Under the pieces are notes generated by a model. That model had not been told where the DNA came from. It was given only the letters and a program-made list of their open reading frames with translations, and did not search any database. The position numbers were made by a program, and so were the translations under genes. Source: Pirellula sp. (GTDB lineage Bacteria; Planctomycetota; Planctomycetia; Pirellulales; Pirellulaceae). Taken from it: a stretch of 64,000 bases of DNA. Positions 1-64,000 of this stretch are shown one piece after another (position 1 is the first letter of the stretch; every line of letters starts with the position of its first letter). The stretch lies in assembly GCA_021299695.1 (NCBI GenBank), contig JAJTEK010000007.1, positions 1 to 64,000 of the forward strand. The letters are read 5' to 3'.

Positions 1-402
1 GGGCGAGTAACGGGCTCCCAAGAAGGCTTTGATGATCTCGAAGGCCAATTCTGGGCCGATGACCCGGGCACCGATGCACAGGATGTTCATGTCATCGTGT
101 TCGACCCCTTGGCGAGCCGAGTAAGTGTCATGGCACAAGCTGGCGCGAATGCCTGGGAATTTGTTGGCCGCTACGCTGACCCCTACGCCCGATCCGCAGA
201 CTAGAATCCCACGATCGATCGTCCCGGCGATGATTCTGGTCGCTACAGCTTCGGCAAAATCCGGAAAATCGCAGGAATCAGGCGAGTGGGTACCACAATC
301 GATCGCGTCGACCCCTAGGGAGGCGAGGAATTGGTGCACCTCGTTTTTCATCGAAAATCCGGCGTGGTCCCCAGCGATCGCATATCGTATTGTTTGGCTC
401 AT
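1..402 (-). CDS. rpiB: ribose-5-phosphate isomerase B (3' end cut by window)
   Basis: Reading the minus strand from ATG at 402 gives 134 residues without a stop. The protein starts MSQTIRYAIAGDHAGF and contains the RpiB/LacAB signatures AGDHAGF, CGSGVGVSVAANK and HDDMNILCIGARV. The family interconverts ribose 5-phosphate and ribulose 5-phosphate in the cytosolic pentose phosphate pathway. The Cys in CGSG and the His in AGDHAG match the active-site residues of RpiB-type isomerases. Family members are about 145-155 residues, so only the C-terminal helix is missing, lost at the window edge rather than by mutation. The gene is divergent from rpsA, with about 280 bp between their starts. Confidence 0.93.
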   Translation of the reverse strand, partial: MSQTIRYAIAGDHAGFSMKNEVHQFLASLGVDAIDCGTHSPDSCDFPDFAEAVATRIIAGTIDRGILVCGSGVGVSVAANKFPGIRASLCHDTYSARQGVEHDDMNILCIGARVIGPELAFEIIKAFLGARYSP

Positions 403-679
403 AAAGTCTCTTGGATTTGTAAAAATGCGCCGTTGCCGTCTGAAGGCCTCGCGGGTACACTTCGTCCCGTCAGGTTTGTAGGGTTTTTGGGTAAACTTGG
501 TCGTCTACCCCCCGCGATCCGCTCCTTGTCATGACTGGTCGTTTCGCCGCTGATTCCCTTGTTTTATCGCTAAGAAGGAGCCTAGACAATCGATGTAAGC
601 ATTGGTTGATCGAATTCCTGGTTGCGATTTTGGGATTTCTCCAGCGTCGTTCGGGCCGGGATTTTCAGGTCTGTTTCTC

Positions 680-2461
680 ATGGTCAACCGCTCTTTGGTC
701 CGCTCTCTGGACGATGATACCCTCGAAATCGAACTCGCTGATATGTTCGGCGATTCGGCAGAAGAACTCCTGCTAGACTCTCTTGAAGACGCCAACAAAC
801 AGTTCGACGTAAACCAAATCGTCGAAGGCAAGATTGTTGAAATCAATGAAGAGTTCGTCGTCGTCGACGTTGGATTCAAGAGCGAAGGCGCGATCCCAAA
901 GAACGAGTGGGAAGAAGGCGAGGAGCCTCCGCAAGTCGGCCAAATGATCAAGGTTTTGATCGAAGAGGTCGAAGACCAAAATATCCTCGAAGAAGCTCGG
1001 AACATGATCGTTCTGAGCAAGCGAAAAGCCGAGAAGATCATCCAGTGGGAAAAGATGATGGCTTCGGTCCAAGAGGGCCAAGTCGTCACCGGTACGGTCA
1101 CCCGCAAGATCAAGGGTGGTTTGTTGGTCGATATCGGTGTAAACGTCTTCTTGCCTGCTAGCCAAGTCGATATCCGTCGACCCAACGACATCGGCGATTA
1201 CATCGGCCGAGTCGTGCAGTGCGAAGTCCTCAAGATCGACGAAGCCCGACGCAATATCGTCGTCAGCCGCCGGTCCCTCATTGAGAAGCAACGCGAGGAA
1301 GACCGAGAGCACCTCATGGCCGAATTGGAAATCGGTCAAATCCGCAAGGGTGTCGTCAAGAACATCGCCGACTTCGGCGCGTTCGTCGATCTCGGTGGTA
1401 TCGATGGTCTGCTCCACATTACCGATATGAGCTGGGAACGGATCGGACACCCGACCGAGATGGTCGCCATCGACCAAGAAATCGAAGTCAAGATCCTTCA
1501 AATCGATCGCGAAAAGCAAAAGATCGCTTTGGGACTCAAGCAAAAGCAAAACAATCCTTGGACCAACATCGCCGAGAAGTTCCCAGTCGGCTCGACGGTC
1601 CCTGGCGAAGTCGTCAATGTCATGAGCTACGGTGCGTTCGTCAAACTCGAACCCGGCATCGAAGGTCTCGTGCACATCAGCGAAATGTCCTGGACCCGGC
1701 GGATCAACCACCCGAGCGAAATGGTCCAAATCGGCGACAAGATCGACGTGCGAATCCTCGGTGTTGACCCCCAAGGTCAACAACTCTCGCTGGGTATCAA
1801 GCAAACCCAAGCCAACCCGTGGGACGATATCCTCCAACGCTACCCGGAGAACGCCGAAGTCGCTGGCAAGGTTCGCAATCTGACCAACTACGGTGCCTTC
1901 ATCGAGCTCGAAGAAGGTATCGATGGACTGCTGCACGTCTCGGATATGTCCTGGACACGCAAGATCAGTCACCCCAGCGAAGTGCTCCAAAAGGGCCAGC
2001 AGATCAAGTGCCGCGTCCTGAGCGTCGACCAAACCCGTCGCCGTATCGCCCTGGGGATGAAACAACTCGACGACGATCCATGGAACACCAGCATCCCAGA
2101 GAAGTACAAGCCTGGGCAGCTCGTCAGTGGCAAAGTCACCAAGATCACCAACTTCGGTGTCTTCGTCGGACTCGAGGACAACCTCGAAGGTCTCCTTCAT
2201 ATCTCGGAACTCTCCGATAATAAGATCGAGAACCCAGAGGAAATCGTCAAAGTCGGCGATGAAATCGAAGTCAAAGTCCTGCGAGTCGACAGCGACGAAC
2301 GCAAGATCGGTCTTTCGCGTCGACGCGTCGATTGGACCGACGAACAGATTCGCAACGAAGCCGAAAAAGAACAGCAACAACAGCAGGTCAAAGAGGACAA
2401 GAAGTCCGAGCTCAAGGGTGGTCTGGGCTCCGATGGGCCACTGTTCCCAACCGGCGAGTAA
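680..2461 (+). CDS. rpsA: 30S ribosomal protein S1
   Basis: The 593-residue protein has six S1 RNA-binding (OB-fold) repeats, beginning at about residues 44, 130, 213, 298, 385 and 473. Repeats 3-6 carry the standard F/YGAFV-L-GI-GLLH core (for example [20 protein letters not shown]). The first two repeats are more divergent, as in bona fide S1, where they contact the ribosome and the last four bind mRNA. The tail is Lys/Glu/Gln-rich. I chose ATG 680 because it starts a typical acidic N-terminus ([18 protein letters not shown]); a TTG at 602 in frame would add 26 untypical residues. A strong intrinsic terminator follows the stop, so rpsA appears to be transcribed alone. Confidence 0.95.
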
Positions 2462-2510
2462 CGCTTGCTGAGCGACTCGATGTCGCCTTGATTCAACGAT
2501 CTTCTTCCTA

Positions 2511-2548
2511 GCCTCGGATGCTTACCAAAGCATCCGAGGCTTTTTTTT
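2511..2548 (+). terminator. rho-independent terminator of rpsA
   Basis: A perfect 13-bp stem (2511-2523 pairing with 2528-2540) with a 4-nt loop is followed directly by eight T residues (2541-2548). It lies 50 bp after the rpsA stop codon and is the clearest intrinsic terminator in the window. Confidence 0.9.
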
Positions 2549-2637
2549 GCGCTAAGCCCCAATCGACTGTGCTAAAATAAGCTGTCCCTGATCGCACGAA
2601 CCTGCACGACTCGCACCCAACCCAAAGTTCCCTCGCT

Positions 2638-4068
2638 ATGACCCAACGAAGAGACTTCCTGACCGACATGGGGATGGGATTTACCGGGCTTGCCCTCGGT
2701 GCCATGCTCCAAAAGGACGGCTTTGCATACTCGGACCCATCGTGGCTTCCACCTGACGGGAAACCCCATAGACCCCCGAAAGCCAAGAGTGTGATCTGGC
2801 TGTTCATGAACGGAGGGGTCAGCCACATGGAGAGCTTCGATCCAAAACCGATGCTCACGAAGTATGCGGGAAAGACGATCGCCGAAACGCCCTTTGCAGA
2901 AACCCAAGACCCCAAGAAGCTCGCCATCGAGCGGCTCGTTGTGCCCGACGGGAACGGAAACCAACGCAATACTCTGTATCCACTCCAAGTCGGATTCAAG
3001 AAGTACGGCCAAAGCGGGATCGAGGTCAGCGACTGGTTCCCTCATATCGGATCCCAAGTCGATAAGCTCGCGATCGTTCGCTCGATGTGGACGACCGACT
3101 CGAACCATGGAGCGCAGACCCAATTCCATTCCGGACGCCATCAAAACGATGGCGATTTCCCCACCTTGGGCGCTTGGGTGCACTATGGATTGGGGACCCT
3201 CAACGAAGACCTTCCTCAATTCATCTCGATGGGCAACCGCGAATACTGGAACAAAAAAGATGGTCACTATCTAGGTCCAGCCCACGACGCAGTTCCCCTG
3301 AAAGTCGATCCGAATGCTCCCTTGGACTTTGGAAGACCCGAACGGGCTCTGGATCCCCAAGCCCAAGCGATCGGGGCGGATCTAGTCCGGGAACTGAATC
3401 TCCAACGGGGGCTGGAGTACCCCAACGATTCAGCCCTTGCGGCTCGTATCGCTTCGTACGAACTAGCCTTCCGCATGCAGCGATCGATTCCCGAAGTGGT
3501 TGACTTTGCGCAGGAGACGGCAGAGACCCAAGCCCTCTACGGGATCGACCAGCCCCATAGTCGTGACTTTGGTATGCAGCTCTTGGCCTCGCGACGGCTC
3601 GTCGAACGGGGAGTGCGTTTCATCCAAATCCAGCATGGGGCCGGCGGTGCGGGGACTTGGGATGCCCACGGGGGACTCAAAGCCAATCATGAAAACAATG
3701 CCAAAGCCGTCGATCAGCCGATCGCAGGGCTTCTGATCGACTTGGAGCGACGCGGTTTGCTCAAAGAGACTTTGGTGGTATTTGCTACCGAGTTCGGGCG
3801 CACGCCAGGTGCCCAGGGTTCCGATGGGCGCGACCATCACATTTTTGGGTTCAGCGTTTGGCTAGCCGGTGGTTCGATTCGCGGCGGTATGGTCCATGGT
3901 TCGACCGACGAAATCGGTTTCCACGCGTCGGAGGATCGGCACTATGTGACGGATGTTCACGCGACGATCCTCGAGCAACTCGGACTCGACTCGCGACGAC
4001 TTGAAATCCCCGGTCGCAAACGGCTTGAAATCGACCATGGTAGACCGATCTCTGCGATCATCGGCTAG
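2638..4068 (+). CDS. DUF1501 family protein
   Basis: 476 residues. The N-terminus has a Tat-like RRDF motif and a hydrophobic stretch ([20 protein letters not shown]), so it is probably exported. The body matches DUF1501, an alkaline-phosphatase-fold family abundant in planctomycetes. Visible landmarks are [34 protein letters not shown]-like text at about 315-328, [34 protein letters not shown] and the C-terminal [14 protein letters not shown]. The Asp/His clusters resemble sulfatase/phosphatase metal ligands, but the substrate is unknown. DUF1501 genes often pair with PSCyt1/PSD1 genes; this one stands alone and converges with the next small gene, overlapping it by 11 bp. Confidence 0.85.
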
Positions 4069-4315
4069 CGACTTTCGCTTGAGCTTGACGCTCCTCGATG
4101 GCTCGGAGCAAGTCGTCGATTCCCAACCCGTACTTGCTCAGCACGGCACCCATCACGCTTCCGACATGCTCGCATCGTCCACGGCGTAGAGAAGCCTTTT
4201 CGGGGGACTCGATCGTCGAAACCGCCGTAGTGCTCCTTGGGGTTTGCACCGCGGGTGCATCCCAATCAAACGTATGCTGCACGTATTTGACACTTGCGAC
4301 TGCGACTGCTGACAT
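4058..4315 (-). CDS. small conserved-type hypothetical protein
   Basis: 85 residues starting [16 protein letters not shown] and ending with an amphipathic helix ([20 protein letters not shown]). An AGGGAG ribosome-binding site lies about 8 nt upstream of ATG 4315, which favours this start over the longer reading frame from 4369. No membrane segment or known motif is visible. The tail overlaps the convergent DUF1501 stop by 11 bp. The shore of charged residues and the good ribosome-binding site suggest a real gene; function unknown. Confidence 0.55.
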
Positions 4316-4606
4316 CTCTTTTGACTCCCTACGGGGTTTGAACCCAACGACTCCGGATTCCCCTAGCAAGTCACCCGCTTGCTATACCCTTAGAATCGCC
4401 ATGCCCGTGACACGTTTGGTCACACGCCCGAGAATTCGGAAAAAAAGGGATAAATTTTCCAGTCGCTTGTTCCTCCCGATTCCAACGCCCTAAAGCCTAC
4501 GAGCAAGTACATCTGGGACTTTGATCGATAACCGAGCTTCGAGTACCATAGACAAATCACGAGGCGTTTTATCCCGTTTACCAATTATTTGTGATTCATC
4601 CATCTT

Positions 4607-5194
4607 ATGGCCACCGTTCATATCCCAGCCGAAAACCGAAGCATCACCGACTCCGAATCGATCTCTGCATTCCTCAAGCCCTTTGGGATTTGGTACGAAC
4701 ACTGGCAGGTAGCCGGACGACTCGATCCGGCAGCCTCCGATGCTCAGATCCTCGCCGAGTACTCGCAGGAGATCGAGAAGGTTAAAGCCGCTGGCGGCTT
4801 CCTGACGGCCGATGTCATCAATGTCAATCCCAACACTCCAAACCTCGATGCGATGCTCTCGAAGTTCAACAAGGAGCACACCCATTCGGAGGACGAGGTC
4901 CGATTCACCGTCGAGGGCAAAGGGGTCTTTCATCTTCATCCCGAGGGCGGCCCGGTCTTTAGTGTTACGGTCGAAAGTGGAGACATGATCAATGTGCCTT
5001 GTGGAATGAAGCACTGGTTCAATCTCTGCGACGATCGTCGGATCCGTTGCATCCGATTCTTTGAGGATGTCACGGGCTGGACTCCCGAGTATGTCGACCA
5101 AGGGGTCCACGGCGAGTTTAGCCCGATGTGTTTTGGCAAGTCTCATTTGCCTTCGGATGCCACGGGCCAACCCGGTCCGATGCTCAGGACCTAG
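4607..5194 (+). CDS. mtnD: acireductone dioxygenase
   Basis: 195 residues of the ARD cupin family. The metal-binding triad plus one is intact: H91, H93 and E97 in HTHSEDEVRF, and H136 in PCGMKHWFNL. The family oxidises the acireductone 1,2-dihydroxy-3-keto-5-methylthiopentene, giving the 2-keto acid precursor of methionine when iron is bound. mtnC, which makes this substrate, starts 44 bp downstream on the same strand, so the two form the last steps of the methionine salvage pathway as a pair. Length fits the family (about 180-195). Confidence 0.93.
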   Translation: MATVHIPAENRSITDSESISAFLKPFGIWYEHWQVAGRLDPAASDAQILAEYSQEIEKVKAAGGFLTADVINVNPNTPNLDAMLSKFNKEHTHSEDEVRFTVEGKGVFHLHPEGGPVFSVTVESGDMINVPCGMKHWFNLCDDRRIRCIRFFEDVTGWTPEYVDQGVHGEFSPMCFGKSHLPSDATGQPGPMLRT

Positions 5195-5238
5195 AAACGC
5201 AACCTTCGACTAGGCACTTTGGGCCTTAGGACATCGCG

Positions 5239-6024
5239 ATGGAATCTCTCCCCAAAACCACTCGTATCGCTCGCTGTGCACTTCTGGATATCGAAGGCAC
5301 CGTGGCAGACGTTCGGTTTGTCTACGACGTGATGTTCCCTTTTGTTCGGGAGCACTTGCGCGAGTTTTTGCAGGACCATTGGAACTCTCCTTCGATCCAA
5401 AGCGGCTTGTCGCTGTTGGCGATCGATGCTGGCTTTAAGCCAGACAATATCCCATGGAAAGTCCAGCGAGGACCCTCGGACCTCCAAGCTCCCGAGCAAG
5501 CGATCGATCAGGTCGTATTGGCCGTCGGACGGCTCATGGATCGCGACAGCAAAACCACCGGGCTCAAATCGCTCCAAGGTCTTGTGTGGGAATCGGGGTT
5601 CCGCAGTGGCAAGCTACGTGCGGAGGTATTTGCCGACGTGGTACCGGCACTGGAGCGATGGAAGAAGGCCGGCGTCGAGTTGCGGATCTACTCTTCGGGT
5701 TCGATCCTGGCACAAAAACTATTCTTTGCGCACACGACTGTGGGGGATTTGACCCCGTTTTTTAGTGGCAATTACGACACGACCATCGGCTCGAAGAAGG
5801 AGCCTGAGAGCTACTTGAAAATCGCTGAGGACCTAAGGCTCTCGCCGACGCAGGTCCTTTTCTTTACCGATGTTCTCGGGGAGATCCAAGCGGCTCGATC
5901 GGCTCAGATGCAAGTCATCGCGTGTGTTCGGCCCAACAATGCGCCTTTGCCCAAGGATTTCGACGGACCTGCGATCGAGTCGTTCGACCAAGTCGAACTA
6001 TTGGCAAGTCCGACTCGCGACTGA
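5239..6024 (+). CDS. mtnC: enolase-phosphatase of methionine salvage
   Basis: 261-residue HAD-superfamily protein. Motif I is LLDIEGTVAD (nucleophile D17; Glu two residues later, as in MtnC rather than the usual Asp). Motif II is IYSSGS at about residue 153, and the acidic motif FFTDVLGE is near residue 215. In this family one protein enolises and then dephosphorylates 2,3-diketo-5-methylthiopentyl-1-phosphate, supplying the acireductone used by the upstream mtnD product. Other mtn genes (mtnA, mtnB, mtnK/N) are not in the window. Confidence 0.92.
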   Translation: MESLPKTTRIARCALLDIEGTVADVRFVYDVMFPFVREHLREFLQDHWNSPSIQSGLSLLAIDAGFKPDNIPWKVQRGPSDLQAPEQAIDQVVLAVGRLMDRDSKTTGLKSLQGLVWESGFRSGKLRAEVFADVVPALERWKKAGVELRIYSSGSILAQKLFFAHTTVGDLTPFFSGNYDTTIGSKKEPESYLKIAEDLRLSPTQVLFFTDVLGEIQAARSAQMQVIACVRPNNAPLPKDFDGPAIESFDQVELLASPTRD

Positions 6025-6063
6025 ACCTTCGACGTCTTACTGTCAAGTCTTAGGTCCAATCAA

Positions 6064-6196
6064 AGCGGAACGGCGCAAGCCGTACGGTGAGTCCAAGAAA
6101 AGATTCTCTAGGAATTTCCGGACCGGCGAGCCTGTCGGAAAGCGTCCCAACCTTACTGCAAAGCCGCAAAGTCCGCCAAGTCCAAGAGCGAGGCAG
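6064..6196 (+). repeat. dispersed repeat, copy 1 (pair with 8523-8650)
   Basis: A segment of about 130 bp shares ordered blocks with 8523-8650: GGCGC(A/G)AGCCGT, CGGTGAGTCCAA, CGAGCCTGTCGG, GCGTCCCA, and CGCCAAGTCCAAGAGCGA. Both copies have the same orientation and flank the 6315-8390 gene. No coding capacity. Confidence 0.7.
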
Positions 6197-6314
6197 GAAA
6201 GTCTTGTTGCGGATCAACCTATCGTGCATTGCAGTTCTTGGCGCGATATCGACTCGAGCGATTCCGAGTCGGCGTCTCCCCTGTAGGATTCTAGAAGCAA
6301 AATCGTACAACTAC

Positions 6315-8390
6315 TCACCGTGTATTGGCCAGAACCAAGCGGGCTTTTCTATTTCTCATGAGCAACTCATCCACTGAGTATGCCATTAAATCATCGATCG
6401 ATGGTTCCGATTCCCCGGACGGCTTGGATTCATTGCTTTCCTGCAGGTTGATCCAATCGATAACATCTAGGATATCCAGAGGAGTGATGACGCCATCGTT
6501 GTCAGCATCGCAATAATGCTCACCTACATTGACGGTCTGGCGTGCCCCATAGAGGTTGATCTGATCGATCATGATGAGGATATCCAGTGGCGAGACGAAT
6601 TCGTCATCATCCACATCCATGGGGGCGTCGTGATTGTGCCAAGTGTTGTTGACCGCGGCGGGCTGCAAATGCTCATCCATGATTGAGAAGTAAGGGATTC
6701 CGTTGCTGGCGATACGCGTTGCAACGATCCGCCTACTGGTCAACATATGAAGGGAGTGTGCTGTACTATTGGACCATTGCTTAGCGTAAACAGGCTCGAA
6801 CGTTTGGCCGATCCACTCTTGCAACTGCGCATCGCCGGCGACGTTTCGAATAGTAACCCAACGGCCTGAAAACCAAACCGCATCGGAAATGCTGTTCGCT
6901 AATGAATACGGGCTGCGAACCAAAGTCTTTGCGTCAAAGATCATACCCGAGCCGATCAAAATCGTTTTTCCATCGGATGGGAATCGGATGGGCTGGATGA
7001 ACCCAGTGGATTCGTAGTAGGGGGAATAAACAGCAGGCATCAAATGGCCTAGCGGGTCGATGGGCTCGTACATCAGGCCATTGGGATAGCTACCCGATCG
7101 GAGGGAGTAAACCGATTGATTCGTTGGATTCCAAGTGTAGGATCCAGGAGAATCGTACGACACCTTTGTGCTTTCAATCGTGCCCAGTTTCGATACCACT
7201 CGGTGGTTGTATTGGTAAGAGGTGTAATCCACTGCGAATAGGAAATCCCCAGCAACGTACAGGGCTATAGGTCGCCCTGGAAGTGACAGAAATGGAACTT
7301 CCGTCGGATTCGGTTTTGAGAGGTCGACGGTGTAGATCAGCCCAGATTCATACGCCACGTAGATAAGATCACTGACAGGATCGTAAGCAAGAGCGTTGGG
7401 GCTACCGAGCAATCCAATGCTGCGTTCATAGCCCAGCAACATAGGGTTCCAGACAAAGATGTTCTGGTGCGATTTACTGAAAACCAGCAGCCTTGCTTGG
7501 TTCGAGACAGCGATCCAATCGGGGGTATAAGCAAGTCCGGTCGGATCGATCGGAGCATTAGGGTCTACGGGGTTAAAATCGCTGATGGGAATGACTTGCG
7601 TGCGATATTTTCGAACATGTGATTCGTCAGCGATGAAAGCGATCACGTTGAAATCATTGACGAAAATCTTAATGGACCCATCGTTAAGCGTTGCCTGGCC
7701 CGTGGGAAGAAACGATTTGGAAAACGCTGTGACTTGAGACCCCTTAAGTACAAATGGAATTTGATCTTGGAAATAATCGATGTCGTCGATCGGGTTGAGC
7801 CGACTGAGATATCGCAAATCGGAGGTTGCAAAAACGCCGTTCTGGCCGAAAGTACCGCCCTGATTGTAGCTGATTTGGAAAAATCGCAGCGACGAGTACC
7901 ATGAGGATACACCGTAGATAGTATTCCCCTGGGTCGCGATAGAAAGGATGGGAGGATCGGTGTAGTAGTAGGAACTGATTTCAACTGAGTCGATAACTTG
8001 ATTGCTATTCTTGTCGATGCTCAGTATGCGTATGTAGGCAGAGGAGCTGTAGTTTAGGAACAGGATATCCCCGTCGGAATGAATACTGACCACGGGCGAT
8101 CTCAGGTTGATTATATGCGTCTTTTCCGTACCATCTAAATGATACCTATAGATCGTCTGTCCGAAACCGGCGTAGATGCCTTCGGAATCGACGTGAACCA
8201 CGTCAGGCCCTTTGGTTGTTTGATGCAAGACGATCGAGCCGTACCAGATCTCCGATTCGATATCGTAGCGTCCGACGATGTTGCTTTGGGAATCGAAGAA
8301 GTACCCAATCTGTTGCGATTCGACGATCGAAGCAGCAAAGGCAAGCCTCGTTTCTAACTGCTCAAAACCTAGGTGTTTTCGCGTTGCCAT
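6315..8390 (-). CDS. secreted beta-propeller-like protein with C-terminal dockerin-like repeats
   Basis: 691 residues. The N-terminus MATRKHLGFEQLETRLAFAA has the FEQLETRLA motif typical of large planctomycete surface proteins. Residues about 30-600 are rich in short beta-strand repeats (IYGVS, LIYVAYESGLIYTV, LFAVDY), which resemble a WD/YVTN-like propeller, though no family is certain. Residues about 610-675 hold two dockerin type I-like Ca2+ loops: DVDDDEFVSPLDILIMIDQI and DADNDGVITPLDILDVIDWI. In planctomycetes such tails occur on exported surface proteins. Direct repeats at 6064-6196 and 8523-8650 bracket the gene. Its codon use is noticeably more AT-rich than the flanking mtn genes, so acquisition is possible. 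Confidence 0.8.
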   Translation of the reverse strand: MATRKHLGFEQLETRLAFAASIVESQQIGYFFDSQSNIVGRYDIESEIWYGSIVLHQTTKGPDVVHVDSEGIYAGFGQTIYRYHLDGTEKTHIINLRSPVVSIHSDGDILFLNYSSSAYIRILSIDKNSNQVIDSVEISSYYYTDPPILSIATQGNTIYGVSSWYSSLRFFQISYNQGGTFGQNGVFATSDLRYLSRLNPIDDIDYFQDQIPFVLKGSQVTAFSKSFLPTGQATLNDGSIKIFVNDFNVIAFIADESHVRKYRTQVIPISDFNPVDPNAPIDPTGLAYTPDWIAVSNQARLLVFSKSHQNIFVWNPMLLGYERSIGLLGSPNALAYDPVSDLIYVAYESGLIYTVDLSKPNPTEVPFLSLPGRPIALYVAGDFLFAVDYTSYQYNHRVVSKLGTIESTKVSYDSPGSYTWNPTNQSVYSLRSGSYPNGLMYEPIDPLGHLMPAVYSPYYESTGFIQPIRFPSDGKTILIGSGMIFDAKTLVRSPYSLANSISDAVWFSGRWVTIRNVAGDAQLQEWIGQTFEPVYAKQWSNSTAHSLHMLTSRRIVATRIASNGIPYFSIMDEHLQPAAVNNTWHNHDAPMDVDDDEFVSPLDILIMIDQINLYGARQTVNVGEHYCDADNDGVITPLDILDVIDWINLQESNESKPSGESEPSIDDLMAYSVDELLMRNRKARLVLANTR

Positions 8391-8522
8391 CTTATTTACT
8401 CCATCGTTTTTTTAAGCGATCCGCCCTACAAAGGAATATTCGCTTGTTTGAAGGAGGCTTGTTATCGGAGCTTAGATGTTTGCGATGTCGCGGAATCCAC
8501 TGCAGGTTGTAAGACAAAACAG

Positions 8523-8650
8523 CAGGGCGGCGCGAGCCGTCCGGTGAGTCCAAAATTTTTTTCTCTACGAATTTGTGCATCTGCGAGCCTGTCGGCATGC
8601 GTCCCATACTTACCGCGAAGGCGCAAAGCTCGCCAAGTCCAAGAGCGACC
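8523..8650 (+). repeat. dispersed repeat, copy 2 (pair with 6064-6196)
   Basis: Direct repeat of the segment at 6064-6196, same orientation, with several shared blocks of 10-18 bp separated by diverged spacers. It lies in the 411-bp gap between two minus-strand genes and is followed by an FGE gene relic. Confidence 0.7.
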
Positions 8651-8699
8651 GATAGCGAAAACAGGGTTCGGTTCAACACTGTATTGGGTTTAGCTTTGC

Positions 8700-8791
8700 G
8701 ACATGCACGGAAATGTCTGGGGGTGGTGCAGTGACTGGAACAGCGAATATCCCAAGGGTGCCGTCGGTGATCCCACGCGCCGTGGTTCCCT
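8700..8791 (+). pseudogene. relic of an FGE-sulfatase-domain gene
   Basis: Translation from 8700 gives DMHGNVWGWCSDWNSEYPKG followed by AVGDPTRRGS. This is the hallmark segment of the formylglycine-generating-enzyme (SUMF1-like) fold, usually D-HGNVWEWC-DWYG-YP-GAV-DPTGP. There is no start codon, upstream codons are in a broken frame (TAG at 8691), and the variable C-terminus that should follow is absent. It is a decayed internal fragment opposite to the neighbouring genes. The intact homologue in this window is the 39364-43074 gene. Confidence 0.8.
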
Positions 8792-8801
8792 GCTATGGCT
8801 C

Positions 8802-10322
8802 TTAGCGAGAGTCTGATTTGATATCTACTATGTATGAATAGCTGACGTCGCCGTTTCTTTTGAATTGCGACTCTGCTGCGGGCAAGTAGGTTCGGACATA
8901 ATCGACTCGCGTTTTGTCCTGTCCAACGCGCACTCGAACGTAACCGGAACTGCTCTGAATCTCGCCATTTAGATAACCATACTCTTTGGCAGAGTTCGTG
9001 TTCCCGGAACGAGGATGCCCAGGCTGAGGAACCTCTTGATAGACGATGCCATCGAGATCCTGTTTGATGAACAGGTGATCGTGTCCGTGAAAAACGATCG
9101 ATACACCATGCTTGACCAGGAGATCGTGAATCGGCATTTCCCAACCAGGACGTTGTTGGGCGAATTCAACTTCTCCCTCTGTATTCTCGCCGCCCCATTC
9201 CCATAGCCGAGCGACCTCGACGCCGCCGCGATTGTTTATGGGCGATCCACCAACCAGGTGATGGATGAAAACAAATCGGTATTTGGCTTGCACGTTCTCA
9301 AGCGATGCCTTGAGCCATCGGTATTGGTACTCGCCGAGCGTCCATGGCCAATTGCTCCCGTTGCGACTGCGCTGCGTCGTATAGCGAAACGGATCGAGCA
9401 CAATGAATTGGGCGTCGCCCCATTTCCATTGATAGTAGTTCTGTGGCACACCAACGGCTTGCTCGCGTTGATCATTGCCGGTGTAGAAGCGATCCGGTTC
9501 AGGGTTGGGAAACAGTCGCTTTCGCGTTTGAGTGGCCCAGACGGTCGACCCGCGGCTAGCGGATTCACCGTCGTGGTTTCCCAACACGAAAAAGAGCGAA
9601 GCAGAATGGCAAAGACTGCCGAGGTAGTAGCGCTGCGCCAAATACTGAGGCTCAGACAGTTCCGGCTTGACGTACTTTCCGGTCATGAACGTATCGCCAA
9701 GTTCAAAATGAAAGTCTGGTGAGTCTAATGACGCGTTGGCCAAGGTTCGCAGGTAGACTTGACCACTGGTGTTCTCATCCAAATGCGAGTCGGCTGTCAC
9801 CGTGAAGACAAATGGACTGCCCGGATTGCGCTGTGTGTGAAAGGAGTATTCGTCGGACGACTGCTCAACACCGGAGTCTGTTCGATAAACAAGCTTGTAA
9901 AAGTAACGGCTGTTTGGTTGAAGTTGGCTGAGGACAATATCGTTCGGTACCTTAGCCCTGAACTTAATTGCAGGAGTTCGCTCTGAAAGCTTGCCAGACT
10001 CGCTGCCGTAAAGAACATGAGCAGTCACATCGCGATGAAATAGCACGCGAATAGATACTCCGTCATCGGTCGGCCTACCAAGGATAATGTTGTAGAAGTG
10101 ATCGGGTACGTTGTTGGCAGGTGGCGGCTCAGTATAGTTTCCGAGTCCACTACCACCTTTGACACGGCCACTCTTGTCCGCTGAGCCCTTACGTTGATCA
10201 GCGTTCTGTCCACCGCCTTCTCTTCGTTCAGTTTGACCATAACAAGTCGCAGCACCAGTGGGTAGGTTTGCTGCAATAAGTCCGTATAAAAAGACTGAGC
10301 TGAGGGATGATTTCATAATCAA
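8802..10322 (-). CDS. exported metallophosphoesterase with N-terminal fibronectin-III-like domain
   Basis: 506 residues. A signal-peptide-like N-terminus (SSVFLYGLIAANLPTGAA) is followed by a low-complexity Gly/Lys/Arg linker. Residues about 75-165 look like the Fn3-type domain of purple acid phosphatases (ISRVLFH-like strands; LQPNSRYFYKL). The calcineurin-like catalytic core follows with the metal ligands in order: D178 and H180 (TADSHLD), GD at 209-210, GNHD at 248-251, HH near 355, and HGHDH near 416. Predicted role is periplasmic phosphoester hydrolysis. It lies 113 bp after the YHYH-PEBP gene on the same strand and may be a sixth member of that operon. Confidence 0.82.
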   Translation of the reverse strand: MIMKSSLSSVFLYGLIAANLPTGAATCYGQTERREGGGQNADQRKGSADKSGRVKGGSGLGNYTEPPPANNVPDHFYNIILGRPTDDGVSIRVLFHRDVTAHVLYGSESGKLSERTPAIKFRAKVPNDIVLSQLQPNSRYFYKLVYRTDSGVEQSSDEYSFHTQRNPGSPFVFTVTADSHLDENTSGQVYLRTLANASLDSPDFHFELGDTFMTGKYVKPELSEPQYLAQRYYLGSLCHSASLFFVLGNHDGESASRGSTVWATQTRKRLFPNPEPDRFYTGNDQREQAVGVPQNYYQWKWGDAQFIVLDPFRYTTQRSRNGSNWPWTLGEYQYRWLKASLENVQAKYRFVFIHHLVGGSPINNRGGVEVARLWEWGGENTEGEVEFAQQRPGWEMPIHDLLVKHGVSIVFHGHDHLFIKQDLDGIVYQEVPQPGHPRSGNTNSAKEYGYLNGEIQSSSGYVRVRVGQDKTRVDYVRTYLPAAESQFKRNGDVSYSYIVDIKSDSR

Positions 10323-10435
10323 ATTAACCTACCCTTGAGGATCGTAAATCTCATTCGCATTGTGGTACTTCAATGGTGAAAGTACCTCCGACTCCGGGCT
10401 AGAACTGAATGGCTCCGGAGGTTGCGACAAAATCA

Positions 10436-12178
10436 CTACTTTGTTCTCTCGTAGACAAAATCAAGTGTTTTTTCGGCGAGCGTGATGCCCTTGATCGCCT
10501 TCAGTAACGCAGCTCGATTGTCGCTGCCTTTAGCGAGCTCCACTTCGGAAGACAGGGCATAAACAGAAATATGATAGGTCTTGGCACCTGGTCCTTTGGA
10601 GCACATCGGGTCATAGGATGCCCTCTTCTTGTCGTTCAAGCCGACGGTGCCCGTGGTTTTGTCATTCTTAACTAGATGATTGGCTGTGGCGGGAATGTTG
10701 TAGATCAGCCAATAAGACTTTTCTTGATCAGGAGCGGTATGCCAGAGACTGATCGCAAAAGACTTGGTTCCAGCCGGAGCCCCCTGCCACTGCAGTGGTG
10801 GCGATGCGCTTTGGCCATCGCAAGTAAATTCCGATGAGATACGTCCATCACGACCGATCGCAGTACTTGAGACGATGAAGCCCTCGCTGGCCTTGTTGGA
10901 CGACACAACTCCCTTCGGAGCATTGCGTGGAGGTCGATCATTACCACCCCCAGGGCCGCCTCTTCTTTCTCCACCACCTGGTCCGCGCTGTCGTGGCGAG
11001 TAGGTTTCAGTCTTTACTTTGCCATTGCCATCGACGAAGTCGAACTTGACGGAACCGTCCTGATTCAGAAAGTAATTGACGTAGCGAGTCTCGCGGCCTA
11101 CTTCAACCTTGATACTAAAGCTCTTGTTGTCTTTCGATTCAAAGCCAGTGATTTTGGCTCCACGAAGCGGCGGAAGTGCTTCACGTACTCCACCAGCACG
11201 CGGCTGCGGGTCGACCTGACCATCGACCTCTTTGACTTCTCCATGAAAACCGCCATTGAGATACGGATACTTTTTTGTAGCGTGGTAGTGATAGCCGAGC
11301 TGTGGTGTGGAATGCCCGTTGAACTCATCGAGCCCTTGGACTTCGGAGCCATCCGGTTCGGTATATCCATAAATGGGATAGCCATCGAGCGCGTAGGCAA
11401 TCGGTTTATCTTTGCCGACGATCCCCTGCAAATGCGTGGGAGCAATGTGATAGTGATAGTCGTCGCCACGCCCGCAGTGGCCGCCGAATTCGTCGAGCTC
11501 ACCTGCCAGAAGCGTGTCGGTTCGCCCATCATTCTTGATCGGATTGAAAATGGGTACTCCGTTCGCAGCCAAAGCAATCGCGCCACGAAAGAAATGCGAC
11601 TTGGCCGACATGGGATTCTTGGCAACCACAGGATCGAGCGGAATTCGCCAAGCGTTATCGCCGAAGTAGGGCTGTGGAATCGGGACTTGTTGTTGCCAAG
11701 CAGTGATACCAACCATCATCCGGTGGTCTGGCATCGAATTCGATTCTACGTAAAAGAAATCGTCGTCTTGTCGATACTTGACCGCATTGAGCTTCGCAAA
11801 GGGCTCGAATGTCTCAGCAATTGCGGGCTTGCTAGGAACATTGGCGACAACAAGCTTTACTTCGCTATGAATTGGCTTTGTATTCTCGTTGATCTCCTTC
11901 ACCTGCGCTACCTTTCTCTCAATCCACTTCTGGTCCAGGATTGTTAGCTTTTCGATCTCAAGAGAGATGACGGTTCCGTCCGTGCGGCGCACTTGCACCT
12001 TGCCATCGCGCGAGGCGACGTACGCACCGTGGATATGGGCACCGGTGTCTGCGAAAGTCCACACTCGGACACTGGGATCTGCAGGACCATGTTCATGACC
12101 TTCATGGGCTCGCGATACTGTTCCTAAGAAGAGTAGGGCTGCTATAGTCATGCATCTAACGTAAATTTGAATCATCAT
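10436..12178 (-). CDS. exported YHYH-domain protein fused to a PEBP (YbhB/Raf-kinase-inhibitor-like) domain
   Basis: 580 residues with a signal peptide (MTIAALLFLGTVSRAHE) and a His-rich start of the mature chain (HEGHEHG). Residues about 36-90 resemble the SHD1-type domain common in planctomycete exported proteins (VRVWTFADTG...VQVRRTDGTV). Residues about 165-330 form the YHYH domain with two diagnostic motifs, DDYHYH (241-244) and LGYHYH (296-299). After a Gly/Arg/Pro-rich linker (about 395-425), residues 430-580 match bacterial PEBP proteins (FTCDGQSASPPLQW, WLIYNIPA, YHISVYAL). The His content suggests metal binding; substrate unknown. The start overlaps the sulfatase stop (ATGA), so translation is probably coupled. 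Confidence 0.82.
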   Translation of the reverse strand: MMIQIYVRCMTIAALLFLGTVSRAHEGHEHGPADPSVRVWTFADTGAHIHGAYVASRDGKVQVRRTDGTVISLEIEKLTILDQKWIERKVAQVKEINENTKPIHSEVKLVVANVPSKPAIAETFEPFAKLNAVKYRQDDDFFYVESNSMPDHRMMVGITAWQQQVPIPQPYFGDNAWRIPLDPVVAKNPMSAKSHFFRGAIALAANGVPIFNPIKNDGRTDTLLAGELDEFGGHCGRGDDYHYHIAPTHLQGIVGKDKPIAYALDGYPIYGYTEPDGSEVQGLDEFNGHSTPQLGYHYHATKKYPYLNGGFHGEVKEVDGQVDPQPRAGGVREALPPLRGAKITGFESKDNKSFSIKVEVGRETRYVNYFLNQDGSVKFDFVDGNGKVKTETYSPRQRGPGGGERRGGPGGGNDRPPRNAPKGVVSSNKASEGFIVSSTAIGRDGRISSEFTCDGQSASPPLQWQGAPAGTKSFAISLWHTAPDQEKSYWLIYNIPATANHLVKNDKTTGTVGLNDKKRASYDPMCSKGPGAKTYHISVYALSSEVELAKGSDNRAALLKAIKGITLAEKTLDFVYERTK

Positions 12179-13602
12179 TTCTTGTCTGTTCCTAGGTTTC
12201 CCGTTCTTGGTTTCCCGTTCTTGCCACCTTTGCGCGGCGCAACTGGCTGGGAAGGATCGAAGTTTGGATTGGGGGTAGGCAACTGAGCATTGATGTCCGT
12301 CAGATATTGGTCCAAGCGGCCTTTCAACTCTTGAGCGGCCTTTTGCATCTGCTCGGATAAATCGTTTCGCTCGCCAATATCTTTCGCAAGATCAAACAGA
12401 GCAATTCGATCGTTTTCGTAGAAGTGAATTAGCTTGAGGTTCCCTACTCGAATCGATGAGTGAGGGCCATCATCGCTTTGGTAGTGAGGAAAGTGAAAAA
12501 CAAGTTCTTCTCGTTGACGGTTCACAGAACCCAGGCCGCTATTGTGAAGCAAGCTTATGATGTCGCCGCCTTCAATGTCTCTGGGCAATTCCTTCGCAGG
12601 AACACCTGCCAAGCCGCATAAGGTTGGAAGAAAGTCGTAACCAACAACTGGCACATGACACCATGAATTTGCTGTAATTTTAGGTCCTCGTACAATTAGC
12701 GGCACGCGAATACCACCTTCCCAAACGGAACCTTTGCCACCGCTTAGCCCACCGCGACGCCCACCACCGCCAGAACCGTTGTCCGACATGTAAATGATGT
12801 AGGTGTTCTCGGTCATTCCCAATTGATCGACAGCCTCTAGTACTTTGCCAACTCCCGAGTCGAGATCTTCGGTGATGGCTGCCGTGGCTGCCTGCTTTGA
12901 GTTGTTCGTCGCGAGCTTTTCGTACTTGGCCAACGTCGCTTTGTTGGCTAGTTCTGCTGCATGAAGGGCATTCCATGAAAGTTGAATGTAAAAGGGCTTG
13001 TTCTCACGTTTGCTTTTTTCCATGAACTTGGCCGCACGCTCAGCCATACCGAAGATGTCAACCGGATTGGGGTCCGTGAACTTGAAAGCGTTTTCGTTTC
13101 CAGTGTCGCCGTCGTGTTCGTCGTATCCATGAGCGCCAGGGCCTCCGCCGGAGATGTGCCACTTGCCGTAGTGAGCTGTGGCGTAACCTGCTCGCTTCAA
13201 TAGTTCGCCGATGGTTACTTCGTCTTTACTCAAGTCCTTGATCAAACGAGGCTCGATCAGTTTGCGCCCTGTGACTGCTGGTGCCGCTTTGGTCCAGTGA
13301 AGCAGCGCAGGACTCTTCCCAGTCTGTAAACTGATCCGCGTTGGTGAGCAGACCGACGCAGGCGCATAAGCTGACGAGAATCGCATCCCTTGCGCCGCAA
13401 GCTTTTCCAGATTCGGAGTGTGAAAGATATCGCCTTTTGAGCCTGCTACGTCAGGATGCATTGGGACCGACAGGCCGTTCCAGCCTTGGTCATCGGATAG
13501 CATGAAGATGAAGTTGGGTTGGTCAGCGGCTCGAACAGACGAAGCCCTCAAGCACAGCAAGCTGAGCAATGTGATCAAATATAGATCGAAACGTCGGATC
13601 AT
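12175..13602 (-). CDS. sulfatase (arylsulfatase A type, Cys-type formylglycine)
   Basis: 475 residues with a signal peptide (LITLLSLLCLRASSVRA). Metal-binding Asp pair D37-D38 is in IFMLSDDQGWNG, and the formylglycine site is C85 in VCSPTRISLQTG, which fits C-x-P-x-R. Further landmarks are GYATAHYGKWHISG, YIIYMSDNGSGGGG and WEGGIRVPLIVRGP. The enzyme should hydrolyse sulfate esters outside the cytoplasm after modification by an FGE; the substrate cannot be read from the sequence. The tail is Lys/Gly-rich. Both ends overlap neighbours by 4 bp, in a five-gene operon headed by an ECF sigma factor. Confidence 0.92.
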   Translation of the reverse strand: MIRRFDLYLITLLSLLCLRASSVRAADQPNFIFMLSDDQGWNGLSVPMHPDVAGSKGDIFHTPNLEKLAAQGMRFSSAYAPASVCSPTRISLQTGKSPALLHWTKAAPAVTGRKLIEPRLIKDLSKDEVTIGELLKRAGYATAHYGKWHISGGGPGAHGYDEHDGDTGNENAFKFTDPNPVDIFGMAERAAKFMEKSKRENKPFYIQLSWNALHAAELANKATLAKYEKLATNNSKQAATAAITEDLDSGVGKVLEAVDQLGMTENTYIIYMSDNGSGGGGRRGGLSGGKGSVWEGGIRVPLIVRGPKITANSWCHVPVVGYDFLPTLCGLAGVPAKELPRDIEGGDIISLLHNSGLGSVNRQREELVFHFPHYQSDDGPHSSIRVGNLKLIHFYENDRIALFDLAKDIGERNDLSEQMQKAAQELKGRLDQYLTDINAQLPTPNPNFDPSQPVAPRKGGKNGKPRTGNLGTDKK

Positions 13603-14345
13603 CGTTTTGCTCCGTTATTTCTGCGTTGCCCTTCTTGCCGACCTTGCCCCCGAGGTGGATTCTCAGGAATGACATTGTTGAGATTTCGAAAATCAACTCG
13701 CTGCTTCCCATCTGTCGGAGACTTCACGACATGCCGAAATAGAACCACATTGTCGAGTGCGATGTCGTCAGTCCAAATGAACTTGGCACCTTTAAAGTCG
13801 CTGTCAAAGTAAGGTTGCTTCGGACCTACTTGCTCTTCGGTGTATTCTTTCGCTTTGCCCCACTCACTGTCATCAAAGTCCACTGCATACCAGTTGTTCG
13901 GTACTTCGACACTTTCGATGCGTGGATTCTTCGTATCGCGATCTATTGGTCCCCATGAGATCTTCTTGGCTTTCCAATCGCCGCTCGTAACCGTGCCATC
14001 GCTAAACTTCAAGATAAAGCCGCCATCGCCGATGTTCGTATTGGCGTACTCCATACCCGTTTTGGGATCGAAATTGTCTTTGGCCATGACGGCAATCGTC
14101 ATCGGATAGCTTGGCAAGATGTCGACTGAAATCACGTTATGAGGAACGAAGTCGATCGAGTCCACGGCGACCAATTCGCCATTGATGTATAGGATGAATG
14201 AATTGTCCGCGTAGACATTGGCTCGGATCGTATCACTCATTTGGGGCTTGCGGATGCTGGCCGAAGATGGCGACTGTGACAGTGCATCAATTGAACTGCA
14301 CAGTACGATCAGAATTACTGTTATGGGAATCAGCCGCTTGATCAT
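13599..14345 (-). CDS. secreted jelly-roll-like protein of unknown function
   Basis: 248 residues with a signal peptide (MIKRLIPITVILIVLCSSIDALSQ). The mature part has the pattern of galactose-binding/jelly-roll accessory domains found in glycosidases: a start with NVYADNSFILYINGELV, then WKAKKISWGP, NNWYAVDFDDSEWGKA and a closing FRHVV strand. This suggests carbohydrate or cell-wall binding, but no catalytic motif is visible. The last 40 residues are Arg/Gln/Gly-rich and polar. Start ATG overlaps the anti-sigma stop as TAATG, and its own stop overlaps the sulfatase start, so it sits inside a coupled operon. Confidence 0.7.
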   Translation of the reverse strand: MIKRLIPITVILIVLCSSIDALSQSPSSASIRKPQMSDTIRANVYADNSFILYINGELVAVDSIDFVPHNVISVDILPSYPMTIAVMAKDNFDPKTGMEYANTNIGDGGFILKFSDGTVTSGDWKAKKISWGPIDRDTKNPRIESVEVPNNWYAVDFDDSEWGKAKEYTEEQVGPKQPYFDSDFKGAKFIWTDDIALDNVVLFRHVVKSPTDGKQRVDFRNLNNVIPENPPRGQGRQEGQRRNNGAKR

Positions 14346-15355
14346 TAGTTCTCCACTTCTATCTTTCGATCCAGCACGTGATGACTCGTATGTTCGAAGA
14401 AGTCGGCTGGCAACTCCTCTTGACTGACCAGCGATAAACGAAGATCCAAACGGTCGGGGCCGTAGGGCATCTGAACGAAACGCATCCGCAGAATGCCTCC
14501 AGTGGTCGCGTCGTAGACGATTTCGACTCGCTGAGGCCCGCGCTCTTTTGGTTTTTTCACCGCAATCAACTGGCGAGCTTCATGACCATCTCCGGTCTGG
14601 TACTCTTCAGGACCGAGTGCCGAAAACGTTAGGTCGTAGGCACGCTTTAGCTGCTGGAGACCTTCATGAAGATCGGTGAGCGGGACAGACGTTTCGTGCC
14701 CTGGGAGATCATGATCAAAGCGATGAACGTCGGCACTGACTCTCACAGGACCTCGCGTGTTGATCGCCCAGCTCTGCTTGCCGTTGCTTCCCGTGACAAA
14801 AGGTAATCCATCCTGGGTTTTGCGTATGAGCACAAATTGGTTACCCGAACGAACGTATAATGCGGCTCCATCCAGCGGTGGCTTCGGTGGTCGCTGTGAT
14901 TCAGATCTAGCAGAACGCTTCCCGCGGCGTTCAGTAGTAATGTCTTCAACTACGATTTCGAAGGTCCGATCTTTCGACTTCATGCTGTTGACGATGATTC
15001 GATCTAGCTCACGAATCGCGGCTGAGGCAGTTGGCGTACCGATGCTGAACCACAAGGTAGCGAGCCCCAGAATAAGCAACGCGGCGGCCGCCGTTGTTCT
15101 TGCAAGAGGACTCATCAGCCATGAGCCCCCAGGCCAACCCAGTGGCGATTCGCTATTGAATGACGGATGGAGGGCGTCTGGCGCTTCGACCGTGCCCAGG
15201 GTGTTTCGCAAGCGATCGTGAAGCAGCATTGCCTCGGCAAAGATCCGGGCATGTTCTGGATTGGCTTTTATCCAAGCACTCAATTCTTCTTGCTGATCTG
15301 CCGTTAACGCATCATCCAGATAGCCATCGATAAGTTCACGAGCATTAGGAATCAA
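14345..15355 (-). CDS. membrane-bound FecR-like anti-sigma factor
   Basis: 336 residues if read from TTG 15355, which overlaps the sigma stop (TTGA) and has a strong GAGGGAGGT ribosome-binding site 5 nt upstream. The cytoplasmic N-terminus (ARELIDGYLDDALTADQQEEL, HARIFAEAMLLHDRLR) is the short helical anti-sigma domain of planctomycete FecR-type regulators. One membrane helix lies at about residues 85-105 (AAAALLILGLATLWFSIG). The roughly 220-residue outside part is beta-rich and LolA-like (YDLTFSALG, VEIVYDATTGGILRMRF). It should hold the upstream ECF factor at the membrane until an outside signal arrives. A longer frame from 15394 is open but would overlap sigma by 43 bp. Confidence 0.8.
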   Translation of the reverse strand: MIPNARELIDGYLDDALTADQQEELSAWIKANPEHARIFAEAMLLHDRLRNTLGTVEAPDALHPSFNSESPLGWPGGSWLMSPLARTTAAAALLILGLATLWFSIGTPTASAAIRELDRIIVNSMKSKDRTFEIVVEDITTERRGKRSARSESQRPPKPPLDGAALYVRSGNQFVLIRKTQDGLPFVTGSNGKQSWAINTRGPVRVSADVHRFDHDLPGHETSVPLTDLHEGLQQLKRAYDLTFSALGPEEYQTGDGHEARQLIAVKKPKERGPQRVEIVYDATTGGILRMRFVQMPYGPDRLDLRLSLVSQEELPADFFEHTSHHVLDRKIEVEN

Positions 15356-15876
15356 GATGGACCTCCCTCTAGGGCGGCATTTCGCTCGATACATTGCCGC
15401 AGTTGATCGCGGATGCGCTGCAGCGACTTGGCGACCGTATTTGGAGCCATACCAAGAAGAGAGCCTATCGCTGCTGGTTTCAAATCATTTTGGTACCGCA
15501 GCTCGCACAACTGCCGAGCCCGCCCCTCGAGCTTTGCTAAGCAATCCTGAAGGAGGTCGAGTTTCCGAGTTTGAGCCGAGTCGATCTGTTCGAATGCCAC
15601 TGCTAGCAGGTCAACCGTTTCGGCATCGAAGATTAGGCGGTTGCGTTTACGTTCACGCAAATAAGTTCCGATTTGGTTGCGCGCGATGCCTATTGCCCAA
15701 GCAGTAAAGGGGCGAGCGGGGTCATAGGAAGAGAACGCCTCTAGAACTGCAACGGAAATCGCCTGCAGCAGATCATCACGGTCTCGGAAGTCTCGAACGA
15801 CTGCCGTCACGTAGGCTGAGACCACCGGCTGGGCTAGCGTCCAGTAGCGAATGGCTTGTTGATATTGTTCTTCCAT
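15352..15876 (-). CDS. ECF RNA polymerase sigma factor (Rhodopirellula/Verrucomicrobium type)
   Basis: About 174 residues from ATG 15876 (MEEQYQQAIRYWTLAQPVVS). A longer frame from 15906 adds ten residues without family support. Region 2 is seen in FRDRDDLLQAISVAVLEAF and FTAWAIGIARNQIGTYLRER, the latter binding the -10 element. Region 4 is a helix-turn-helix (LKPAAIGSLLGMAPNTVAKS). The pattern matches the sigma-70 subgroup named for Rhodopirellula and Verrucomicrobium. It heads a coupled operon with its anti-sigma factor, a jelly-roll-like protein, a sulfatase and a YHYH-PEBP protein, so those genes are its most likely regulon, with autoregulation. Confidence 0.88.
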   Translation of the reverse strand: MEEQYQQAIRYWTLAQPVVSAYVTAVVRDFRDRDDLLQAISVAVLEAFSSYDPARPFTAWAIGIARNQIGTYLRERKRNRLIFDAETVDLLAVAFEQIDSAQTRKLDLLQDCLAKLEGRARQLCELRYQNDLKPAAIGSLLGMAPNTVAKSLQRIRDQLRQCIERNAALEGGPS

Positions 15877-16198
15877 GTTTTTGCGCCCTCGACTCAGCCC
15901 ATTCAAAACGGTCCTGTACTGTTACTTAGCCGTACCCAGGTGATCATGACATGAAAATCAGAAAATTGAGCCTGCGAGCGACCAAACTTCAGGCTTAAAT
16001 AGAATCGCCTTTGCTTGCTGTACTTACGAATCCCTCGGAGTCAGTCATGCATTTCATGCCCCCGGAGACTCCGAGGGTATTTGCCTTTGGTTGGCCCCCA
16101 GAGAGAGTTTTTTGACGGAGAGTCGCGAAGGCAAATCAAATTTCTAGAGATTGATCAAGACCCGGACAGCGGTGGGTAGTAGGGGTGATGAGTCTTGC
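15877..16198. other. intergenic region with an 11-bp inverted repeat upstream of the ECF operon
   Basis: 322 bp between the ECF sigma start and the GDPD stop, both on the minus strand. The only structure I see is a perfect 11-bp inverted repeat, CCCTCGGAGTC at 16032-16042 and its complement at 16067-16077, separated by 24 bp that contain ATGCATTTCATG. No T-run follows on either strand, so it is not a standard terminator. An operator or an attenuating hairpin is possible. Confidence 0.45.
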
Positions 16199-17242
16199 TC
16201 AGGTTCCGTCGACGGCTCGGCGGGCGGTGTCTGGGAAATCGGAAAAGAATCCATCGACCTTGAGTTGCTCGATCAGCACCCGATGGGTCTGCTCGAGGGA
16301 TTGCGACCAACGGGGCTGAGACTCCTTGCGCACCGTGTAGGGATGGACCAACAATCCTGCGTCTCGGGCCGCTTCGACCAACCCAGTGCTTTGGACGATT
16401 CCTTCGGCAGTGCGGGTTGCTAAGAGCTCGAGCGACGGACCCAATCCGGCGATCATCGAACTGAGCTCCTTGAGTTTCTCGTGGGGGATGGGACTCCCAA
16501 TCAGATAGACCAAGGGAAGCTTGCAAGCGTGCTCTTTGTGCAAACTGACAAGTTCTTGCAATTCGAAGCATTGAATGAAGCATCGGTCCTTGGCTTCATC
16601 GAGCTCAAGGCGTTTGAGCAACTTGAGCAACTCGGCTCCCATCGATACCGAAAACTCCTTGCGATGGAACTCCGGACCCTTGAGCTCGATGTACAGGCCG
16701 GTCCTGCGACCTGTCGTTCGATCGAGTCCTTGCAAGAGCTGAATCTCCTCTTCGAGCCTAAGGATACGCTGACCGAAACCACCGGGAAAGCGACCAGGAA
16801 ATGCCAGCTCGGATGAGTCTTTGCGGGTCCGTTCGTGCAGGGTGAGGTTTTGGATTTCTGCCCAAGTGAAATCGGCAAAGTACCATTTGCCATCGTTGCG
16901 ATGTCGGTCTGGATAGACCGTTTCGACGTCGGTCGTTTCGGCCATGGTGATGTCATGCGAGACGATGAACTCGCGATCTTTCGTCAGCACGACGTCCTGC
17001 TCGATGAAGTCGGCACCTTGAGCATGCGCCAGGACCTTGGACCCCTCGGAATGCTCGACGAGGTAACCGCTTGCGCCGCGATGTGCGATGACGATCGGCT
17101 TGAGTGCTTTGCCCGCCACCGGAGCATCGGGTGACTCGTCGGCTGGCCAAGGGAAAAATAAGAAGAGAAAAGCGAGCCACGAGCCGCCGGAGAGCACTCC
17201 GGCAAGGGTATGGAAAACGAAAGATTTCACGATGGGGTTCAT
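16199..17242 (-). CDS. glycerophosphodiester phosphodiesterase
   Basis: 347 residues from ATG 17242. One N-terminal hydrophobic segment (SWLAFLFLFFPW) suggests a signal anchor. The GDPD TIM-barrel motifs are clear: IVIAHRGASGY with the catalytic His, HSEGSKVLA, GADFIEQDVVLTKDREFIVSHD with the metal-binding Glu/Asp and second His, and LYIELKGPEF. At about 350 residues it resembles periplasmic GlpQ, which releases glycerol 3-phosphate from glycerophosphodiesters. The reading frame is open up to 17410, but that stretch crosses the hairpin repeat at 17272-17348 and the next gene, so it is not used. Confidence 0.88.
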   Translation of the reverse strand: MNPIVKSFVFHTLAGVLSGGSWLAFLFLFFPWPADESPDAPVAGKALKPIVIAHRGASGYLVEHSEGSKVLAHAQGADFIEQDVVLTKDREFIVSHDITMAETTDVETVYPDRHRNDGKWYFADFTWAEIQNLTLHERTRKDSSELAFPGRFPGGFGQRILRLEEEIQLLQGLDRTTGRRTGLYIELKGPEFHRKEFSVSMGAELLKLLKRLELDEAKDRCFIQCFELQELVSLHKEHACKLPLVYLIGSPIPHEKLKELSSMIAGLGPSLELLATRTAEGIVQSTGLVEAARDAGLLVHPYTVRKESQPRWSQSLEQTHRVLIEQLKVDGFFSDFPDTARRAVDGT

Positions 17243-17271
17243 GGGTTGAGTCCGAATGCGGGTTAGATTTT

Positions 17272-17348
17272 TAACCACGGAACACACGGAACACACGGAA
17301 AAGAAGAGGGCATGCCTTCCGTGTGTTCCGTATGGTCTGTGGTTGTAT
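17272..17348. repeat. intergenic hairpin repeat of the ACCACGGAACACACGGAA family
   Basis: The left arm AACCACGGAACACACGGAA is complementary, with small gaps, to the right arm TTCCGTGTGTTCCG...TGTGGTT, forming a long imperfect hairpin just upstream of the GDPD gene. A related copy lies at 62205-62345. Such elements are multi-copy and intergenic; a role at transcript ends is possible. Confidence 0.6.
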
Positions 17349-17364
17349 TCTAACTTCTTCGAAT

Positions 17365-18456
17365 TCAATCCGAAGCGGCCACGGCGAGGCGATTTTTGGC
17401 AATAACACAAACTTCACGTCGGTTGTGTCCAAGTTGCCTTGCGGCGACATCGGCGTAGCCCCAGGATCGCACGCGTTCGAGGAACTCAGGGATGCTGTTC
17501 GAGGTCTGCCACTCGGGAAGTTTGATCGTCAAGACCAGAGCGCGAAGGTTTGTCGTCGGATACGCGACGATGCCCTCGACGGTGTCGAGGGTGTACTTGG
17601 GTGCGACGTTCGCATCGCAGACCAAAATACGAAACGGTCGAAATAGCTTACGTTTGAGTTGCAGCGAGCGGCTTTGCCAGTGGGTGAAGTTTGGATGTTT
17701 GACGATCCGCGGATCCATTTCCGCTGGATCGATTCCAGTGACGCTCGCACCTTGGTCGAGCAGCCATTGGCAAGCCCCCCCGGGGCTCGAACCGATCTCG
17801 ACGATTTTCTCACCGGGTCGAATCTGCAGGTTGCCCCAAGCGAAGGCTTCGGCAATTTTCATGTAAGCTCGGGACAGAACCAGCTCGGGGATAGGGAATT
17901 CGGGAATCCCACCGGGCCAAAAGTCATAGTTCTGCTGAGCCCGCTTTGTGGCGATCCACCATCGGTTCGGTTCATCGATGATGATCTCCAGGATACGATC
18001 GAGTTTGGGGTCTAACGCCTGTGTGTCGACCCGATGCGCCTCGGAATCGAAGGACGGGCGATTGGCGATCACTGGCCGTGCATCTTGGACCAAACTTCGG
18101 AATTGCTCGGCGACAAGCCAGGCAAGGGGTGTGCCACCGGGTTCAAAGCCGTTCCAGCCCGGGTCTGCCATATCGCGTTGCCAAACATGGCAGACCTGCC
18201 AGTCAAGCGACTTGGTCGACTCGAGGATTTGGGCGAGCATTCGAGCCGATTCGGTCCCCTCGACCTTGCCCAAGACCACACCACGGGAGCGAATCAAGGG
18301 GTGCTCGGGCAGGGCCCGCGACCAATGCGGTACGGACAATTGGGTTTTGAGCGTCAGCAAGCCTCGGGCTGAATAGGCCAAGCGAAACGGGCCGTTGGGT
18401 TCGCACAAGGCGGTTTTCAGGCCGGCTACGGCTCCTTGCTGGCAGGCGACGTACAA
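17365..18456 (-). CDS. RlmM/FtsJ-like SAM-dependent rRNA 2'-O-methyltransferase
   Basis: 363 residues. The C-terminal half is an FtsJ/RrmJ Rossmann domain. SAM motif I is EIGSSPGGACQWLLDQGASV, followed by a VTGIDPAEM acidic loop, and the catalytic K-D-K-E type residues fit CDANVAP (Asp), VLTIKLPEW (Lys) and EVCVIAKN (Glu). The N-terminal half is THUMP-like (YVACQQGAVAGLK, RSRGVVLGKVEG), as in RlmM, which methylates C2498 of 23S rRNA. TTG 18456 is the only usual start codon in the frame. Coding-like residues (SPDSKQSFLYVACQQG) extend upstream of it to a TAA at 18540, so the true start may be a rare ATC or ATT. Confidence 0.8.
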   Translation of the reverse strand: MYVACQQGAVAGLKTALCEPNGPFRLAYSARGLLTLKTQLSVPHWSRALPEHPLIRSRGVVLGKVEGTESARMLAQILESTKSLDWQVCHVWQRDMADPGWNGFEPGGTPLAWLVAEQFRSLVQDARPVIANRPSFDSEAHRVDTQALDPKLDRILEIIIDEPNRWWIATKRAQQNYDFWPGGIPEFPIPELVLSRAYMKIAEAFAWGNLQIRPGEKIVEIGSSPGGACQWLLDQGASVTGIDPAEMDPRIVKHPNFTHWQSRSLQLKRKLFRPFRILVCDANVAPKYTLDTVEGIVAYPTTNLRALVLTIKLPEWQTSNSIPEFLERVRSWGYADVAARQLGHNRREVCVIAKNRLAVAASD

Positions 18457-18572
18457 AAATGACTGCTTGGAATCAGGCGAAGTGATGATTGCGTTAGGAA
18501 CAGGTGCGGTTTCGATGGTGTTGCAGAGCCTGATAAGTTAGGGAAAATGCGGCAATGAGGTCCGGCTGGATG

Positions 18573-18602
18573 TGGACGTTCTAGGGCCCAATCGTCTATA
18601 AA
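18573..18602 (+). promoter_or_regulatory. candidate sigma-70-type promoter of infA
   Basis: TGGACG at 18573-18578 and TATAAA at 18597-18602 are separated by 18 bp, 110 bp upstream of the infA start in the region between divergent genes. The match to the -35 box is four of six and to the -10 box five of six. Not proven. Confidence 0.35.
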
Positions 18603-18711
18603 TAGACTTAATAACAAGCACAATGGCAAAGGGAGTTTCGACTAGGTCTTTTGCGAAACCTGAGCTTTTGAAACCAGATCATTTTTGAAAGGGAACATCC
18701 TCGGAACCTGT

Positions 18712-18933
18712 ATGGCAAAAAACGAAGAAGCATTTGAAGTAGAGGGTACCGTAGTCGCGGCGCTTGCGAACACGCGTTTCAAGGTTCAGTTGGAGACAGG
18801 ATCTGAGGTGCTGGCCCACGTTGCGGGCAAGATTCGTAAGAACTTCATTCGGATTGTTCCCGGGGACAAGGTTCGTGTCGAGCTTTCGCCCTACGATTTG
18901 ACCAAGGGCCGTATTGTATTTCGAGAACGCTAG
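18712..18933 (+). CDS. infA: translation initiation factor IF-1
   Basis: 73 residues, the exact family size. The OB-fold pattern is clear: [40 protein letters not shown], and [20 protein letters not shown]. It binds the A site of the 30S subunit during initiation. The ATG at 18712 starts the conserved MAK sequence; an upstream in-frame GTG/ATG at 18685 would add nine non-conserved residues. It stands outside a ribosomal-protein operon. Confidence 0.95.
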
Positions 18934-19124
18934 GAAGCGCCAGCGATTGGAAATCGTTTTCGGGATAACTTCCAAGAAAACCCTATCGCCGCCGAATTCT
19001 GGTAAGTTTGCGGGATTCCTCGGAGGCCTGCTGGCAGTTGCAGGATGCTTTTGAATTTGAATTTTTTGAAGTTGGGCTTTTTGAATTTGAGCTTTTTGAA
19101 TTTGAGCTTAAGGAGCGCTTGTCT

Positions 19125-20834
19125 ATGAGATTTCGAAGGTTAGCCATTGCGGGCATGTCCGCAGCAAGTTTTCTTGGTTCGGGTGCATTGGTTTGCATGC
19201 CGACTTCCACGGTATTTGGTCAAGACACCAAGGCCCTTGAGATTCCTGGGTTTGAGGCATCGAGCACCGAGGGGACCGACGTGGTCACCTTGTCGATTGC
19301 TCCTTTGGACCGATTGCTCCCGGACATCACCCACATGATGCGGATCTCTGGAGCGGGTGCTCAGAGCGGTCTGATCACCGGTGCGGTCAATGGATACACC
19401 AGCGGCATCGACCGCGCACGACCCATCGGCGGTTTCGTCAAACTCAGCAGCGCTGGGCTTCCTATGGGGGTCTTGGCGCTTCCTATCAGTGACTTGGACG
19501 AGTTCCTTGGCGGTCTGGAGTTGTTCGGCGAAGCCGAGGATTTGGGGGAAGGTCTCTACAGCATGAACCTGGGTCCCAATACTCTTTTTGCCCAGCACAA
19601 GGGGGATTGGTTGTTTGTATCCACGGCTGAGGAGGCTCTGGAAGGGGCTCCTGAGAACCCAGGATCTCGCATTGAAAAGATGGCTGCCAAGAACGATTTG
19701 ATGTTCGAGGTCAACGTTCAAAACATCCCTGACGAGTTGGTTGACTTGTTGACAAGCCAGATGCGAACTGGATTCGAGCAAGCCATGGAAGCTCAGTCGG
19801 GAGACTTGAGCGACGCGGAGATCGAAGCCAATCGCGTCCAGGGCGAGCAAGCTATGAAATCCCTCGAAGAGGCCATTACCGATACCGACCGCTTCGTCTT
19901 TGGATTGGGCATCCATCCGAAGGACAAGAACATGACGATCGACTTCGGCGCACAGATGGTCGAAGGCTCCCGGTATGCCAAGCAACTCGGCTCGATGAAG
20001 ACGATGATGTCCAAGCTCTCAGGACATATCGCCGATTCCAACGCCATCAGCGCCAAGACCATGACGTTGTTCGCACCTGAAGATGCAGCGCAGATGCAAG
20101 CCAGTGTCGATCAAGCCAAGAAGGCTATCTACAGCCAAATCGATGACCAGATCGACAACACAGCCGTGTCGACGAAGGTCAAAGAGTACGTCGATCGTCT
20201 CATCAAGATTTTGACCGAGTCGAGTTCTGAAGGTGCTGTTGAAGCGGCTATCAGTGTCTCGACCGATCCTTCGCTCAACGCCATTGCTGCATTCTCGCTT
20301 GCCGATGGGGCCAAAGTCGAGGCACTTGCACAGGATCTTGCCAACGAAGCGACCAACGCAGGGGCTCCGATTTCCGTCAAGCTCATGTCGGGCAAGCACC
20401 AGGGGTCGAATCTCCACAACATTTCGGTTCCTCTTCCTTACAACGCGGACGATAAGCTTCGAAAGATCGTCGGGGACGATGTCAAGATCGCCATAGCGAC
20501 GGCTCCTAAATCCGTTTATCTGTCGGTCGGCAAGACTGCCGAAGCTTCCCTGAAGTCTGCACTCGATGCCAACGCAGGAGACAAGAAGATCGCCGGTGTC
20601 CCAGCTAGAATGCGCTTGAGCCTCTCGCAAATCCTCAACTTCGTTCAAACCATCGAATCGAACCCCGTGGTCGATGGGATGCTCTCGTCGCTCAACAATG
20701 GCGAAGATATGATCATGTACGACAGTCAGATCATCGAACGCGGTGGGGTCAACCGAATCACCATCCAAGACGGCGTGATCAAAGCCGCCGCAGGTGGTGC
20801 TCGTGCTGGGATGGCTGGTCAAGGCGGCTTCTAA
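19125..20834 (+). CDS. secreted protein of unknown function (planctomycete type)
   Basis: 569 residues from ATG 19125, chosen because AAGGAG lies 10 nt upstream and a clean signal peptide follows (MRFRRLAIAGMSAASFLGSG to VFGQ). The mature chain is acidic and rich in Ala, Ser and Asp, alternating alpha and beta, without Cys or metal motifs. Segments such as PIGGFVKLSSAGLPMGVLAL and GDWLFVSTAEEALEGAPENP suggest a repeated alpha/beta unit, and the tail is Gly/Ala-rich (AAAGGARAGMAGQGGF). I do not recognise an enzyme. The reading frame is open upstream from 19008 only because of an in-frame 18-bp TTGAATTTGAGCTTTTT-like tandem repeat (19046-19110). Confidence 0.72.
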   Translation: MRFRRLAIAGMSAASFLGSGALVCMPTSTVFGQDTKALEIPGFEASSTEGTDVVTLSIAPLDRLLPDITHMMRISGAGAQSGLITGAVNGYTSGIDRARPIGGFVKLSSAGLPMGVLALPISDLDEFLGGLELFGEAEDLGEGLYSMNLGPNTLFAQHKGDWLFVSTAEEALEGAPENPGSRIEKMAAKNDLMFEVNVQNIPDELVDLLTSQMRTGFEQAMEAQSGDLSDAEIEANRVQGEQAMKSLEEAITDTDRFVFGLGIHPKDKNMTIDFGAQMVEGSRYAKQLGSMKTMMSKLSGHIADSNAISAKTMTLFAPEDAAQMQASVDQAKKAIYSQIDDQIDNTAVSTKVKEYVDRLIKILTESSSEGAVEAAISVSTDPSLNAIAAFSLADGAKVEALAQDLANEATNAGAPISVKLMSGKHQGSNLHNISVPLPYNADDKLRKIVGDDVKIAIATAPKSVYLSVGKTAEASLKSALDANAGDKKIAGVPARMRLSLSQILNFVQTIESNPVVDGMLSSLNNGEDMIMYDSQIIERGGVNRITIQDGVIKAAAGGARAGMAGQGGF

Positions 20835-20889
20835 GCCGTCTTGATTCGAGCGATTGCCTAGAGGATCGATCCCAATCATCAACGCATAA

Positions 20890-20937
20890 CGAACCGGTGG
20901 TAGCCCCGCCGGTTCGTTCGTTAAACACCAGTTTTTT
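20890..20937 (+). terminator. possible terminator after the secreted protein gene
   Basis: CGAACCGG at 20890-20897 pairs with CCGGTTCG at 20909-20916 (8 bp, 11-nt loop). The T-run (20932-20937) is 15 bp away, so this is a weak or factor-dependent candidate. Confidence 0.4.
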
Positions 20938-20967
20938 ATCCGATTCGTCGTATCCATCGGAGCATGC

Positions 20968-21315
20968 GTGAAGCTAATCATCGCCATCGTTCAGCCCGAT
21001 CGGCTCGAGCCGATCAAGGAAGCTTTGAGCCAAGTCGAGGTCTTTCGACTAACCGTTGTCGATTGCTTGGGATACGCCCGGCAAAAGGGGGATCAGAGTC
21101 TCCAACGTGCCCCGGACGGATCGATCCACCTTTTGAGGAAACTGCAGCTTCAAATCGCTGTCAACGAAGAGTTCGTCGAACCGACAGTGCAAGCCATCTT
21201 GCGCGGTGCCAAGACAGAACAGGATGGACGTATCGGCGACGGGAAAATCTTCGTCGTCCCCCTGGATCAATGCGTGCGAATTCGTACATCCGAACGAGGC
21301 CCCGAAGCGATTTAG
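20968..21315 (+). CDS. P-II family nitrogen-regulatory-like protein lacking the uridylylation tyrosine
   Basis: 115 residues from GTG 20968. It aligns end to end with GlnB/GlnK: MKLIIAIVQPDRLEPIKEAL at the start, YARQKGDQSL before the T-loop, the B-loop as GRIGDGKIFVVPL, and the C-loop as RIRTSERGPEAI. In the T-loop the usual LYRGAEY is LQRAPDGS, so Tyr51, the uridylylation site, is missing. It should still trimerise and may bind ATP/ADP through GDGKIF and 2-oxoglutarate through the T-loop base. An ABC transporter ATPase gene starts 25 bp downstream and may be co-transcribed, which points to an unusual transporter or membrane target. Confidence 0.85.
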   Translation: MKLIIAIVQPDRLEPIKEALSQVEVFRLTVVDCLGYARQKGDQSLQRAPDGSIHLLRKLQLQIAVNEEFVEPTVQAILRGAKTEQDGRIGDGKIFVVPLDQCVRIRTSERGPEAI

Positions 21316-21340
21316 TCGCTAGCCCAATAAGTGAAAATCG

Positions 21341-22078
21341 ATGTCAGACCAACCCCTTATTGAACTCAGAGATGTAGCCAAAGTCTATCAACTCGAAGAA
21401 GTCGAAGTCCGCGCCCTCGATGGCGTAGACCTTGTGATGCACCGGGGCGAATACTCCGCCTTGATCGGTCCGAGCGGTTCGGGCAAGTCCACGCTGATGA
21501 ATACCCTCGGATGCCTCGATCGTCCCACCCGCGGTAGTTACAAGCTCGGTGGTATCGAAGTCGTCAACATGGCCGCCGATGTACGCGCTCGAATCCGCAA
21601 CAAACAAATCGGATTTGTCTTCCAGAACTTCAACCTCCTTGCCCGAACCAGCGCTCTGGAAAACGTCGAGTTGCCGATGCTCTACGGCGAAGGAAGAACC
21701 AGTCGAGAGCGACGCGATCGGGCTAAAGAACTCCTGAGCTTGGTCGGACTCGGCGATAGGCTCGATCATCATCCCGGACAACTCTCTGGTGGCCAGCAGC
21801 AACGCGTGGCGATCGCTCGGGCCCTATCGACCGATCCGTCGATCCTCATGGGTGATGAACCGACCGGGAACCTCGACTCTCGCACCAGTCGCGAAGTGAT
21901 CGAACTTTTCAAGCAGCTCAACGAGACCAGGAATCTGACCGTCATCCTTGTGACTCACGATTTGGGCGTCGCGCGCAATGCCAAGCGGAACATCGTGCTG
22001 CGCGATGGGAAGATCATTTCCGATACGACGGATCACGAACAAGCAGCCGCGGCGCTCAAGGCGTCGTCGGAACTTTGA
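21341..22078 (+). CDS. ABC transporter ATP-binding protein (LolD/MacB-type)
   Basis: 245 residues with all nucleotide-binding motifs intact: Walker A GPSGSGKST (about 44-52), Q-loop FVFQNFNLLARTSALENVELP, signature LSGGQQQRVAIARAL (about 148), Walker B with catalytic Glu ILMGDEPTGNLDS, and H-loop TVILVTHDLG. The ENVELPMLYG stretch is typical of the LolD/MacB/FtsE group, which moves lipoproteins or acts in envelope stress. No FtsX/MacB-type permease is adjacent, since the following genes are convergent, so its membrane partner is elsewhere. A P-II-like gene precedes it by 25 bp. Confidence 0.88.
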   Translation: MSDQPLIELRDVAKVYQLEEVEVRALDGVDLVMHRGEYSALIGPSGSGKSTLMNTLGCLDRPTRGSYKLGGIEVVNMAADVRARIRNKQIGFVFQNFNLLARTSALENVELPMLYGEGRTSRERRDRAKELLSLVGLGDRLDHHPGQLSGGQQQRVAIARALSTDPSILMGDEPTGNLDSRTSREVIELFKQLNETRNLTVILVTHDLGVARNAKRNIVLRDGKIISDTTDHEQAAAALKASSEL

Positions 22079-22523
22079 TCGTCAGCGTATCGTCTGGCGG
22101 TCGTAGCTGCTCTCGCTGCGTCAATCGGACAAACTCGTGGGCTAAATAAGCCTTATCGACCCGCATGAGATTCTGTTCGAGCACATACTCGATCGCCGAA
22201 TGGACCTGAGAAAATCGCATCTCAAGGATCTTGGCCACCACCGCTTCGTTCTGCATGTTGTTGCTAAGGACTTCGACTTGATCCCCCAACCGATGCCCTT
22301 CGTCTCGGACCTGGTTCCATAAAATCGGCTTGACCCTAAACGACAATCGATCCCCGTAACGGACATGGTAGTACTCGCCGTCGAATGCGAAACGTTCCAT
22401 CACGTGGTCGCTGGGAATCCAACCATCGATCTTGTCGCGGTCCTCGGGGTGAAAGGCTTCGAGCCCTTGTTCGGGCCAGATCGCATAGATACCAAAATCC
22501 GGAAGTGTTGGCCAATCGATCAT
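22056..22523 (-). CDS. hypothetical protein at the end of the WXG100-like cluster
   Basis: 155 residues from ATG 22523 (MIDWPTLPDFGIYAIWPEQG). The ATG overlaps the stop of the upstream coiled-coil gene (ATGA), which fixes this start. The sequence is Trp/Tyr-rich near the front (YYHVRYGDRLSFRVKPILWN) and helical at the end (QVHSAIEYVLEQNLMRVDKAYLAHEFVRL-like). It resembles no family I know. The last 23 bp overlap the convergent ABC ATPase gene. Coupling to two T7SS-like small proteins suggests a shared process. Confidence 0.65.
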   Translation of the reverse strand: MIDWPTLPDFGIYAIWPEQGLEAFHPEDRDKIDGWIPSDHVMERFAFDGEYYHVRYGDRLSFRVKPILWNQVRDEGHRLGDQVEVLSNNMQNEAVVAKILEMRFSQVHSAIEYVLEQNLMRVDKAYLAHEFVRLTQREQLRPPDDTLTIKVPTTP

Positions 22524-23011
22524 CCCTCGTTCCCCCCTTGTGCTGCATATTGTTTGAGCGTCTCGATCCGTTGTTGCAAACGAGCCTGAGCCAATGGCAA
22601 AAGGGAATCCGATAGGTCCTCGAGTTGACGCACACTCAAGGTCGATTCCTGTTGAAACTGCTCCCATTGCATCGCCAATTGAGGGAGCAGTCTAACGCGC
22701 TGCTCGCACATCTGGCGACGGGCTGTGGCCCGCTCGAGGGCTTTGCGCTCGAACATGCAAGACGTTTCATCCTCGGCCCGGGACTTGGCTTGGCATCGCA
22801 GAAGGTCCCCACGAGCTTCGGTCCAGCGTTTTTGAGAAATACGCAGTTGGTCGGCCCAATACTCGGGCAATTCTTTGCTCAGCCACATCGAGATCCTCTG
22901 GAACTGATCTCGGATGTCGTCGGAGTTGTGCACAGAGGAGTCCCTGAGCGATTCAATCGCCGAGGAGAACCGCTCGAGCGCATCGATGCTTTCCACGTTG
23001 GCTTTAGCCAT
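22520..23011 (-). CDS. coiled-coil protein of the WXG100-like cluster
   Basis: 163 residues, almost entirely helical and highly charged (IESLRDSSVHNSDDIRDQFQ; FERKALERATARRQMCEQRV). No signal peptide or membrane segment. It overlaps the WXG100-like gene upstream by 8 bp and the next gene by 4 bp. Its N-terminal roughly 100 residues (with W43 and W52 in SMWLSKELPEYWADQL) could form a helical hairpin like the partner subunits of type VII secretion heterodimers, but this is an inference from layout and helix content only. Confidence 0.62.
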   Translation of the reverse strand: MAKANVESIDALERFSSAIESLRDSSVHNSDDIRDQFQRISMWLSKELPEYWADQLRISQKRWTEARGDLLRCQAKSRAEDETSCMFERKALERATARRQMCEQRVRLLPQLAMQWEQFQQESTLSVRQLEDLSDSLLPLAQARLQQRIETLKQYAAQGGNEG

Positions 23012-23285
23012 GACCTCGCTGGTACTCTTCGATAAGCTCGGCTTTGCGAATCAAATACGGAACGTGACGCTCGCTCGCGTCGATCAGGCGCGCCAGTTGC
23101 TTGAGCTCCTGTTCGAACTGGGCCGCAAATTTCGCGTGTTCCTGGTCCCGCCAGCTCGAGGACAACTGCTGCATCTGTCCGGAAAGCTTGGCCGTCGAGT
23201 CGGCCAAGTTCCCTGAGAAGCGTTTGAGCATCATCGCGAATTGACGCAGTTGCTCCGGGTCGACGATCGCTTGGGTCACGGCCAA
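23004..23285 (-). CDS. WXG100-like small helical protein
   Basis: 93 residues, the standard size of ESAT-6/WXG100 proteins. Two amphipathic helices flank a turn SSSWRDQEHAKFA at residues 42-54, where W45-R46-D47 replaces W-x-G. The second helix (FEQELKQLARLIDASERHVPYLIRKAELIEEY) carries the hydrophobic heptads and ends in a Y-x-x-G-like tail (EEYQRGHG), near the YxxxD/E secretion signal of type VII substrates. It is encoded 6 bp after a fatty acid desaturase gene and overlaps the next gene by 8 bp. No EccC/FtsK-type ATPase is in the window, so secretion is unproven. Confidence 0.7.
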   Translation of the reverse strand: MAVTQAIVDPEQLRQFAMMLKRFSGNLADSTAKLSGQMQQLSSSWRDQEHAKFAAQFEQELKQLARLIDASERHVPYLIRKAELIEEYQRGHG

Positions 23286-23291
23286 ATCCTC

Positions 23292-24329
23292 CTAGGCTGC
23301 TTCGCTGGCCGACCGCTCGGCTCGCTTGCGCAGCTTTTCTTGGTAACTTGCAAGATCGATCACGTTGGTCGCCAAGCCCAAGGCTCGCAGGAATCGGATC
23401 GCTTGGAAGGTGATATCGAACTCCCACCACTTGTGACCATGTTGAGCCAATCTCGGCAGGGCATGATGATTGTTATGCCATCCTTCGCCATAAGCAACGA
23501 TAGCAACCCACCAAAGATTGCGGCTGTCGTCGCGAGTCTCGTAGTTTTTGTATCCCCAAATGTGGGAAGCCGAATTGACGAACCAAGTCACATGCAAGAC
23601 CGCGACCATTCTAAGGCAAACGGCCCATACCAACCAGGAAATCGCCAAGCTTTGGCCGCCGATCAAGTAACCGATTCCGGCAAGAGCCGCTCCGAAGGCA
23701 ATGTGGATAGGCAAAAAGAATCGCTCGAAAAACATCAGACCCTTGTCCTTGACCAAGTCAGGTACCCAGTGCTTGGCAAATCCATCAAAGTCGCCGTTGT
23801 CGGTCGAAAAAGCCAACCAGAACATGTGTGCCCACCAAGGACCCTCGTGCGGCGAATGGGGATCCCCAGGTTGGTCGCTGTAAGCATGATGCTTGCGATG
23901 GTTGGCCGTCCAACTGATCGGACCACCCTCGCCGGCCAATACGCCGAAAAACGTCAGCGTGTATTTGACCCAGCCTGGAACCTCAAGCCCCGTGTGCGTC
24001 AAGAGCCGGTGATAGCCCAAGCAAATCCCAAGGCTACCGTTGATCCAGTGAATCAACACGCAGAGGAACAATCCACTCCAGGAAAAAGTCCAAGGAGCAG
24101 CAAGAGCGCCGAGGTGCAAGGCCACTAGCCAAGCGGTCGCTCCCCATTGGATGTGGTAAACCTCGGGGATCCGAGGCTGCGTCTTGGCACCCGATCGGAC
24201 CGTAACACTCGATTCGAACTCCTCGACGCTTGGACTCAATGCCGGTGTGAGCATCTCGGCATGATGGGCCTTGCGGGGGTTTCTAAGTTGATTCGTCGAC
24301 GATTCGTTTTCTGATGGATGACTTCGCAT
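23292..24329 (-). CDS. membrane fatty acid desaturase (acyl-CoA delta-9 type)
   Basis: 345 residues with the three His boxes of the membrane di-iron desaturases: HRLLTH (about 104-109), HRKHH (about 145-149) and HNNHH (about 287-291). The hydrophobic segments (TAWLVALHLGALAAPWTFSW, GLFLCVLIHWINGSLGICLG) form the usual four-helix membrane part. Such enzymes insert a cis double bond into saturated acyl chains with O2 and electrons from a reductase. It heads a four-gene minus-strand cluster: only 6 bp separate it from the WXG100-like gene. The N-terminal 45 residues are Ser/Glu-rich and not conserved in type. Confidence 0.9.
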   Translation of the reverse strand: MRSHPSENESSTNQLRNPRKAHHAEMLTPALSPSVEEFESSVTVRSGAKTQPRIPEVYHIQWGATAWLVALHLGALAAPWTFSWSGLFLCVLIHWINGSLGICLGYHRLLTHTGLEVPGWVKYTLTFFGVLAGEGGPISWTANHRKHHAYSDQPGDPHSPHEGPWWAHMFWLAFSTDNGDFDGFAKHWVPDLVKDKGLMFFERFFLPIHIAFGAALAGIGYLIGGQSLAISWLVWAVCLRMVAVLHVTWFVNSASHIWGYKNYETRDDSRNLWWVAIVAYGEGWHNNHHALPRLAQHGHKWWEFDITFQAIRFLRALGLATNVIDLASYQEKLRKRAERSASEAA

Positions 24330-24742
24330 ATCAATTCGCTTGGGAAGCTCGCTCGGTAAGTTCGCTCAGTGAGCTCGCTCGGTAAGTTCGCTAGGGGGGG
24401 AATGATGACTACCAAACCTCATTGGCACATTGGGTCTGTTGGACGGCACATTGGGTCCATTGGACGCAGAGCCACCGCTGAGGCACGCTAAAAGAGTAAC
24501 CGTCAGGGGATCCAACAAGCGATGGCGGCAAGTCTAGCGGATGTCAAAGTTTGGTAAAACCCGTCGGTAAGCTACCAAAACGCCCTAAAAACGCCTCGCT
24601 CAATGATATTTCACACTGTTTGTTGTGAAAAACAGCGTTTGGCTATTGAACTTTTGCCCTACACTGGCGTAGTGACATTCTCTAACCTAGGCTTGTACCA
24701 CCCCGGCATCCGGCATTAAATACACTTATTGACTGGTTTGGC
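24330..24742. other. divergent intergenic region with two short tandem repeats and an inverted repeat
   Basis: 413 bp between the desaturase (minus) and the ABC transporter (plus). Seen here are a two-unit tandem of AGCTCGCTCGGTAAGTTCGC spanning about 24354-24398, a two-unit 21-bp tandem starting GGCACATTGGGTC (24424-24444 and 24445-24465), and the inverted repeat at 24609-24630. No gene is supported. Confidence 0.6.
24609..24630. promoter_or_regulatory. perfect 7-bp inverted repeat, candidate operator
   Basis: TTTCACA (24609-24615) and TGTGAAA (24624-24630) are separated by 8 bp, about 115 bp upstream of the secretion-type ABC transporter gene. The form resembles binding sites of dimeric helix-turn-helix regulators. 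No regulator gene is adjacent. Confidence 0.35.
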
Positions 24743-26941
24743 ATGCTTCAGCAATCGAACGAACAGCCCTCTGGGTCGCAGTTGAACCAGCGCGAGATAC
24801 TCCGGGAGTTGCTCGCTGAACTCTTGCTGCGTCTGGATGTTCCGCACGAACTTTCCGCCGTCTCGCAGGCCCTCAGCGATGCGGTCCTCGACGATGCTCG
24901 CACGCCCGATGCGCTTGCGATGTCGGTTATGCGGGCAGGGACTGCTGTAGGCCTGAGATTGGCTCCGCTGGAGTTGAGCATGATCGATATATGGGAATTG
25001 CTCCTTGAGGAGTTCCCGGTAGCTGTTGTGTATCAGTCGAGCAGTGGTGAGCAGCAAGCTGCGGTCTTTTCGCACGTCGCTGGTGGGCGAGTCGATGCCA
25101 CATTGCTCTCGGCCAAGAACAAGCGATCCGATTCGCTTACCCGAAGAGAGCTCTCTAGTTTGCTTGCCCAAGGCCGATCGCATCAGTACTTTATCGCCGA
25201 GCCGTCGCTCAGTTGTGAGAAAATCACCTCGAGTCATGAGCCTGACCAAGCCCGAATTCCCAAGGTGCACGACGATCACGATTCGCATCATGAACATGCC
25301 GAACATATCTCTCCCCAGAAGCGATTCCTCAGGCTCCTTAAACTAGAGTCCAAGGACATTTGGACCTTGGGAGTCTTTACCCTAGTGGTTAGCTTTCTGG
25401 AGCTTGCGACTCCATTGGCCGTCGAGCAGATGGTCACGACGATCGGATTTGCATCGGTCATCCAGCCATTGATTTGGATTGCCGTTTTGCTTTTTGCAAT
25501 CTTGACCCTCTCGGCGGTGATCAAGGCTTTGCAGGTCTTCATCGTGGAAATCTTGCAGCGTCGGATGATCGTCCGGATCGTTGGTGACCTTGCGGAACGT
25601 CTCCCGAGGTTGGAGCGTTCTGCGATGGATGGAATTCACGGTCCGGAGTTGGCGAACCGATTTTTCGACGTCATGACGATGCAAAAGGCGACCGCATCGC
25701 TCCTGTTGGATCTGTTGGCTTTGGCGATTCAGACGTTGGCGGGATTGCTGTTGTTGGCAGTCTATAGCCCTTATCTTTTGGCCTTTGACCTGATCCTTTT
25801 GATGGGAATGACCGTGATGATCTATGCTCTGGGGCGAGGTGGCGTTCGGACGGCCATCGAAGAGTCCTTGATCAAGTATCGAATTGCCCACTGGTTGCAG
25901 GACATTATCGGCCATCCCAATGCGTTTCAGGTCCATGGGGGTGGGTCTTTGGCTGTCGATCGAGCGAATCGATTGATCGTTGAATACCTCAGCGCGAGGC
26001 GTAAGCATTTTGCGGTTTTGATCCGCCAATCGCTTTTCGCTTTGCTTCTCTATGCAGTATCGATCTCGGCATTGCTCTCGCTCGGCGGATGGCTGGTGCT
26101 CAACAATGCGCTGACGATCGGGCAGTTGGTAGCCAGCGTTTCGGTTGTTGCGGTTGTCGTCGGCGCATTTTCCAAAGTTGGCAAGAGCCTCGAGTCGTTC
26201 TATGACTTGATGGCAGCGACGGACAAAGTCGGGCACTTGATCGATCTGCCGACGGTCCCGCCGACTCGGCCCTTGGATGCGGGGATCGGACCGGTCGAGG
26301 TACGTTTCCGAGATCTGGTTCTTCATACCGGTAGAACTCACATTGCGATCCCGAATTTCACCATCCAATCGGCACAGCGTGTGGCGATTTGCTGCGAAGG
26401 CCACTCGGGCAAGACCATGCTCTTGCAGACCGTCGCCGGTCTGAGAAACCCTTATTCCGGTCTTTGCGAAATCGGCGGTATCGACTCGCGGGATGTCAAT
26501 CGATTTGCCGATGGATCCATGGTCGGCTTTGCCTCCGAGGTCGAAATCTTTCATGGAAGCCTTCAGGAGAACATCACCCTGAATCGACTTTCAATCCACG
26601 ACTCGGACCTTCGGGATGCCTTGCAACTGGCCGGGCTTTGGGACGAAGTCCTCTCGCTCCCGATGGGCCTAGATACGATGCTTCAGACCGACGGCTTTCC
26701 CTTGAGTCGGTCTCAAGCTCACCGATTGATGATCGCTCGAGCCATCGTCTCAAGACCCCGCTTGTTGCTCATCGACGGCAGTCTAGATAAGCTCGGTCCT
26801 AGGATGAGGCAGCGTGTTTGGGATAACCTCCGATCCGATCTGCAACCTTGGACCTTGCTAATCGTCACGCACGATATAGATATCATCAATAACTGCGATA
26901 AACGCATCGAACTTACTCCACCTACAGACGCTCATCACTAA
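24743..26941 (+). CDS. type-I-secretion-like ABC transporter with a degenerate ATPase domain
   Basis: 732 residues. Residues 1-170 are a soluble region possibly derived from a C39 peptidase-like domain but without its Cys/His. A His/Asp-rich linker (DHDSHHEHAEH) precedes the six-helix membrane domain (about 205-480). The nucleotide-binding domain (about 515-732) is unusual: Walker A is CEGHSGKTM instead of GxxGxGKS/T, the signature is LSRSQ instead of LSGGQ, and Walker B is LLLIDGSLD, lacking the catalytic Glu. The H-loop VTHD is kept. It is followed without a gap by an HlyD adaptor (stop-start overlap TAATG) and a TolC channel, so it is the inner-membrane part of a tripartite exporter. Confidence 0.83.
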   Translation: MLQQSNEQPSGSQLNQREILRELLAELLLRLDVPHELSAVSQALSDAVLDDARTPDALAMSVMRAGTAVGLRLAPLELSMIDIWELLLEEFPVAVVYQSSSGEQQAAVFSHVAGGRVDATLLSAKNKRSDSLTRRELSSLLAQGRSHQYFIAEPSLSCEKITSSHEPDQARIPKVHDDHDSHHEHAEHISPQKRFLRLLKLESKDIWTLGVFTLVVSFLELATPLAVEQMVTTIGFASVIQPLIWIAVLLFAILTLSAVIKALQVFIVEILQRRMIVRIVGDLAERLPRLERSAMDGIHGPELANRFFDVMTMQKATASLLLDLLALAIQTLAGLLLLAVYSPYLLAFDLILLMGMTVMIYALGRGGVRTAIEESLIKYRIAHWLQDIIGHPNAFQVHGGGSLAVDRANRLIVEYLSARRKHFAVLIRQSLFALLLYAVSISALLSLGGWLVLNNALTIGQLVASVSVVAVVVGAFSKVGKSLESFYDLMAATDKVGHLIDLPTVPPTRPLDAGIGPVEVRFRDLVLHTGRTHIAIPNFTIQSAQRVAICCEGHSGKTMLLQTVAGLRNPYSGLCEIGGIDSRDVNRFADGSMVGFASEVEIFHGSLQENITLNRLSIHDSDLRDALQLAGLWDEVLSLPMGLDTMLQTDGFPLSRSQAHRLMIARAIVSRPRLLLIDGSLDKLGPRMRQRVWDNLRSDLQPWTLLIVTHDIDIINNCDKRIELTPPTDAHH

Positions 26942-28410
26942 TGGCTACACTCACCGAATGGCCAAGGGCCGAATCCCACCAGACCGAATCCCAACACGCC
27001 GCATCGCCAACATCGCGTCGGATGATCCGTTTGAGGCCGACGAAGGAACTCGGTGAACGTTTCCCTGCAATGCACTTGGTCAGGTCCAGTTGGTACGCGC
27101 GAGGTCTAGCCCGAGCTTTGCTCTTGCTCATGGTCATGCTCTTGGCAGCCTCGCTCTTCCTGCCCTGGCAGCAATCGATCCGAGGCGATGGCCAAGTCAC
27201 CGCTAGGATGCCGCAATTGCGCCGCCAAGCCGTCGAGAGTCCTGCCAAAGGGATCATCTCCTCGCTTCGGCCCGATCTGCGAGAAGGCTCCTTGGTCGAA
27301 GAAGGAGAAATCATTATGGAAATCAAACCCTTCGCAGAAGACGCAGAAAGACTTACCCAGGAAGCCGTCAAGGCCGTTCAAGACAAAATCGGTTCCTATC
27401 GCCTCATCTATGAAAACAACCGCCTACAGGCCGATTCAGTTCGTATACAGGGACAACAGGCCATCGCAGGAGCCGAAGCCGAAGTCCGCAGCGCGACGAA
27501 CGCTTGGGAAAAAGCCACCCGAGATGTCGAAGACCAACTCGCTCGTTTCAACCAAGCCAAACTCGAACGAGAACGGTTCCAAGGCCTTGAAGTCGACGTG
27601 ATCGCTCAAGTCGATTTTTTCGCGCTCGAAAACAAAGAACTCAGCGAATTGGCCAAACTCGAGGGAAGCATGGCCAGTGCCAAAAAATCCTACAACGACC
27701 TCGACGCCAAAGAACGTGACCTCGAGGGCAAACGCAATGAAGTCAACCAGAAAATCCTCCAAGCACAAAACTACATCGACAAAGCCCTGACCGATGTCAA
27801 CAACGCCCAAAAAGAACTCAACGATGTGCTGACCAAACAAGGGGAACTCAATCGACTCAAAGTTCCTAGCCCGAGCCGCGGACGAATCCAATCCATCCGA
27901 GGCCAAGCCGGTACCAACTCCGTGAAAGAAGGGGATATCCTCTTTGAAGTCGTTCCGGAAACCGAAGATCTTGCCGTCGAAATGACCGTCCGAGGAGTCG
28001 ATGCCCCCTTGATCCACGTCGGCGATCCAGTTCGCCTCCAATTCGAAGGGTGGCCCGCAATCCAATTCGTCGGCTGGCCATCGGTCGCCGTCGGCACCTT
28101 TCCGGGCGAAGTCATTGCTATCAATCCGACCGACTCAGGACGAGGAATCTTCAAGATCGTTGTCGGACCCCCTCAAAATGGGAAAAGCAGTCAAAATTCA
28201 ACGAATGTGACGAATGTAACGGATATTCAGTGGCCCGACAGTCGATACCTCCGACAAGGAGTCAGAGCTAACGGTTGGGTAATACTCAAGACAGTGCCAC
28301 TAGGTTACGAGATATGGCGTCAACTCAATGGATTTCCGATCACGATCAGCGATTCGGAGCCCGGCAAGGAAAAAGAATCCAAGGAGCCCAAGGCTCCGAA
28401 GATGAAGTAA
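26941..28410 (+). CDS. HlyD-family membrane fusion protein
   Basis: 489 residues. One membrane helix (about 55-80, RALLLLMVMLLAASLFLPW) is followed by a lipoyl-type half (GKGIISS-like PAKGIISSLRPDLREGSLVE), a long coiled coil (about 135-300; alternating Gln/Glu/Lys-rich heptads), the second lipoyl half (RLKVPSPSRGRIQSIRGQAG) and a beta-barrel domain (DPVRLQFEGWPAIQFVGWP). This is the periplasmic adaptor that links the upstream ABC transporter to the downstream TolC-type channel. Its ATG overlaps the ABC stop (TAATG). Confidence 0.87.
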   Translation: MATLTEWPRAESHQTESQHAASPTSRRMIRLRPTKELGERFPAMHLVRSSWYARGLARALLLLMVMLLAASLFLPWQQSIRGDGQVTARMPQLRRQAVESPAKGIISSLRPDLREGSLVEEGEIIMEIKPFAEDAERLTQEAVKAVQDKIGSYRLIYENNRLQADSVRIQGQQAIAGAEAEVRSATNAWEKATRDVEDQLARFNQAKLERERFQGLEVDVIAQVDFFALENKELSELAKLEGSMASAKKSYNDLDAKERDLEGKRNEVNQKILQAQNYIDKALTDVNNAQKELNDVLTKQGELNRLKVPSPSRGRIQSIRGQAGTNSVKEGDILFEVVPETEDLAVEMTVRGVDAPLIHVGDPVRLQFEGWPAIQFVGWPSVAVGTFPGEVIAINPTDSGRGIFKIVVGPPQNGKSSQNSTNVTNVTDIQWPDSRYLRQGVRANGWVILKTVPLGYEIWRQLNGFPITISDSEPGKEKESKEPKAPKMK

Positions 28411-28433
28411 TTACGCTAGCAAATCGCGATGGG

Positions 28434-30419
28434 GTGGCTCTTCGCACCGCAGCACTCTCAATCCCATGCTCGAGGTTCTCGGGCCTCGGAGTATCGGCAC
28501 TGAAATTTGCACAAGGGCTCCTGCTGTTAGTGGTCTCGCCTTGGGCCTTGGCCCAGGAGGCTCTGCCGAAGGCCGGCGAGCTGCAGCCACCTACAGTTAA
28601 GCCAACTCCCGTTCAGCCACCACTCGGGGAGAATCCGCCCTCGAGTACGATCCCTTTGAAAATCTCGGGCAAGTCGCTCGAGGAGCTCGAGCAGATGCTC
28701 AAAGCATCGCGAGTCGAGCTCGGCCAACGATTGGCCGACCAAGACGCGCTGTCAAAGGATGTGCAGGAGTCCGACCCGCTGCGCGATGGAGAGAAGCGAT
28801 TTTTGGAGCTCGAGGCGATCATCAACAATCGACGCGATCAGCGTCAAAAGGAGCTTTTGCAGCTTCCTAGGGCTCCGTTGGGACCACGAATACCCACAGG
28901 TCCCGAGTTGGTACAACCCGTGCCCGCCCCTGAGACCAACTCCGGGCCGTCCGGCTCGGCGATGCCTCGGGGCGATTTGGAACTTGGCGAATCGCTCTTG
29001 CTTGCCGATGTGATCGCTTCGACGTTCCGATCGTTTCCAGAGATTGAGATTGCGCGACTCGAAGCGAACGTCGCACGTGGCGAGATTACGCAGGCCAATG
29101 GAGCCTACGATTTGCACTTGGATTATTTCAGCCTCAATCAGCCCGTGGGTTACTATGAAAATAGCCGCTCTGGAGTGAGTCTATCGAGGCAATTGTGGTG
29201 GGGTGGGTATGCCATCGCAGGTTATCGAATCGGCCGAGGTGTGTTTGAACCTTGGTACAAGGAGCGAGAAACAAACAAAGGGGGCGAGTTTCGCGTCGGA
29301 TGGGTACAACCTCTTTTGCAAGGTCGAGCGATCGACCCGTATCGGGTCGCCTTGTTTCAATCCAATCTCAATCAACAAGCCGTTGCGCCGGAGATCCAGC
29401 AAAACGTCTTAGGAGCAAGTCTTGCGGCAGCCTCTGCTTACTGGGCTTGGGTCCAGGCCGGCAATGTGCTCCGTTCTCAAGAGCAATTGCTGGAACTGGC
29501 TATCAAGCGCAACGACGGACTTAACAAGTTGTTTGAGCGTGGGCTTTCGACTCGCCAAGAGCTCTCGATCAATGCGCAGACGATTTCCGAGCGACAGTTA
29601 AAGGTTTTCGAAGCGAGGCAGAAATTCCGAGATACAGCGTTCAAATTGGCTGTGTTCCTGCGAGACGAAAGCGGCACACCGATGCTCGCTCGCCCCGAAT
29701 GGCTTCCAGGGTACTTTCCTCGCATCGAGAGGCTCGAACTTCAGGACTTTGAGACGGCGTTTCTCGAGGCCCAACAAAGGCGCCCAGAGTTGGCGTTAAT
29801 CAATATCGACTTGCAAAAACTTCGATGGGACTTGGAACTGGCTCGCAACCAAACCCTTCCCAACCTGGACTTCACCATTCAGGCCGTTCAGGATGTGGGA
29901 GATCAAGCCACCTCGCTCAACGACAAGCAGGACTTTGTACTCGAGTCCGGGGTCGTCGGGGGAGTTCCGATCCAACGCCGCAAAGCCAGAGGTAAGATCG
30001 AGAGCACGTTGGCCAAGATCCAGCAGGTCGAGCAGAAACGCTGGTTCATGTCCAATAAGATCGAAATGGATCTGAGGGTCGCACGCAACGCGCTCGAAGT
30101 CAGCCGCGAGATGGTTCTGCGAAGCGATCAATTGCTCCGTGAAACCCGAGAGACCTTGGAGTATTTTCGACGAGAGTTCGCTTCGGGAAATCAGGACTTC
30201 TTGTTCCTATTGACCCAAGAGGCCAAAGCGACTGAGGCGGAAATCAAGTTGCTCGACGCAGAACGTGAGTACTACTTCGCTTTAGCCATGCTCCAGGCGG
30301 TCTTAGGGCTCGATCCGCTCGAACAATCCCTGGGCTTGGATCAATCCGTCGCAGGTCAGCAGCCTCAGGTCGTTGGTCCCGGGGTAGTTCCCGGGGTAGT
30401 TCCCGAACCGGCCCGGTAG
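28434..30419 (+). CDS. TolC-family outer membrane efflux protein
   Basis: About 661 residues from GTG 28434, which I chose because it follows the hlyD stop and gives a signal peptide (ALKFAQGLLLLVVSPWALAQ). The open frame reaches back to 28275 but there overlaps hlyD by 136 bp. Residues about 50-190 are a Pro/Glu-rich periplasmic extension with coiled-coil character. From about 180 onward the TolC repeats are recognisable: SFPEIEIARLEANVARGEIT, LQGRAIDPYRVALFQSNLN, and LARNQTLPNLDF, with long helices to about 640 and a Val/Pro-rich tail. It completes the exporter. No candidate substrate gene is adjacent. Confidence 0.8.
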   Translation: MALRTAALSIPCSRFSGLGVSALKFAQGLLLLVVSPWALAQEALPKAGELQPPTVKPTPVQPPLGENPPSSTIPLKISGKSLEELEQMLKASRVELGQRLADQDALSKDVQESDPLRDGEKRFLELEAIINNRRDQRQKELLQLPRAPLGPRIPTGPELVQPVPAPETNSGPSGSAMPRGDLELGESLLLADVIASTFRSFPEIEIARLEANVARGEITQANGAYDLHLDYFSLNQPVGYYENSRSGVSLSRQLWWGGYAIAGYRIGRGVFEPWYKERETNKGGEFRVGWVQPLLQGRAIDPYRVALFQSNLNQQAVAPEIQQNVLGASLAAASAYWAWVQAGNVLRSQEQLLELAIKRNDGLNKLFERGLSTRQELSINAQTISERQLKVFEARQKFRDTAFKLAVFLRDESGTPMLARPEWLPGYFPRIERLELQDFETAFLEAQQRRPELALINIDLQKLRWDLELARNQTLPNLDFTIQAVQDVGDQATSLNDKQDFVLESGVVGGVPIQRRKARGKIESTLAKIQQVEQKRWFMSNKIEMDLRVARNALEVSREMVLRSDQLLRETRETLEYFRREFASGNQDFLFLLTQEAKATEAEIKLLDAEREYYFALAMLQAVLGLDPLEQSLGLDQSVAGQQPQVVGPGVVPGVVPEPAR

Positions 30420-30467
30420 CACTTCGGTAACCATTCGCCTTGGACTACGTCAGATCACAACGCCGGA

Positions 30468-32191
30468 TCACAACGCCGGATCGACCCCGATACAGCCCCG
30501 CAGACTCTGCAAGTACTCGGCCGACTCATACCGATCCAAATCCAACCGAGCCTGCTTCAATCGCTCGGTCAGTTGCAAGCGATCGATGACCTGCTGGTGA
30601 TTGGCCTGCTGGCAATACGCTTCGAGACTCGCAAGCTTCCTCTTCGCCAACCTGCAAGACCGACTCGCGTGTAAACATTTGGCGAAATCCAGGGTCTTGG
30701 GCCGTCTTTCCATCCCACTTGCCCGTGGCCATGATCTCCAAAAGCGCCTTCAGTGGCGGGCAAGCATCCGCGATGCTGCCGTCCTCGATGTAAACCTTGG
30801 CCACGCGCTGCTGAGCCTCGGCAACATAAAGCATCCCATCGCGAATCATCGCCACCGGATCGCGCTCCTCGGGTCTCAGACGGCACCAAATCTCCGGCAC
30901 AAACATACTGATGTCATGACCGACCTCGATCTCCGGACCGATGTGGCCGGCGGCCGTGCTGAAACCACCCAGCCCCGTCAAGGCCATGCTTACCAAGGTT
31001 GCATTCAGGTCATGGACCATCGCCAACGCGTTGAATGGGCCCTTGGTAAGCGCCCCTTCGCTGCCCGCACCGGTCGTCGATGGACTCTTGCCGGTAAGCG
31101 AGCAGACGTAATCCATCATCAATTCGGGGAGTTCGTGGTAATGGATCGGATTGTAGAGCGCCAAGGACCGGATCCCGGCGGCTCGGTCCGGTGGATTGTT
31201 TCGACGCCCCGAGAGAATCGCCGAAACAGGGAGCGGAACCGGTGCATTCGAGCCCACCCCTCGGAAAAGCTGGATTCCTCGAAACGCTACGTACCGATCC
31301 TGAGGATTGATCAAGTCTGGGCGATCCTGAAGGTATCGCGGGTTCTTCGATGGCTTGCCATCGATCAACCGAGGGCTCGCCGAAGAAACTACGTAATCCT
31401 CATCGCTCTGGAGGAAGCCCTCGAGCCGCTGACGCATGGGCTCTGAATACTGCTCGAGCTCGATGATATTCGATGCCTCCTGGGCGACTGCCGATCGATC
31501 CAGAGGTTCAAAGTTGCAGAAGAAATTGCCGACGTCGGCAATGTCCCGCTCGGTCTGCTTGTCGAGCCCACGATGGACCGCATCGTCTGGCCGCTGAAAC
31601 AAACGGTATTCGCAGTTGCTGACAAACTTGAAACTCTCAAGCCGATCATGCAGGGGTTCACTCAACTCCCGACCCGGCACGACGATGCTCGCGGTGATGT
31701 CGTCCTCAAGTTGGATCTTTCTCGCAGCGGCGAAGTCCTGCCGAAGCTTGTACATCCGCCATCGACCGGAACTGTCCACACCCACCCGCGTGCTCTTCTT
31801 CGACGTTCCCGAGCAAGTTCGCTGCGTAGGAGATCTGCGTCTTGACCTCCTTCTTGGTCAACTCGATCAAGTGCGGGGCCAAGATCACGCAACCGGTGTG
31901 CCCTGTCCAATGCTCGACATCCAACGCTGCGTCGTTGTCGGGCAAAAGCGGATCCCCTGCGTTCCCGAAAATCGACTCGACAAAGTCCAAGTTGCTGACC
32001 AAGCCTCCCGGCGCAAAGAAACGAATCTCCATTGTCTGCTCTTGGCAGTATCCAGGAACCCTCGGACGAACCAGCGGCCTGATGAGCAACGAAACCCACG
32101 TAGAGACTTGCTCGGTCCGCTCCAACGTAAAAGGGACCCGCAGATTCGCAAGCGGGGCGGCTACCGCCGCGCGAAACAATTGCATGAACAC
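30468..32191 (-). pseudogene. 5'-truncated, frameshifted gene of a large conserved protein (possibly PPi-type PEP carboxykinase-like)
   Basis: Minus-strand homology runs through three frames: 32191-31782 (to NLLGNVEEEHAG), then 31780-30665 (from VDSSGRWRMYKL, through GKSPSTTGAGSEGALTKGPF and WCRLRPEERDPVAM, to MFTRESVL), then 30660-30468 (RLAKRKLASLEAYCQQ to GCIGVDPAL). The first shift coincides with a 4-bp tandem duplication (ACCC twice at 31780-31787); removing one unit rejoins the frames. Coding-like sequence without a usual start continues up to a stop at about 32297, so the front of the protein is gone. The family call rests on memory of the GAGSEGALTKGPFNAL region of PPi-type PEP carboxykinases and is weak. 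The pseudogene state is better supported, unless both shifts are sequencing errors. Confidence 0.6.
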
Positions 32192-32320
32192 GTGCTTAGG
32201 TACCGCACGCTTGTCCCCTGCGATCGGCAGTCCCCCCTCGGCGACATGAAATGTCCCTCGGGGTCCTTTCCGGATCGGCTCGACTTTGGGAAGATTCCAT
32301 CATGGACCTTCGCGGCTCTC

Positions 32321-32350
32321 TATTCCCACACCTCCTATTCCCACACCTCC
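32321..32350 (+). repeat. 15-bp tandem duplication upstream of the dehydratase
   Basis: TATTCCCACACCTCC occurs twice in tandem (32321-32335, 32336-32350), ending 15 bp before the dehydratase start codon. It fills the position of the ribosome-binding region, so its copy number could affect translation. Confidence 0.7.
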
Positions 32351-32365
32351 GATCGATCCGCTTTC

Positions 32366-34159
32366 ATGAAACTCCCGAACCTGCGATCTGAGCAATGGTG
32401 GAACAACCCGAGCAACCCGGGAATGACGGCGCTGTATATCGAACGATTCCTCAATTACGGAATGACCCTCGGTGAACTCCAAGCCGGTCGGCCGATCATC
32501 GGAATCGCTCAGTCGGCAAACGATCTTGCGCCTTGCAATCGAGCCCACCTGCAAACCGTCTCGCGCCTGTGCGATGGAGTCCGCGATGCAGGTGGAGTGC
32601 CCCTGGTCTTTCCCATGCATCCGATCCAAGAATCGGTTCGCCGACCCACCGCCGCCCTGGACCGAAACCTTGCATATATTTCCTTGGTCGAAATCCTTCA
32701 CGGCTATCCCCTCGACGGCGTAATCTTCACCACAGGCTGCGACAAAACCACTCCCGCTGCATTGATGGCAGCAGCCACTACCGATATCGTCTCGCTGATC
32801 TTCAACGGCGGACCGATGCTCAACAGCTACCTCGATGGACAACTCGCCGGCGCAGGTTCCATCATCTGGGAGGCCCGACGGCGTCTATCGGCCGGTGAAA
32901 TCGACCAACAAAAATTCATGGACTTGCTAGCTGCCTCGGCCCCCAGCGCCGGTCACTGCAACGTCATGGGAACGGCCCTTTCGATGAACTGTTTGGCCGA
33001 AGCCATGGGGATGGCCCTGCCCGGTTCCGCTTCGATCCCAGCCCCCTACCGAGAGCGAGCCCAAGCGGCCCACGCCGCAGGCAAACGGATCGTCGAAATG
33101 GTTCACGAAGACCTCCGCCCTTCGAAGATCATGTCGCGTGCATCGATGCTCAATGCGATCCGCGTCAATACCGCTCTGGGTGGCTCGACCAATTGCCCAC
33201 CCCACTTGATCGCAATCGCCCGCCACGCAGGGATCGAATTGAGCATCCAAGACTGGGAAGATCACGGCTATCGTATCCCTCTGCTGGTGAACCTTCAACC
33301 TGCCGGCACGCAACTGGCCGAAGACTTCCACCGCAGCGGCGGACTCCCAGCGGTGATGAAGGAACTCCTGCGAGGCGGACTGATCGATGGTTCGCTCCTG
33401 GCATGCACCGGCAAGTCCATCGAGGACCAACTGAAAAATGCACCCGAACCCGACGGAGCGATTATTCGCTCTATCGATGATCCCCTCAAACACGATGCGG
33501 GATTCATGGTCCTAAGCGGCAATCTTTTCGATGCGGCCTTGATCAAGACCAGCGTCATCAGCCCCGCGTTCCGAAAGCAGTACCTCTCGAATCCTGACGA
33601 TCCCAACGCCTTCGTCGCCCGCGCGATCGTCTTCGATGGACCCGAGGACTACCACGAGAAAATCAATCAAATCCAAGACTCCTGCGATCCCAACACCCTG
33701 CTGGTCATCCGGGGTTGCGGAACCTTGGGTTTTCCCGGCAGCGGTGAAGTCGTCAACATGCTCCCCCCGGATCGGTGGATCCGACAAGGGGTCCAGGAAC
33801 TACCCACCCTGGGCGACGGTCGGCAAAGCGGAACCTCCGCGAGCCCTTCGATTCTCAACGCCTCGCCCGAAGCGATCGCCGGAGGAGGGCTAGGCAAACT
33901 CCAAACCGGGGACCTTGTCCGCATCGACCTCAACACCCGTCGTGTCGATGCCCAGGTCGATCCGCACGTCTGGGAACAACGCGCGAACTACCAAACCGCA
34001 TCCGAACTTGATGGGATCGACGGATCGATTCCACCGACGGCCACCCCTTGGCAGCAACTCTATCGCCAACACGTCGGACAGCTCCACACCGGCGCTTGTT
34101 TGGACTTTGCCTGCTCGTTCCGAGACGTCTGCAGTAAAGTACCACGCCACAACCACTAG
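32366..34159 (+). CDS. IlvD/Edd-family dehydratase (sugar-acid, arabonate/xylonate type)
   Basis: 597 residues from ATG 32366. The Fe-S cluster cysteines are in place: C in TGCDKTTPAALM (about 132), GHCNVMGTALSM (about 200) and the late motif VIRGCGTLGFPGSGEVVNML. Segments PLVFPMHPIQE, LPGSASIPAPYRERAQAAHA and NTALGGSTNCPPHLIAIARH fit the sugar-acid dehydratase branch (L-arabonate, D-xylonate) rather than IlvD proper. The enzyme eliminates water from an aldonic acid to give a 2-keto-3-deoxy acid. The C-terminus CLDFACSFRDVCSKVPRHNH carries extra cysteines. Divergent from the pseudogene; a repeat array follows. Confidence 0.88.
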   Translation: MKLPNLRSEQWWNNPSNPGMTALYIERFLNYGMTLGELQAGRPIIGIAQSANDLAPCNRAHLQTVSRLCDGVRDAGGVPLVFPMHPIQESVRRPTAALDRNLAYISLVEILHGYPLDGVIFTTGCDKTTPAALMAAATTDIVSLIFNGGPMLNSYLDGQLAGAGSIIWEARRRLSAGEIDQQKFMDLLAASAPSAGHCNVMGTALSMNCLAEAMGMALPGSASIPAPYRERAQAAHAAGKRIVEMVHEDLRPSKIMSRASMLNAIRVNTALGGSTNCPPHLIAIARHAGIELSIQDWEDHGYRIPLLVNLQPAGTQLAEDFHRSGGLPAVMKELLRGGLIDGSLLACTGKSIEDQLKNAPEPDGAIIRSIDDPLKHDAGFMVLSGNLFDAALIKTSVISPAFRKQYLSNPDDPNAFVARAIVFDGPEDYHEKINQIQDSCDPNTLLVIRGCGTLGFPGSGEVVNMLPPDRWIRQGVQELPTLGDGRQSGTSASPSILNASPEAIAGGGLGKLQTGDLVRIDLNTRRVDAQVDPHVWEQRANYQTASELDGIDGSIPPTATPWQQLYRQHVGQLHTGACLDFACSFRDVCSKVPRHNH

Positions 34160-34680
34160 CCGTAGCATGGGCCTCTGCGCCCGTGCGAGGCTAGCGTATC
34201 AAGCGGCGCACGGGTCGCGCTCCTTTAGCCGTAGCATGGGCCTCTGAGCCCGTGCGAGGCTAACGTAGTAAACGACGCACGGGTCGAAGCCCCATGCTAC
34301 GGTGGCTAGCTTAGCAAATGACGCACGGGTCGAAGCCCTTCTAGCCGTAGCATGGGCCTCTGAGCCCGTGCGAGGCTAACGTAGTAAACGACGCACGGGT
34401 CGAAGTCCTTCTAGCCGTAGCATGGGCCTCTGAGCCCGTGCGAGGCTAGCGTAGTAAACGACGCACGGGTCGAAGCCCCATGCTACGGTGGGCTAGCATA
34501 GTAAACGACGCACGGGTCGGAGCCCCATGCTACGGTGGGCTAGCTTAGTAAACGACGCACGGGTCGAAGCCCCATGCTACGGAGGCTAGCGTAGTAAACG
34601 ACGCACGGGTCGAAGCCCCATGCTACGGTGGCTAGCGTAGTAAACGACGCACGGGTCGAAGCCCCTTTCTACGGTGGGAA
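34157..34680. repeat. mosaic array of inverted repeats (CCGTAGCATGGG / CGCACGGGTCG units)
   Basis: The 520-bp stretch is built from two modules. CGCACGGGTCG occurs nine times (from 34206 to 34652). AGCCGTAGCATGGGCCTCTG occurs four times at about 34157, 34228, 34343 and 34413. The reverse form CCCATGCTACGG occurs repeatedly, so modules pair as hairpins. The last part (from about 34460) is a regular 47-bp tandem run of five units. Single copies of the same modules occur at 36797-36830, 43393-43420 and 44205-44235. No coding capacity; it lies between convergent-free genes downstream of the dehydratase. Confidence 0.85.
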
Positions 34681-34844
34681 CCCTTTTGCCGTTTGCTCCG
34701 TTGGGGCTTTCGCTCCACGAAAACCTGTCGATAATCAACTCTTGAGAATGACCGTTCGGTCGATTGAAACATAGTCAATTGGTGATTTGCTCATAGGTAC
34801 TCCTATGCGGCGGTAACCAAGCAGATTTTTACCAGAGGGAATCC

Positions 34845-36032
34845 ATGGCCAAGAAAAGCATTGCAGATGTCGATTGTCGCGGCAAAACCGTTTTGATGCG
34901 GGTTGATTTCAACGTGCCCCAAGACGACTCAGGCGCGATCACCGACGATCGACGCATCCGCATGGCGCTCCCTTCGATCCAATCGGTGATCGATCGCGGT
35001 GGCAAATTGATCCTTATGAGTCACCTGGGACGTCCAAAAGGCAAAGGTCCAGAACCGGAGTTCACCCTCCATCCGACGGCCGTGCGTCTTGCCGAGCTGC
35101 TCGGTAAACCGGTCGCCTTTGCCAGCGATACCGTCGGTCCCGATGCTCAATCCAAAGTCGCCGCCTTGGCTCCAGGCGATGTTCTGGTGCTCGAAAACGT
35201 TCGATTCAATCCCGGCGAAAAAGAGGGCGAAGCCTCCTACGCGAAAACCCTTGCCTCCTTTGCCGACATCTATTGCAACGATGCGTTCGGCACCTGCCAC
35301 CGCGAAGAAGCTTCCATGGTCGCCGTTCCGCTTGCCATGGGCAATCAGCCCAAGGTCGTCGGGTTCCTCGTCGCCAAAGAAATCCAATACCTCAGCGACA
35401 CGATCAGCAAGCCAGGCCGTCCTTTCGTGGCGATCCTCGGCGGCGCGAAAGTCAGCGATAAAATCAACGTCATCAAAAACCTTCTAGGCATCTGCGACTA
35501 TGTCCTCATCGGCGGGGCAATGGCCTACACGTTCTCCCTTGCTCAAGGTGGGAAAACCGGAAAGAGCTTGGTCGAACCCGATAAAGTACCCTTGGCCAAA
35601 GAGCTCATTGCGGCCGGTTCGGGCAAGCTGATCCTGCCGAGCGACACGCATTGCGGAGACGCATTTAGCAGCTCGTGCAACAAGCAAGTCGTCGCCGCAG
35701 GGAATATCCCCGAGGGTTGGGAAGGACTCGACATCGGGCCCGAAACAGCCAAACGCTATGCAGAGATCGTCAAATCCTCCAAGACCGTCGTTTGGAACGG
35801 TCCGATGGGGGTCTTTGAGATGCCTCCGTTTGACGAGGGGACCAAGGCAGTGGCCAAGGCGATTGCCGATAGCGATGCGGTCAGTATCATCGGTGGTGGC
35901 GACAGCGCAGCGGCGATCGAACAACTCGGCTTTGCCGATGCCGTCACCCACGTAAGCACCGGCGGTGGGGCAAGCCTCTCGATGCTCGAAGGGGAGAAGT
36001 TCAAGGCCGTCGAAATCCTCGACGAAGCCTAG
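34845..36032 (+). CDS. pgk: phosphoglycerate kinase
   Basis: 395 residues, standard size. Signature [20 protein letters not shown] near the N-terminus binds 3-phosphoglycerate, with [25 protein letters not shown] and [14 protein letters not shown] following. The C-terminal ADP/ATP half has [28 protein letters not shown] and [15 protein letters not shown] with the helix dipole Gly/Asp motif. The enzyme makes ATP from 1,3-bisphosphoglycerate in glycolysis. An AGAGGGAATCC ribosome-binding site precedes ATG 34845. Single gene, not in a gap operon here. Confidence 0.95.
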
Positions 36033-36060
36033 ATTCTAAGGGAGCTCCCTTTGGGCTCTC

Positions 36061-36391
36061 GCAGGCTAGTGAATTCCGGCGGTGTAGCACGATCGATTCG
36101 GTGCGGGCCTGATAGCCATCGCCCGCGGCTAGGCGCCTAGGCGGCTCACAGGGTTGAATCACCTGTGAGCCAACCAGCGCCAGCGGTTGGGCGATTTAAC
36201 CAAGCCCGCCAGGAATCTGCGTTTGGGCCCGAGCAGGGTAGTGATTTTCATCGGTGCAGCCCAATCGAATCGGTGCGGGGCTTATGGCAATAGCCCGCGG
36301 CTAGGCGCCTAGCGGCTCACGGGGTCAATCACCTGTGAGCCAACCAGCGCCAGCGGTTGGGCGATTTAACCAAGCCCACCACAAAGCTGCG
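36061..36391 (+). repeat. two tandem copies of a 160-bp hairpin-rich repeat
   Basis: Copy 1 (36061-36222) and copy 2 (36231-36391) share GCCCGCGGCTAGGCGCCTAG, CACCTGTGAGCCAACCAGCG and CGATTTAACCAAGCCC in the same order. Internal palindromes include CTAGGCGCCTAG and CCAGCGCCAGCGGTTGG. The second copy ends at CTGCG, exactly where the FGE relic begins, so the junction is a recombination point. Confidence 0.75.
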
Positions 36392-36470
36392 CTCGGCTTG
36401 TCGGTCCGGGGTCGCCCCGGGCTTTCGGAACGTCACCCTGGGCTTCCGCCTCCTGAGTTCTGCTCGTAAG
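36387..36470 (+). pseudogene. 3'-terminal relic of an FGE-sulfatase gene (variable-region copy A)
   Basis: From 36387 the frame reads LRSACRSGVAPGFRNVT then LGFRLLSSARKAK, the C-terminal strand-loop-strand of an FGE domain, with no gene in front of it. It aligns codon by codon with 41851-41931 in the intact FGE gene. The 29 bases at 36439-36467 are identical to 43034-43062, and homology continues downstream to 36832. It is the tail of a lost FGE gene, cut off at the end of the 160-bp repeat. Confidence 0.85.
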
Positions 36471-36832
36471 GCCAAGGCGACGGAGTCGAAGGCAGACTTG
36501 AGGCTTGAGGGGGGAGGGGAGGGTAGGGTGCGGTGAAGCGGTCGGCCAAACATGGATTATGGATCCTCTGCCCACCAATCCACCATTCTCATTCGGCTCT
36601 GTTCAACCCATCGACCGCGCAACCCACCATCGAGCACGGTACGTTCCGCGGTTGGTATTATCCTGGTGCGGTGTCTCTCCCCTCGTAAAATGGGTCTGTG
36701 GCCCGTTTGTGGATGAGGGCGATGGAAGGGCAAAGAGGCACGCCTATATTTGATGAGCCTAATGTCGGGCATGAAGGCGATCGATTGGTGACGTTCACGC
36801 ACGGCCTCGGAGGGCCATGCTACGGTTAGTCG
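36439..36832 (+). repeat. direct repeat bracketing the FGE cassette, left copy
   Basis: About 390 bp nearly identical to 43034-43423. Long shared blocks include GTGCGGTGAAGCGGTCGGCC, CATGGATTATGGATCCTCTG, ACCGCGCAACCCACCATCGA and GATGGAAGGGCAAAGAGGCA. Differences are scattered substitutions and small indels. It ends with the ACGGCCTCGGAGGGCCATGC palindrome shared with the 34.2-kb array. No ORF in it looks real. Confidence 0.88.
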
Positions 36833-36861
36833 TTGAGCCTGCCGATCCCTTCGGTTAGAAT
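36833..36861 (+). promoter_or_regulatory. candidate promoter of the three-gene sensor cassette
   Basis: TTGAGC (36833-36838) and TAGAAT (36856-36861) are separated by exactly 17 bp and lie 51 bp before the first gene of the cassette, directly after the left direct repeat. The fit to the sigma-70 consensus is four of six and five of six. Confidence 0.45.
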
Positions 36862-36911
36862 CAATCCGGATTACAAATATCTCGCTGAACGATCCTTATC
36901 ACACCCAAATC

Positions 36912-38246
36912 ATGCTTCTTACCGATCAACAATGGGATCAACTGGAATCGATATTCGAAAAAGTGACGCTCGGCAGCCACGGACGCCAAGCACTCCTCAT
37001 CCCGATCGCAAGATCGGTGCGTCGGGACGTGGCTGACTCGCCTTTTGCCGAGTGGTTGGCAATCCCCGGAGCGGATGATTTTGTTGTGATCATGCGATAC
37101 GTGATTCAAAAGGCCCAAGAGCCAGCACTTGAGAAAGCTCTCCTTCAAGGTCTTAAATCAAGAGCTTTGAATCAACAAGATCAAAACACTCTAACTTCTT
37201 GGCTTGAATCGCCGTCGCAACACCAACGCTCCCCCGACTTCGAGAGCACTGACGATGTGATTAAAACCCTATCGATCAGCCAAGGTGCAGAGAAGGTGCT
37301 TAGGCAGAGCATCCAACTCTTTGAGGAAAATGCAAACGATAGAAAGCAATTCGTAATCGGTACTATCTCGAATGCGCTCTCCTGTGCTAAAGATCTCGCA
37401 TCGAATCTAAAAAATTCAGGATGCCTCAATCTATCGCCAAATGCAACCGGTGATGATATTGCCAAGGCGCTAGTAGGGAACGACCTTCCGGTCAAGCTTC
37501 TAGATGATATTGTGGACCACTGGAGCAGGTTCCCCAATGCAAACAAATTTATTGCGGAAGATGCGTCCGAGTTCCATCTGATTAAAGAGATCTTAGTCAT
37601 GGAATCCCTCCCCGCCGAGGATCGAAGTCAGTTTCGACATGCGTTGCTCGAAGCAAACGATCACGCTTCCAGTCCGGGCCCCTCGTCTGATTTGGATGTT
37701 ACTGTCCATAAGGAAGACGGGCGCATGCTTGATTACATCGAAAAACTCATTCGGCAGACGTGGTTGTCATTAACTATGGAACAAGACAGACTTTCCGAAG
37801 CACTTCGTATTTTGCTGAGCCATCGTAAAGCAGACCTCCATGAAAAGACGAGATTGCTGAGTAAAGTTCGATTTGTAACGGAGCCTAGCGAGGCAGATGA
37901 CAACCAGTATCGTAATGGGTTGACCGCAAACTCAATTGCTGAACATCTGATCAATGCTCTTGCGGGCAGGGTGCGAAAAGTTGAGAATCCATTGGCAGTG
38001 CTAACTCGAGATCTCGATCGAATGTCCCGGGAGAAGGTACTCGTGGTCATGACCGTGGCCGACAAACGTGAACGACTAAGCTATCTTGATTTGCTAAAAC
38101 AGTCCTTTCCAAGCGTGCAACCCATTGGGCTCAGTCCGTACGAAGGGGACATCTATGCCCAAGTGACCCATCACTTGGAATGGATCGAGAAAAAAATCCC
38201 TAGGGAATACGTTATGAAACTCGATGACGGACCTGCCCATCGGTAA
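36912..38246 (+). CDS. helical adaptor-like protein of the MoxR-FGE cassette
   Basis: 444 residues, no signal peptide or membrane segment. Residues 1-100 (LLTDQQWDQLESIFEKVTLG, FAEWLAIPGADDFVVIMRYV, LEKALLQGLKSRALN) form a compact alpha-helical unit like the N-terminal effector-associated (death-like) adaptor domains of bacterial conflict systems; this is a resemblance of pattern, not a proven match. The middle is helical and variable. Residues about 370-435 (LVVMTVADKRERLSYLDLL, VQPIGLSPYEGDIYAQV) look like an alpha/beta segment. It starts the cassette and is followed 43 bp later by a MoxR ATPase. I cannot assign an activity. Confidence 0.72.
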   Translation: MLLTDQQWDQLESIFEKVTLGSHGRQALLIPIARSVRRDVADSPFAEWLAIPGADDFVVIMRYVIQKAQEPALEKALLQGLKSRALNQQDQNTLTSWLESPSQHQRSPDFESTDDVIKTLSISQGAEKVLRQSIQLFEENANDRKQFVIGTISNALSCAKDLASNLKNSGCLNLSPNATGDDIAKALVGNDLPVKLLDDIVDHWSRFPNANKFIAEDASEFHLIKEILVMESLPAEDRSQFRHALLEANDHASSPGPSSDLDVTVHKEDGRMLDYIEKLIRQTWLSLTMEQDRLSEALRILLSHRKADLHEKTRLLSKVRFVTEPSEADDNQYRNGLTANSIAEHLINALAGRVRKVENPLAVLTRDLDRMSREKVLVVMTVADKRERLSYLDLLKQSFPSVQPIGLSPYEGDIYAQVTHHLEWIEKKIPREYVMKLDDGPAHR

Positions 38247-38289
38247 CACGACCACCTAACTTTCTTTCTGATCACCCAGCGGATTAACC

Positions 38290-39360
38290 GTGAAACCAAC
38301 TGAAAATCAATCGGTCCCGATTCGTACTCCTAACGGAGACGAGTTCTGCCACTTGCTGAGCAACCAAGAACAAGACGCGATTTATGGAGCCATCGCCGCC
38401 AATCGACCACTCCTGGTCCGCGGTGAACCCGGACTGGGCAAGTCCCAACTCGCTCTTGCAGCCTCCTCGCTGCTGAACCGTCCCTACAAAACGTTCACCA
38501 TCGATTCGCATACCGAAGCCAGAGACCTGCTCTATTCCTTCGATGCCGTTCAGCGGCTTGCCGAAGCCCAAGTCGCAGCAAACTACTTTCGTGACGATCG
38601 CGAAGCACTACGCAAAGCGATTCGTGTTCGACGGTTTGTATCGCCCGGTCCTCTATGGTGGGCTATCTCCTGGACTTCGGCAAATAAGCAGCAGAAAATT
38701 TACAACTCGAATCGACAGGACGAAACTCCCGTGTTTGCAAGTCCTCAGCCGCCAGGAACCTGGGAGTCCAAGCACGGGATCGTCATTCTGATTGATGAAA
38801 TCGATAAAGCAGACTCGAGCTTGCCCAACGGTCTGCTCGAAGTACTCGGTTCGCACCAGTTCTTGCCAGCGGGCTTTAGGAAACCGATCGTCTCAGAGAG
38901 CAATACCCAGCCTCCCCTGATCGTTATCACCACCAATCGGGAGCGGGCGATGCCCCCAGCGTTCCTCCGGCGCTGCTTGATCCTCGACCTTGTGCTTCCG
39001 CAGTACGAGCTAAGAAAAAATTCACCGGATCCTTCCAGCGATGAACTCGGAGAAAGTAATCCCTTCATCGATCATTTCGTGCAGCTTGGACAAGCCCATT
39101 TTGGGACACAAATCCCGGAAAGCGTGTATTCGAGTTTGGCGGAACTGCTGCATGAAGACCGTACCATGGCGGAGGAATCCCAAACAGGGACCAAGCCTGG
39201 TCCGGCCGAGTACATCGATCTGCTCAGGGCCATGCACCAATGGGTTGCATCGGACGCACCCACCAACACGCCTTTGCCTAGTTCCGACGAGGCTAAGTAC
39301 GAAGACCTTTGCCGAAGGCTCAAAGCGTTCTTTTTCTCGAACAAGTACCGTGAGTTTTAG
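38290..39360 (+). CDS. MoxR-type AAA+ ATPase
   Basis: 356 residues from GTG 38290. Walker A is GEPGLGKSQ (45-53), Walker B VILIDEIDKADS (about 165-176), sensor 1 is in PPLIVITTNRERAMPPA, and the arginine-finger/sensor region is FLRRCLILDLVLP. This is the MoxR group, whose members act as chaperone-like remodelers usually with vWA partners. The loop after Walker A (IDSHTEARDLLYSFDAVQRL) is typical. The partner here would be one of the flanking proteins: the 444-residue protein 43 bp upstream, or the FGE protein whose ATG is 3 bp downstream. Confidence 0.88.
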   Translation: MKPTENQSVPIRTPNGDEFCHLLSNQEQDAIYGAIAANRPLLVRGEPGLGKSQLALAASSLLNRPYKTFTIDSHTEARDLLYSFDAVQRLAEAQVAANYFRDDREALRKAIRVRRFVSPGPLWWAISWTSANKQQKIYNSNRQDETPVFASPQPPGTWESKHGIVILIDEIDKADSSLPNGLLEVLGSHQFLPAGFRKPIVSESNTQPPLIVITTNRERAMPPAFLRRCLILDLVLPQYELRKNSPDPSSDELGESNPFIDHFVQLGQAHFGTQIPESVYSSLAELLHEDRTMAEESQTGTKPGPAEYIDLLRAMHQWVASDAPTNTPLPSSDEAKYEDLCRRLKAFFFSNKYREF

Positions 39361-39363
39361 CGG

Positions 39364-42300
39364 ATGGATGACTTAGCGATTCCTCGAACACGCTCCCAGG
39401 GTGACTATTGGCGCGGTGATTTGCTCCGGACGATGCTCTTTTTTGAAAGTAGCCAGCGCGATTTTGTCTCGTTTGCCCTTCTACGCGGGTACGATTTCGA
39501 ATCGCACTTGCCCATCGAAGAACCGCCGATCCTCCCCCCGTCGGTCGTTCCATTAGAGGAACGGGTCGATGAAAAGGTCACCGACTCGCCATCGGTGATT
39601 CAACCCGTCTCCGAGCGACTCTGGGTGCCACTGCGTTATCTCGTAGATCGATTCGCTCCTGAAACGTATCTCGGTATCCATGGACTCGACAAAACGCAGA
39701 ACAAAGAAGTCGCGGTGATTCGCGATGCGCAGATACTCCAACCACAAGTGAAATATCTCGCGGCTTGGCCTGAATTGCGCAACCGTCTTGATCCTCTTTT
39801 GGGCTTCCCGAAGCGTAATCGTCGTTTAGATACCGAGGTTTTGATCAAGCGAATCTCACGAGGCGATCCCATCCGCCAAATCCCCTTCTATCAAAGGAAG
39901 CGAACCCACGATCAAATCACCGTCATCAAGGAACATGCTCTGCACTGTGCTCCCTACCGACTCGATCAGGAAATGGTAGTTGAGCATCTTTCAAAAGCGA
40001 CCGCTCGAGGAGGGTTGCAGGTTCTCGATGCGTTCTTCCCCTATGGCTTGACCAATCCTGCATCCGGCGATTCGTCGACGGTCATCCGGCGGCGGGAGGT
40101 GGAACCCACGCCGGGTAGCCATATCCTGATCCTTGGCGATTTGGGTTTGTTGCTCAAGATCCAGGACGCGTTCGATCGGGATGCCGTCGAGTGGTGGTAC
40201 CGGGCATGCCGCCGTTGGAGTTCGCGTGGGTGCAAGGTATTTGCGTTGGTTCCCTTGGGTTGTGAGCGAGTACCCGCGAAACTCAGGGCCTGGGTTGAGC
40301 CGATCGCTTGGCAAGGCGATGCGGTCAGGAGTTTGACCCATCAGCAGCAGGAACAAGGGGTCACTCGTTTGCTGACGATGGCTTATCCCGCTCAACAGAT
40401 AGAGCCAGGTTTATTGAGAGAGTTTCGGCGTCTGTGCGCGGGCTTGGAGGATGCATCGATCGAGGCTCGATTCTGGCAGGATTGGCGGCATGGTGGTCCG
40501 ACGTACAACGCGGTCAAGCAAACCGAGGCATCTGCTCGCAAAGCGTTTGAGACAGACTTCGAGCAACTCGATGATTTGACCATCACTCAAATACTTCGCT
40601 CGATGCGCCATTATCGAATCGCAAGAGGTTACAGCGTGCTTTGGCAGATGGAGCTGATGAATCTTCCGAAGCGTCTTCGTGATCTGATCGATCCGAACAG
40701 CGCCGAGCAAGACATAGCGAATCAGACCTACCAAGCCTTATGCTTTCAGATGCACCATGGAGGAACCTATGGTTTGCGAGATCGATTGATGTCGCTGAGT
40801 CTCCATGCAAGCGAGCATGCGATCGAGGATTCGGATATCGGGTCGGCGGTTCGAACCATTCGAAACAGGTGCTTGCCTGATGCCAAGCGGAGCGACCAAA
40901 CGCGTTTCGTCGAGTTGCCACCGTCGGTCGAAACGCGCAAGGTACAGATCGAATGCACACCCTCGGGGATCGGATTACGGGGAGTTGGCAAATCCGCATT
41001 GAATTCGATTGCTGTTGGTTCCAGCAACAGGGTCACGATGGCAAGCGGCCGGCCGGTTTTGGAGTTATATGTTCCCGGGGGATCGATTGAGAATCCGATA
41101 AGATCTTTTTGGAAATCCGGTAAGAAGCCCGATTGGGTCAGCGCGTTTGGTAAGGATGACTATGGGCTATGGTGCGAGTTCCAAGTGCCAAACCGCTGGT
41201 CTGACGATAAAGCCGCAAGCAACGATCGCAACGGGAGTGATCCTCAGGGCTTTGTCACTCAGCGGATGAGATGGATCAAGCCTGGGAAGTTCGTGATGGG
41301 TTCGGATGCGAGTACTAAAGAGTTATGGATTGGAGATGAGACAGAGCATGAAGTAACGTTGACGCAAGGCTTCTGGATGGCCGATACACCGTGTACGCAG
41401 GGGCTTTGGATGGGTGCCGGTGCACGTGAGAATCGCAGTCGATTTCCAGGGTTCAGCAATCCAGTGGAGCGAGTATCGTGGGAGGATTGCCAAGGGTGGC
41501 TCAAGGGACTTGGGGAAGTTTTTCCACTGATGCAGCCATCGCTTCCGACCGAGGCTCAGTGGGAGTACGCTTGCCGGGCTGGTTCGACCGGCCGGTACAG
41601 CTTTGGTGATGAAGAGCGGGAACTAAAGAGGTACGCTTGGTATGATGAGAACAGCGGTCATACCACGCACGCTGTTGGTGAGAAGCTGCCCAATGCATGG
41701 GGATTGTACGATGTGCATGGCAATGTGTGGGAGTGGTGTCAGGATTGGTATGGCGAGTATTCAGCAGAGCGAATAACAGACCCGACTGGCCCTAGCGAGG
41801 GCACGTCGCGCGTGGTTCGCGGTGGGGGTTGGTACGACCCCGCGCGGTATCTGCGTTCGGCTTGTCGGAGCAGGCTCGCCCCGGGCGATCGGCTCAGCCT
41901 CCTGGGCTTCCGCCTCCTGAGTTCTGCTCTAGGGGCCGAGCCGAGCGAGCGAGCGATGCTGCCCGAAGCGGAGCCGGGCACAGAGCGAGCGAGGATCGGC
42001 TCGGCCGAATTGGACTATGGTTTTTTGCGTTCGATCGATTTGGATGCAGTTGGCCAGACGACTGCTGAACACCAGTTCACAGAGATCGAGGTGAACGCTT
42101 ACACGAGCATCCGCGTGGTGAGCGATCAAGAAGGATACCAGTTTGATCGGCTTGAGAAACCCGACTGGGCGGTGGAGTTTGGACACGATTCGTATGGGTT
42201 GTACTCGGTATTCGAGGTGGAGCCCGAGAAGAAGGGAACACCGGTACGTCAGACGATGCGCTGGATCCCTCCGGGGAAATTTGTCATGGGGTCAGCAAAG

Positions 42301-43074
42301 GGTAGGGATTACGGTCGAGGGAATGAGAGTCCTGAGCATGAAGTAGTGATCACGCAAGGGAATTGGATGTTCGATACGCCTTGTACCCAAGGGTTATGGA
42401 TGGCGCTGATGGGTAAGAACCCAAGTTACTTTCCGGATCCAGAACGACCAGTGGAGCGAGTTGGCTGGGAGGATGCTGTAGGGTTTGCACAGAAGCTGAA
42501 CGCTTGGTTTGAGAAGCGGAATTCAAAATCCCGAGGCAAGAAGGTTTTGGGTTGGAATGAGTTGTCTTTTCGATTGCCGACGGAGGCCGAGTGGGAGTAC
42601 GCATGCCGAGCAGGCACTCAGACGGAAACGTATTTGGGTGATTTAGAGATTCCTGGTGATGCAAATGCACCGCTGTTGGATCGGATCGGCTGGTACGGTG
42701 GTAATTCGGGGTTGGATTATGATTTGGAAAGATCGGTTTCACTGGATCTACCTTGGCTTAAGGATCGACAGTATCCGGACAAGATGGGAGGTACTCGAAA
42801 AGTAGGTGGGAAAGAGCCGAACAATTGGGGGTTGTATGATATGCTTGGGAACGTTTGGGAATGGTGTAAGGACTGGTATTCGGATCACATTCCATCATCC
42901 GTCGCCGTCGATCCGATCGGACCACCTGAAGGGAATCGCAAAGTGTTTCGAGGCGGTGGATGGAACTCACCTGCTAGATATCTCCGAGCTGCGTATCGTC
43001 ACAACCACAGTCCTAGTCCGATGGCAAGTACCATGGGCTTCCGCCTCCTGAGTTCTGCTCGTCAGCCCAAGTGA
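39364..43074 (+). CDS. large protein with two C-terminal non-catalytic FGE-sulfatase (C-type-lectin-fold) domains
   Basis: 1236 residues. Residues about 1-560 have no clear family. About 200-340 includes alpha/beta text (SHILILGDLGLLLK, CKVFALVPLGCERVP) that could be a vWA-like or MoxR-partner module. FGE domain 1 spans about 633-855 (MRWIKPGKFVMGS, LPTEAQWEYACRAGS, LYDVHGNVWEWCQDWYGEY, VVRGGGWYDPARYL, LGFRLLSSA). Domain 2 spans about 962-1234 with the same landmarks. Neither has the active-site Cys pair of true FGE (YDPARYLRSACRS has only one Cys), so both are probably ligand-binding. The linker after domain 1 is a low-complexity GAGCGA run. The C-terminal loops are the variable-region sites described in the findings. 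Only 3 bp separate it from the MoxR gene. Confidence 0.9.
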   Translation: MDDLAIPRTRSQGDYWRGDLLRTMLFFESSQRDFVSFALLRGYDFESHLPIEEPPILPPSVVPLEERVDEKVTDSPSVIQPVSERLWVPLRYLVDRFAPETYLGIHGLDKTQNKEVAVIRDAQILQPQVKYLAAWPELRNRLDPLLGFPKRNRRLDTEVLIKRISRGDPIRQIPFYQRKRTHDQITVIKEHALHCAPYRLDQEMVVEHLSKATARGGLQVLDAFFPYGLTNPASGDSSTVIRRREVEPTPGSHILILGDLGLLLKIQDAFDRDAVEWWYRACRRWSSRGCKVFALVPLGCERVPAKLRAWVEPIAWQGDAVRSLTHQQQEQGVTRLLTMAYPAQQIEPGLLREFRRLCAGLEDASIEARFWQDWRHGGPTYNAVKQTEASARKAFETDFEQLDDLTITQILRSMRHYRIARGYSVLWQMELMNLPKRLRDLIDPNSAEQDIANQTYQALCFQMHHGGTYGLRDRLMSLSLHASEHAIEDSDIGSAVRTIRNRCLPDAKRSDQTRFVELPPSVETRKVQIECTPSGIGLRGVGKSALNSIAVGSSNRVTMASGRPVLELYVPGGSIENPIRSFWKSGKKPDWVSAFGKDDYGLWCEFQVPNRWSDDKAASNDRNGSDPQGFVTQRMRWIKPGKFVMGSDASTKELWIGDETEHEVTLTQGFWMADTPCTQGLWMGAGARENRSRFPGFSNPVERVSWEDCQGWLKGLGEVFPLMQPSLPTEAQWEYACRAGSTGRYSFGDEERELKRYAWYDENSGHTTHAVGEKLPNAWGLYDVHGNVWEWCQDWYGEYSAERITDPTGPSEGTSRVVRGGGWYDPARYLRSACRSRLAPGDRLSLLGFRLLSSALGAEPSERAMLPEAEPGTERARIGSAELDYGFLRSIDLDAVGQTTAEHQFTEIEVNAYTSIRVVSDQEGYQFDRLEKPDWAVEFGHDSYGLYSVFEVEPEKKGTPVRQTMRWIPPGKFVMGSAKGRDYGRGNESPEHEVVITQGNWMFDTPCTQGLWMALMGKNPSYFPDPERPVERVGWEDAVGFAQKLNAWFEKRNSKSRGKKVLGWNELSFRLPTEAEWEYACRAGTQTETYLGDLEIPGDANAPLLDRIGWYGGNSGLDYDLERSVSLDLPWLKDRQYPDKMGGTRKVGGKEPNNWGLYDMLGNVWEWCKDWYSDHIPSSVAVDPIGPPEGNRKVFRGGGWNSPARYLRAAYRHNHSPSPMASTMGFRLLSSARQPK
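41851..41929 (+). other. putative diversified variable region in FGE domain 1 (copy B)
   Basis: Codons 830-855. Versus the relic at 36387, seven codons differ only at positions 1 and 2 while the third base is kept: AGC/TCC, AGG/GGG, CTC/GTC, GAT/TTT, CTC/AAC, AGC/GTC, CTC/ACC. The invariant stretch of 27 bases (41903-41929) follows. This is the layout of a retroelement variable region ending in its homing sequence. Confidence 0.65.
42961..43062 (+). other. putative variable region in FGE domain 2 (copy C)
   Basis: The terminal FGE loop (NSPARYLRAAYRHNHSPS to MGFRLLSSAR) has diverged from copies A and B also at third positions, but its last 29 bases (43034-43062) equal copy A and its last 27 equal copy B. 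It may be an older or differently templated variable region that shares the homing sequence. Confidence 0.45.
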
Positions 43075-43423
43075 CGGAGTCGAAGTCAGGCTTGAGGCGA
43101 GAGGGGGGGGGGAGCGTAGGGTGCGGTGAAGCGGTCGGCCAAACATGGATTATGGATCCTCTGCCCACCAATCCACCATTCACATTCGGCTCTGTTCAAC
43201 CCATCGACCGCGCAACCCACCATCGAGCACGGTACGTTCCGCGGTTGGTATTATCCTGGTGCGGTTTCTCTCCGCTCGTAAAATGGGCCTGTGGTTCGTT
43301 TTTGGATGAGGGCGATGGAAGGGCAAAGAGGCACGCCTCTTTATTTGATGAGCCTTCTGCCGGGCATGAAGGCGATCGATTGATGACGTGCGCGCACGGC
43401 CTCGGAGGACCGTGCTACGCGCT
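43034..43423 (+). repeat. direct repeat bracketing the FGE cassette, right copy
   Basis: Counterpart of 36439-36832. It begins inside the last codons of the FGE gene and continues through the 3' flank to the ACGGCCTCGGAGGACCGTGC palindrome. The remaining sequence to 43583 (about 160 bp) holds only a 6-bp palindromic stem (CCGCTA/TAGCGG at 43530-43547) just before the next gene. Confidence 0.88.
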
Positions 43424-43583
43424 TCGATTGCTGCGTCTGTGTCGCTCGCCGAGGACAGTCCCTAAAAATCTTGATCTTTGCTGAGGAATTGGAATTCGAC
43501 GCTTGGTTTCGCTGCTGCTTATTTGAAAACCGCTAAACTGCTAGCGGAGTGTTTATCGCGTAAGTCCCAAAGGTCCAAAATAG

Positions 43584-44153
43584 ATGTCGCGATCCTCGGG
43601 GTCTGAATCCAAGCCGTTCCCGCCCCAAGTCCTTAGCTGCAAGCTTCTCGTCGATGGCTATAACTTGATGTATGCCATCGGATACGCCCAAGTCGCAGAT
43701 ACGCGGCCCAAAGCGCTCGAGTCTGGGCGGAATCGATTGATTGAATTGCTCGCTGAGCATCTTGGTCCCTTCGCGAATCAAACCTGCATCGTTTTCGATG
43801 CCGGGGATGTCGCCCCGAAAGGACTGCCGAAATTCTATCAAAGGCGATCCATCCACCTGCTGTTTTCTTCCGACTACCTCAGTGCCGATGAGTGCATTCA
43901 GGAGATCCTACAAGTTCACAGCAACCCGAAACGGCTCGTTCTGCTTTCGTCCGATCATAGTGTGCAGCGCAAAGGGACCGCTCGTGGTGCGACGATTCGA
44001 GACAGTGAGGACTGGAAGCAAGCGATAGAGTTATTGACGGATCGCGCACTTAATGACAAGCAGCCAGCCGAGGAAGCTTTGGATCCTTCCAAGCAAAACC
44101 CTAACCTATCGGCGAGCGATCGCGAGAAATGGCTTCGCGAATTCGGTTTCTAA
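43584..44153 (+). CDS. YacP-like NYN-domain ribonuclease
   Basis: 189 residues. The NYN/PIN-like fold is marked by LLVDGYNLMYAI with the first catalytic Asp, IVFDAGDVAPKG with the second, SSDYLSADECIQEIL with the third acidic cluster, and VLLSSDHSVQRKGTARGATI, which resembles the SSD-xVQ motif of YacP/Rae1. Members are predicted or shown to cleave RNA, Rae1 on the ribosome. The C-terminus is charged (SASDREKWLREFGF). It stands alone, between the FGE cassette and a repeat (44176-44254). Confidence 0.82.
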   Translation: MSRSSGSESKPFPPQVLSCKLLVDGYNLMYAIGYAQVADTRPKALESGRNRLIELLAEHLGPFANQTCIVFDAGDVAPKGLPKFYQRRSIHLLFSSDYLSADECIQEILQVHSNPKRLVLLSSDHSVQRKGTARGATIRDSEDWKQAIELLTDRALNDKQPAEEALDPSKQNPNLSASDREKWLREFGF

Positions 44154-44175
44154 GTCTATCCCGCATAGATTCCCA

Positions 44176-44254
44176 GGCGGGATGAAGGCAGATCGATTCG
44201 TCACCCTCACGCACGGCCTCGGAGGGCCATGCTACGGTGAGGCTAACGCACGAA
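44176..44254 (+). repeat. isolated copy of the ACGGCCTCGGAGGGCCATGC repeat
   Basis: About 79 bp between convergent genes, matching the last 60 bp of the 390-bp direct repeats (GGGATGAAGGC, GATCGATT, CACGCACGGCCTCGGAGGGC) and then GAGGCTAACGCACGA, which links it to the array at 34.2 kb. Its palindromic core could act as a bidirectional terminator. Confidence 0.7.
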
Positions 44255-44266
44255 GAGTCGTGAGTC

Positions 44267-44839
44267 CTAGTAGCAAGCGTCCACGGCTGCCACGACGACC
44301 ATCGTGGCCCCAACAAGAAGCTTGCCCGAGGTTCCTAGCAGTCGGCCGACCATCGCACCGGTCCCGACTCGCATCCCCTGGTCGAGCGACTTGCCCTTCC
44401 AAAGCTCGCCGAGCCAAGCTCCCGCAAACGCGCCCGCTGCCCCCCCAAAGACCGCGCCGAGGATCGGACCTAGAATCGGGATCGGAAGGGTAAATATCGC
44501 CCCAAGGACGCTACCGGCCATCGTCCCTACGACCGCCAAGGCCATCGCGCGGCGGCTCGCACCCTGCTTGCCGGCGATCGCTGCCCCGGCTACGAACTCA
44601 AGCACCTCGCCGAGAATCGCTAGCACCACCAGGATCCCGATCCCGTAGATCCCGACTCCGGAACTGGCCGCCTCGGGAAAGAAATACGCGTAGATCGCTG
44701 TCACCACGACAATCAGCCAGTTGCCTGGCATCGACACGAGATTGGCCGACCAACTGGCCAAATTGGCTACGCACAAAAGCACCAGTCCTAGGATCCATAT
44801 TCCAATGGACCAATCGAGCCATCCTGCAAGGTTGAACAT
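44267..44839 (-). CDS. DUF456 family membrane protein
   Basis: 190 residues, strongly hydrophobic with about five membrane helices. The family's Gly-rich repeats are visible: GEVLEFVAGAAIAGKQGASR and PILGPILGAVFGGAAGAFAG followed by WLGELWKGKS. Function of DUF456 is unknown. It lies 6 bp downstream of a large secreted hydrolase on the same strand and is probably co-transcribed with it. Confidence 0.85.
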   Translation of the reverse strand: MFNLAGWLDWSIGIWILGLVLLCVANLASWSANLVSMPGNWLIVVVTAIYAYFFPEAASSGVGIYGIGILVVLAILGEVLEFVAGAAIAGKQGASRRAMALAVVGTMAGSVLGAIFTLPIPILGPILGAVFGGAAGAFAGAWLGELWKGKSLDQGMRVGTGAMVGRLLGTSGKLLVGATMVVVAAVDACY

Positions 44840-44845
44840 GGTGTG

Positions 44846-47029
44846 TTACGGTTCGACAAAAGGGCGAATTGGCTTGAGTTTCCAAGCCTCATCGAAAAAG
44901 TCGGCTTGGACAATCTTCCCGGGCCAACGTCCGTTCGGAGCCGTCGTCGTATCGATCATCGCCCAATCGGGTAGCTTGGGAACCTGACGCGCATTGTTGA
45001 GGTAATCGTACTCGCGGTAAGTGAAACTGCTGTTCAAAACGACATAGCGCTCGGGCGCGAGCGGATTGGGGTAGATCATCAACGGCACATGCTTGTCCGA
45101 GGCGAGTTTCAAGCTTCCGAGTTCGATCGTGGTTTGGTCCCACTGCAGGGGAATTTTCGCAGGACCGGTCGCTTCGAGAACTTTCGCGATGGTCGGATTG
45201 CTTTTCGGATCGCCCCAAAGGATGAGGTTGTAGTTTTGGAAATCGCTATCCTTAAGCTCGTCCGAGGACTTGATCCGCGCGTCGCCTCGCATTTGGCGAT
45301 GCCACTGCGCGACGGCTCGATCGAATTCGCTCTGCACCCATTGGTCGATGTTCGGATGGTGCCCTTGGGCGGTAGGTCGGACGAACAAAAAAGGTGCCAT
45401 CAGCGCATCGTCGATGGGACCTTGGAGGCCATGCTTCTTGATCAGCTCCGTTGACTCCGGTTCGATCGGAGAGGCGATATTCCATACTCCATCCTGGATT
45501 TTGAAGGTCACGCGGAGCGACCCGTCGGACGAAGGCAACACGACAAAAGGATATCTCGCAGGCCCGATTCGTTTCTCGGCAATCATTCGTTTGTCGTTGA
45601 TGTAGATGTTGATGGACCCGTGTCCGAGTTGACTTGCATCGCGGGCAAGCGTAAAGCGGGTGATTCCTCCATCGATTCCGATACTTATGGTGTTGGATTT
45701 GTTGGGAGCTTGTGGGTAATCGAAACTCGCTGTGATGCTCGCTGGCTCATGATGGTTTTCCAACGCGTCGAGCGTCACCCAAAAGGCTCGGTTGTAGCGC
45801 AATGTCGTCGTGGTAAAGACGACGTTGTCCTCTCGGCTCTCTTGGCGTTTGGATAGCAGACCGGATGCAGGATCGAGAATGCGAAGCCTTCGATCGATCT
45901 CCTTCTTGGCTTCGGGGGAGATCGAATGGGCTGTTTTGGGAGCGATGATATGCGTGAGCTCGAAGCGCTCTTCCTCGGGAAGTTCCCAACTGGCTTTGGC
46001 CATGATGTCGGCAGCCTGCTTTTGCTTATCGATCTGACCGCTGTAGGCGATCGTCGGGACCGAGCGCAAGTTGCGAACCCAAACAGGGCAATCGTGCATG
46101 GTCCATAGTTTCTCTTCGAACCAATAAGGTTTTAGCGCCTCGGATTGGAAGACTTTTAAAAAGTCAGGGGTCTCGGAGAAGCCTGCCCCGGGTGTGGCCG
46201 CAAACCAGCGGTCAGGGTAATGGACGGCAAGATGCCAAGCCGCCGCGCCACCCATGGAAAAACCCCTTATCGCAACCCGCTTAGGATCGATCGGGTATTG
46301 GCTCATCGCATGCTCGAGGGCTTCGAGGGTATCGACCTCTCCAGCCAATTTGTTGGCGTTGCAGTAGCGTCCAAAGGGATGGATCATCAGCACCCCTTCG
46401 TCGGGCAGCGGATCAAGGCTCTTCATGCGGGTCGAAAGGAATTGGAGTTCGAGACCCTTCTCGCTGCGACCTCGGCACCACACATCGGCCCGCCCACTTG
46501 CAGAAATCGAGGACTGGAAAACGACCCCATAAGGCTGAACCGTACCGTCGAGCTTCGAACGAAATCCTCGGACCGTGATGTAGGGCGAACTGACAATTTG
46601 CGTCCAGTAAGGAAAAGCATTCCCACGGAGCGCTTCGGATCGGCGGTTCCCTTCGTCGATAAGCTCTTTGGCCCGGGTGAAGTCGGCCGGCTCGAAGAAA
46701 CCGTTTTCACTCAGAGCAAGCGACACGGCTCGATGAAAGATTTCCACATCAGGAAGGTATTTCTGAACCCTCGCTTCTTTCGAAGCGGAAAGTTCCTCGA
46801 TCGACTTTTTCAGCACCTCAAGCGACTTGCTCAGCGATTCACGAACCTCGGCAGGAACCTCAATCCCAGGAGGGGGTACCGGCCGAATACTGGCGACTTG
46901 ATTATCGGCCGGCCCGTCGGCAAGCGATCGAGACGCTCCGAATCCCATGAGCCCGAACATCCCCATGAGTCCAAAAAGCCCCCGTAAGCCAATGAATCCA
47001 AGACTCCCAACTGGATTTTGATTCCGCAT
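44846..47029 (-). CDS. secreted alpha/beta-hydrolase (prolyl-oligopeptidase/esterase type)
   Basis: 727 residues. The N-terminus is repetitive and hydrophobic (GLRGLFGLMGMFGLMGFGAS), a probable signal peptide. The alpha/beta-hydrolase core spans about 150-390 with the nucleophile Ser in RVAIRGFSMGGAAAWHLAVH, a likely acid in AYSGQIDKQKQAAD and His in APKTAHSISPEAKK. The C-terminal half (about 400-720) is beta-rich (VTFKIQDGVWNIASP, MIYPNPLAPERYVVLNSSFT) and resembles accessory domains of large planctomycete esterases. Substrate unknown. It heads a two-gene unit with the DUF456 gene. The start region carries a 14-bp tandem repeat upstream (CAATATACTCCAGG, 47076-47103). Confidence 0.78.
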   Translation of the reverse strand: MRNQNPVGSLGFIGLRGLFGLMGMFGLMGFGASRSLADGPADNQVASIRPVPPPGIEVPAEVRESLSKSLEVLKKSIEELSASKEARVQKYLPDVEIFHRAVSLALSENGFFEPADFTRAKELIDEGNRRSEALRGNAFPYWTQIVSSPYITVRGFRSKLDGTVQPYGVVFQSSISASGRADVWCRGRSEKGLELQFLSTRMKSLDPLPDEGVLMIHPFGRYCNANKLAGEVDTLEALEHAMSQYPIDPKRVAIRGFSMGGAAAWHLAVHYPDRWFAATPGAGFSETPDFLKVFQSEALKPYWFEEKLWTMHDCPVWVRNLRSVPTIAYSGQIDKQKQAADIMAKASWELPEEERFELTHIIAPKTAHSISPEAKKEIDRRLRILDPASGLLSKRQESREDNVVFTTTTLRYNRAFWVTLDALENHHEPASITASFDYPQAPNKSNTISIGIDGGITRFTLARDASQLGHGSINIYINDKRMIAEKRIGPARYPFVVLPSSDGSLRVTFKIQDGVWNIASPIEPESTELIKKHGLQGPIDDALMAPFLFVRPTAQGHHPNIDQWVQSEFDRAVAQWHRQMRGDARIKSSDELKDSDFQNYNLILWGDPKSNPTIAKVLEATGPAKIPLQWDQTTIELGSLKLASDKHVPLMIYPNPLAPERYVVLNSSFTYREYDYLNNARQVPKLPDWAMIDTTTAPNGRWPGKIVQADFFDEAWKLKPIRPFVEP

Positions 47030-47245
47030 GATCGGTCATTTCATTCGATGTGATCGCCAAAAACAAACGCACCATCAATATACTCCAGGCAATATACTCC
47101 AGGCCGGGTCTGGCGGCTCTAGGGGATCCAAGGCCCCTCAACCGGCTAAAAATAGATGAAATGCCTTAGCAATCCCCCCTAGGGACGTTGTATGCTTTAG
47201 AGTCTCCCAAGGAAATCCGACCTCCCCTTTGCGGATCGATCTGCC

Positions 47246-49792
47246 ATGTTCCTGCGATTGCCCTCGAAACTCACCGAACTCCCAGCCACCGAACGAGCAG
47301 CCACCCAACGAGCAGCCACCCAACTTTGCATCCTCTGGGCCAGCGCCTTGGCCTTTTCGCACCAGTTTGCCTGGTCGCAGCAACAGGACACGGCGAAGTT
47401 CTTTGAGGAGCGGATTCGACCAAGTCTCGTTGAGCACTGCATCGCATGCCATGGTCCGGACAAGTCCGAATCGGGCTTGAGACTCGACCGGCCGGAGCTC
47501 TCTAAGCTCGGTGGCCAGTCCGGATCGCTCGTCGAGGCCCAAAAACCCGTCGAGAGTCTTTTGCTCCAAGCCCTTCGGCACGAGGGACTCGAGATGCCAC
47601 CGAACAAAAAACTGCCCGATGAGCAGATCGAGGCCTTTGAAGCATGGGTCTCTGCCGGCGCACTTTGGCCAGAGTATGTCAAAGAGCTAACGGTCGCGAC
47701 GGACCGAGACAAAATCCGCCAAGCGGACCGGGAGTATTGGTTCTTTCAACCGCTGAGCGATCCGGCCGTGCCTTCTTTGGGTTACACCAACCCCATCGAT
47801 GCATTCGTGGCCCAGAAGCTCCAAGCCCAAGGTTTGAGTCTCGGTCAGAACGCTGACGAATCGGTTTTGGTCCGTCGGCTCTATTTGGATTTGCTCGGTG
47901 TCCCCCCAACGTTCGACGAGTTGCAGGAGTATCTTGCGAGTCCATCGCCGGACGCGGCAGAAGGGCAGGGCACAGAAGGCCAGAGCGCAGTAGGCCAGAG
48001 CGCAGTAGGCCAAGGCCGCTACGAACGGCTCGTCGATAAACTTCTGGATGATCCTCGCTACGGGGAGCGCTCAGGCCGATTCTGGTTGGATTTGGTACGG
48101 TTCGCAGAATCGGACGGATTCAAACAAGACGATTTTCGGCCCAGCGCGTATCGGTACCGCGACTATGTTGTCTCCGCGTTCAACCAGGATATTCCTTATG
48201 CCCAATTCATCGCCGAGCAGCTTGCGGGCGATGAGCTCGACCCGACGTCGGATCGCATGAATGCCGCGACAGGATATCTAAGGCATTGGATCTATGAGTA
48301 CAACCAGCGCGATGTGCGTTCCCATTGGGACAATATCCTCAATGACCTGACGGATGTGACCGGCGAGGCCTTTTTGGGATTAGGTTTTTCCTGTGCCCGA
48401 TGCCACGACCATAAGTTCGATCCGTTGCTGCAAAAGGACTACTATCGGCTCCAAGCCTTCTTTGCGCCGATCGAGCCACGGTACGATATTCCGTCGGATG
48501 CAACGAGTCTCGAAGCCCGCCGCGAAAAGCTCGAAGCTTGGCTCGAGTGCGCCGAGCCGGTTCGAACGGAGCTCGAGCAACTCGAGCGCGAGACGCGAAT
48601 GAAAGTGGTCGAAGCGGCGATCGAGAAGTTTCCGCCGGATGTGCGACCTGCTTTGCGTAAAGCCCAAGCCGAGCGCGAGCCCGAGGAGCGATCGATCGCG
48701 GTGCTGGCTTACCTTCAGATCGCCAACGAGCTCAAGGGCTTGGACTTCTCCAAAAAACTCAAGGGCCAGGAGCTCGCGCAGTGGAAATACTGGAAGAAGC
48801 ACGACGAAGAGCTCAAGAAGGGGATGCCTAAGGAGCCCGAGATGTCGCTGACGGTTCGCGACATCGGATCGCGCGCCCCGAAGGTCACCATCGTGGGCAG
48901 AGCCAGTGCTGGCGAGGTCCATCCCGAAGCTCCGAGCGTGCTTGGCGATCGATACCCTCTCGAGGTTCAATCCCAAGGGGAATCGACAGGTCGTCGATTG
49001 GCGTTGGCCCGTTGGATCACCGATCCTTCGAATCCGCTCGCTTGGCGAGTGATCGTCAACCGACTCTGGCAGCACCATTTTGGCCGAGGGCTAGTCGCCA
49101 ACGCGAGCGACTTTGGTCGCTTGGGTGAACCTCCGACCCACCCGGAGTTGCTTGATTTCCTGGCCCAGCAGATGATCGAGCAGGGGGGGAGGTTCAAGTC
49201 CTTGCACAGGCTCATGGTGACCTCCCAAACGTACCGTCAAAGCAGTTATCCGCATGAGCGAGGGCAGGGACAAGCGATCGATCCGGAGAACCGTTGGTTA
49301 TGGCGATTCGCGCCTAGGCGGCTCGATGCCGATCAAATTCGCGATTCGATCTTGGTCGTTTCGGGAACGATTGATCCGCGTAGCGGTGGGCCGTCGGACG
49401 CGAGCGACTCGAATCGCAGGAGCATCTACCAACGCGTGATGCGGAATTCTCCGAATGCCTTCTTAGCTACTTTCGACGCCCCGGACGCGAGCGTTTCGGT
49501 CGCCCGCCGCAACACAACCACCACCTCGTTGCAATCGTTGTTCTTGACCAATTCGGCTTGGATGGTGCGCAAGTCCGAGGGATATGCCAAGCGGCTTATG
49601 ACCCAAGAACAAAACAGTCGTGCGCGCATCGAGCGGATGTTTCGAGAGAACTTGTTGCGGGATGCTACCGACGAAGAGATCCGATGGATCGAAGCGAGCA
49701 TTGAGGAGCAAGGACCTAGCGATCCCTTAGGAGCATGGTCCGACGTATGCCAAGTTCTCTGGAACACCAGCGAGTTCCTCTACATCGAGTAG
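47246..49792 (+). CDS. PSCyt1 (cytochrome c-like)-DUF1549-DUF1553 protein
   Basis: 848 residues. A signal-like segment (LCILWASALAFSHQFAWSQ) precedes the planctomycete cytochrome domain with the haem site C65-x-x-C68-H69 in VEHCIACHGPDKSESG. DUF1549 follows (about 165-380; FVAQKLQAQGLS, RLYLDLLGVPP, ERSGRFWLDLVRFAESDG, CARCHDHKFDPL with a second CxxCH), and DUF1553 ends the chain (about 600-848; ALARWITDPSNPLAWRVIVN, LWQHHFGRGLV, HPELLDFLAQQ, RRLDADQIRDSIL). Members often pair with DUF1501 proteins in planctomycetes; here the nearest DUF1501 gene is 1.9 kb away. Two in-frame 15-bp tandem repeats occur, near residue 15 (ATERAAT units) and near residue 245 (GQSAV units). Confidence 0.88.
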   Translation: MFLRLPSKLTELPATERAATQRAATQLCILWASALAFSHQFAWSQQQDTAKFFEERIRPSLVEHCIACHGPDKSESGLRLDRPELSKLGGQSGSLVEAQKPVESLLLQALRHEGLEMPPNKKLPDEQIEAFEAWVSAGALWPEYVKELTVATDRDKIRQADREYWFFQPLSDPAVPSLGYTNPIDAFVAQKLQAQGLSLGQNADESVLVRRLYLDLLGVPPTFDELQEYLASPSPDAAEGQGTEGQSAVGQSAVGQGRYERLVDKLLDDPRYGERSGRFWLDLVRFAESDGFKQDDFRPSAYRYRDYVVSAFNQDIPYAQFIAEQLAGDELDPTSDRMNAATGYLRHWIYEYNQRDVRSHWDNILNDLTDVTGEAFLGLGFSCARCHDHKFDPLLQKDYYRLQAFFAPIEPRYDIPSDATSLEARREKLEAWLECAEPVRTELEQLERETRMKVVEAAIEKFPPDVRPALRKAQAEREPEERSIAVLAYLQIANELKGLDFSKKLKGQELAQWKYWKKHDEELKKGMPKEPEMSLTVRDIGSRAPKVTIVGRASAGEVHPEAPSVLGDRYPLEVQSQGESTGRRLALARWITDPSNPLAWRVIVNRLWQHHFGRGLVANASDFGRLGEPPTHPELLDFLAQQMIEQGGRFKSLHRLMVTSQTYRQSSYPHERGQGQAIDPENRWLWRFAPRRLDADQIRDSILVVSGTIDPRSGGPSDASDSNRRSIYQRVMRNSPNAFLATFDAPDASVSVARRNTTTTSLQSLFLTNSAWMVRKSEGYAKRLMTQEQNSRARIERMFRENLLRDATDEEIRWIEASIEEQGPSDPLGAWSDVCQVLWNTSEFLYIE

Positions 49793-50059
49793 AGGGTCGC
49801 TACTGGTTCTTTTTCATGAAGCGTATTTCCGGAATTTTCATATGCTCTTACCATTGGCTCTGCGGTACATTCCAAGCGAACCATGGGAAGAAATGAATAC
49901 CGAAGAGAATGGCACTGCTCTGGCTGTTTTTCGTGCTCGTGCTCGTGCTCGTACTCGATGCCGTATCTTCGATTACGAGTACAAGCACGATGGGATCCTG
50001 TGGTCGCGTAGGCCAGAACCAACGTTTACTGGGCTTATGCTGGACCAAAGCAGCCTAGG
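49793..50059. repeat. partial GTACTC-type palindromic element
   Basis: 267 bp between convergent genes. 49928-49990 carries (CGTGCTC)-like runs that end in GTACTCGATG and, after a short loop, GATTACGAGTACAAGCACGA. The two arms are complementary and belong to the element family at 53235 and 63737. Nothing else is supported here. Confidence 0.6.
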
Positions 50060-51511
50060 CTATTTGCCAGGTGCTGCCGAAGTGGCGGGGACGTTGTTGG
50101 ATGCCCCGGGCACAATAGCCGCCGGTAGATTCGCCTCTCGGCGACGTCGCTCTTGAACTTCCGGTGGGATCTCGAGCAATGTATTTGGTACTCCAATTTC
50201 TTTGGTCAGTTCAAATGCATCGTAAAGTTCGCCGGTCGCCGTTCGGGATTCATAACGCAGTTTCATCCCATCGATGTGGATCACTTGGTAAAGTTGTGTG
50301 TCCTCAGCAACACGAACCATAAATTGCTTTTGGTCCAGGTTGTACATCTTCGGTCCACTAACCGAGACAACATAGATCGTTCCGATATGCTCATCGCGAT
50401 GAGCAACCCCGATCGGAACGTTTCCAAGGGTCTCGACGTGGGGCGTTTCGAGTCCACTACGGCCGTAGGTGTGATCATGGCCTTGGAGCACCAAATCGAC
50501 GTTGTACTTGTCAAGGATCGGCTTCCAAAGCGCGCGGACTTGGACGTTGTCCCGATCCTTTGCGGTCGAGAATACAGGATGATGGAACGTACAGACGATC
50601 CAAGGTGAGGTGTTCTCCGAGAGCGTCTTATCGAGCCATTTTGCCTGTTCCTCGAGTTGTAGGTTGCTATTCAAGACCACGAAGCGAGTATTTTGGTACA
50701 CAAACGAATAGCAGGTCTCCTCAAGGCCTTGCGGGCCATGACTCGGAAGTGTGAATTGGGGGCGCCAGTGATGCGTGACCGAGCGACTGTTTTCCGGACC
50801 TTTGTGCATCTCGTGATTTCCAACCACAGGAACGTTAGGAATCGTCGCGTTGAGCCATGCACCTGCTCCGAACCACTCACCCCATTCACCGTCGGCCTGC
50901 GCCGAATTGATCAAATCACCAGCATGAAGCAGGAACTTGGCCTTCGGAGCATCGCTGTAAGCCTCTCGGATAACCCTCGACCACATCGAACGGACATCGT
51001 TTTGAGCGTCTCCGAAGTAGATGAAGGAAAACGGTTCTTGCTCTATTTTGGCCGTTTTGAATTGAAACCACTCGCTCCAATTCAACCCGTCACCAACACG
51101 GTATGCATATTTGGTTCCAGGGGTTAAATCCTTGAAGTTCACCGAGTGGTAATGGGCTGTACTGAGGTCCGTCTTGAGAGCAACTGATTCGGCATTGAGT
51201 CTCGTCGGATTCTTCGCGAACTCCGGACCCGAAGTTGCGACTGCAAGCTCAGCATAGGCCTTGCCGACATCGACGCTGGTTCGCCAAGTCACGCTTTGAC
51301 TGTTCGTTGGGTCACCCGCCCATGTCAAAACGATTCGGTCCGGCATCAAGGTCGGATTGTACAACTCTGTGTTTTCCAACTTGCGAACTTTGGAGTGGCT
51401 ATGCCCCTCCTGACCATCGTGTGCCGAGGATGAGCCTTGGAAGCAAATCAACGATGCTCCAATCGCAAGAACACTGCACCGTACGTTCACTCGCTTCGTA
51501 TCCGTTCGCAT
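50060..51511 (-). CDS. exported purple-acid-phosphatase-like metallophosphoesterase
   Basis: 483 residues from ATG 51511, preceded by AAGGCGG and followed by a signal peptide (CSVLAIGASLICFQGSSSAHD). A Fn3-like domain (about 55-160; RIVLTWAGDPTNSQSVTWRT, LTPGTKYAYRVGDGLNWSEW) precedes the catalytic core with ligands in FIYFGDAQNDV, FLLHAGDLIN, VVGNHEMHKG, CTFHHPVFS and LQGHDHTYGRSG, the full purple acid phosphatase set. The tail is Pro/Ala-rich. A His-rich stretch (HDGQEGHSHS) after the signal may bind metals. A related Fn3-metallophosphoesterase lies at 8802-10322. It is flanked by repeats on its 3' side. Confidence 0.87.
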   Translation of the reverse strand: MRTDTKRVNVRCSVLAIGASLICFQGSSSAHDGQEGHSHSKVRKLENTELYNPTLMPDRIVLTWAGDPTNSQSVTWRTSVDVGKAYAELAVATSGPEFAKNPTRLNAESVALKTDLSTAHYHSVNFKDLTPGTKYAYRVGDGLNWSEWFQFKTAKIEQEPFSFIYFGDAQNDVRSMWSRVIREAYSDAPKAKFLLHAGDLINSAQADGEWGEWFGAGAWLNATIPNVPVVGNHEMHKGPENSRSVTHHWRPQFTLPSHGPQGLEETCYSFVYQNTRFVVLNSNLQLEEQAKWLDKTLSENTSPWIVCTFHHPVFSTAKDRDNVQVRALWKPILDKYNVDLVLQGHDHTYGRSGLETPHVETLGNVPIGVAHRDEHIGTIYVVSVSGPKMYNLDQKQFMVRVAEDTQLYQVIHIDGMKLRYESRTATGELYDAFELTKEIGVPNTLLEIPPEVQERRRREANLPAAIVPGASNNVPATSAAPGK

Positions 51512-51759
51512 CGCAGGCCGCCTTAAAAAACGATCTTGGAAAATCCACGCCACTCTAAACCCATTAGTTTAGCCGCCGTCGATTGGGTCGAACGTCGGTT
51601 CGGTGAATTTTCTATGCGACTGGCGTTAATTCGAGTCGATCGTCGAGAAAAGTGGGTGTTGCGACCATGATTTTTACCTCTGCTCGACGGAAATCGGGGA
51701 TTCGATAAGCTTGATTTCGACAGGGATCGATATGGACTCGGCCTCAATTACGATGGATA

Positions 51760-53229
51760 ATGACAGCTCTCTTGACACATCCCCCCGAGTTTGGTGCATA
51801 CGGTCGTACCATGGATTCACATCCCCCATTCTCCCGTAGAAGCATGCTGCAGAATGCAGGGTTTGGCTTCGGGCTACTGGCTCTACAGGCCTTGCTGTCC
51901 GAAAATCGTGTTCTAGGCCTGAACCCAGACCCCACGAAATCCACCAACCACAAACCCCACCACCCTGCGAAAGCCAAAAGCATCATCTTCCTGTTCATGG
52001 AAGGTGGACCTAGCCATATCGATCTTTTCGACCCCAAACCGCGACTCGACGAACTCGCAGGCCAGCCCCTCCCACCGAGCTTCAAACCGATCATTACCCC
52101 CATGGGCGAATACAACGCCCCGCTGATGCCCAGCAAACGGGCCTGGAAACAACACGGAGACTCAGGCACCTGGGTCTCCGATTGGCTCCCTCATACCGCG
52201 CAGCATGTCGATGACCTTGCCGTCATCCGTTCCTGCTGGGGCAATGGCCTAAACCACTCCAATGGCGTGTGCCAAATGAACTCAGGCTCTACCCTGGGGG
52301 GGCGTCCGAGCCTCGGCTCTTGGGTCACTTACGGCCTAGGCACCGAAAACGAATCACTACCCGCTTTCGTCGTCATCGAAGACGACGACGGAAAAGTCAT
52401 CAACGGGCCTCGCAACTGGAGTGCTGGGTTCATGCCCGCTGCTTATCAAGGCACTGCACTGCACAGCAACGGTGATCCCATCCGGCACCTCTCGACCCCG
52501 AATCCAACAAGCCCACAACGCCAAGACTCCAAACGCAAATTGATCGATGCGCTGAACCGAAAACATCAAGCGACCCGCTCGATCGACTCGGAACTCGAAG
52601 CCCGCATCCGCTCCTACGAACTGGCTTACCGGATGCAATCCCAAGCCCCTGAAGCGATCGACCTAGCTCAGGAATCCCACTCGACTCTCCAACTCTACGG
52701 CATCGGTGAAAAAGAGACCAACGTCTTTGGCCGCAATTGCCTCATGGCCCGTCGGTTGGTCGAAAGGGGTGTCCGATTCGTCCAACTCTACCACGGATCG
52801 GGAAGCCGATGGGACGCCCACTCTGGCATCGAAAAAAACCACTCGTCCCTCTGCCGAGCCTCAGACCGTCCCATCGCCGGCCTGCTGACGGACCTCAAAC
52901 AACGCGGATTGCTCGACTCGACTCTGGTGATCTGGGGCGGCGAATTCGGTCGTACTCCCATGAGCGAAAAAGGGGACGGACGGGACCATAACTCCAACGG
53001 CTTTACTATGTGGATGGCCGGCGGTGGAGTTCGCGGTGGACAAACCATCGGCAGCACCGATGAAATCGGACTCCATGCCGTCGAGGATCGACTTCATGTG
53101 CATGACCTCCATGCGACGATCCTCCACCTGATCGGCCTGAACCACTGGGACTTGGTCTACTCGCACCAAGGACGCCCGGAACGGGCCACACAAAACGAAG
53201 GCCGGGTCTGCACCAAGATCCTCGCCTAA
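51760..53229 (+). CDS. DUF1501 family protein
   Basis: 489 residues, or 472 from the alternative ATG 51811, which gives a more typical N-terminus (MDSHPPFSRRSMLQNAG) with a twin-arginine-like signal and hydrophobic stretch (FGFGLLALQALLS). Family landmarks: [90 protein letters not shown] and HVHDLHATILHLIGL. Exported, unknown substrate. Its phylogenetic relatives are those paired with PSCyt1/PSD1 proteins; one such gene ends 2 kb upstream. Confidence 0.85.
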   Translation: MTALLTHPPEFGAYGRTMDSHPPFSRRSMLQNAGFGFGLLALQALLSENRVLGLNPDPTKSTNHKPHHPAKAKSIIFLFMEGGPSHIDLFDPKPRLDELAGQPLPPSFKPIITPMGEYNAPLMPSKRAWKQHGDSGTWVSDWLPHTAQHVDDLAVIRSCWGNGLNHSNGVCQMNSGSTLGGRPSLGSWVTYGLGTENESLPAFVVIEDDDGKVINGPRNWSAGFMPAAYQGTALHSNGDPIRHLSTPNPTSPQRQDSKRKLIDALNRKHQATRSIDSELEARIRSYELAYRMQSQAPEAIDLAQESHSTLQLYGIGEKETNVFGRNCLMARRLVERGVRFVQLYHGSGSRWDAHSGIEKNHSSLCRASDRPIAGLLTDLKQRGLLDSTLVIWGGEFGRTPMSEKGDGRDHNSNGFTMWMAGGGVRGGQTIGSTDEIGLHAVEDRLHVHDLHATILHLIGLNHWDLVYSHQGRPERATQNEGRVCTKILA

Positions 53230-53234
53230 TCCTC

Positions 53235-53600
53235 GGTACTCGTACTCGATGGCTGTTCGAACCGAGGCGATGCCGATGGTTGATCGAGGCGGTCGCGGTT
53301 CCTTGTGGACCAAAGGGCCGGATTGCTATCCTAAATCGCTTCGAGTACGAGTACGAGTACCGCGTTGCTGAGTACGAGTACGGGAAGACGCACGAACAAA
53401 GCATTGAACCGGAGTGCTCGATCGAGGGTTATGACTTGAGACTTTTTCTCCTCGCACAGGGTCAATGCGGTCGCTCTGACAACGCATCAGATTTCGTCGT
53501 ACTCGTACTCAGCGAAGCGGTACTCAGTAAAACGGTACTCGTACTCGTACTCGATGGCTGTTCGAACCGAGGCGATGCCGATGGTTGATCGAGGCGGTCA
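53235..53600. repeat. one full and one partial GTACTC-type palindromic element
   Basis: Full copy 53235-53400: a GTACTCGTACTCGATGGCTG start, a middle with GGCTGTTCGAACCGAGGCGA and GGGCCGGATTGCTATCCTAA, then a reverse-complementary CGAGTACGAGTACGAGTACC arm and a CGGGAAGACGCACGAAC end. A partial copy (53497-53600) repeats the first half almost exactly. The same order of blocks recurs at 63737-64000. No coding capacity; between convergent genes. Confidence 0.8.
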
Positions 53601-53605
53601 GAGAG

Positions 53606-55039
53606 TCAGGACTGCGATAAGCAGTGGCGGTTTGCCATCGAAATCCCGCTGACGATCGCGCCGACGATCCCGACGAACCCTTGGTCGGTCCCGCACAAGA
53701 ACAGATTGCCCAAGTGGGTTGTTCCGTCGAGTTTCTTCTCCGGCGCGCCGTAGACTGCGCCGTTGTCGTGCGAGGTGAATCGTCGAATGGTCTTAGGGGT
53801 GAACACATCGGTATCGATGACGTGACGGCGAAAGTCCGGAATGAAGCGCACGCACGAGGCCACGGCCGCGTCGTACCAATAGTACTTTTGACGCTGGTAC
53901 TCGAGCTCCCCGAGGTTTGACCAGCGATCCGGATCGGCGATCGTGGTCAAGCGTACAAAGCCCGCCTCGAGGTTTCCTTCGTCCAAAGAGTACTCGTAAT
54001 TGTTCGGCGAGCAGATGACCCCAGTCCGGACATCGCATAGGCTATCGCGGCATCGTTCCCAGTGGAATTTCGGGCTGTCGTTGTAAAAGACGATCGTCTT
54101 GTCAAAGCCTATAGCCGAGGGTTGGCAGTCCAAAACCGAGATCGATTCGACGAACGACATTTGACCGGCCTGCTGGACCTTCTCCTCGCTCAGATGGTCG
54201 CACATTCGGAGTGTCTCGATCATGCCGGCGCTCGAAAGAACCCGCTTGGCCGTCAGGATGGTTCCGTCTTCGAGTTCGACGGAGGCGACGTTTTGATTTT
54301 CGACATGGAGCTTGGCCACCCCGCTGCGGAGCTTGAGTTGTCCTCCGAGTTCGCGGAATCGGCGGACAAGATTTTTCAGGATCAATCGGACCCCCTTGTA
54401 GGGTCTTGCGAAGCCTTCGAGAAAAATGCTTCGGAACATGATGCAGAACTGCCCCCAGTCCATGTCGTGCTCTTTGGCGTTGCCGTACCACATTAAGGGA
54501 CACAGGATCATCTCGATCAGGAGCGGATCGGAGAAGATCTCTTCGAGGATCTTGCGAGTCGAGCAGTCGAAGTCCTCCTGCTTGAGATCGTCGTAGTCGG
54601 CAAGAGTCGCCAAGAGTTTGGCGAACGCGTCTTTCTGATGGGGGAACTTTTCAGCAACTTGGTTTTGAAAGAATTCGATGTTGTTGTCGAAGCACAATTC
54701 GATACCGGGAAAGGCGATGCTCGAACCTCGCTGAGGGGCCAACTGAAAGTCGTCCCATCGAAACCGCAGTTGCTTGAGCAGCCTTGCCAAAGGCCCTTTC
54801 TTTGCGCCCCGCTGGGTGAAGTTGGTCATCGCATGGAGCCCGACATCGTAGTTTCTACCGTTGACCCGATAGAACGAGTTCAGGCCGCCGATTGTCCAGT
54901 GCTTTTCAAGAACGCACACACGATGGTCGTACATGGCAAGCCGGATGCCGGCGGCCAGCCCGCTCATCCCGGCTCCGATGATGATCGTGTCAAAATCGGT
55001 CTCGGTGCCCGAAGATTCCGAATGGGGTAACTGGGACAT
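53606..55039 (-). CDS. CrtI/CRTISO-like FAD-dependent oxidoreductase
   Basis: 477 residues. The N-terminal dinucleotide-binding motif IIIGAGMSGLAAGIRLAMYD with the second glycine pair VLEKHWTIGGLNSFYRV is that of phytoene-desaturase-related enzymes. The middle (RFRELGGQLKLRSGVAKLHV, LEDGTILTAKRVLSSAG) and the C-terminal LFLCGTDQGFVGIVGAIVSG complete the FAD fold. The family includes carotenoid desaturases, isomerases and retinol saturases; the substrate cannot be assigned. The stop of the upstream methyltransferase gene is 4 bp before this start, so the two genes form an operon, in the order methyltransferase then oxidoreductase. Confidence 0.82.
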   Translation of the reverse strand: MSQLPHSESSGTETDFDTIIIGAGMSGLAAGIRLAMYDHRVCVLEKHWTIGGLNSFYRVNGRNYDVGLHAMTNFTQRGAKKGPLARLLKQLRFRWDDFQLAPQRGSSIAFPGIELCFDNNIEFFQNQVAEKFPHQKDAFAKLLATLADYDDLKQEDFDCSTRKILEEIFSDPLLIEMILCPLMWYGNAKEHDMDWGQFCIMFRSIFLEGFARPYKGVRLILKNLVRRFRELGGQLKLRSGVAKLHVENQNVASVELEDGTILTAKRVLSSAGMIETLRMCDHLSEEKVQQAGQMSFVESISVLDCQPSAIGFDKTIVFYNDSPKFHWERCRDSLCDVRTGVICSPNNYEYSLDEGNLEAGFVRLTTIADPDRWSNLGELEYQRQKYYWYDAAVASCVRFIPDFRRHVIDTDVFTPKTIRRFTSHDNGAVYGAPEKKLDGTTHLGNLFLCGTDQGFVGIVGAIVSGISMANRHCLSQS

Positions 55040-55042
55040 AAA

Positions 55043-56344
55043 TTATTGGGGTTCGAGGACAATACCGTCGAACCAAGCGGTTCCTTCGGATCCGAACATT
55101 CCGATCGACACGATCGCTTCGCGAGCTTCGGGCGGGACTGGAAATTGACGCTCTTCGAGCTTCCAGGTACGGGTCCCCTTGAACCCGCCAACATAGTTGT
55201 ATCCGATGCGGTTTCGATTGCTATCGAACCACTGGATAGCAACCGATGGAGATTTTTCTTTGTCTCGGCCAACCTTGACGTTCTCAAGTTTAATCCAAGC
55301 ACCGAGCTTGATCTTCTTGACCACTCGGCCATCGATCGGGATGCCTTGGAGGAGCATGTTAGGCCACTGAGGATCGGTCCCTTGGAATTCCAACACGTAT
55401 TTGCCCTCGGGTGCTTGCGGGTCCTCGAGTTGCTTGCATCCGAACTGGTAGTACCAACCCGGGATGTGGAATTCGCGAATCAAGGCTTCCTCGAAACTCG
55501 CATTGGCAAGCGCAGGACGCTTCGGGTCGGGTTGTACGGTGCGGGTCTTTTCTGCGTCGCCGGTCATCGGAACAAAGAGCGTGGGGGTCAGCGCCTCTTT
55601 TTCGAGTTTGTCCCCTTTCTTACGCATCAAATAGAGCATCTGCTGGTAACGCTCCCCGACGGGGATGACCATCAGCCCCCCGTCTTTGAGTTGATCGACC
55701 AGCGGTTTAGGGACATCGGCTGGCGAGCAAGTGACGATGATCTTGTCGAATGGAGCTTCTTCGGGCCAACCCTTGAACCCGTCGCCGATGCGGCAGTGGA
55801 CGTTTTTGTAGCCGAGGTTTTCGAGAAGTTCCGTCGTTTGCTTACCCAGATCCTCGACGATCTCGATGGTGTAGACGTCCTGGACCAATGGGCTCAGGAT
55901 CGCCGCTTGATAACCGCTCCCGGTCCCGATCTCCAAGACCTTGTCGGTGGCTCGTGGCGCAAGGGCTTCGGTCATCAGCGAGACGATAAATGGGCTGCTG
56001 ATGGTTTGCGATTCGCCGATTGGGATCGCGATGTCGAGATAAGCTTGCCGAACGTACTTGGGGGGAACAAACTCATGCCGAAGTGTTTTTGCAACGGAGT
56101 CCAATACGCGCTGGTCGCGTATCCCGCCGGGGATCAGCACGTTTCGAATTAGGCGTTCGCGCTCGATCGCAAAGGGGTCCTTGGCATCGGGGGCTTGGCA
56201 CCAAGCCGTCGCCCAGGAGACCAGGATGAGCCAGGCCGCTCCGGAGCGCAAGCCCACCGTGGCGGCGGCCGCTGAATTGCAGGCCGCCAAATAACTCGAA
56301 CAGGAGGACTTGGTGCGGATCGAGTCAATCATTGCAAGCCTCAT
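55043..56344 (-). CDS. exported protein-L-isoaspartate O-methyltransferase with a C-terminal accessory domain
   Basis: 433 residues. A signal-like hydrophobic start (SGAAWLILVSWATAWCQ) precedes a PCMT domain (about 60-260): LIPGGIRDQRVLDSVAKTLR, FVPPKYVRQAYLDIAIPIGE with the typical PIGxxQTISSP motif, SAM motif I VLEIGTGSGYQAAILSPLV, and IIVTCSPADVPKPLVDQLKD with GGLMVIPVG. This enzyme class methylates damaged isoaspartyl residues. The C-terminal about 150 residues are beta-rich (GKYVLEFQGTDPQWPNMLLQ, GRTWKLEERQ-like WKLEERQFPVPPEA, GTAWFDGIVLEPQ), like carbohydrate-binding or jelly-roll modules. An export signal on a PIMT is unusual, since the methyl donor SAM is cytosolic. Alternative starts do not remove the hydrophobic segment. 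Confidence 0.85.
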   Translation of the reverse strand: MRLAMIDSIRTKSSCSSYLAACNSAAAATVGLRSGAAWLILVSWATAWCQAPDAKDPFAIERERLIRNVLIPGGIRDQRVLDSVAKTLRHEFVPPKYVRQAYLDIAIPIGESQTISSPFIVSLMTEALAPRATDKVLEIGTGSGYQAAILSPLVQDVYTIEIVEDLGKQTTELLENLGYKNVHCRIGDGFKGWPEEAPFDKIIVTCSPADVPKPLVDQLKDGGLMVIPVGERYQQMLYLMRKKGDKLEKEALTPTLFVPMTGDAEKTRTVQPDPKRPALANASFEEALIREFHIPGWYYQFGCKQLEDPQAPEGKYVLEFQGTDPQWPNMLLQGIPIDGRVVKKIKLGAWIKLENVKVGRDKEKSPSVAIQWFDSNRNRIGYNYVGGFKGTRTWKLEERQFPVPPEAREAIVSIGMFGSEGTAWFDGIVLEPQ

Positions 56345-56386
56345 AAGCCTAGATCTAGGCCAGGAACTGTTACGACTTCGAGGAAT

Positions 56387-56959
56387 CTAATCCATGCTGA
56401 CGCGTTCGACATAATCGCCGGTTCGCGTATCGATCTTGATCACATTACCTTCTTTGATGAAACCTGGGACTTGGAATTCCCCACCGGTCTCGGTTTTGGC
56501 AGGTTTGGTCACGCTCGTAGCCGTATCGCCACGAACCCCAGGCTCGGTCTCGGTGACCTTCAGGGTCACGTGGGAAGGTGGGGTCAGGGTAATAGGATTG
56601 CCGTTGAACAAAACCATCGCAACGGGCATACCTTCTTTGAGGTACTTCCAATTGTCGTCGACTTGTTCGGCCGTCAGTTCGTATTGCTCGTAGGTCGCAT
56701 TGTCCATGAAGACGAATGTGCCGGCTTGGTTGTAGAGGAACTGGGTTTCAAGTTCTTCGACGTCTGCGACCTCGAGATCGTCTCCACCCTTGAGGGTCCG
56801 GTCCAGGACGGTGTTGCGGATCAAGTTCTTCAGTTTGCACTTGTACAACGCGTTGCCCTTGCCAGGTTTGACAAAATTGACTTCGGTCAGCAGGTAGGGT
56901 TCGCCGTCGATTTGTACTTTTAAGCCTTTTCGCAGATCGCTGGTTTTGTAGGTGGCCAC
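56387..56959 (-). CDS. efp: translation elongation factor P
   Basis: 190 residues, family size. KOW-like N-terminal domain MATYKTSDLRKGLKVQIDGE with the modifiable lysine region FVKPGKGNALYKCKLKN (Lys in the GKGNA loop), the S1-like middle FVFMDNATYEQYELTAEQVD, and the C-terminal signature PPSHVTLKVTETEPGVRGDT with IKIDTRTGDYVERV. EF-P rescues ribosomes stalled at polyproline. Loop residues G-K-G-N suggest Lys modification as in E. coli, but no epmA/B gene is near. Single gene. Confidence 0.95.
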   Translation of the reverse strand: MATYKTSDLRKGLKVQIDGEPYLLTEVNFVKPGKGNALYKCKLKNLIRNTVLDRTLKGGDDLEVADVEELETQFLYNQAGTFVFMDNATYEQYELTAEQVDDNWKYLKEGMPVAMVLFNGNPITLTPPSHVTLKVTETEPGVRGDTATSVTKPAKTETGGEFQVPGFIKEGNVIKIDTRTGDYVERVSMD

Positions 56960-57209
56960 TGTGTTTCCGTTTTTCTAATCGCTGGGGATCGAGGATCGCT
57001 TGGACAGGGAGACTGACGAGAGAGGGCATTTTAGGGACTCTTTTTTAAGTTGTCTTGCCCCCAAAATCCACAAATCCAAGGATTTCGACGCCGAAAATGC
57101 ACGAAAAACGAAGCGATGTTGCGTTCTAGACGTCCGATGCGGTTACCATAGAGATCTGTCGAGACCTCAAATCGCCCGTTTCCTCAAGCTTCAGGACCGT
57201 GAGCTAGGC

Positions 57210-58340
57210 ATGAGTTTGGATCGCGTGCTGCAACCCCTGGTAGCCTGCCTGGGCAACCCAGTCGGGGGCAATCCGACGCAGTTTGTGATGACCAGACTGG
57301 CTCGAGAGGCGGAATTGGATTGGCGGTTTTTTACCTCCCAGGTCCCACCGGAACTCTTCGAGACGGCCTTTCGTGGAATCCAAGCCCTAGGAATGTCTGG
57401 TGTCGCCATTCTTCCGCCGTTCGAGACGAGCCTCAAGCCGTTCCTCGACTCGATTTCTCCCCGTGCCCTTGCCCTGGGTAAGGTCCAAGTCGTCAAATGG
57501 GAATCCGACCAATGGACAGGCGACGAGACGATCAGCACCGCGATCCTCCGCGCCTTGACCCACCGAATCTGCGCCCAAGCCGTCTCGGCCCATGTCGCCC
57601 CGGATGCGCAAAACGCCAATGACTCATTCACACCGCAGTCGATCGGGGTGATCGGCAGCATGGCTCTTGCCAACGCACTGCAACTGGCACTCGTCGACAT
57701 TCCCGGCGACTACACGGTCCTGCGCTTCGACGAAACATTAAAACACGCCAAAGTCCTTCCCCCGGCGATTCCCATCGATCCACTCTCGGCCAATCCTCAA
57801 GCCCCCGCCAATGCTAAATCGCACACCGAGCGCTCGGATTTGACTACAACCCTTGATCCGTCCCTACCCGAGGGCTCGTCCCTCCGGAACAACTTCAACC
57901 CAGAGTCTGACCCTGTGCATCGCAAGGCTCTCGACCCGGCGCATTTGTCCGACCACATGATGCAGCCCGAGAACTCCGATCCTTCTTCGCATAGCGGCGA
58001 GGACGAACTGGTGCTGAAGGACCGGCCCCTGCGGGCCCTGATCATCGAGCACTTCGATTCGCTCTCGAGCAGCAGCCCTCAAGCCCGAAACCGCTTGCTC
58101 AAAGCAACAAACTTCGTCCAGCAACCGTTTGCCATTTTTGTACCACCCGCCGACGGCTGGACCGAATCGATCAAAGATCGATCGCGATGGATCGAACAAC
58201 TCGAGGCGCATGGAATTGGATGGATCGAGGAGATCGAAGTTCTGACACATCAATACGCCATCAATTTTGAATTTTGGAGCGGATACGAAGCTCCTTTGGA
58301 TTCGATTCGTGAATCACTCGAAGAGTACTTGCAATGGTAA
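57210..58340 (+). CDS. AroE-like degenerate shikimate-dehydrogenase-fold protein
   Basis: 376 residues from ATG 57210, chosen because the conserved part starts there; the open frame from 57000 is not supported. Residues 1-90 resemble the substrate-binding domain of shikimate dehydrogenase (LVACLGNPVGGNPTQFVMTR, LDWRFFTSQVPPELFETAFR, ALGMSGVAILPPFETSLKPF). However, the SxS shikimate-binding serines and the NVT-P-K catalytic lysine are absent. Residues about 190-290 are a Pro/Ser-rich insertion, followed by an alpha/beta end. Probably not a shikimate dehydrogenase. The 3' end overlaps the downstream DUF1501 gene by 7 bp. Confidence 0.65.
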   Translation: MSLDRVLQPLVACLGNPVGGNPTQFVMTRLAREAELDWRFFTSQVPPELFETAFRGIQALGMSGVAILPPFETSLKPFLDSISPRALALGKVQVVKWESDQWTGDETISTAILRALTHRICAQAVSAHVAPDAQNANDSFTPQSIGVIGSMALANALQLALVDIPGDYTVLRFDETLKHAKVLPPAIPIDPLSANPQAPANAKSHTERSDLTTTLDPSLPEGSSLRNNFNPESDPVHRKALDPAHLSDHMMQPENSDPSSHSGEDELVLKDRPLRALIIEHFDSLSSSSPQARNRLLKATNFVQQPFAIFVPPADGWTESIKDRSRWIEQLEAHGIGWIEEIEVLTHQYAINFEFWSGYEAPLDSIRESLEEYLQW

Positions 58341-59749
58341 ACCGTCGCGCATTTTTGACCCAATCGGCCAACGGATTCGGCGCCGTGGCCCTGAGTGCTT
58401 TGCTTTCGGAGTCCGAGCGTTCGGCTGCCCAAGAACCGCTTTTGCAAGAACCGGCTCCTCTGGATCGCAAGTATCATTTTCCGCCCAAAGCCAAGAGTGT
58501 TATTTTTCTCTACATGGACGGTGGGCCCTCGCAAGTCGATACGTTTGACCCGAAACCCTTGCTGACCGAGTACAACGGCCGAAATCCTGCCGAGCTCTTC
58601 GAGGTCGCCCCGACGCAGTTCAACAACAACGGAACCCTCCTCGGGAGCCTTTGGAAATTCGATAAGCACGGTCAGAGTGGAATCGAGATCAGCTCGCTGT
58701 TTCCCAACATCGCCAAGCATGCCGACAAGCTTGCTGTGGTCCGATCGATGACTTCGAAGTTCCCCGAGCACACCTCAGCGAACTATTTTTTGCATACCGG
58801 TGCAGGACTCCAGGGACGTCCAAGCATGGGTGCATGGGTCACCTACGGCCTAGGCTCCGAATGCCAGGACTTGCCCGGTTATGTCGTTCTCAATGGGGGA
58901 CTCATCCCGCCCGGTGGCCTGGATTGCTTCGGTAACGGATTCCTGCCAGCAACCTTCCAAGGCTCTGTGCTGCGGCCCAGCGGAAACAGTCTTGCGAACG
59001 TTCGTCCTTTGGAACCCACACCGCAATTGCAGCAGCATAAGCTCGAGTTGCTCCGTCAACTCGATCGCCAAACCATCGAGCGGTTCGGTCAGCACGATGC
59101 GATCGAATCGGCAATCGCCAACTACGAATTGGCCTTCAAAATGCAATCCGCCGTGCCGCAGGTTTGCGATATTTCCCAAGAGACTGCCGCGACGCAAACG
59201 ATGTATGGATTGGACCACGAATTCGGGCCGACGAAGATCTTCGCACGCGAATGCCTTATGGCCAGACGCTTGGTCGAACGCGGAGTTCGTTTCATCCAAC
59301 TGACTTGCCCGAGCGTCGGTCATGATCGATGGGACCAGCACTCAAATCTCAAGGCAGGGCACGAGCAAAATGCCAAAGCGGTCGATCAGCCGATCGCAGC
59401 GCTCCTTGAGGACCTCCAACAGCGCGGGCTACTCGATTCGACCATGGTCATCTGGGCCGGCGAATTCGGCCGCACGCCGTTCGCTCAAGGTGCCGATGGT
59501 CGGGACCATAACCCGTTCGGGTTTTCCATCTGGATCGCCGGTGGTGGAATCAAGGGCGGGATCGTCTACGGAGCGACCGACGAGTTTGGATACAAGGCCA
59601 TCGAACGCAAAGTCGAGATGCACGACCTCCACGCGACGATGCTCTACTGCCTGGGCTTGGATCACACCCGGTCGACCTTCCGATTCGGTGGGAGAGATAT
59701 GCGATTGACCGACGTCCACGGCAACGTGCTGTTTGACTTGATAGCCTAA
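58334..59749 (+). CDS. DUF1501 family protein
   Basis: 471 residues with a Tat-like start (MVNRRAFLTQSANGFGAVAL). Landmarks: [100 protein letters not shown] and MHDLHATMLYCLGLDHTRST. Start overlaps the AroE-like gene by 7 bp; a formylglycine sulfatase gene begins 37 bp after the stop. In planctomycetes DUF1501 and sulfatase genes often occur together, so this may be an export-side catabolic unit. Confidence 0.88.
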   Translation: MVNRRAFLTQSANGFGAVALSALLSESERSAAQEPLLQEPAPLDRKYHFPPKAKSVIFLYMDGGPSQVDTFDPKPLLTEYNGRNPAELFEVAPTQFNNNGTLLGSLWKFDKHGQSGIEISSLFPNIAKHADKLAVVRSMTSKFPEHTSANYFLHTGAGLQGRPSMGAWVTYGLGSECQDLPGYVVLNGGLIPPGGLDCFGNGFLPATFQGSVLRPSGNSLANVRPLEPTPQLQQHKLELLRQLDRQTIERFGQHDAIESAIANYELAFKMQSAVPQVCDISQETAATQTMYGLDHEFGPTKIFARECLMARRLVERGVRFIQLTCPSVGHDRWDQHSNLKAGHEQNAKAVDQPIAALLEDLQQRGLLDSTMVIWAGEFGRTPFAQGADGRDHNPFGFSIWIAGGGIKGGIVYGATDEFGYKAIERKVEMHDLHATMLYCLGLDHTRSTFRFGGRDMRLTDVHGNVLFDLIA

Positions 59750-59786
59750 AGGCATGACGACTGACCCATAGGGAGATTTCTCTGCG

Positions 59787-61301
59787 ATGCGACCCGATCC
59801 GATCTTGCGACTCGATTTTCCCATCTTGCCCATCCGATACGATTCGCTCAAGCCGCTCATGCGTTGGCTTGCTCTGTGGCTCTTGGCATGCGGAGTTACA
59901 ATCGCTCCGGTGTGTGCCGAGAGTCCCGTCGGCCCGACTGCCAAATCACCGAATATCATTTTGATCTTCGCCGACGATCTTGGGTTTGGAGACTTGGGTT
60001 GCTATGGTCAGAAGCGATGGAAGACCCCCAACATCGACTCGATCGCAAGCCAAGGGGTGCGGTTCACCGATTTTCATTCCTCGCAACCGGTTTGCTCAGC
60101 TTCGCGCGCAAGCCTTCTTACGGGTTGCTATGCCAATCGGATCGGCATCCATGGCGCCCTGGGGCCAGCCGCGATGAACGGGATTCACGATGACGAAGTG
60201 CTCGTCTCGGAGTTGCTCAAATCCAAGGGCTACAGAACCTGCGCCGTTGGAAAATGGCACTTAGGGCACCATCCTCAATTCCTGCCGCTCAAGCACGGAT
60301 TCGATCGCTATCTAGGGCTCCCTTACTCGAACGATATGTGGCCCCACGGACCGGTGGTCAAACCTAAAACTTTCCCCGAACTCCCCTTGATTCGCGGCGA
60401 TCAAATCATCGATTCGGATGTCGACGCCCTGGACCAATCCCGACTGACCGAGCAGTACAGCGACTTTGCTCTCGAGTTCCTTGAGGATTCCAAAGACTCG
60501 CCGTTCTTTCTGTACTTTGCCCATACTTTCCCCCATGTACCGCTTTATGCCGCAGAGAACTTTCGCGGCAAATCCGGGGGTGGGATCTATGGAGATGTCC
60601 TCGAGGAATTCGATGCGGTCGTAGGTCGCATTCTCGGATTCCTCAAAGACAACGCCCTTGAAGAAAACACGCTGGTCCTCTTCACAAGCGACAACGGACC
60701 TTGGCTGACCTACGGCGACCATGCCGGCAGCGCAGGGCCATTGCGCGAAGGGAAAGGAACCGTCTATGAAGGTGGAACGCGGGTTCCGATGCTCGCTAAA
60801 TGGCCCGGTCGGATTCCAGCGGGCAGAGTCCAAGACGCCACGGCCATGACGATCGATATTCTCCCGACCATCGCCAATTTCGTCGGCGCAGAACTCCCCT
60901 CACACCCCATCGATGGCTTGGACATCGCGGATCTGCTGGCATGCAAACCAGGTGCGACCTGCCCGCACGAAGTCTTCTACCATTACTACCGACAAGGGGA
61001 GTTGCAAGCGATCCGAAGCGGTGACTGGAAGTTGATGCTGCCCCACGATGTCAATTGCATCGTGCCCGACAAACTCGGCTCGGACGGCAAACCTGGCCAA
61101 TCCAAAATGCGCAAGATCACCGAACCGGAGCTCTATCATCTAGGGCAAGACATCGGGGAGACGACCAATCTTGCCGCAAGCCAACCGGAAGTCCTCGAAC
61201 GGCTCTTGGTACTGGCGCAAGTCGGCCGAAAGGAACTCGGCGATTCGCTGACGCAGACCAAAGGCACAGGCATTCGGCCATCTGGAAAAAAGGATCGATG
61301 A
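59787..61301 (+). CDS. sulfatase (Cys-type formylglycine)
   Basis: 504 residues. AGGGAGA about 12 nt upstream of ATG 59787 supports this start; a signal peptide (MRWLALWLLACGVTIAPVCAE) begins at residue 25, so ATG 59859 is an alternative. Metal Asp pair D63-D64 (ILIFADDLGFGDLGCYG), formylglycine motif C103-S-A-S-R107, then YRTCAVGKWHLGHHPQFLPL, DNGPWLTYGDHAGSAG and YEGGTRVPMLAKWPGR. CxAxR is an accepted variant of CxPxR. Exported, substrate unknown. Its stop overlaps the ATP-grasp start (ATGA), an unusual partnership. Confidence 0.92.
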   Translation: MRPDPILRLDFPILPIRYDSLKPLMRWLALWLLACGVTIAPVCAESPVGPTAKSPNIILIFADDLGFGDLGCYGQKRWKTPNIDSIASQGVRFTDFHSSQPVCSASRASLLTGCYANRIGIHGALGPAAMNGIHDDEVLVSELLKSKGYRTCAVGKWHLGHHPQFLPLKHGFDRYLGLPYSNDMWPHGPVVKPKTFPELPLIRGDQIIDSDVDALDQSRLTEQYSDFALEFLEDSKDSPFFLYFAHTFPHVPLYAAENFRGKSGGGIYGDVLEEFDAVVGRILGFLKDNALEENTLVLFTSDNGPWLTYGDHAGSAGPLREGKGTVYEGGTRVPMLAKWPGRIPAGRVQDATAMTIDILPTIANFVGAELPSHPIDGLDIADLLACKPGATCPHEVFYHYYRQGELQAIRSGDWKLMLPHDVNCIVPDKLGSDGKPGQSKMRKITEPELYHLGQDIGETTNLAASQPEVLERLLVLAQVGRKELGDSLTQTKGTGIRPSGKKDR

Positions 61302-62194
61302 AACACGTAGGCTATTTGGGTGCAAGCGAGGGCTGGTACTGTCGAGATTTGCAGCGAGCTGCAGGGCTTGGGCACTGGCCCGAACCCGTAGCGATAGAGC
61401 CATTGGCTTTTGCGGATCTTCAGGTCGCCTACCGAGGGGGCCCATCGAGTCAGTTTTCTGCAAGTGCCGATATCCAATCGAACGCGTGCCATGCCTTGAT
61501 GGTGCGAACCATGCCGATCGGGTCGCTCGAGCAGACGATCTTCCGGATGAACGCGCTGCATGTGGCCCAAAGCAATGGGGTCCGAGTGGTCAATCCCCCG
61601 AGGGCGTTGGAAATCGCCATCGACAAATGGCTCACGCTCGAGACGGTCCGCCAGCATGGGCTAGCGATCCCGCGGACCGTCTGTTGCCAGAGTCGCGATC
61701 AAGCCATGGAGGCTTGGGAAAGCCTCGGAAGGGATTGCGTCGTCAAACCGATCTTCGGTGGAGAGGGACGAGGGATTTTGCGAGTCAGCGATCCGGATAT
61801 GGCTTGGAGGGTCTTTACCACACTCGAACAACTCCGGGCGGTCCTTTATTGCCAGGAGTTCCTTCAAGGTCCAGGCTATGATTTGCGATTGCTGGTCATT
61901 GCCGACGCGATATTTAGTGTCAAGCGAATTGGGCAAGGGGACTGGAGAACCAATGTTTCCCGAGGGGGGAAGGCCGAGCCCCATGAGCCGACTTTTGAGC
62001 AAATGCAGATCGCCTTTAAGTCCGCCCGCGCCGTCGGCGCCTGGATGGCCGGTGTGGATCTGCTTACCGATTCCCAAGGTCGTGATGTGGTGCTCGAGGT
62101 CAATGCCGTCCCGGGGTGGAAAGCCACAGCCAAGGCTCTCGATACCGACATCGCACGCGTGGTGCTGGAGAAACTCCTCTGGGATACGGTTTAA
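61298..62194 (+). CDS. RimK-like ATP-grasp protein
   Basis: 298 residues from ATG 61298, overlapping the sulfatase stop. ATP-grasp signatures: NPPRALEIAIDKWLTLETVR, CVVKPIFGGEGRGILRVSD, YCQEFLQGPGYDLRLLVIAD and VLEVNAVPGWKATAKAL with the metal-binding Glu and Asn. RimK-type enzymes ligate an amino acid or similar to a carboxylate using ATP. In planctomycetes such a protein is linked to the tetrahydromethanopterin C1 pathway in some genomes, but no other gene of that pathway is in the window. The front end (KHVGYLGASEGWYCRDLQRA) is family-specific. Confidence 0.82.
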   Translation: MKHVGYLGASEGWYCRDLQRAAGLGHWPEPVAIEPLAFADLQVAYRGGPSSQFSASADIQSNACHALMVRTMPIGSLEQTIFRMNALHVAQSNGVRVVNPPRALEIAIDKWLTLETVRQHGLAIPRTVCCQSRDQAMEAWESLGRDCVVKPIFGGEGRGILRVSDPDMAWRVFTTLEQLRAVLYCQEFLQGPGYDLRLLVIADAIFSVKRIGQGDWRTNVSRGGKAEPHEPTFEQMQIAFKSARAVGAWMAGVDLLTDSQGRDVVLEVNAVPGWKATAKALDTDIARVVLEKLLWDTV

Positions 62195-62558
62195 GAGCAT
62201 ACCACGGAAGGCAGATCAACCACGGAAGGCAGATTAACCACGGAATACTCAGAACACACGGAAGGCGGATTAACCGCTGAATACCTAGAAGGCGTGGGGA
62301 GAGAGGGGGTTTGATTCCGTGTGTTCGGTGTGTTCGGTGGTGATATTCTTAAAACCTGAGGCAACCGGCGGTTTTGATCGCCGATAAACTGGGGTCCAGG
62401 CTATTTTTGCCGAGGACCCTGGTACAGGGGAACGAGCCAAATCGGTTAGAATATGGGGATTGTTCGACGTACAATGGCCTGACGAACTGTTCCGATAAGG
62501 CCCATGTGGGACTGGGAGCAGATCGCATCAGAGGGTATTCCAAGAGGGTACATAGCCG
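62195..62558. repeat. intergenic region with ACCACGGAA-family repeats
   Basis: 364 bp. 62205-62345 holds direct and inverted copies: ACCACGGAAGGCAGATCA twice, AACCACGGAATACTCAGAAC, and a right arm TTCCGTGTGTTCGGTGTGTT plus GGTGGT, the same family as 17272-17348. The rest includes TAGAAT at 62447 in a GGTTAGAAT block that also occurs upstream of the MoxR cassette, a possible -10 element, though I see no -35 partner. No gene. Confidence 0.6.
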
Positions 62559-63707
62559 ATGGCAAAGGTATTGGACTGGCGCAGATCCGAAGATCCTGCG
62601 GACTTCATCCACCAAGCCGTTCAGGCATTGACCGAAGGCGCCTTGGTGGTCGTTCCTACCGACACTTGCTACATCGCCCTTGCCAGCGGGCTTCAAAGCC
62701 AAGCCGTCGAGGCGTTGTGGGATTTCTGCGGGCCGGGTCCAACGGGACTTTATCTAGTCCCTCGCTCGGCCGAGGAATCTGCGGATTTTATCCCAAGCTT
62801 CAGCCCTGGAGCCTTGCGGTTGGCTCGCAAGGTTTGGCCTGGGCCACTGATCATCCAGCACGGAAACGGCTCGCATGCGAGCACCATCGATTGCTTGAGC
62901 GATTCGACCCGTCGCAGGCTCCAGACTGAGGATCACCAAGTTCGGCTTTGGCAACCGGGCAACGAAATACTCGGACACATCTCCCGACTCTTTTCCGGAC
63001 CCCTCGTCGGCGGACTGCCGATGGGCAAACAACCTGAGGGCAAACAAGGAGTCATCACGGAAGTCAGGCAGTTGCCAGAACCCAACGAAGGGGAGCTTGT
63101 GGTCATCGATACCGGACCGATCGTTGGAATCGGAGCGCCGACGGTTGTAGGGATCGACGGGACCGTCGGTCGGATCCTCGTGCCAGGGGTATTGGTCCCC
63201 GAGCAGCTCCAAGCCCTCTCGCAGTTGCTCGTTCTGTTGGTTTGCACCGGAAACACATGCAGATCCCCGATGGCTGCTGCGTTGATGCAAAAGAAAATCC
63301 TCGAGCGATTCGGTGGTACCGCCGATTCGATTCCCATCGCCGTGACCTCCGCAGGTGTCAGCGCCATGGGGAACGATCCTGCCTCGAGTGGAGCCCGACA
63401 AGCGATCCGAAACTATGGGTTGAATCTCGAGAGCCACCAAAGCACCCCGATCCAAGAGTACATGGTTGAGCAAGCCGATTTGGTGCTCGTGATGGGATTT
63501 CGGCACCGTAGCGTCCTGTGCTCGCAGTGGCCTGAATATGCCGACAAAGTCTTCATGCTCGCAGGGGATCAAGGCGATATTTCCGACCCGTTTGGCGGTC
63601 CGATCGAAGTGTACGAGCATTGCGCCAAGCAAATAGACCGTCATACTTCCACCTGGGTCGACCGATTCGATCCCTCCTCAGTCATTCGGTGGGAAACTCG
63701 AGTATAG
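62559..63707 (+). CDS. fusion of a Sua5/YrdC-like domain and a low-molecular-weight protein tyrosine phosphatase
   Basis: 382 residues. Residues about 5-215 match the YrdC/Sua5/TsaC fold (ALTEGALVVVPTDTCYIALA, LYLVPRSAEE, ARKVWPGPLIIQHGNGS, RILVPGVLVP). TsaC-type proteins make threonylcarbamoyl-AMP for tRNA t6A. Key family residues are only partly kept: the KxR-like motif is weak. Residues 225-382 are an intact LMW-PTP: phosphate loop C229-T-G-N-T-C-R235-S, and the DP general-acid motif in SDPFGGPIEVY. The two parts are joined without a gap. ATG 62559 is preceded by AAGAGGG. Downstream is a repeat element. Confidence 0.83.
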   Translation: MAKVLDWRRSEDPADFIHQAVQALTEGALVVVPTDTCYIALASGLQSQAVEALWDFCGPGPTGLYLVPRSAEESADFIPSFSPGALRLARKVWPGPLIIQHGNGSHASTIDCLSDSTRRRLQTEDHQVRLWQPGNEILGHISRLFSGPLVGGLPMGKQPEGKQGVITEVRQLPEPNEGELVVIDTGPIVGIGAPTVVGIDGTVGRILVPGVLVPEQLQALSQLLVLLVCTGNTCRSPMAAALMQKKILERFGGTADSIPIAVTSAGVSAMGNDPASSGARQAIRNYGLNLESHQSTPIQEYMVEQADLVLVMGFRHRSVLCSQWPEYADKVFMLAGDQGDISDPFGGPIEVYEHCAKQIDRHTSTWVDRFDPSSVIRWETRV

Positions 63708-64000
63708 TACCAATCCAGCGCAGCGGATCGAATTTCCTCGCACTCGCACTCGCACTCGCACTCGCACTCGCACTCGCACTCGTACTCGTACTCGTACTCG
63801 TACTCGTACTCAGTGAAACGGTACTCGTACTCGACGGCTGTTCGAACTATGTCGAGGCCAATCGGTGATCCAGTAGGTAGCGGTTACTTGCGTACCAATA
63901 GGCCGGATTGCTATACTAAAACGATTCGAGTACGAGTACCGTCCGCCACGGCGGACTGAGTACGAGTACCGCGATGCTGAGTACGAGAAGAAGCACGAAC
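63708..64000. repeat. GTACTC-type palindromic element with long hexanucleotide runs
   Basis: 63737-63811 is (GCACTC)7 followed by (GTACTC)5. Then comes the block order seen at 53235: GGCTGTTCGAAC, TGATC, AGGCCGGATTGCTATACTAA and an inverted CGAGTACGAGTACC arm with CTGAGTACGAGAAGAAGCAC to the window end. A 17-bp palindrome CCGTCCGCCACGGCGG is inserted at 63940. The right edge is cut by the window. Confidence 0.8.

What the first reader, a model, noticed from the sequence alone, without database searches (positions are those of the whole stretch)
22056..24329. WXG100-like gene cluster attached to a fatty acid desaturase
A 93-residue helical hairpin protein with WRD in place of WxG and a Y-containing tail is followed, with overlaps, by a coiled-coil protein and an unknown Trp/Tyr-rich protein, all 6 bp behind a desaturase gene. 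This suggests a type VII-like small-protein set in a planctomycete, without an EccC ATPase nearby.
Basis: inference. Interest (0 to 1): 0.6.

Follow-up and report, generated by a model that had tools for sequence, protein, structure and literature searches.

The report
Scattered type VII-like secretion parts
A small protein in this planctomycete belongs to the WXG100 family of type VII secretion, and its partners, including an EccC-like motor ATPase, are present in the same genome but scattered, pointing to a minimal type VII-like machine that recurs across this phylum of two-membrane bacteria.

Summary
The small protein (WXG-A; 91 aa from a GTG, not 93) passes Pfam's WXG100 cut-off. The coiled-coil gene behind it is its regular partner. 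The desaturase and the third protein (DUF6960) flank it only in close relatives; DUF6960 occurs independently.

The missing ATPase exists. The conserved set is WXG-A, coiled-coil hairpin (CC), a second WXG-like protein (WXG-B) and an EccC-like ATPase, in one locus in many relatives, but on three contigs here (C44, C177, C220). Of 149 family genomes, 88 have any part and 81 all four, even where unlinked. In a 392-genome phylum draw, 57 of 63 with WXG-A or the ATPase have both.

The ATPase resembles EccC in sequence and has an EccC-type DUF domain, one intact Walker A and hydrophobic segments. WxG and YxxxD/E motifs are absent; no EccB or YukD match in this genome.

A 2012 footnote already notes WXG with three-domain ATPases in planctomycetes (PMC3482391). 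The dispersed two-WXG system is a new variant of a known kind. Secretion is inferred.

The parts
23004..23279 (-). WXG-A: WXG100-family protein, 91 aa, WRD motif, GTG start
   Evidence: PF06013 36.0 bits, cut-off 27.3; relatives in 84 of 149 family genomes; 37-row alignment
23288..23293 (-). AGGAGG ribosome-binding site of WXG-A, overlapping the desaturase stop codon
   Evidence: sequence read; function inferred
22520..23011 (-). Coiled-coil partner (CC), 163 aa, predicted long two-helix hairpin, invariant YW and C-terminal Tyr
   Evidence: no Pfam or NCBIfam family; relatives in 82 of 149 family genomes; 30-row alignment; AF2 mean pLDDT 91.9, helices 6-76 and 82-162
22056..22523 (-). DUF6960 (PF22283) protein, 155 aa; neighbour, judged not part of the system
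   Evidence: 32.6 bits, cut-off 27; presence not associated with WXG-A
23292..24329 (-). Fatty acid desaturase, 345 aa; neighbour, judged not part of the system
   Evidence: PF00487 73.4 bits; in 8 of 80 relatives' loci, the most similar ones only

Best explanation
The 91- and 163-residue proteins are two of four core parts of a minimal type VII-like system of Planctomycetota: WXG-A, a long helical-hairpin protein (CC), a second small WXG-like protein (WXG-B) and an EccC-like motor ATPase. In this genome the parts lie on three contigs. Shown by computation: family membership, gene order in relatives, co-retention even when unlinked, and EccC-like features of the ATPase. Inferred: WXG-A and WXG-B pair as a heterodimer, as EsxA and EsxB do. 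The pair and the CC hairpin engage the ATPase, which is anchored by a hydrophobic hairpin between coiled coils. ATP hydrolysis by its one domain with an intact Walker A motif then drives these helical proteins, or a cargo carried by them, across the inner membrane. The desaturase and DUF6960 genes are local neighbours that probably share transcription here.
For: WXG-A passes PF06013. The own WXG-B on C177 scores 23.9 bits on PF06013, under the cut-off of 27.3, and the WXG-B profile aligns with that of WXG-A round W-x-D (probability 71). WXGA, CC, WXGB, ATPase in this order in 25 of 80 named loci, plus 2 where the CC frame is extended upstream. In 149 family genomes: all four in 81, any in 88. 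Of the 12 single-contig genomes that carry the set, only 2 have it in one place and G130 has all four apart. Phylum draw of 392: both WXG-A and ATPase 57, one only 6, neither 329. The ATPase profile matches solved EccC and YukB chains (E 1e-42 to 4e-30) better than FtsK (5e-12); nearest NCBIfam model EccCa; best Foldseek match EccC; model residues 11-314 match the EccC5 DUF domain, Z 16.9, rmsd 3.7, 229 aligned. By a hydropathy scan 25 of 27 core ATPases have two separate hydrophobic segments before the DUF domain and the other 2 have one; each of the 27 has a single Walker A motif.
Against: No secretion, interaction or expression data. EccB over cut-off in 0 of 15 genomes and YukD in 1 of 15. 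W-x-D replaces W-x-G, and YxxxD/E is absent from the C-termini. No toxin-like cargo was recognised beside the core genes, and in the own genome only WXG-A and WXG-B match WXG100 below E 0.001. WXG-A misses NCBIfam's T7SS target cut-off (28.1 of 44.85). VIA-align ties FtsK and EccC for the NTPase part (Z 31.3 and 31.2), the Foldseek match to EccC has a low whole-chain TM-score (0.38), and solved EccC/EssC fragments such as 9jv8 and 5fv0 score below FtsK in the profile search. Presence statistics ignore relatedness. Seven of 88 genomes lack one or more parts; three are at least 93% complete (G115 without CC, G120 without WXG-A, G088 with only an ATPase match that carries stops).
Confidence: 0.65

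Rival explanations
1. The ATPase and the helical proteins work inside the cell as a conflict or signalling machine, not as an exporter, like the related vWA variant.
For: A variant in L051, L052 and on a Caballeronia plasmid (L207) shares a WXG100 protein, an FtsK ATPase, vWA genes and a 436-443 aa protein with a nuclease-like end; L051 and L207 also have PP2C, and L207 a kinase and a DUF1887 CARF gene. In its three ATPases a hydropathy scan finds no hydrophobic pair; L052 has one window of 1.75, inside the protein.
Against: The core ATPases keep hydrophobic segments near residues 210-370; round 32 loci with the ATPase no other gene family recurs in more than 5; WXG-A has one plasmid match among 72,556 records, to the variant, and none in the phage records or among 26 pattern-matched viral stretches.
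Confidence: 0.16
2. The ATPase is a DNA translocase (cell division or DNA transfer) and the WXG and CC proteins are its regulators.
For: The NTPase domain is of the FtsK/SpoIIIE family (PF01580 99 bits in a relative's ATPase), and the FtsK motor ties with EccC by VIA-align (Z 31.3, 279 aligned, against 31.2, 507 aligned).
Against: Sequence profile and Foldseek E-value prefer EccC, the EccC DUF domain is present, and 60 of the 62 family genomes without this ATPase still have a weaker FtsK-family match, probably the housekeeping FtsK.
Confidence: 0.11
3. The desaturase, WXG-A, CC and DUF6960 genes form a functional membrane-lipid operon.
For: Tight spacing and overlaps in this genome and close relatives.
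Against: Desaturase in 8 of 80 loci, DUF6960 in 6 of 80; DUF6960 presence not associated with WXG-A in 149 genomes; WXG-A has other neighbours in other members of the genus, such as L038 and L096.
Confidence: 0.04
4. Chance similarity of short helical proteins to WXG100.
For: Helical bias; weak matches to unrelated helical Pfam families in the same scan, the best 21.4 bits.
Against: Pfam cut-off passed, next family about 15 bits lower; W, D and Y invariant in 37 rows; co-retention with an EccC-like ATPase.
Confidence: 0.03

Closest known systems
Type VII secretion systems T7SSa (ESX) and T7SSb (Ess/Yuk)
   Same: WXG100 protein(s) plus an EccC/EssC-type ATPase with a DUF domain and tandem FtsK-type NTPase domains; two small WXG proteins, as in T7SSa.
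   Different: W-x-D instead of W-x-G, no YxxxD/E, no EccB or YukD match in the own genome, no FHA hit in the one core ATPase scanned with Pfam, two rather than three NTPase modules after the DUF domain (my reading of the model; the count for EccC is recalled), coiled-coil-like stretches round the hydrophobic segments, and scattered genes.
T7SSc to T7SSj of Gram-positive bacteria (PMC11217815, passages read)
   Same: ATPase (TsxC) and WXG100 (TsxA) as the near-universal pair; variable accessory sets, in T7SSc with a vWA protein.
   Different: Described from Bacillota and Actinomycetota; ATPases said to have four C-terminal NTPase domains; most carry a YukD-like TsxB. Here another phylum, with a constant CC protein and WXG-B.
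[quoted passage not shown] mobile versions of T7SS' (PMC3482391, Table 1 footnote 6, passages read)
   Same: Planctomycetes are named there; three ATPase modules with only the middle one intact.
   Different: Here WXG-A comes with WXG-B and CC, the ATPase has hydrophobic segments, and the set is widely retained in two draws of planctomycete genomes. The vWA variant (L051, L052, L207) fits the 'mobile' wording better.

Membership tests
WXG100 (PF06013) | Pfam model over its cut-off | tested here: met
   WXG-A 36.0 against 27.3 bits. Own WXG-B 23.9, below the cut-off; the WXG-B of L047 had no PF06013 match at E 1.
WXG100 / T7SS target (TIGR03930) | NCBIfam subfamily cut-off | tested here: not met
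   28.1 against 44.85 bits.
WXG100 | W-x-G motif | tested here: not met
   W-x-D in 37 of 37 WXG-A rows and 167 of 167 distinct WXG-B open frames; W-x-G in 0 of 37 and 3 of 167.
T7SS | EccC/EssC-type ATPase in the genome | tested here: met
   G000:C220, E 1e-254 to the planctomycete profile; that family matches EccC best by sequence and Foldseek, with an EccC DUF domain. Below NCBIfam's EccCa cut-off (116.6 of 509).
T7SS | C-terminal YxxxD/E export signal | tested here: not met
   0 of 37 WXG-A, 0 of 30 CC, 0 of 167 WXG-B frames in the last 25 residues. Other signals not tested.
T7SSa (ESX) | EccB, EccD, EccE, mycosin | tested here: inconclusive
   EccB: 0 of 15 genomes over cut-off, but no control genome rang over the cut-off either. 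EccD, EccE and mycosin not searched.
T7SSb | YukD/EsaB | tested here: not met
   No match in the own genome; 1 of 15 genomes over cut-off (G097), far from its WXG-A and ATPase; B. subtilis is among the controls that rang.
T7SSb | FHA domains on EssC | tested here: inconclusive
   No FHA model among Pfam matches up to E 1 of one core ATPase (L047) and one variant ATPase (L051); the own ATPase was not scanned with Pfam.
T7SSb | EssA, EssB, EsaA | not tested
   No profile search made; no further gene family recurs in more than 5 of 32 ATPase loci.
T7SS | ATPase-dependent secretion of WXG100 proteins | not testable with these tools
   Needs an experiment.
FtsK DNA translocase | FtsK as nearest relative | tested here: not met
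   EccC E 1e-42 against FtsK 5e-12 by sequence profile; Foldseek 4e-31 against 5e-16. VIA-align ties them for the NTPase part.
LXG (for CC) | Pfam LXG match | tested here: not met
   No Pfam family up to E 10 for the own CC; one relative (L056) had only two weak unrelated matches.

The most novel reading that the evidence does not exclude
A phylum-wide minimal type VII class of a two-membrane lineage: a WXG-A/WXG-B pair, a third long hairpin and a membrane-anchored EccC variant with one NTPase module fewer, no other known component, used for a general envelope function and not for toxin delivery, and stable enough to survive full dispersal of its genes.
Probability: 0.42. Interest if true: 0.8.

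Novelty: new variant of a known kind. Interest (0 to 1): 0.6.

Why it matters
Type VII secretion is mainly described for Gram-positive bacteria and mycobacteria; a survey of secretion systems left ESX out as absent from LPS-bearing two-membrane bacteria (PMC4793230, passages read). A four-part version in Planctomycetota (two-membrane cells, recalled) would be the smallest natural set known to me, would test which parts of the machine are essential, and raises the question of how such a cell uses it. Because the genes are often unlinked, finders that require one cluster would miss it.

Tried and rejected
DUF6960 and the desaturase as components: rejected by presence and neighbourhood counts. 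The DUF6960 count depends on the Pfam threshold: G010 and G074 have a relative of the window protein beside CC (48% identity) that one search missed. A TPR protein (about 300 aa) is near WXG-A in 10 of the 21 neighbourhoods and is present in the own genome (C105, 225 bits), but strong matches also occur without WXG-A (G011, G075, G088), so it is an accessory at most. CC against the PDB by VIA-align gave only generic coiled coils (best Z 11.8, an SMC arm). CC profile against the variant 436-443 aa proteins: L052 matched (E 2e-10 over residues 30-185), L051 and L207 not at E 10, and profile comparison with L051 was weak (probability 16.7), although the three variant proteins are related to each other (32-58% identity). 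CC and WXG-A share a weak N-terminal resemblance (probability 65.7 over 38 columns). PADLOC matches of the ATPases (SspH, mad8, HerA) are domain-level and were not taken as membership. Neighbour clustering used a simple longest-frame gene caller that drops small overlapping genes. Literature: full-text searches listed no paper on a planctomycete WXG100/EccC system that I recognised, beyond the footnote in PMC3482391. I opened passages of PMC3482391, PMC11217815, PMC3935865, PMC4631099, PMC12419801, PMC4793230 and PMC7755280 only; the other hits were seen as listings, and the library holds only open-licence papers. Mantel correlation of WXG-A and ATPase distances in 17 genomes where the two lie in different loci is 0.90, 0 of 2000 permutations reaching it; 6 of the 17 are one genus, so it shows shared descent more than interaction.

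Rows dropped or chosen: A3 used 37 of 43 distinct WXG-A frames (the rest lost in script de-duplication; starts of several set by hand); A4 30 of 39 distinct CC frames (near-duplicates, frames over 230 aa and L062 left out); A5 29 of 36 ATPases; A6 11 of 16 TPR frames; A2 6 WXG-B and A1 5 ATPases, hand-picked. The strong-ATPase count of 87 of 149 uses my own line (E at or below 1e-60). A1 contains the two variant ATPases; G021 and G139 carry both kinds.
Full report
What is there. On the minus strand lie a desaturase (24329-23292), a 91-aa protein (23279-23004), a 163-aa coiled-coil protein (23011-22520) and a 155-aa protein (22523-22056). The AGGAGG lies 8 bases before a GTG, which gives 91 aa and not 93; the genes overlap by 8 and 4 bp. 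The 91-aa protein (WXG-A) passes Pfam WXG100 at 36.0 bits against 27.3; the third is DUF6960 at 32.6 against 27; the coiled-coil protein (CC) has no family. WXG-A is below NCBIfam's T7SS target cut-off (28.1 of 44.85).

What belongs together. WXG-A has relatives in 84 of 149 genomes of the family. A CC frame is found by profile in 28 of the 30 loci kept from that search (L007-L036), whereas the desaturase and DUF6960 matched only in the own locus and in three of its genus (L008-L010). In a second set of 80 named loci the desaturase is in 8 and DUF6960 in 6. Wider neighbourhoods gave the full order: WXG-A, CC, a second small W-x-D protein (WXG-B), and an ATPase of about 1,300 aa with an FtsK/SpoIIIE domain. 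Among the 80 named loci, 25 show all four in this order and 2 more do so apart from an upstream-extended CC frame; 30 show WXG-A with CC only, 15 WXG-A only, and 8 WXG-A, CC and WXG-B, one of these with the TPR gene. Nearly all record titles are of Planctomycetota; one (L180) says Acidobacteria and a few say only 'bacterium'. I did not check the binning.

The own genome. It has the ATPase on contig C220 (E 1e-254, 1,413-aa frame) and WXG-B on contig C177 (PF06013 23.9 bits). In all 7 genomes of the genus in the draw WXG-A, WXG-B and the ATPase are on different contigs or at least 94 kb apart (coordinates). G105, a single-contig genome, has them near 3.60, 2.28 and 0.22 Mb.

Co-retention. In the same 149 genomes the ATPase is strong in 87, WXG-B is found in 83 and CC in 82. 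All four are in 81 and any in 88; the seven partial genomes are G063, G088, G089, G094, G098, G115 and G120. DUF6960 shows no positive association (31, 53, 31 and 34 of 149; Fisher p 0.24). The Fisher values for the core pairs (below 1e-34) ignore shared ancestry. The 12 single-contig genomes with the set show 2 single clusters and 10 dispersed arrangements, one with all four apart (linkage means starts within 6 kb). In a draw of 392 genomes of the phylum WXG-A and the ATPase are each in 60 and both in 57; WXG-A only in G417, G424 and G441, ATPase only in G365, G479 and G518.

The ATPase. A 29-row profile matches solved EccC and YukB chains at 1e-42 to 4e-30 and FtsK at 5e-12; some EccC and EssC fragments score lower than FtsK. 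NCBIfam's nearest model is EccCa, below its cut-off. An AlphaFold2 model of the own protein's last 897 residues (mean pLDDT 85.8, pTM 0.75) has EccC as best Foldseek match (4e-31, TM-score 0.38; FtsK 5e-16). VIA-align gives FtsK motor 31.3 (279 aligned) and EccC 31.2 (507 aligned), a tie, for the NTPase part, and the EccC5 DUF domain 16.9 (229 aligned, rmsd 3.7) for residues 11-314. I read this as a DUF domain, one intact and one degenerate NTPase module. The tandem aligns with residues 414-1052 of one EccC structure and, at a lower Z of 27.1, with 766-1315 of another, labelled ATPases 2 and 3, so two modules are present where EccC has three; that is my reading. Each of 27 core ATPases has one Walker A motif; 25 have two separate hydrophobic segments before the DUF domain and 2 have one, by a hydropathy scan and not a trained predictor. 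The sequence round these segments looks coiled-coil-like by eye.

The small proteins. W-x-D is universal in the WXG-A rows and WXG-B frames, and YxxxD/E is absent. WXG-A and WXG-B profiles align round it (probability 71). CC is modelled as a two-helix hairpin with helices of 71 and 81 residues (mean pLDDT 91.9, pTM 0.70).

How it probably works (inference). A WXG-A/WXG-B pair binds the ATPase, CC acts as a further hairpin substrate or adaptor, and the ATPase moves them or their cargo across the inner membrane. In the vWA variant a CC-like stretch heads a nuclease-like protein in L052 (E 2e-10), which would fit a targeting role, but its relatives in L051 and L207 did not match, so this is weak. 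The cargo and the crossing of the outer membrane are unknown.

What is known. A 2012 survey of polymorphic toxins (PMC3482391, passages read) notes in a table footnote that planctomycetes and others have solo WXG domains with a YueA-like ATPase with three HerA/FtsK domains, only the middle active, which appear to be mobile versions of T7SS. T7SSc to T7SSj (PMC11217815, passages read) are from Gram-positive bacteria. A 2014 WXG100 survey (PMC3935865, passages read) found targets almost only in Actinobacteria and Firmicutes with a few Chloroflexi. A 2016 secretion survey excluded ESX as absent from LPS-bearing diderms (PMC4793230, passages read). WXG-A has no match in the phage records, none among viral contigs, and one plasmid match in 72,556 records, to the vWA variant. 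So the general kind was known; the dispersed, widely retained form with WXG-B, CC and a hydrophobic-segment ATPase is what I add.

Noticed in passing
L051 (G021:C3), L052 (G139:C837), L207 (plasmid NZ_CP049321.1 23992-42249): A related variant: vWA gene(s), WXG100, a 436-443 aa protein with a nuclease-like GxxxE...D...ExK end (read by eye), an FtsK ATPase; PP2C in L051 and L207; on the plasmid also a DUF1887 CARF protein, kinase and AAA gene; L051 lies beside two transposase-like frames. It may be a mobile conflict system.
   Followed up: partly
window 24743-30419 +: ABC transporter, HlyD-like and TolC-like genes divergent from the desaturase, resembling a type I secretion set; no peptidase domain was listed by Pfam for the ABC protein.
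   Followed up: no
window 36912-43074 +: A 444-aa protein, an AAA/MoxR-like ATPase and a 1236-aa protein with two FGE-sulfatase-like repeats, resembling vWA-MoxR-type conflict modules (read by eye, labels recalled).
   Followed up: no
window 20968-22078 +: A PII-family regulator (78 bits) directly before a LolD/MacB-like ABC ATPase with no evident permease gene adjacent (by eye).
   Followed up: no
G000:C105:1836-2591 -: TPR protein of the kind that precedes WXG-A in many relatives, here on another contig (225 bits).
   Followed up: partly
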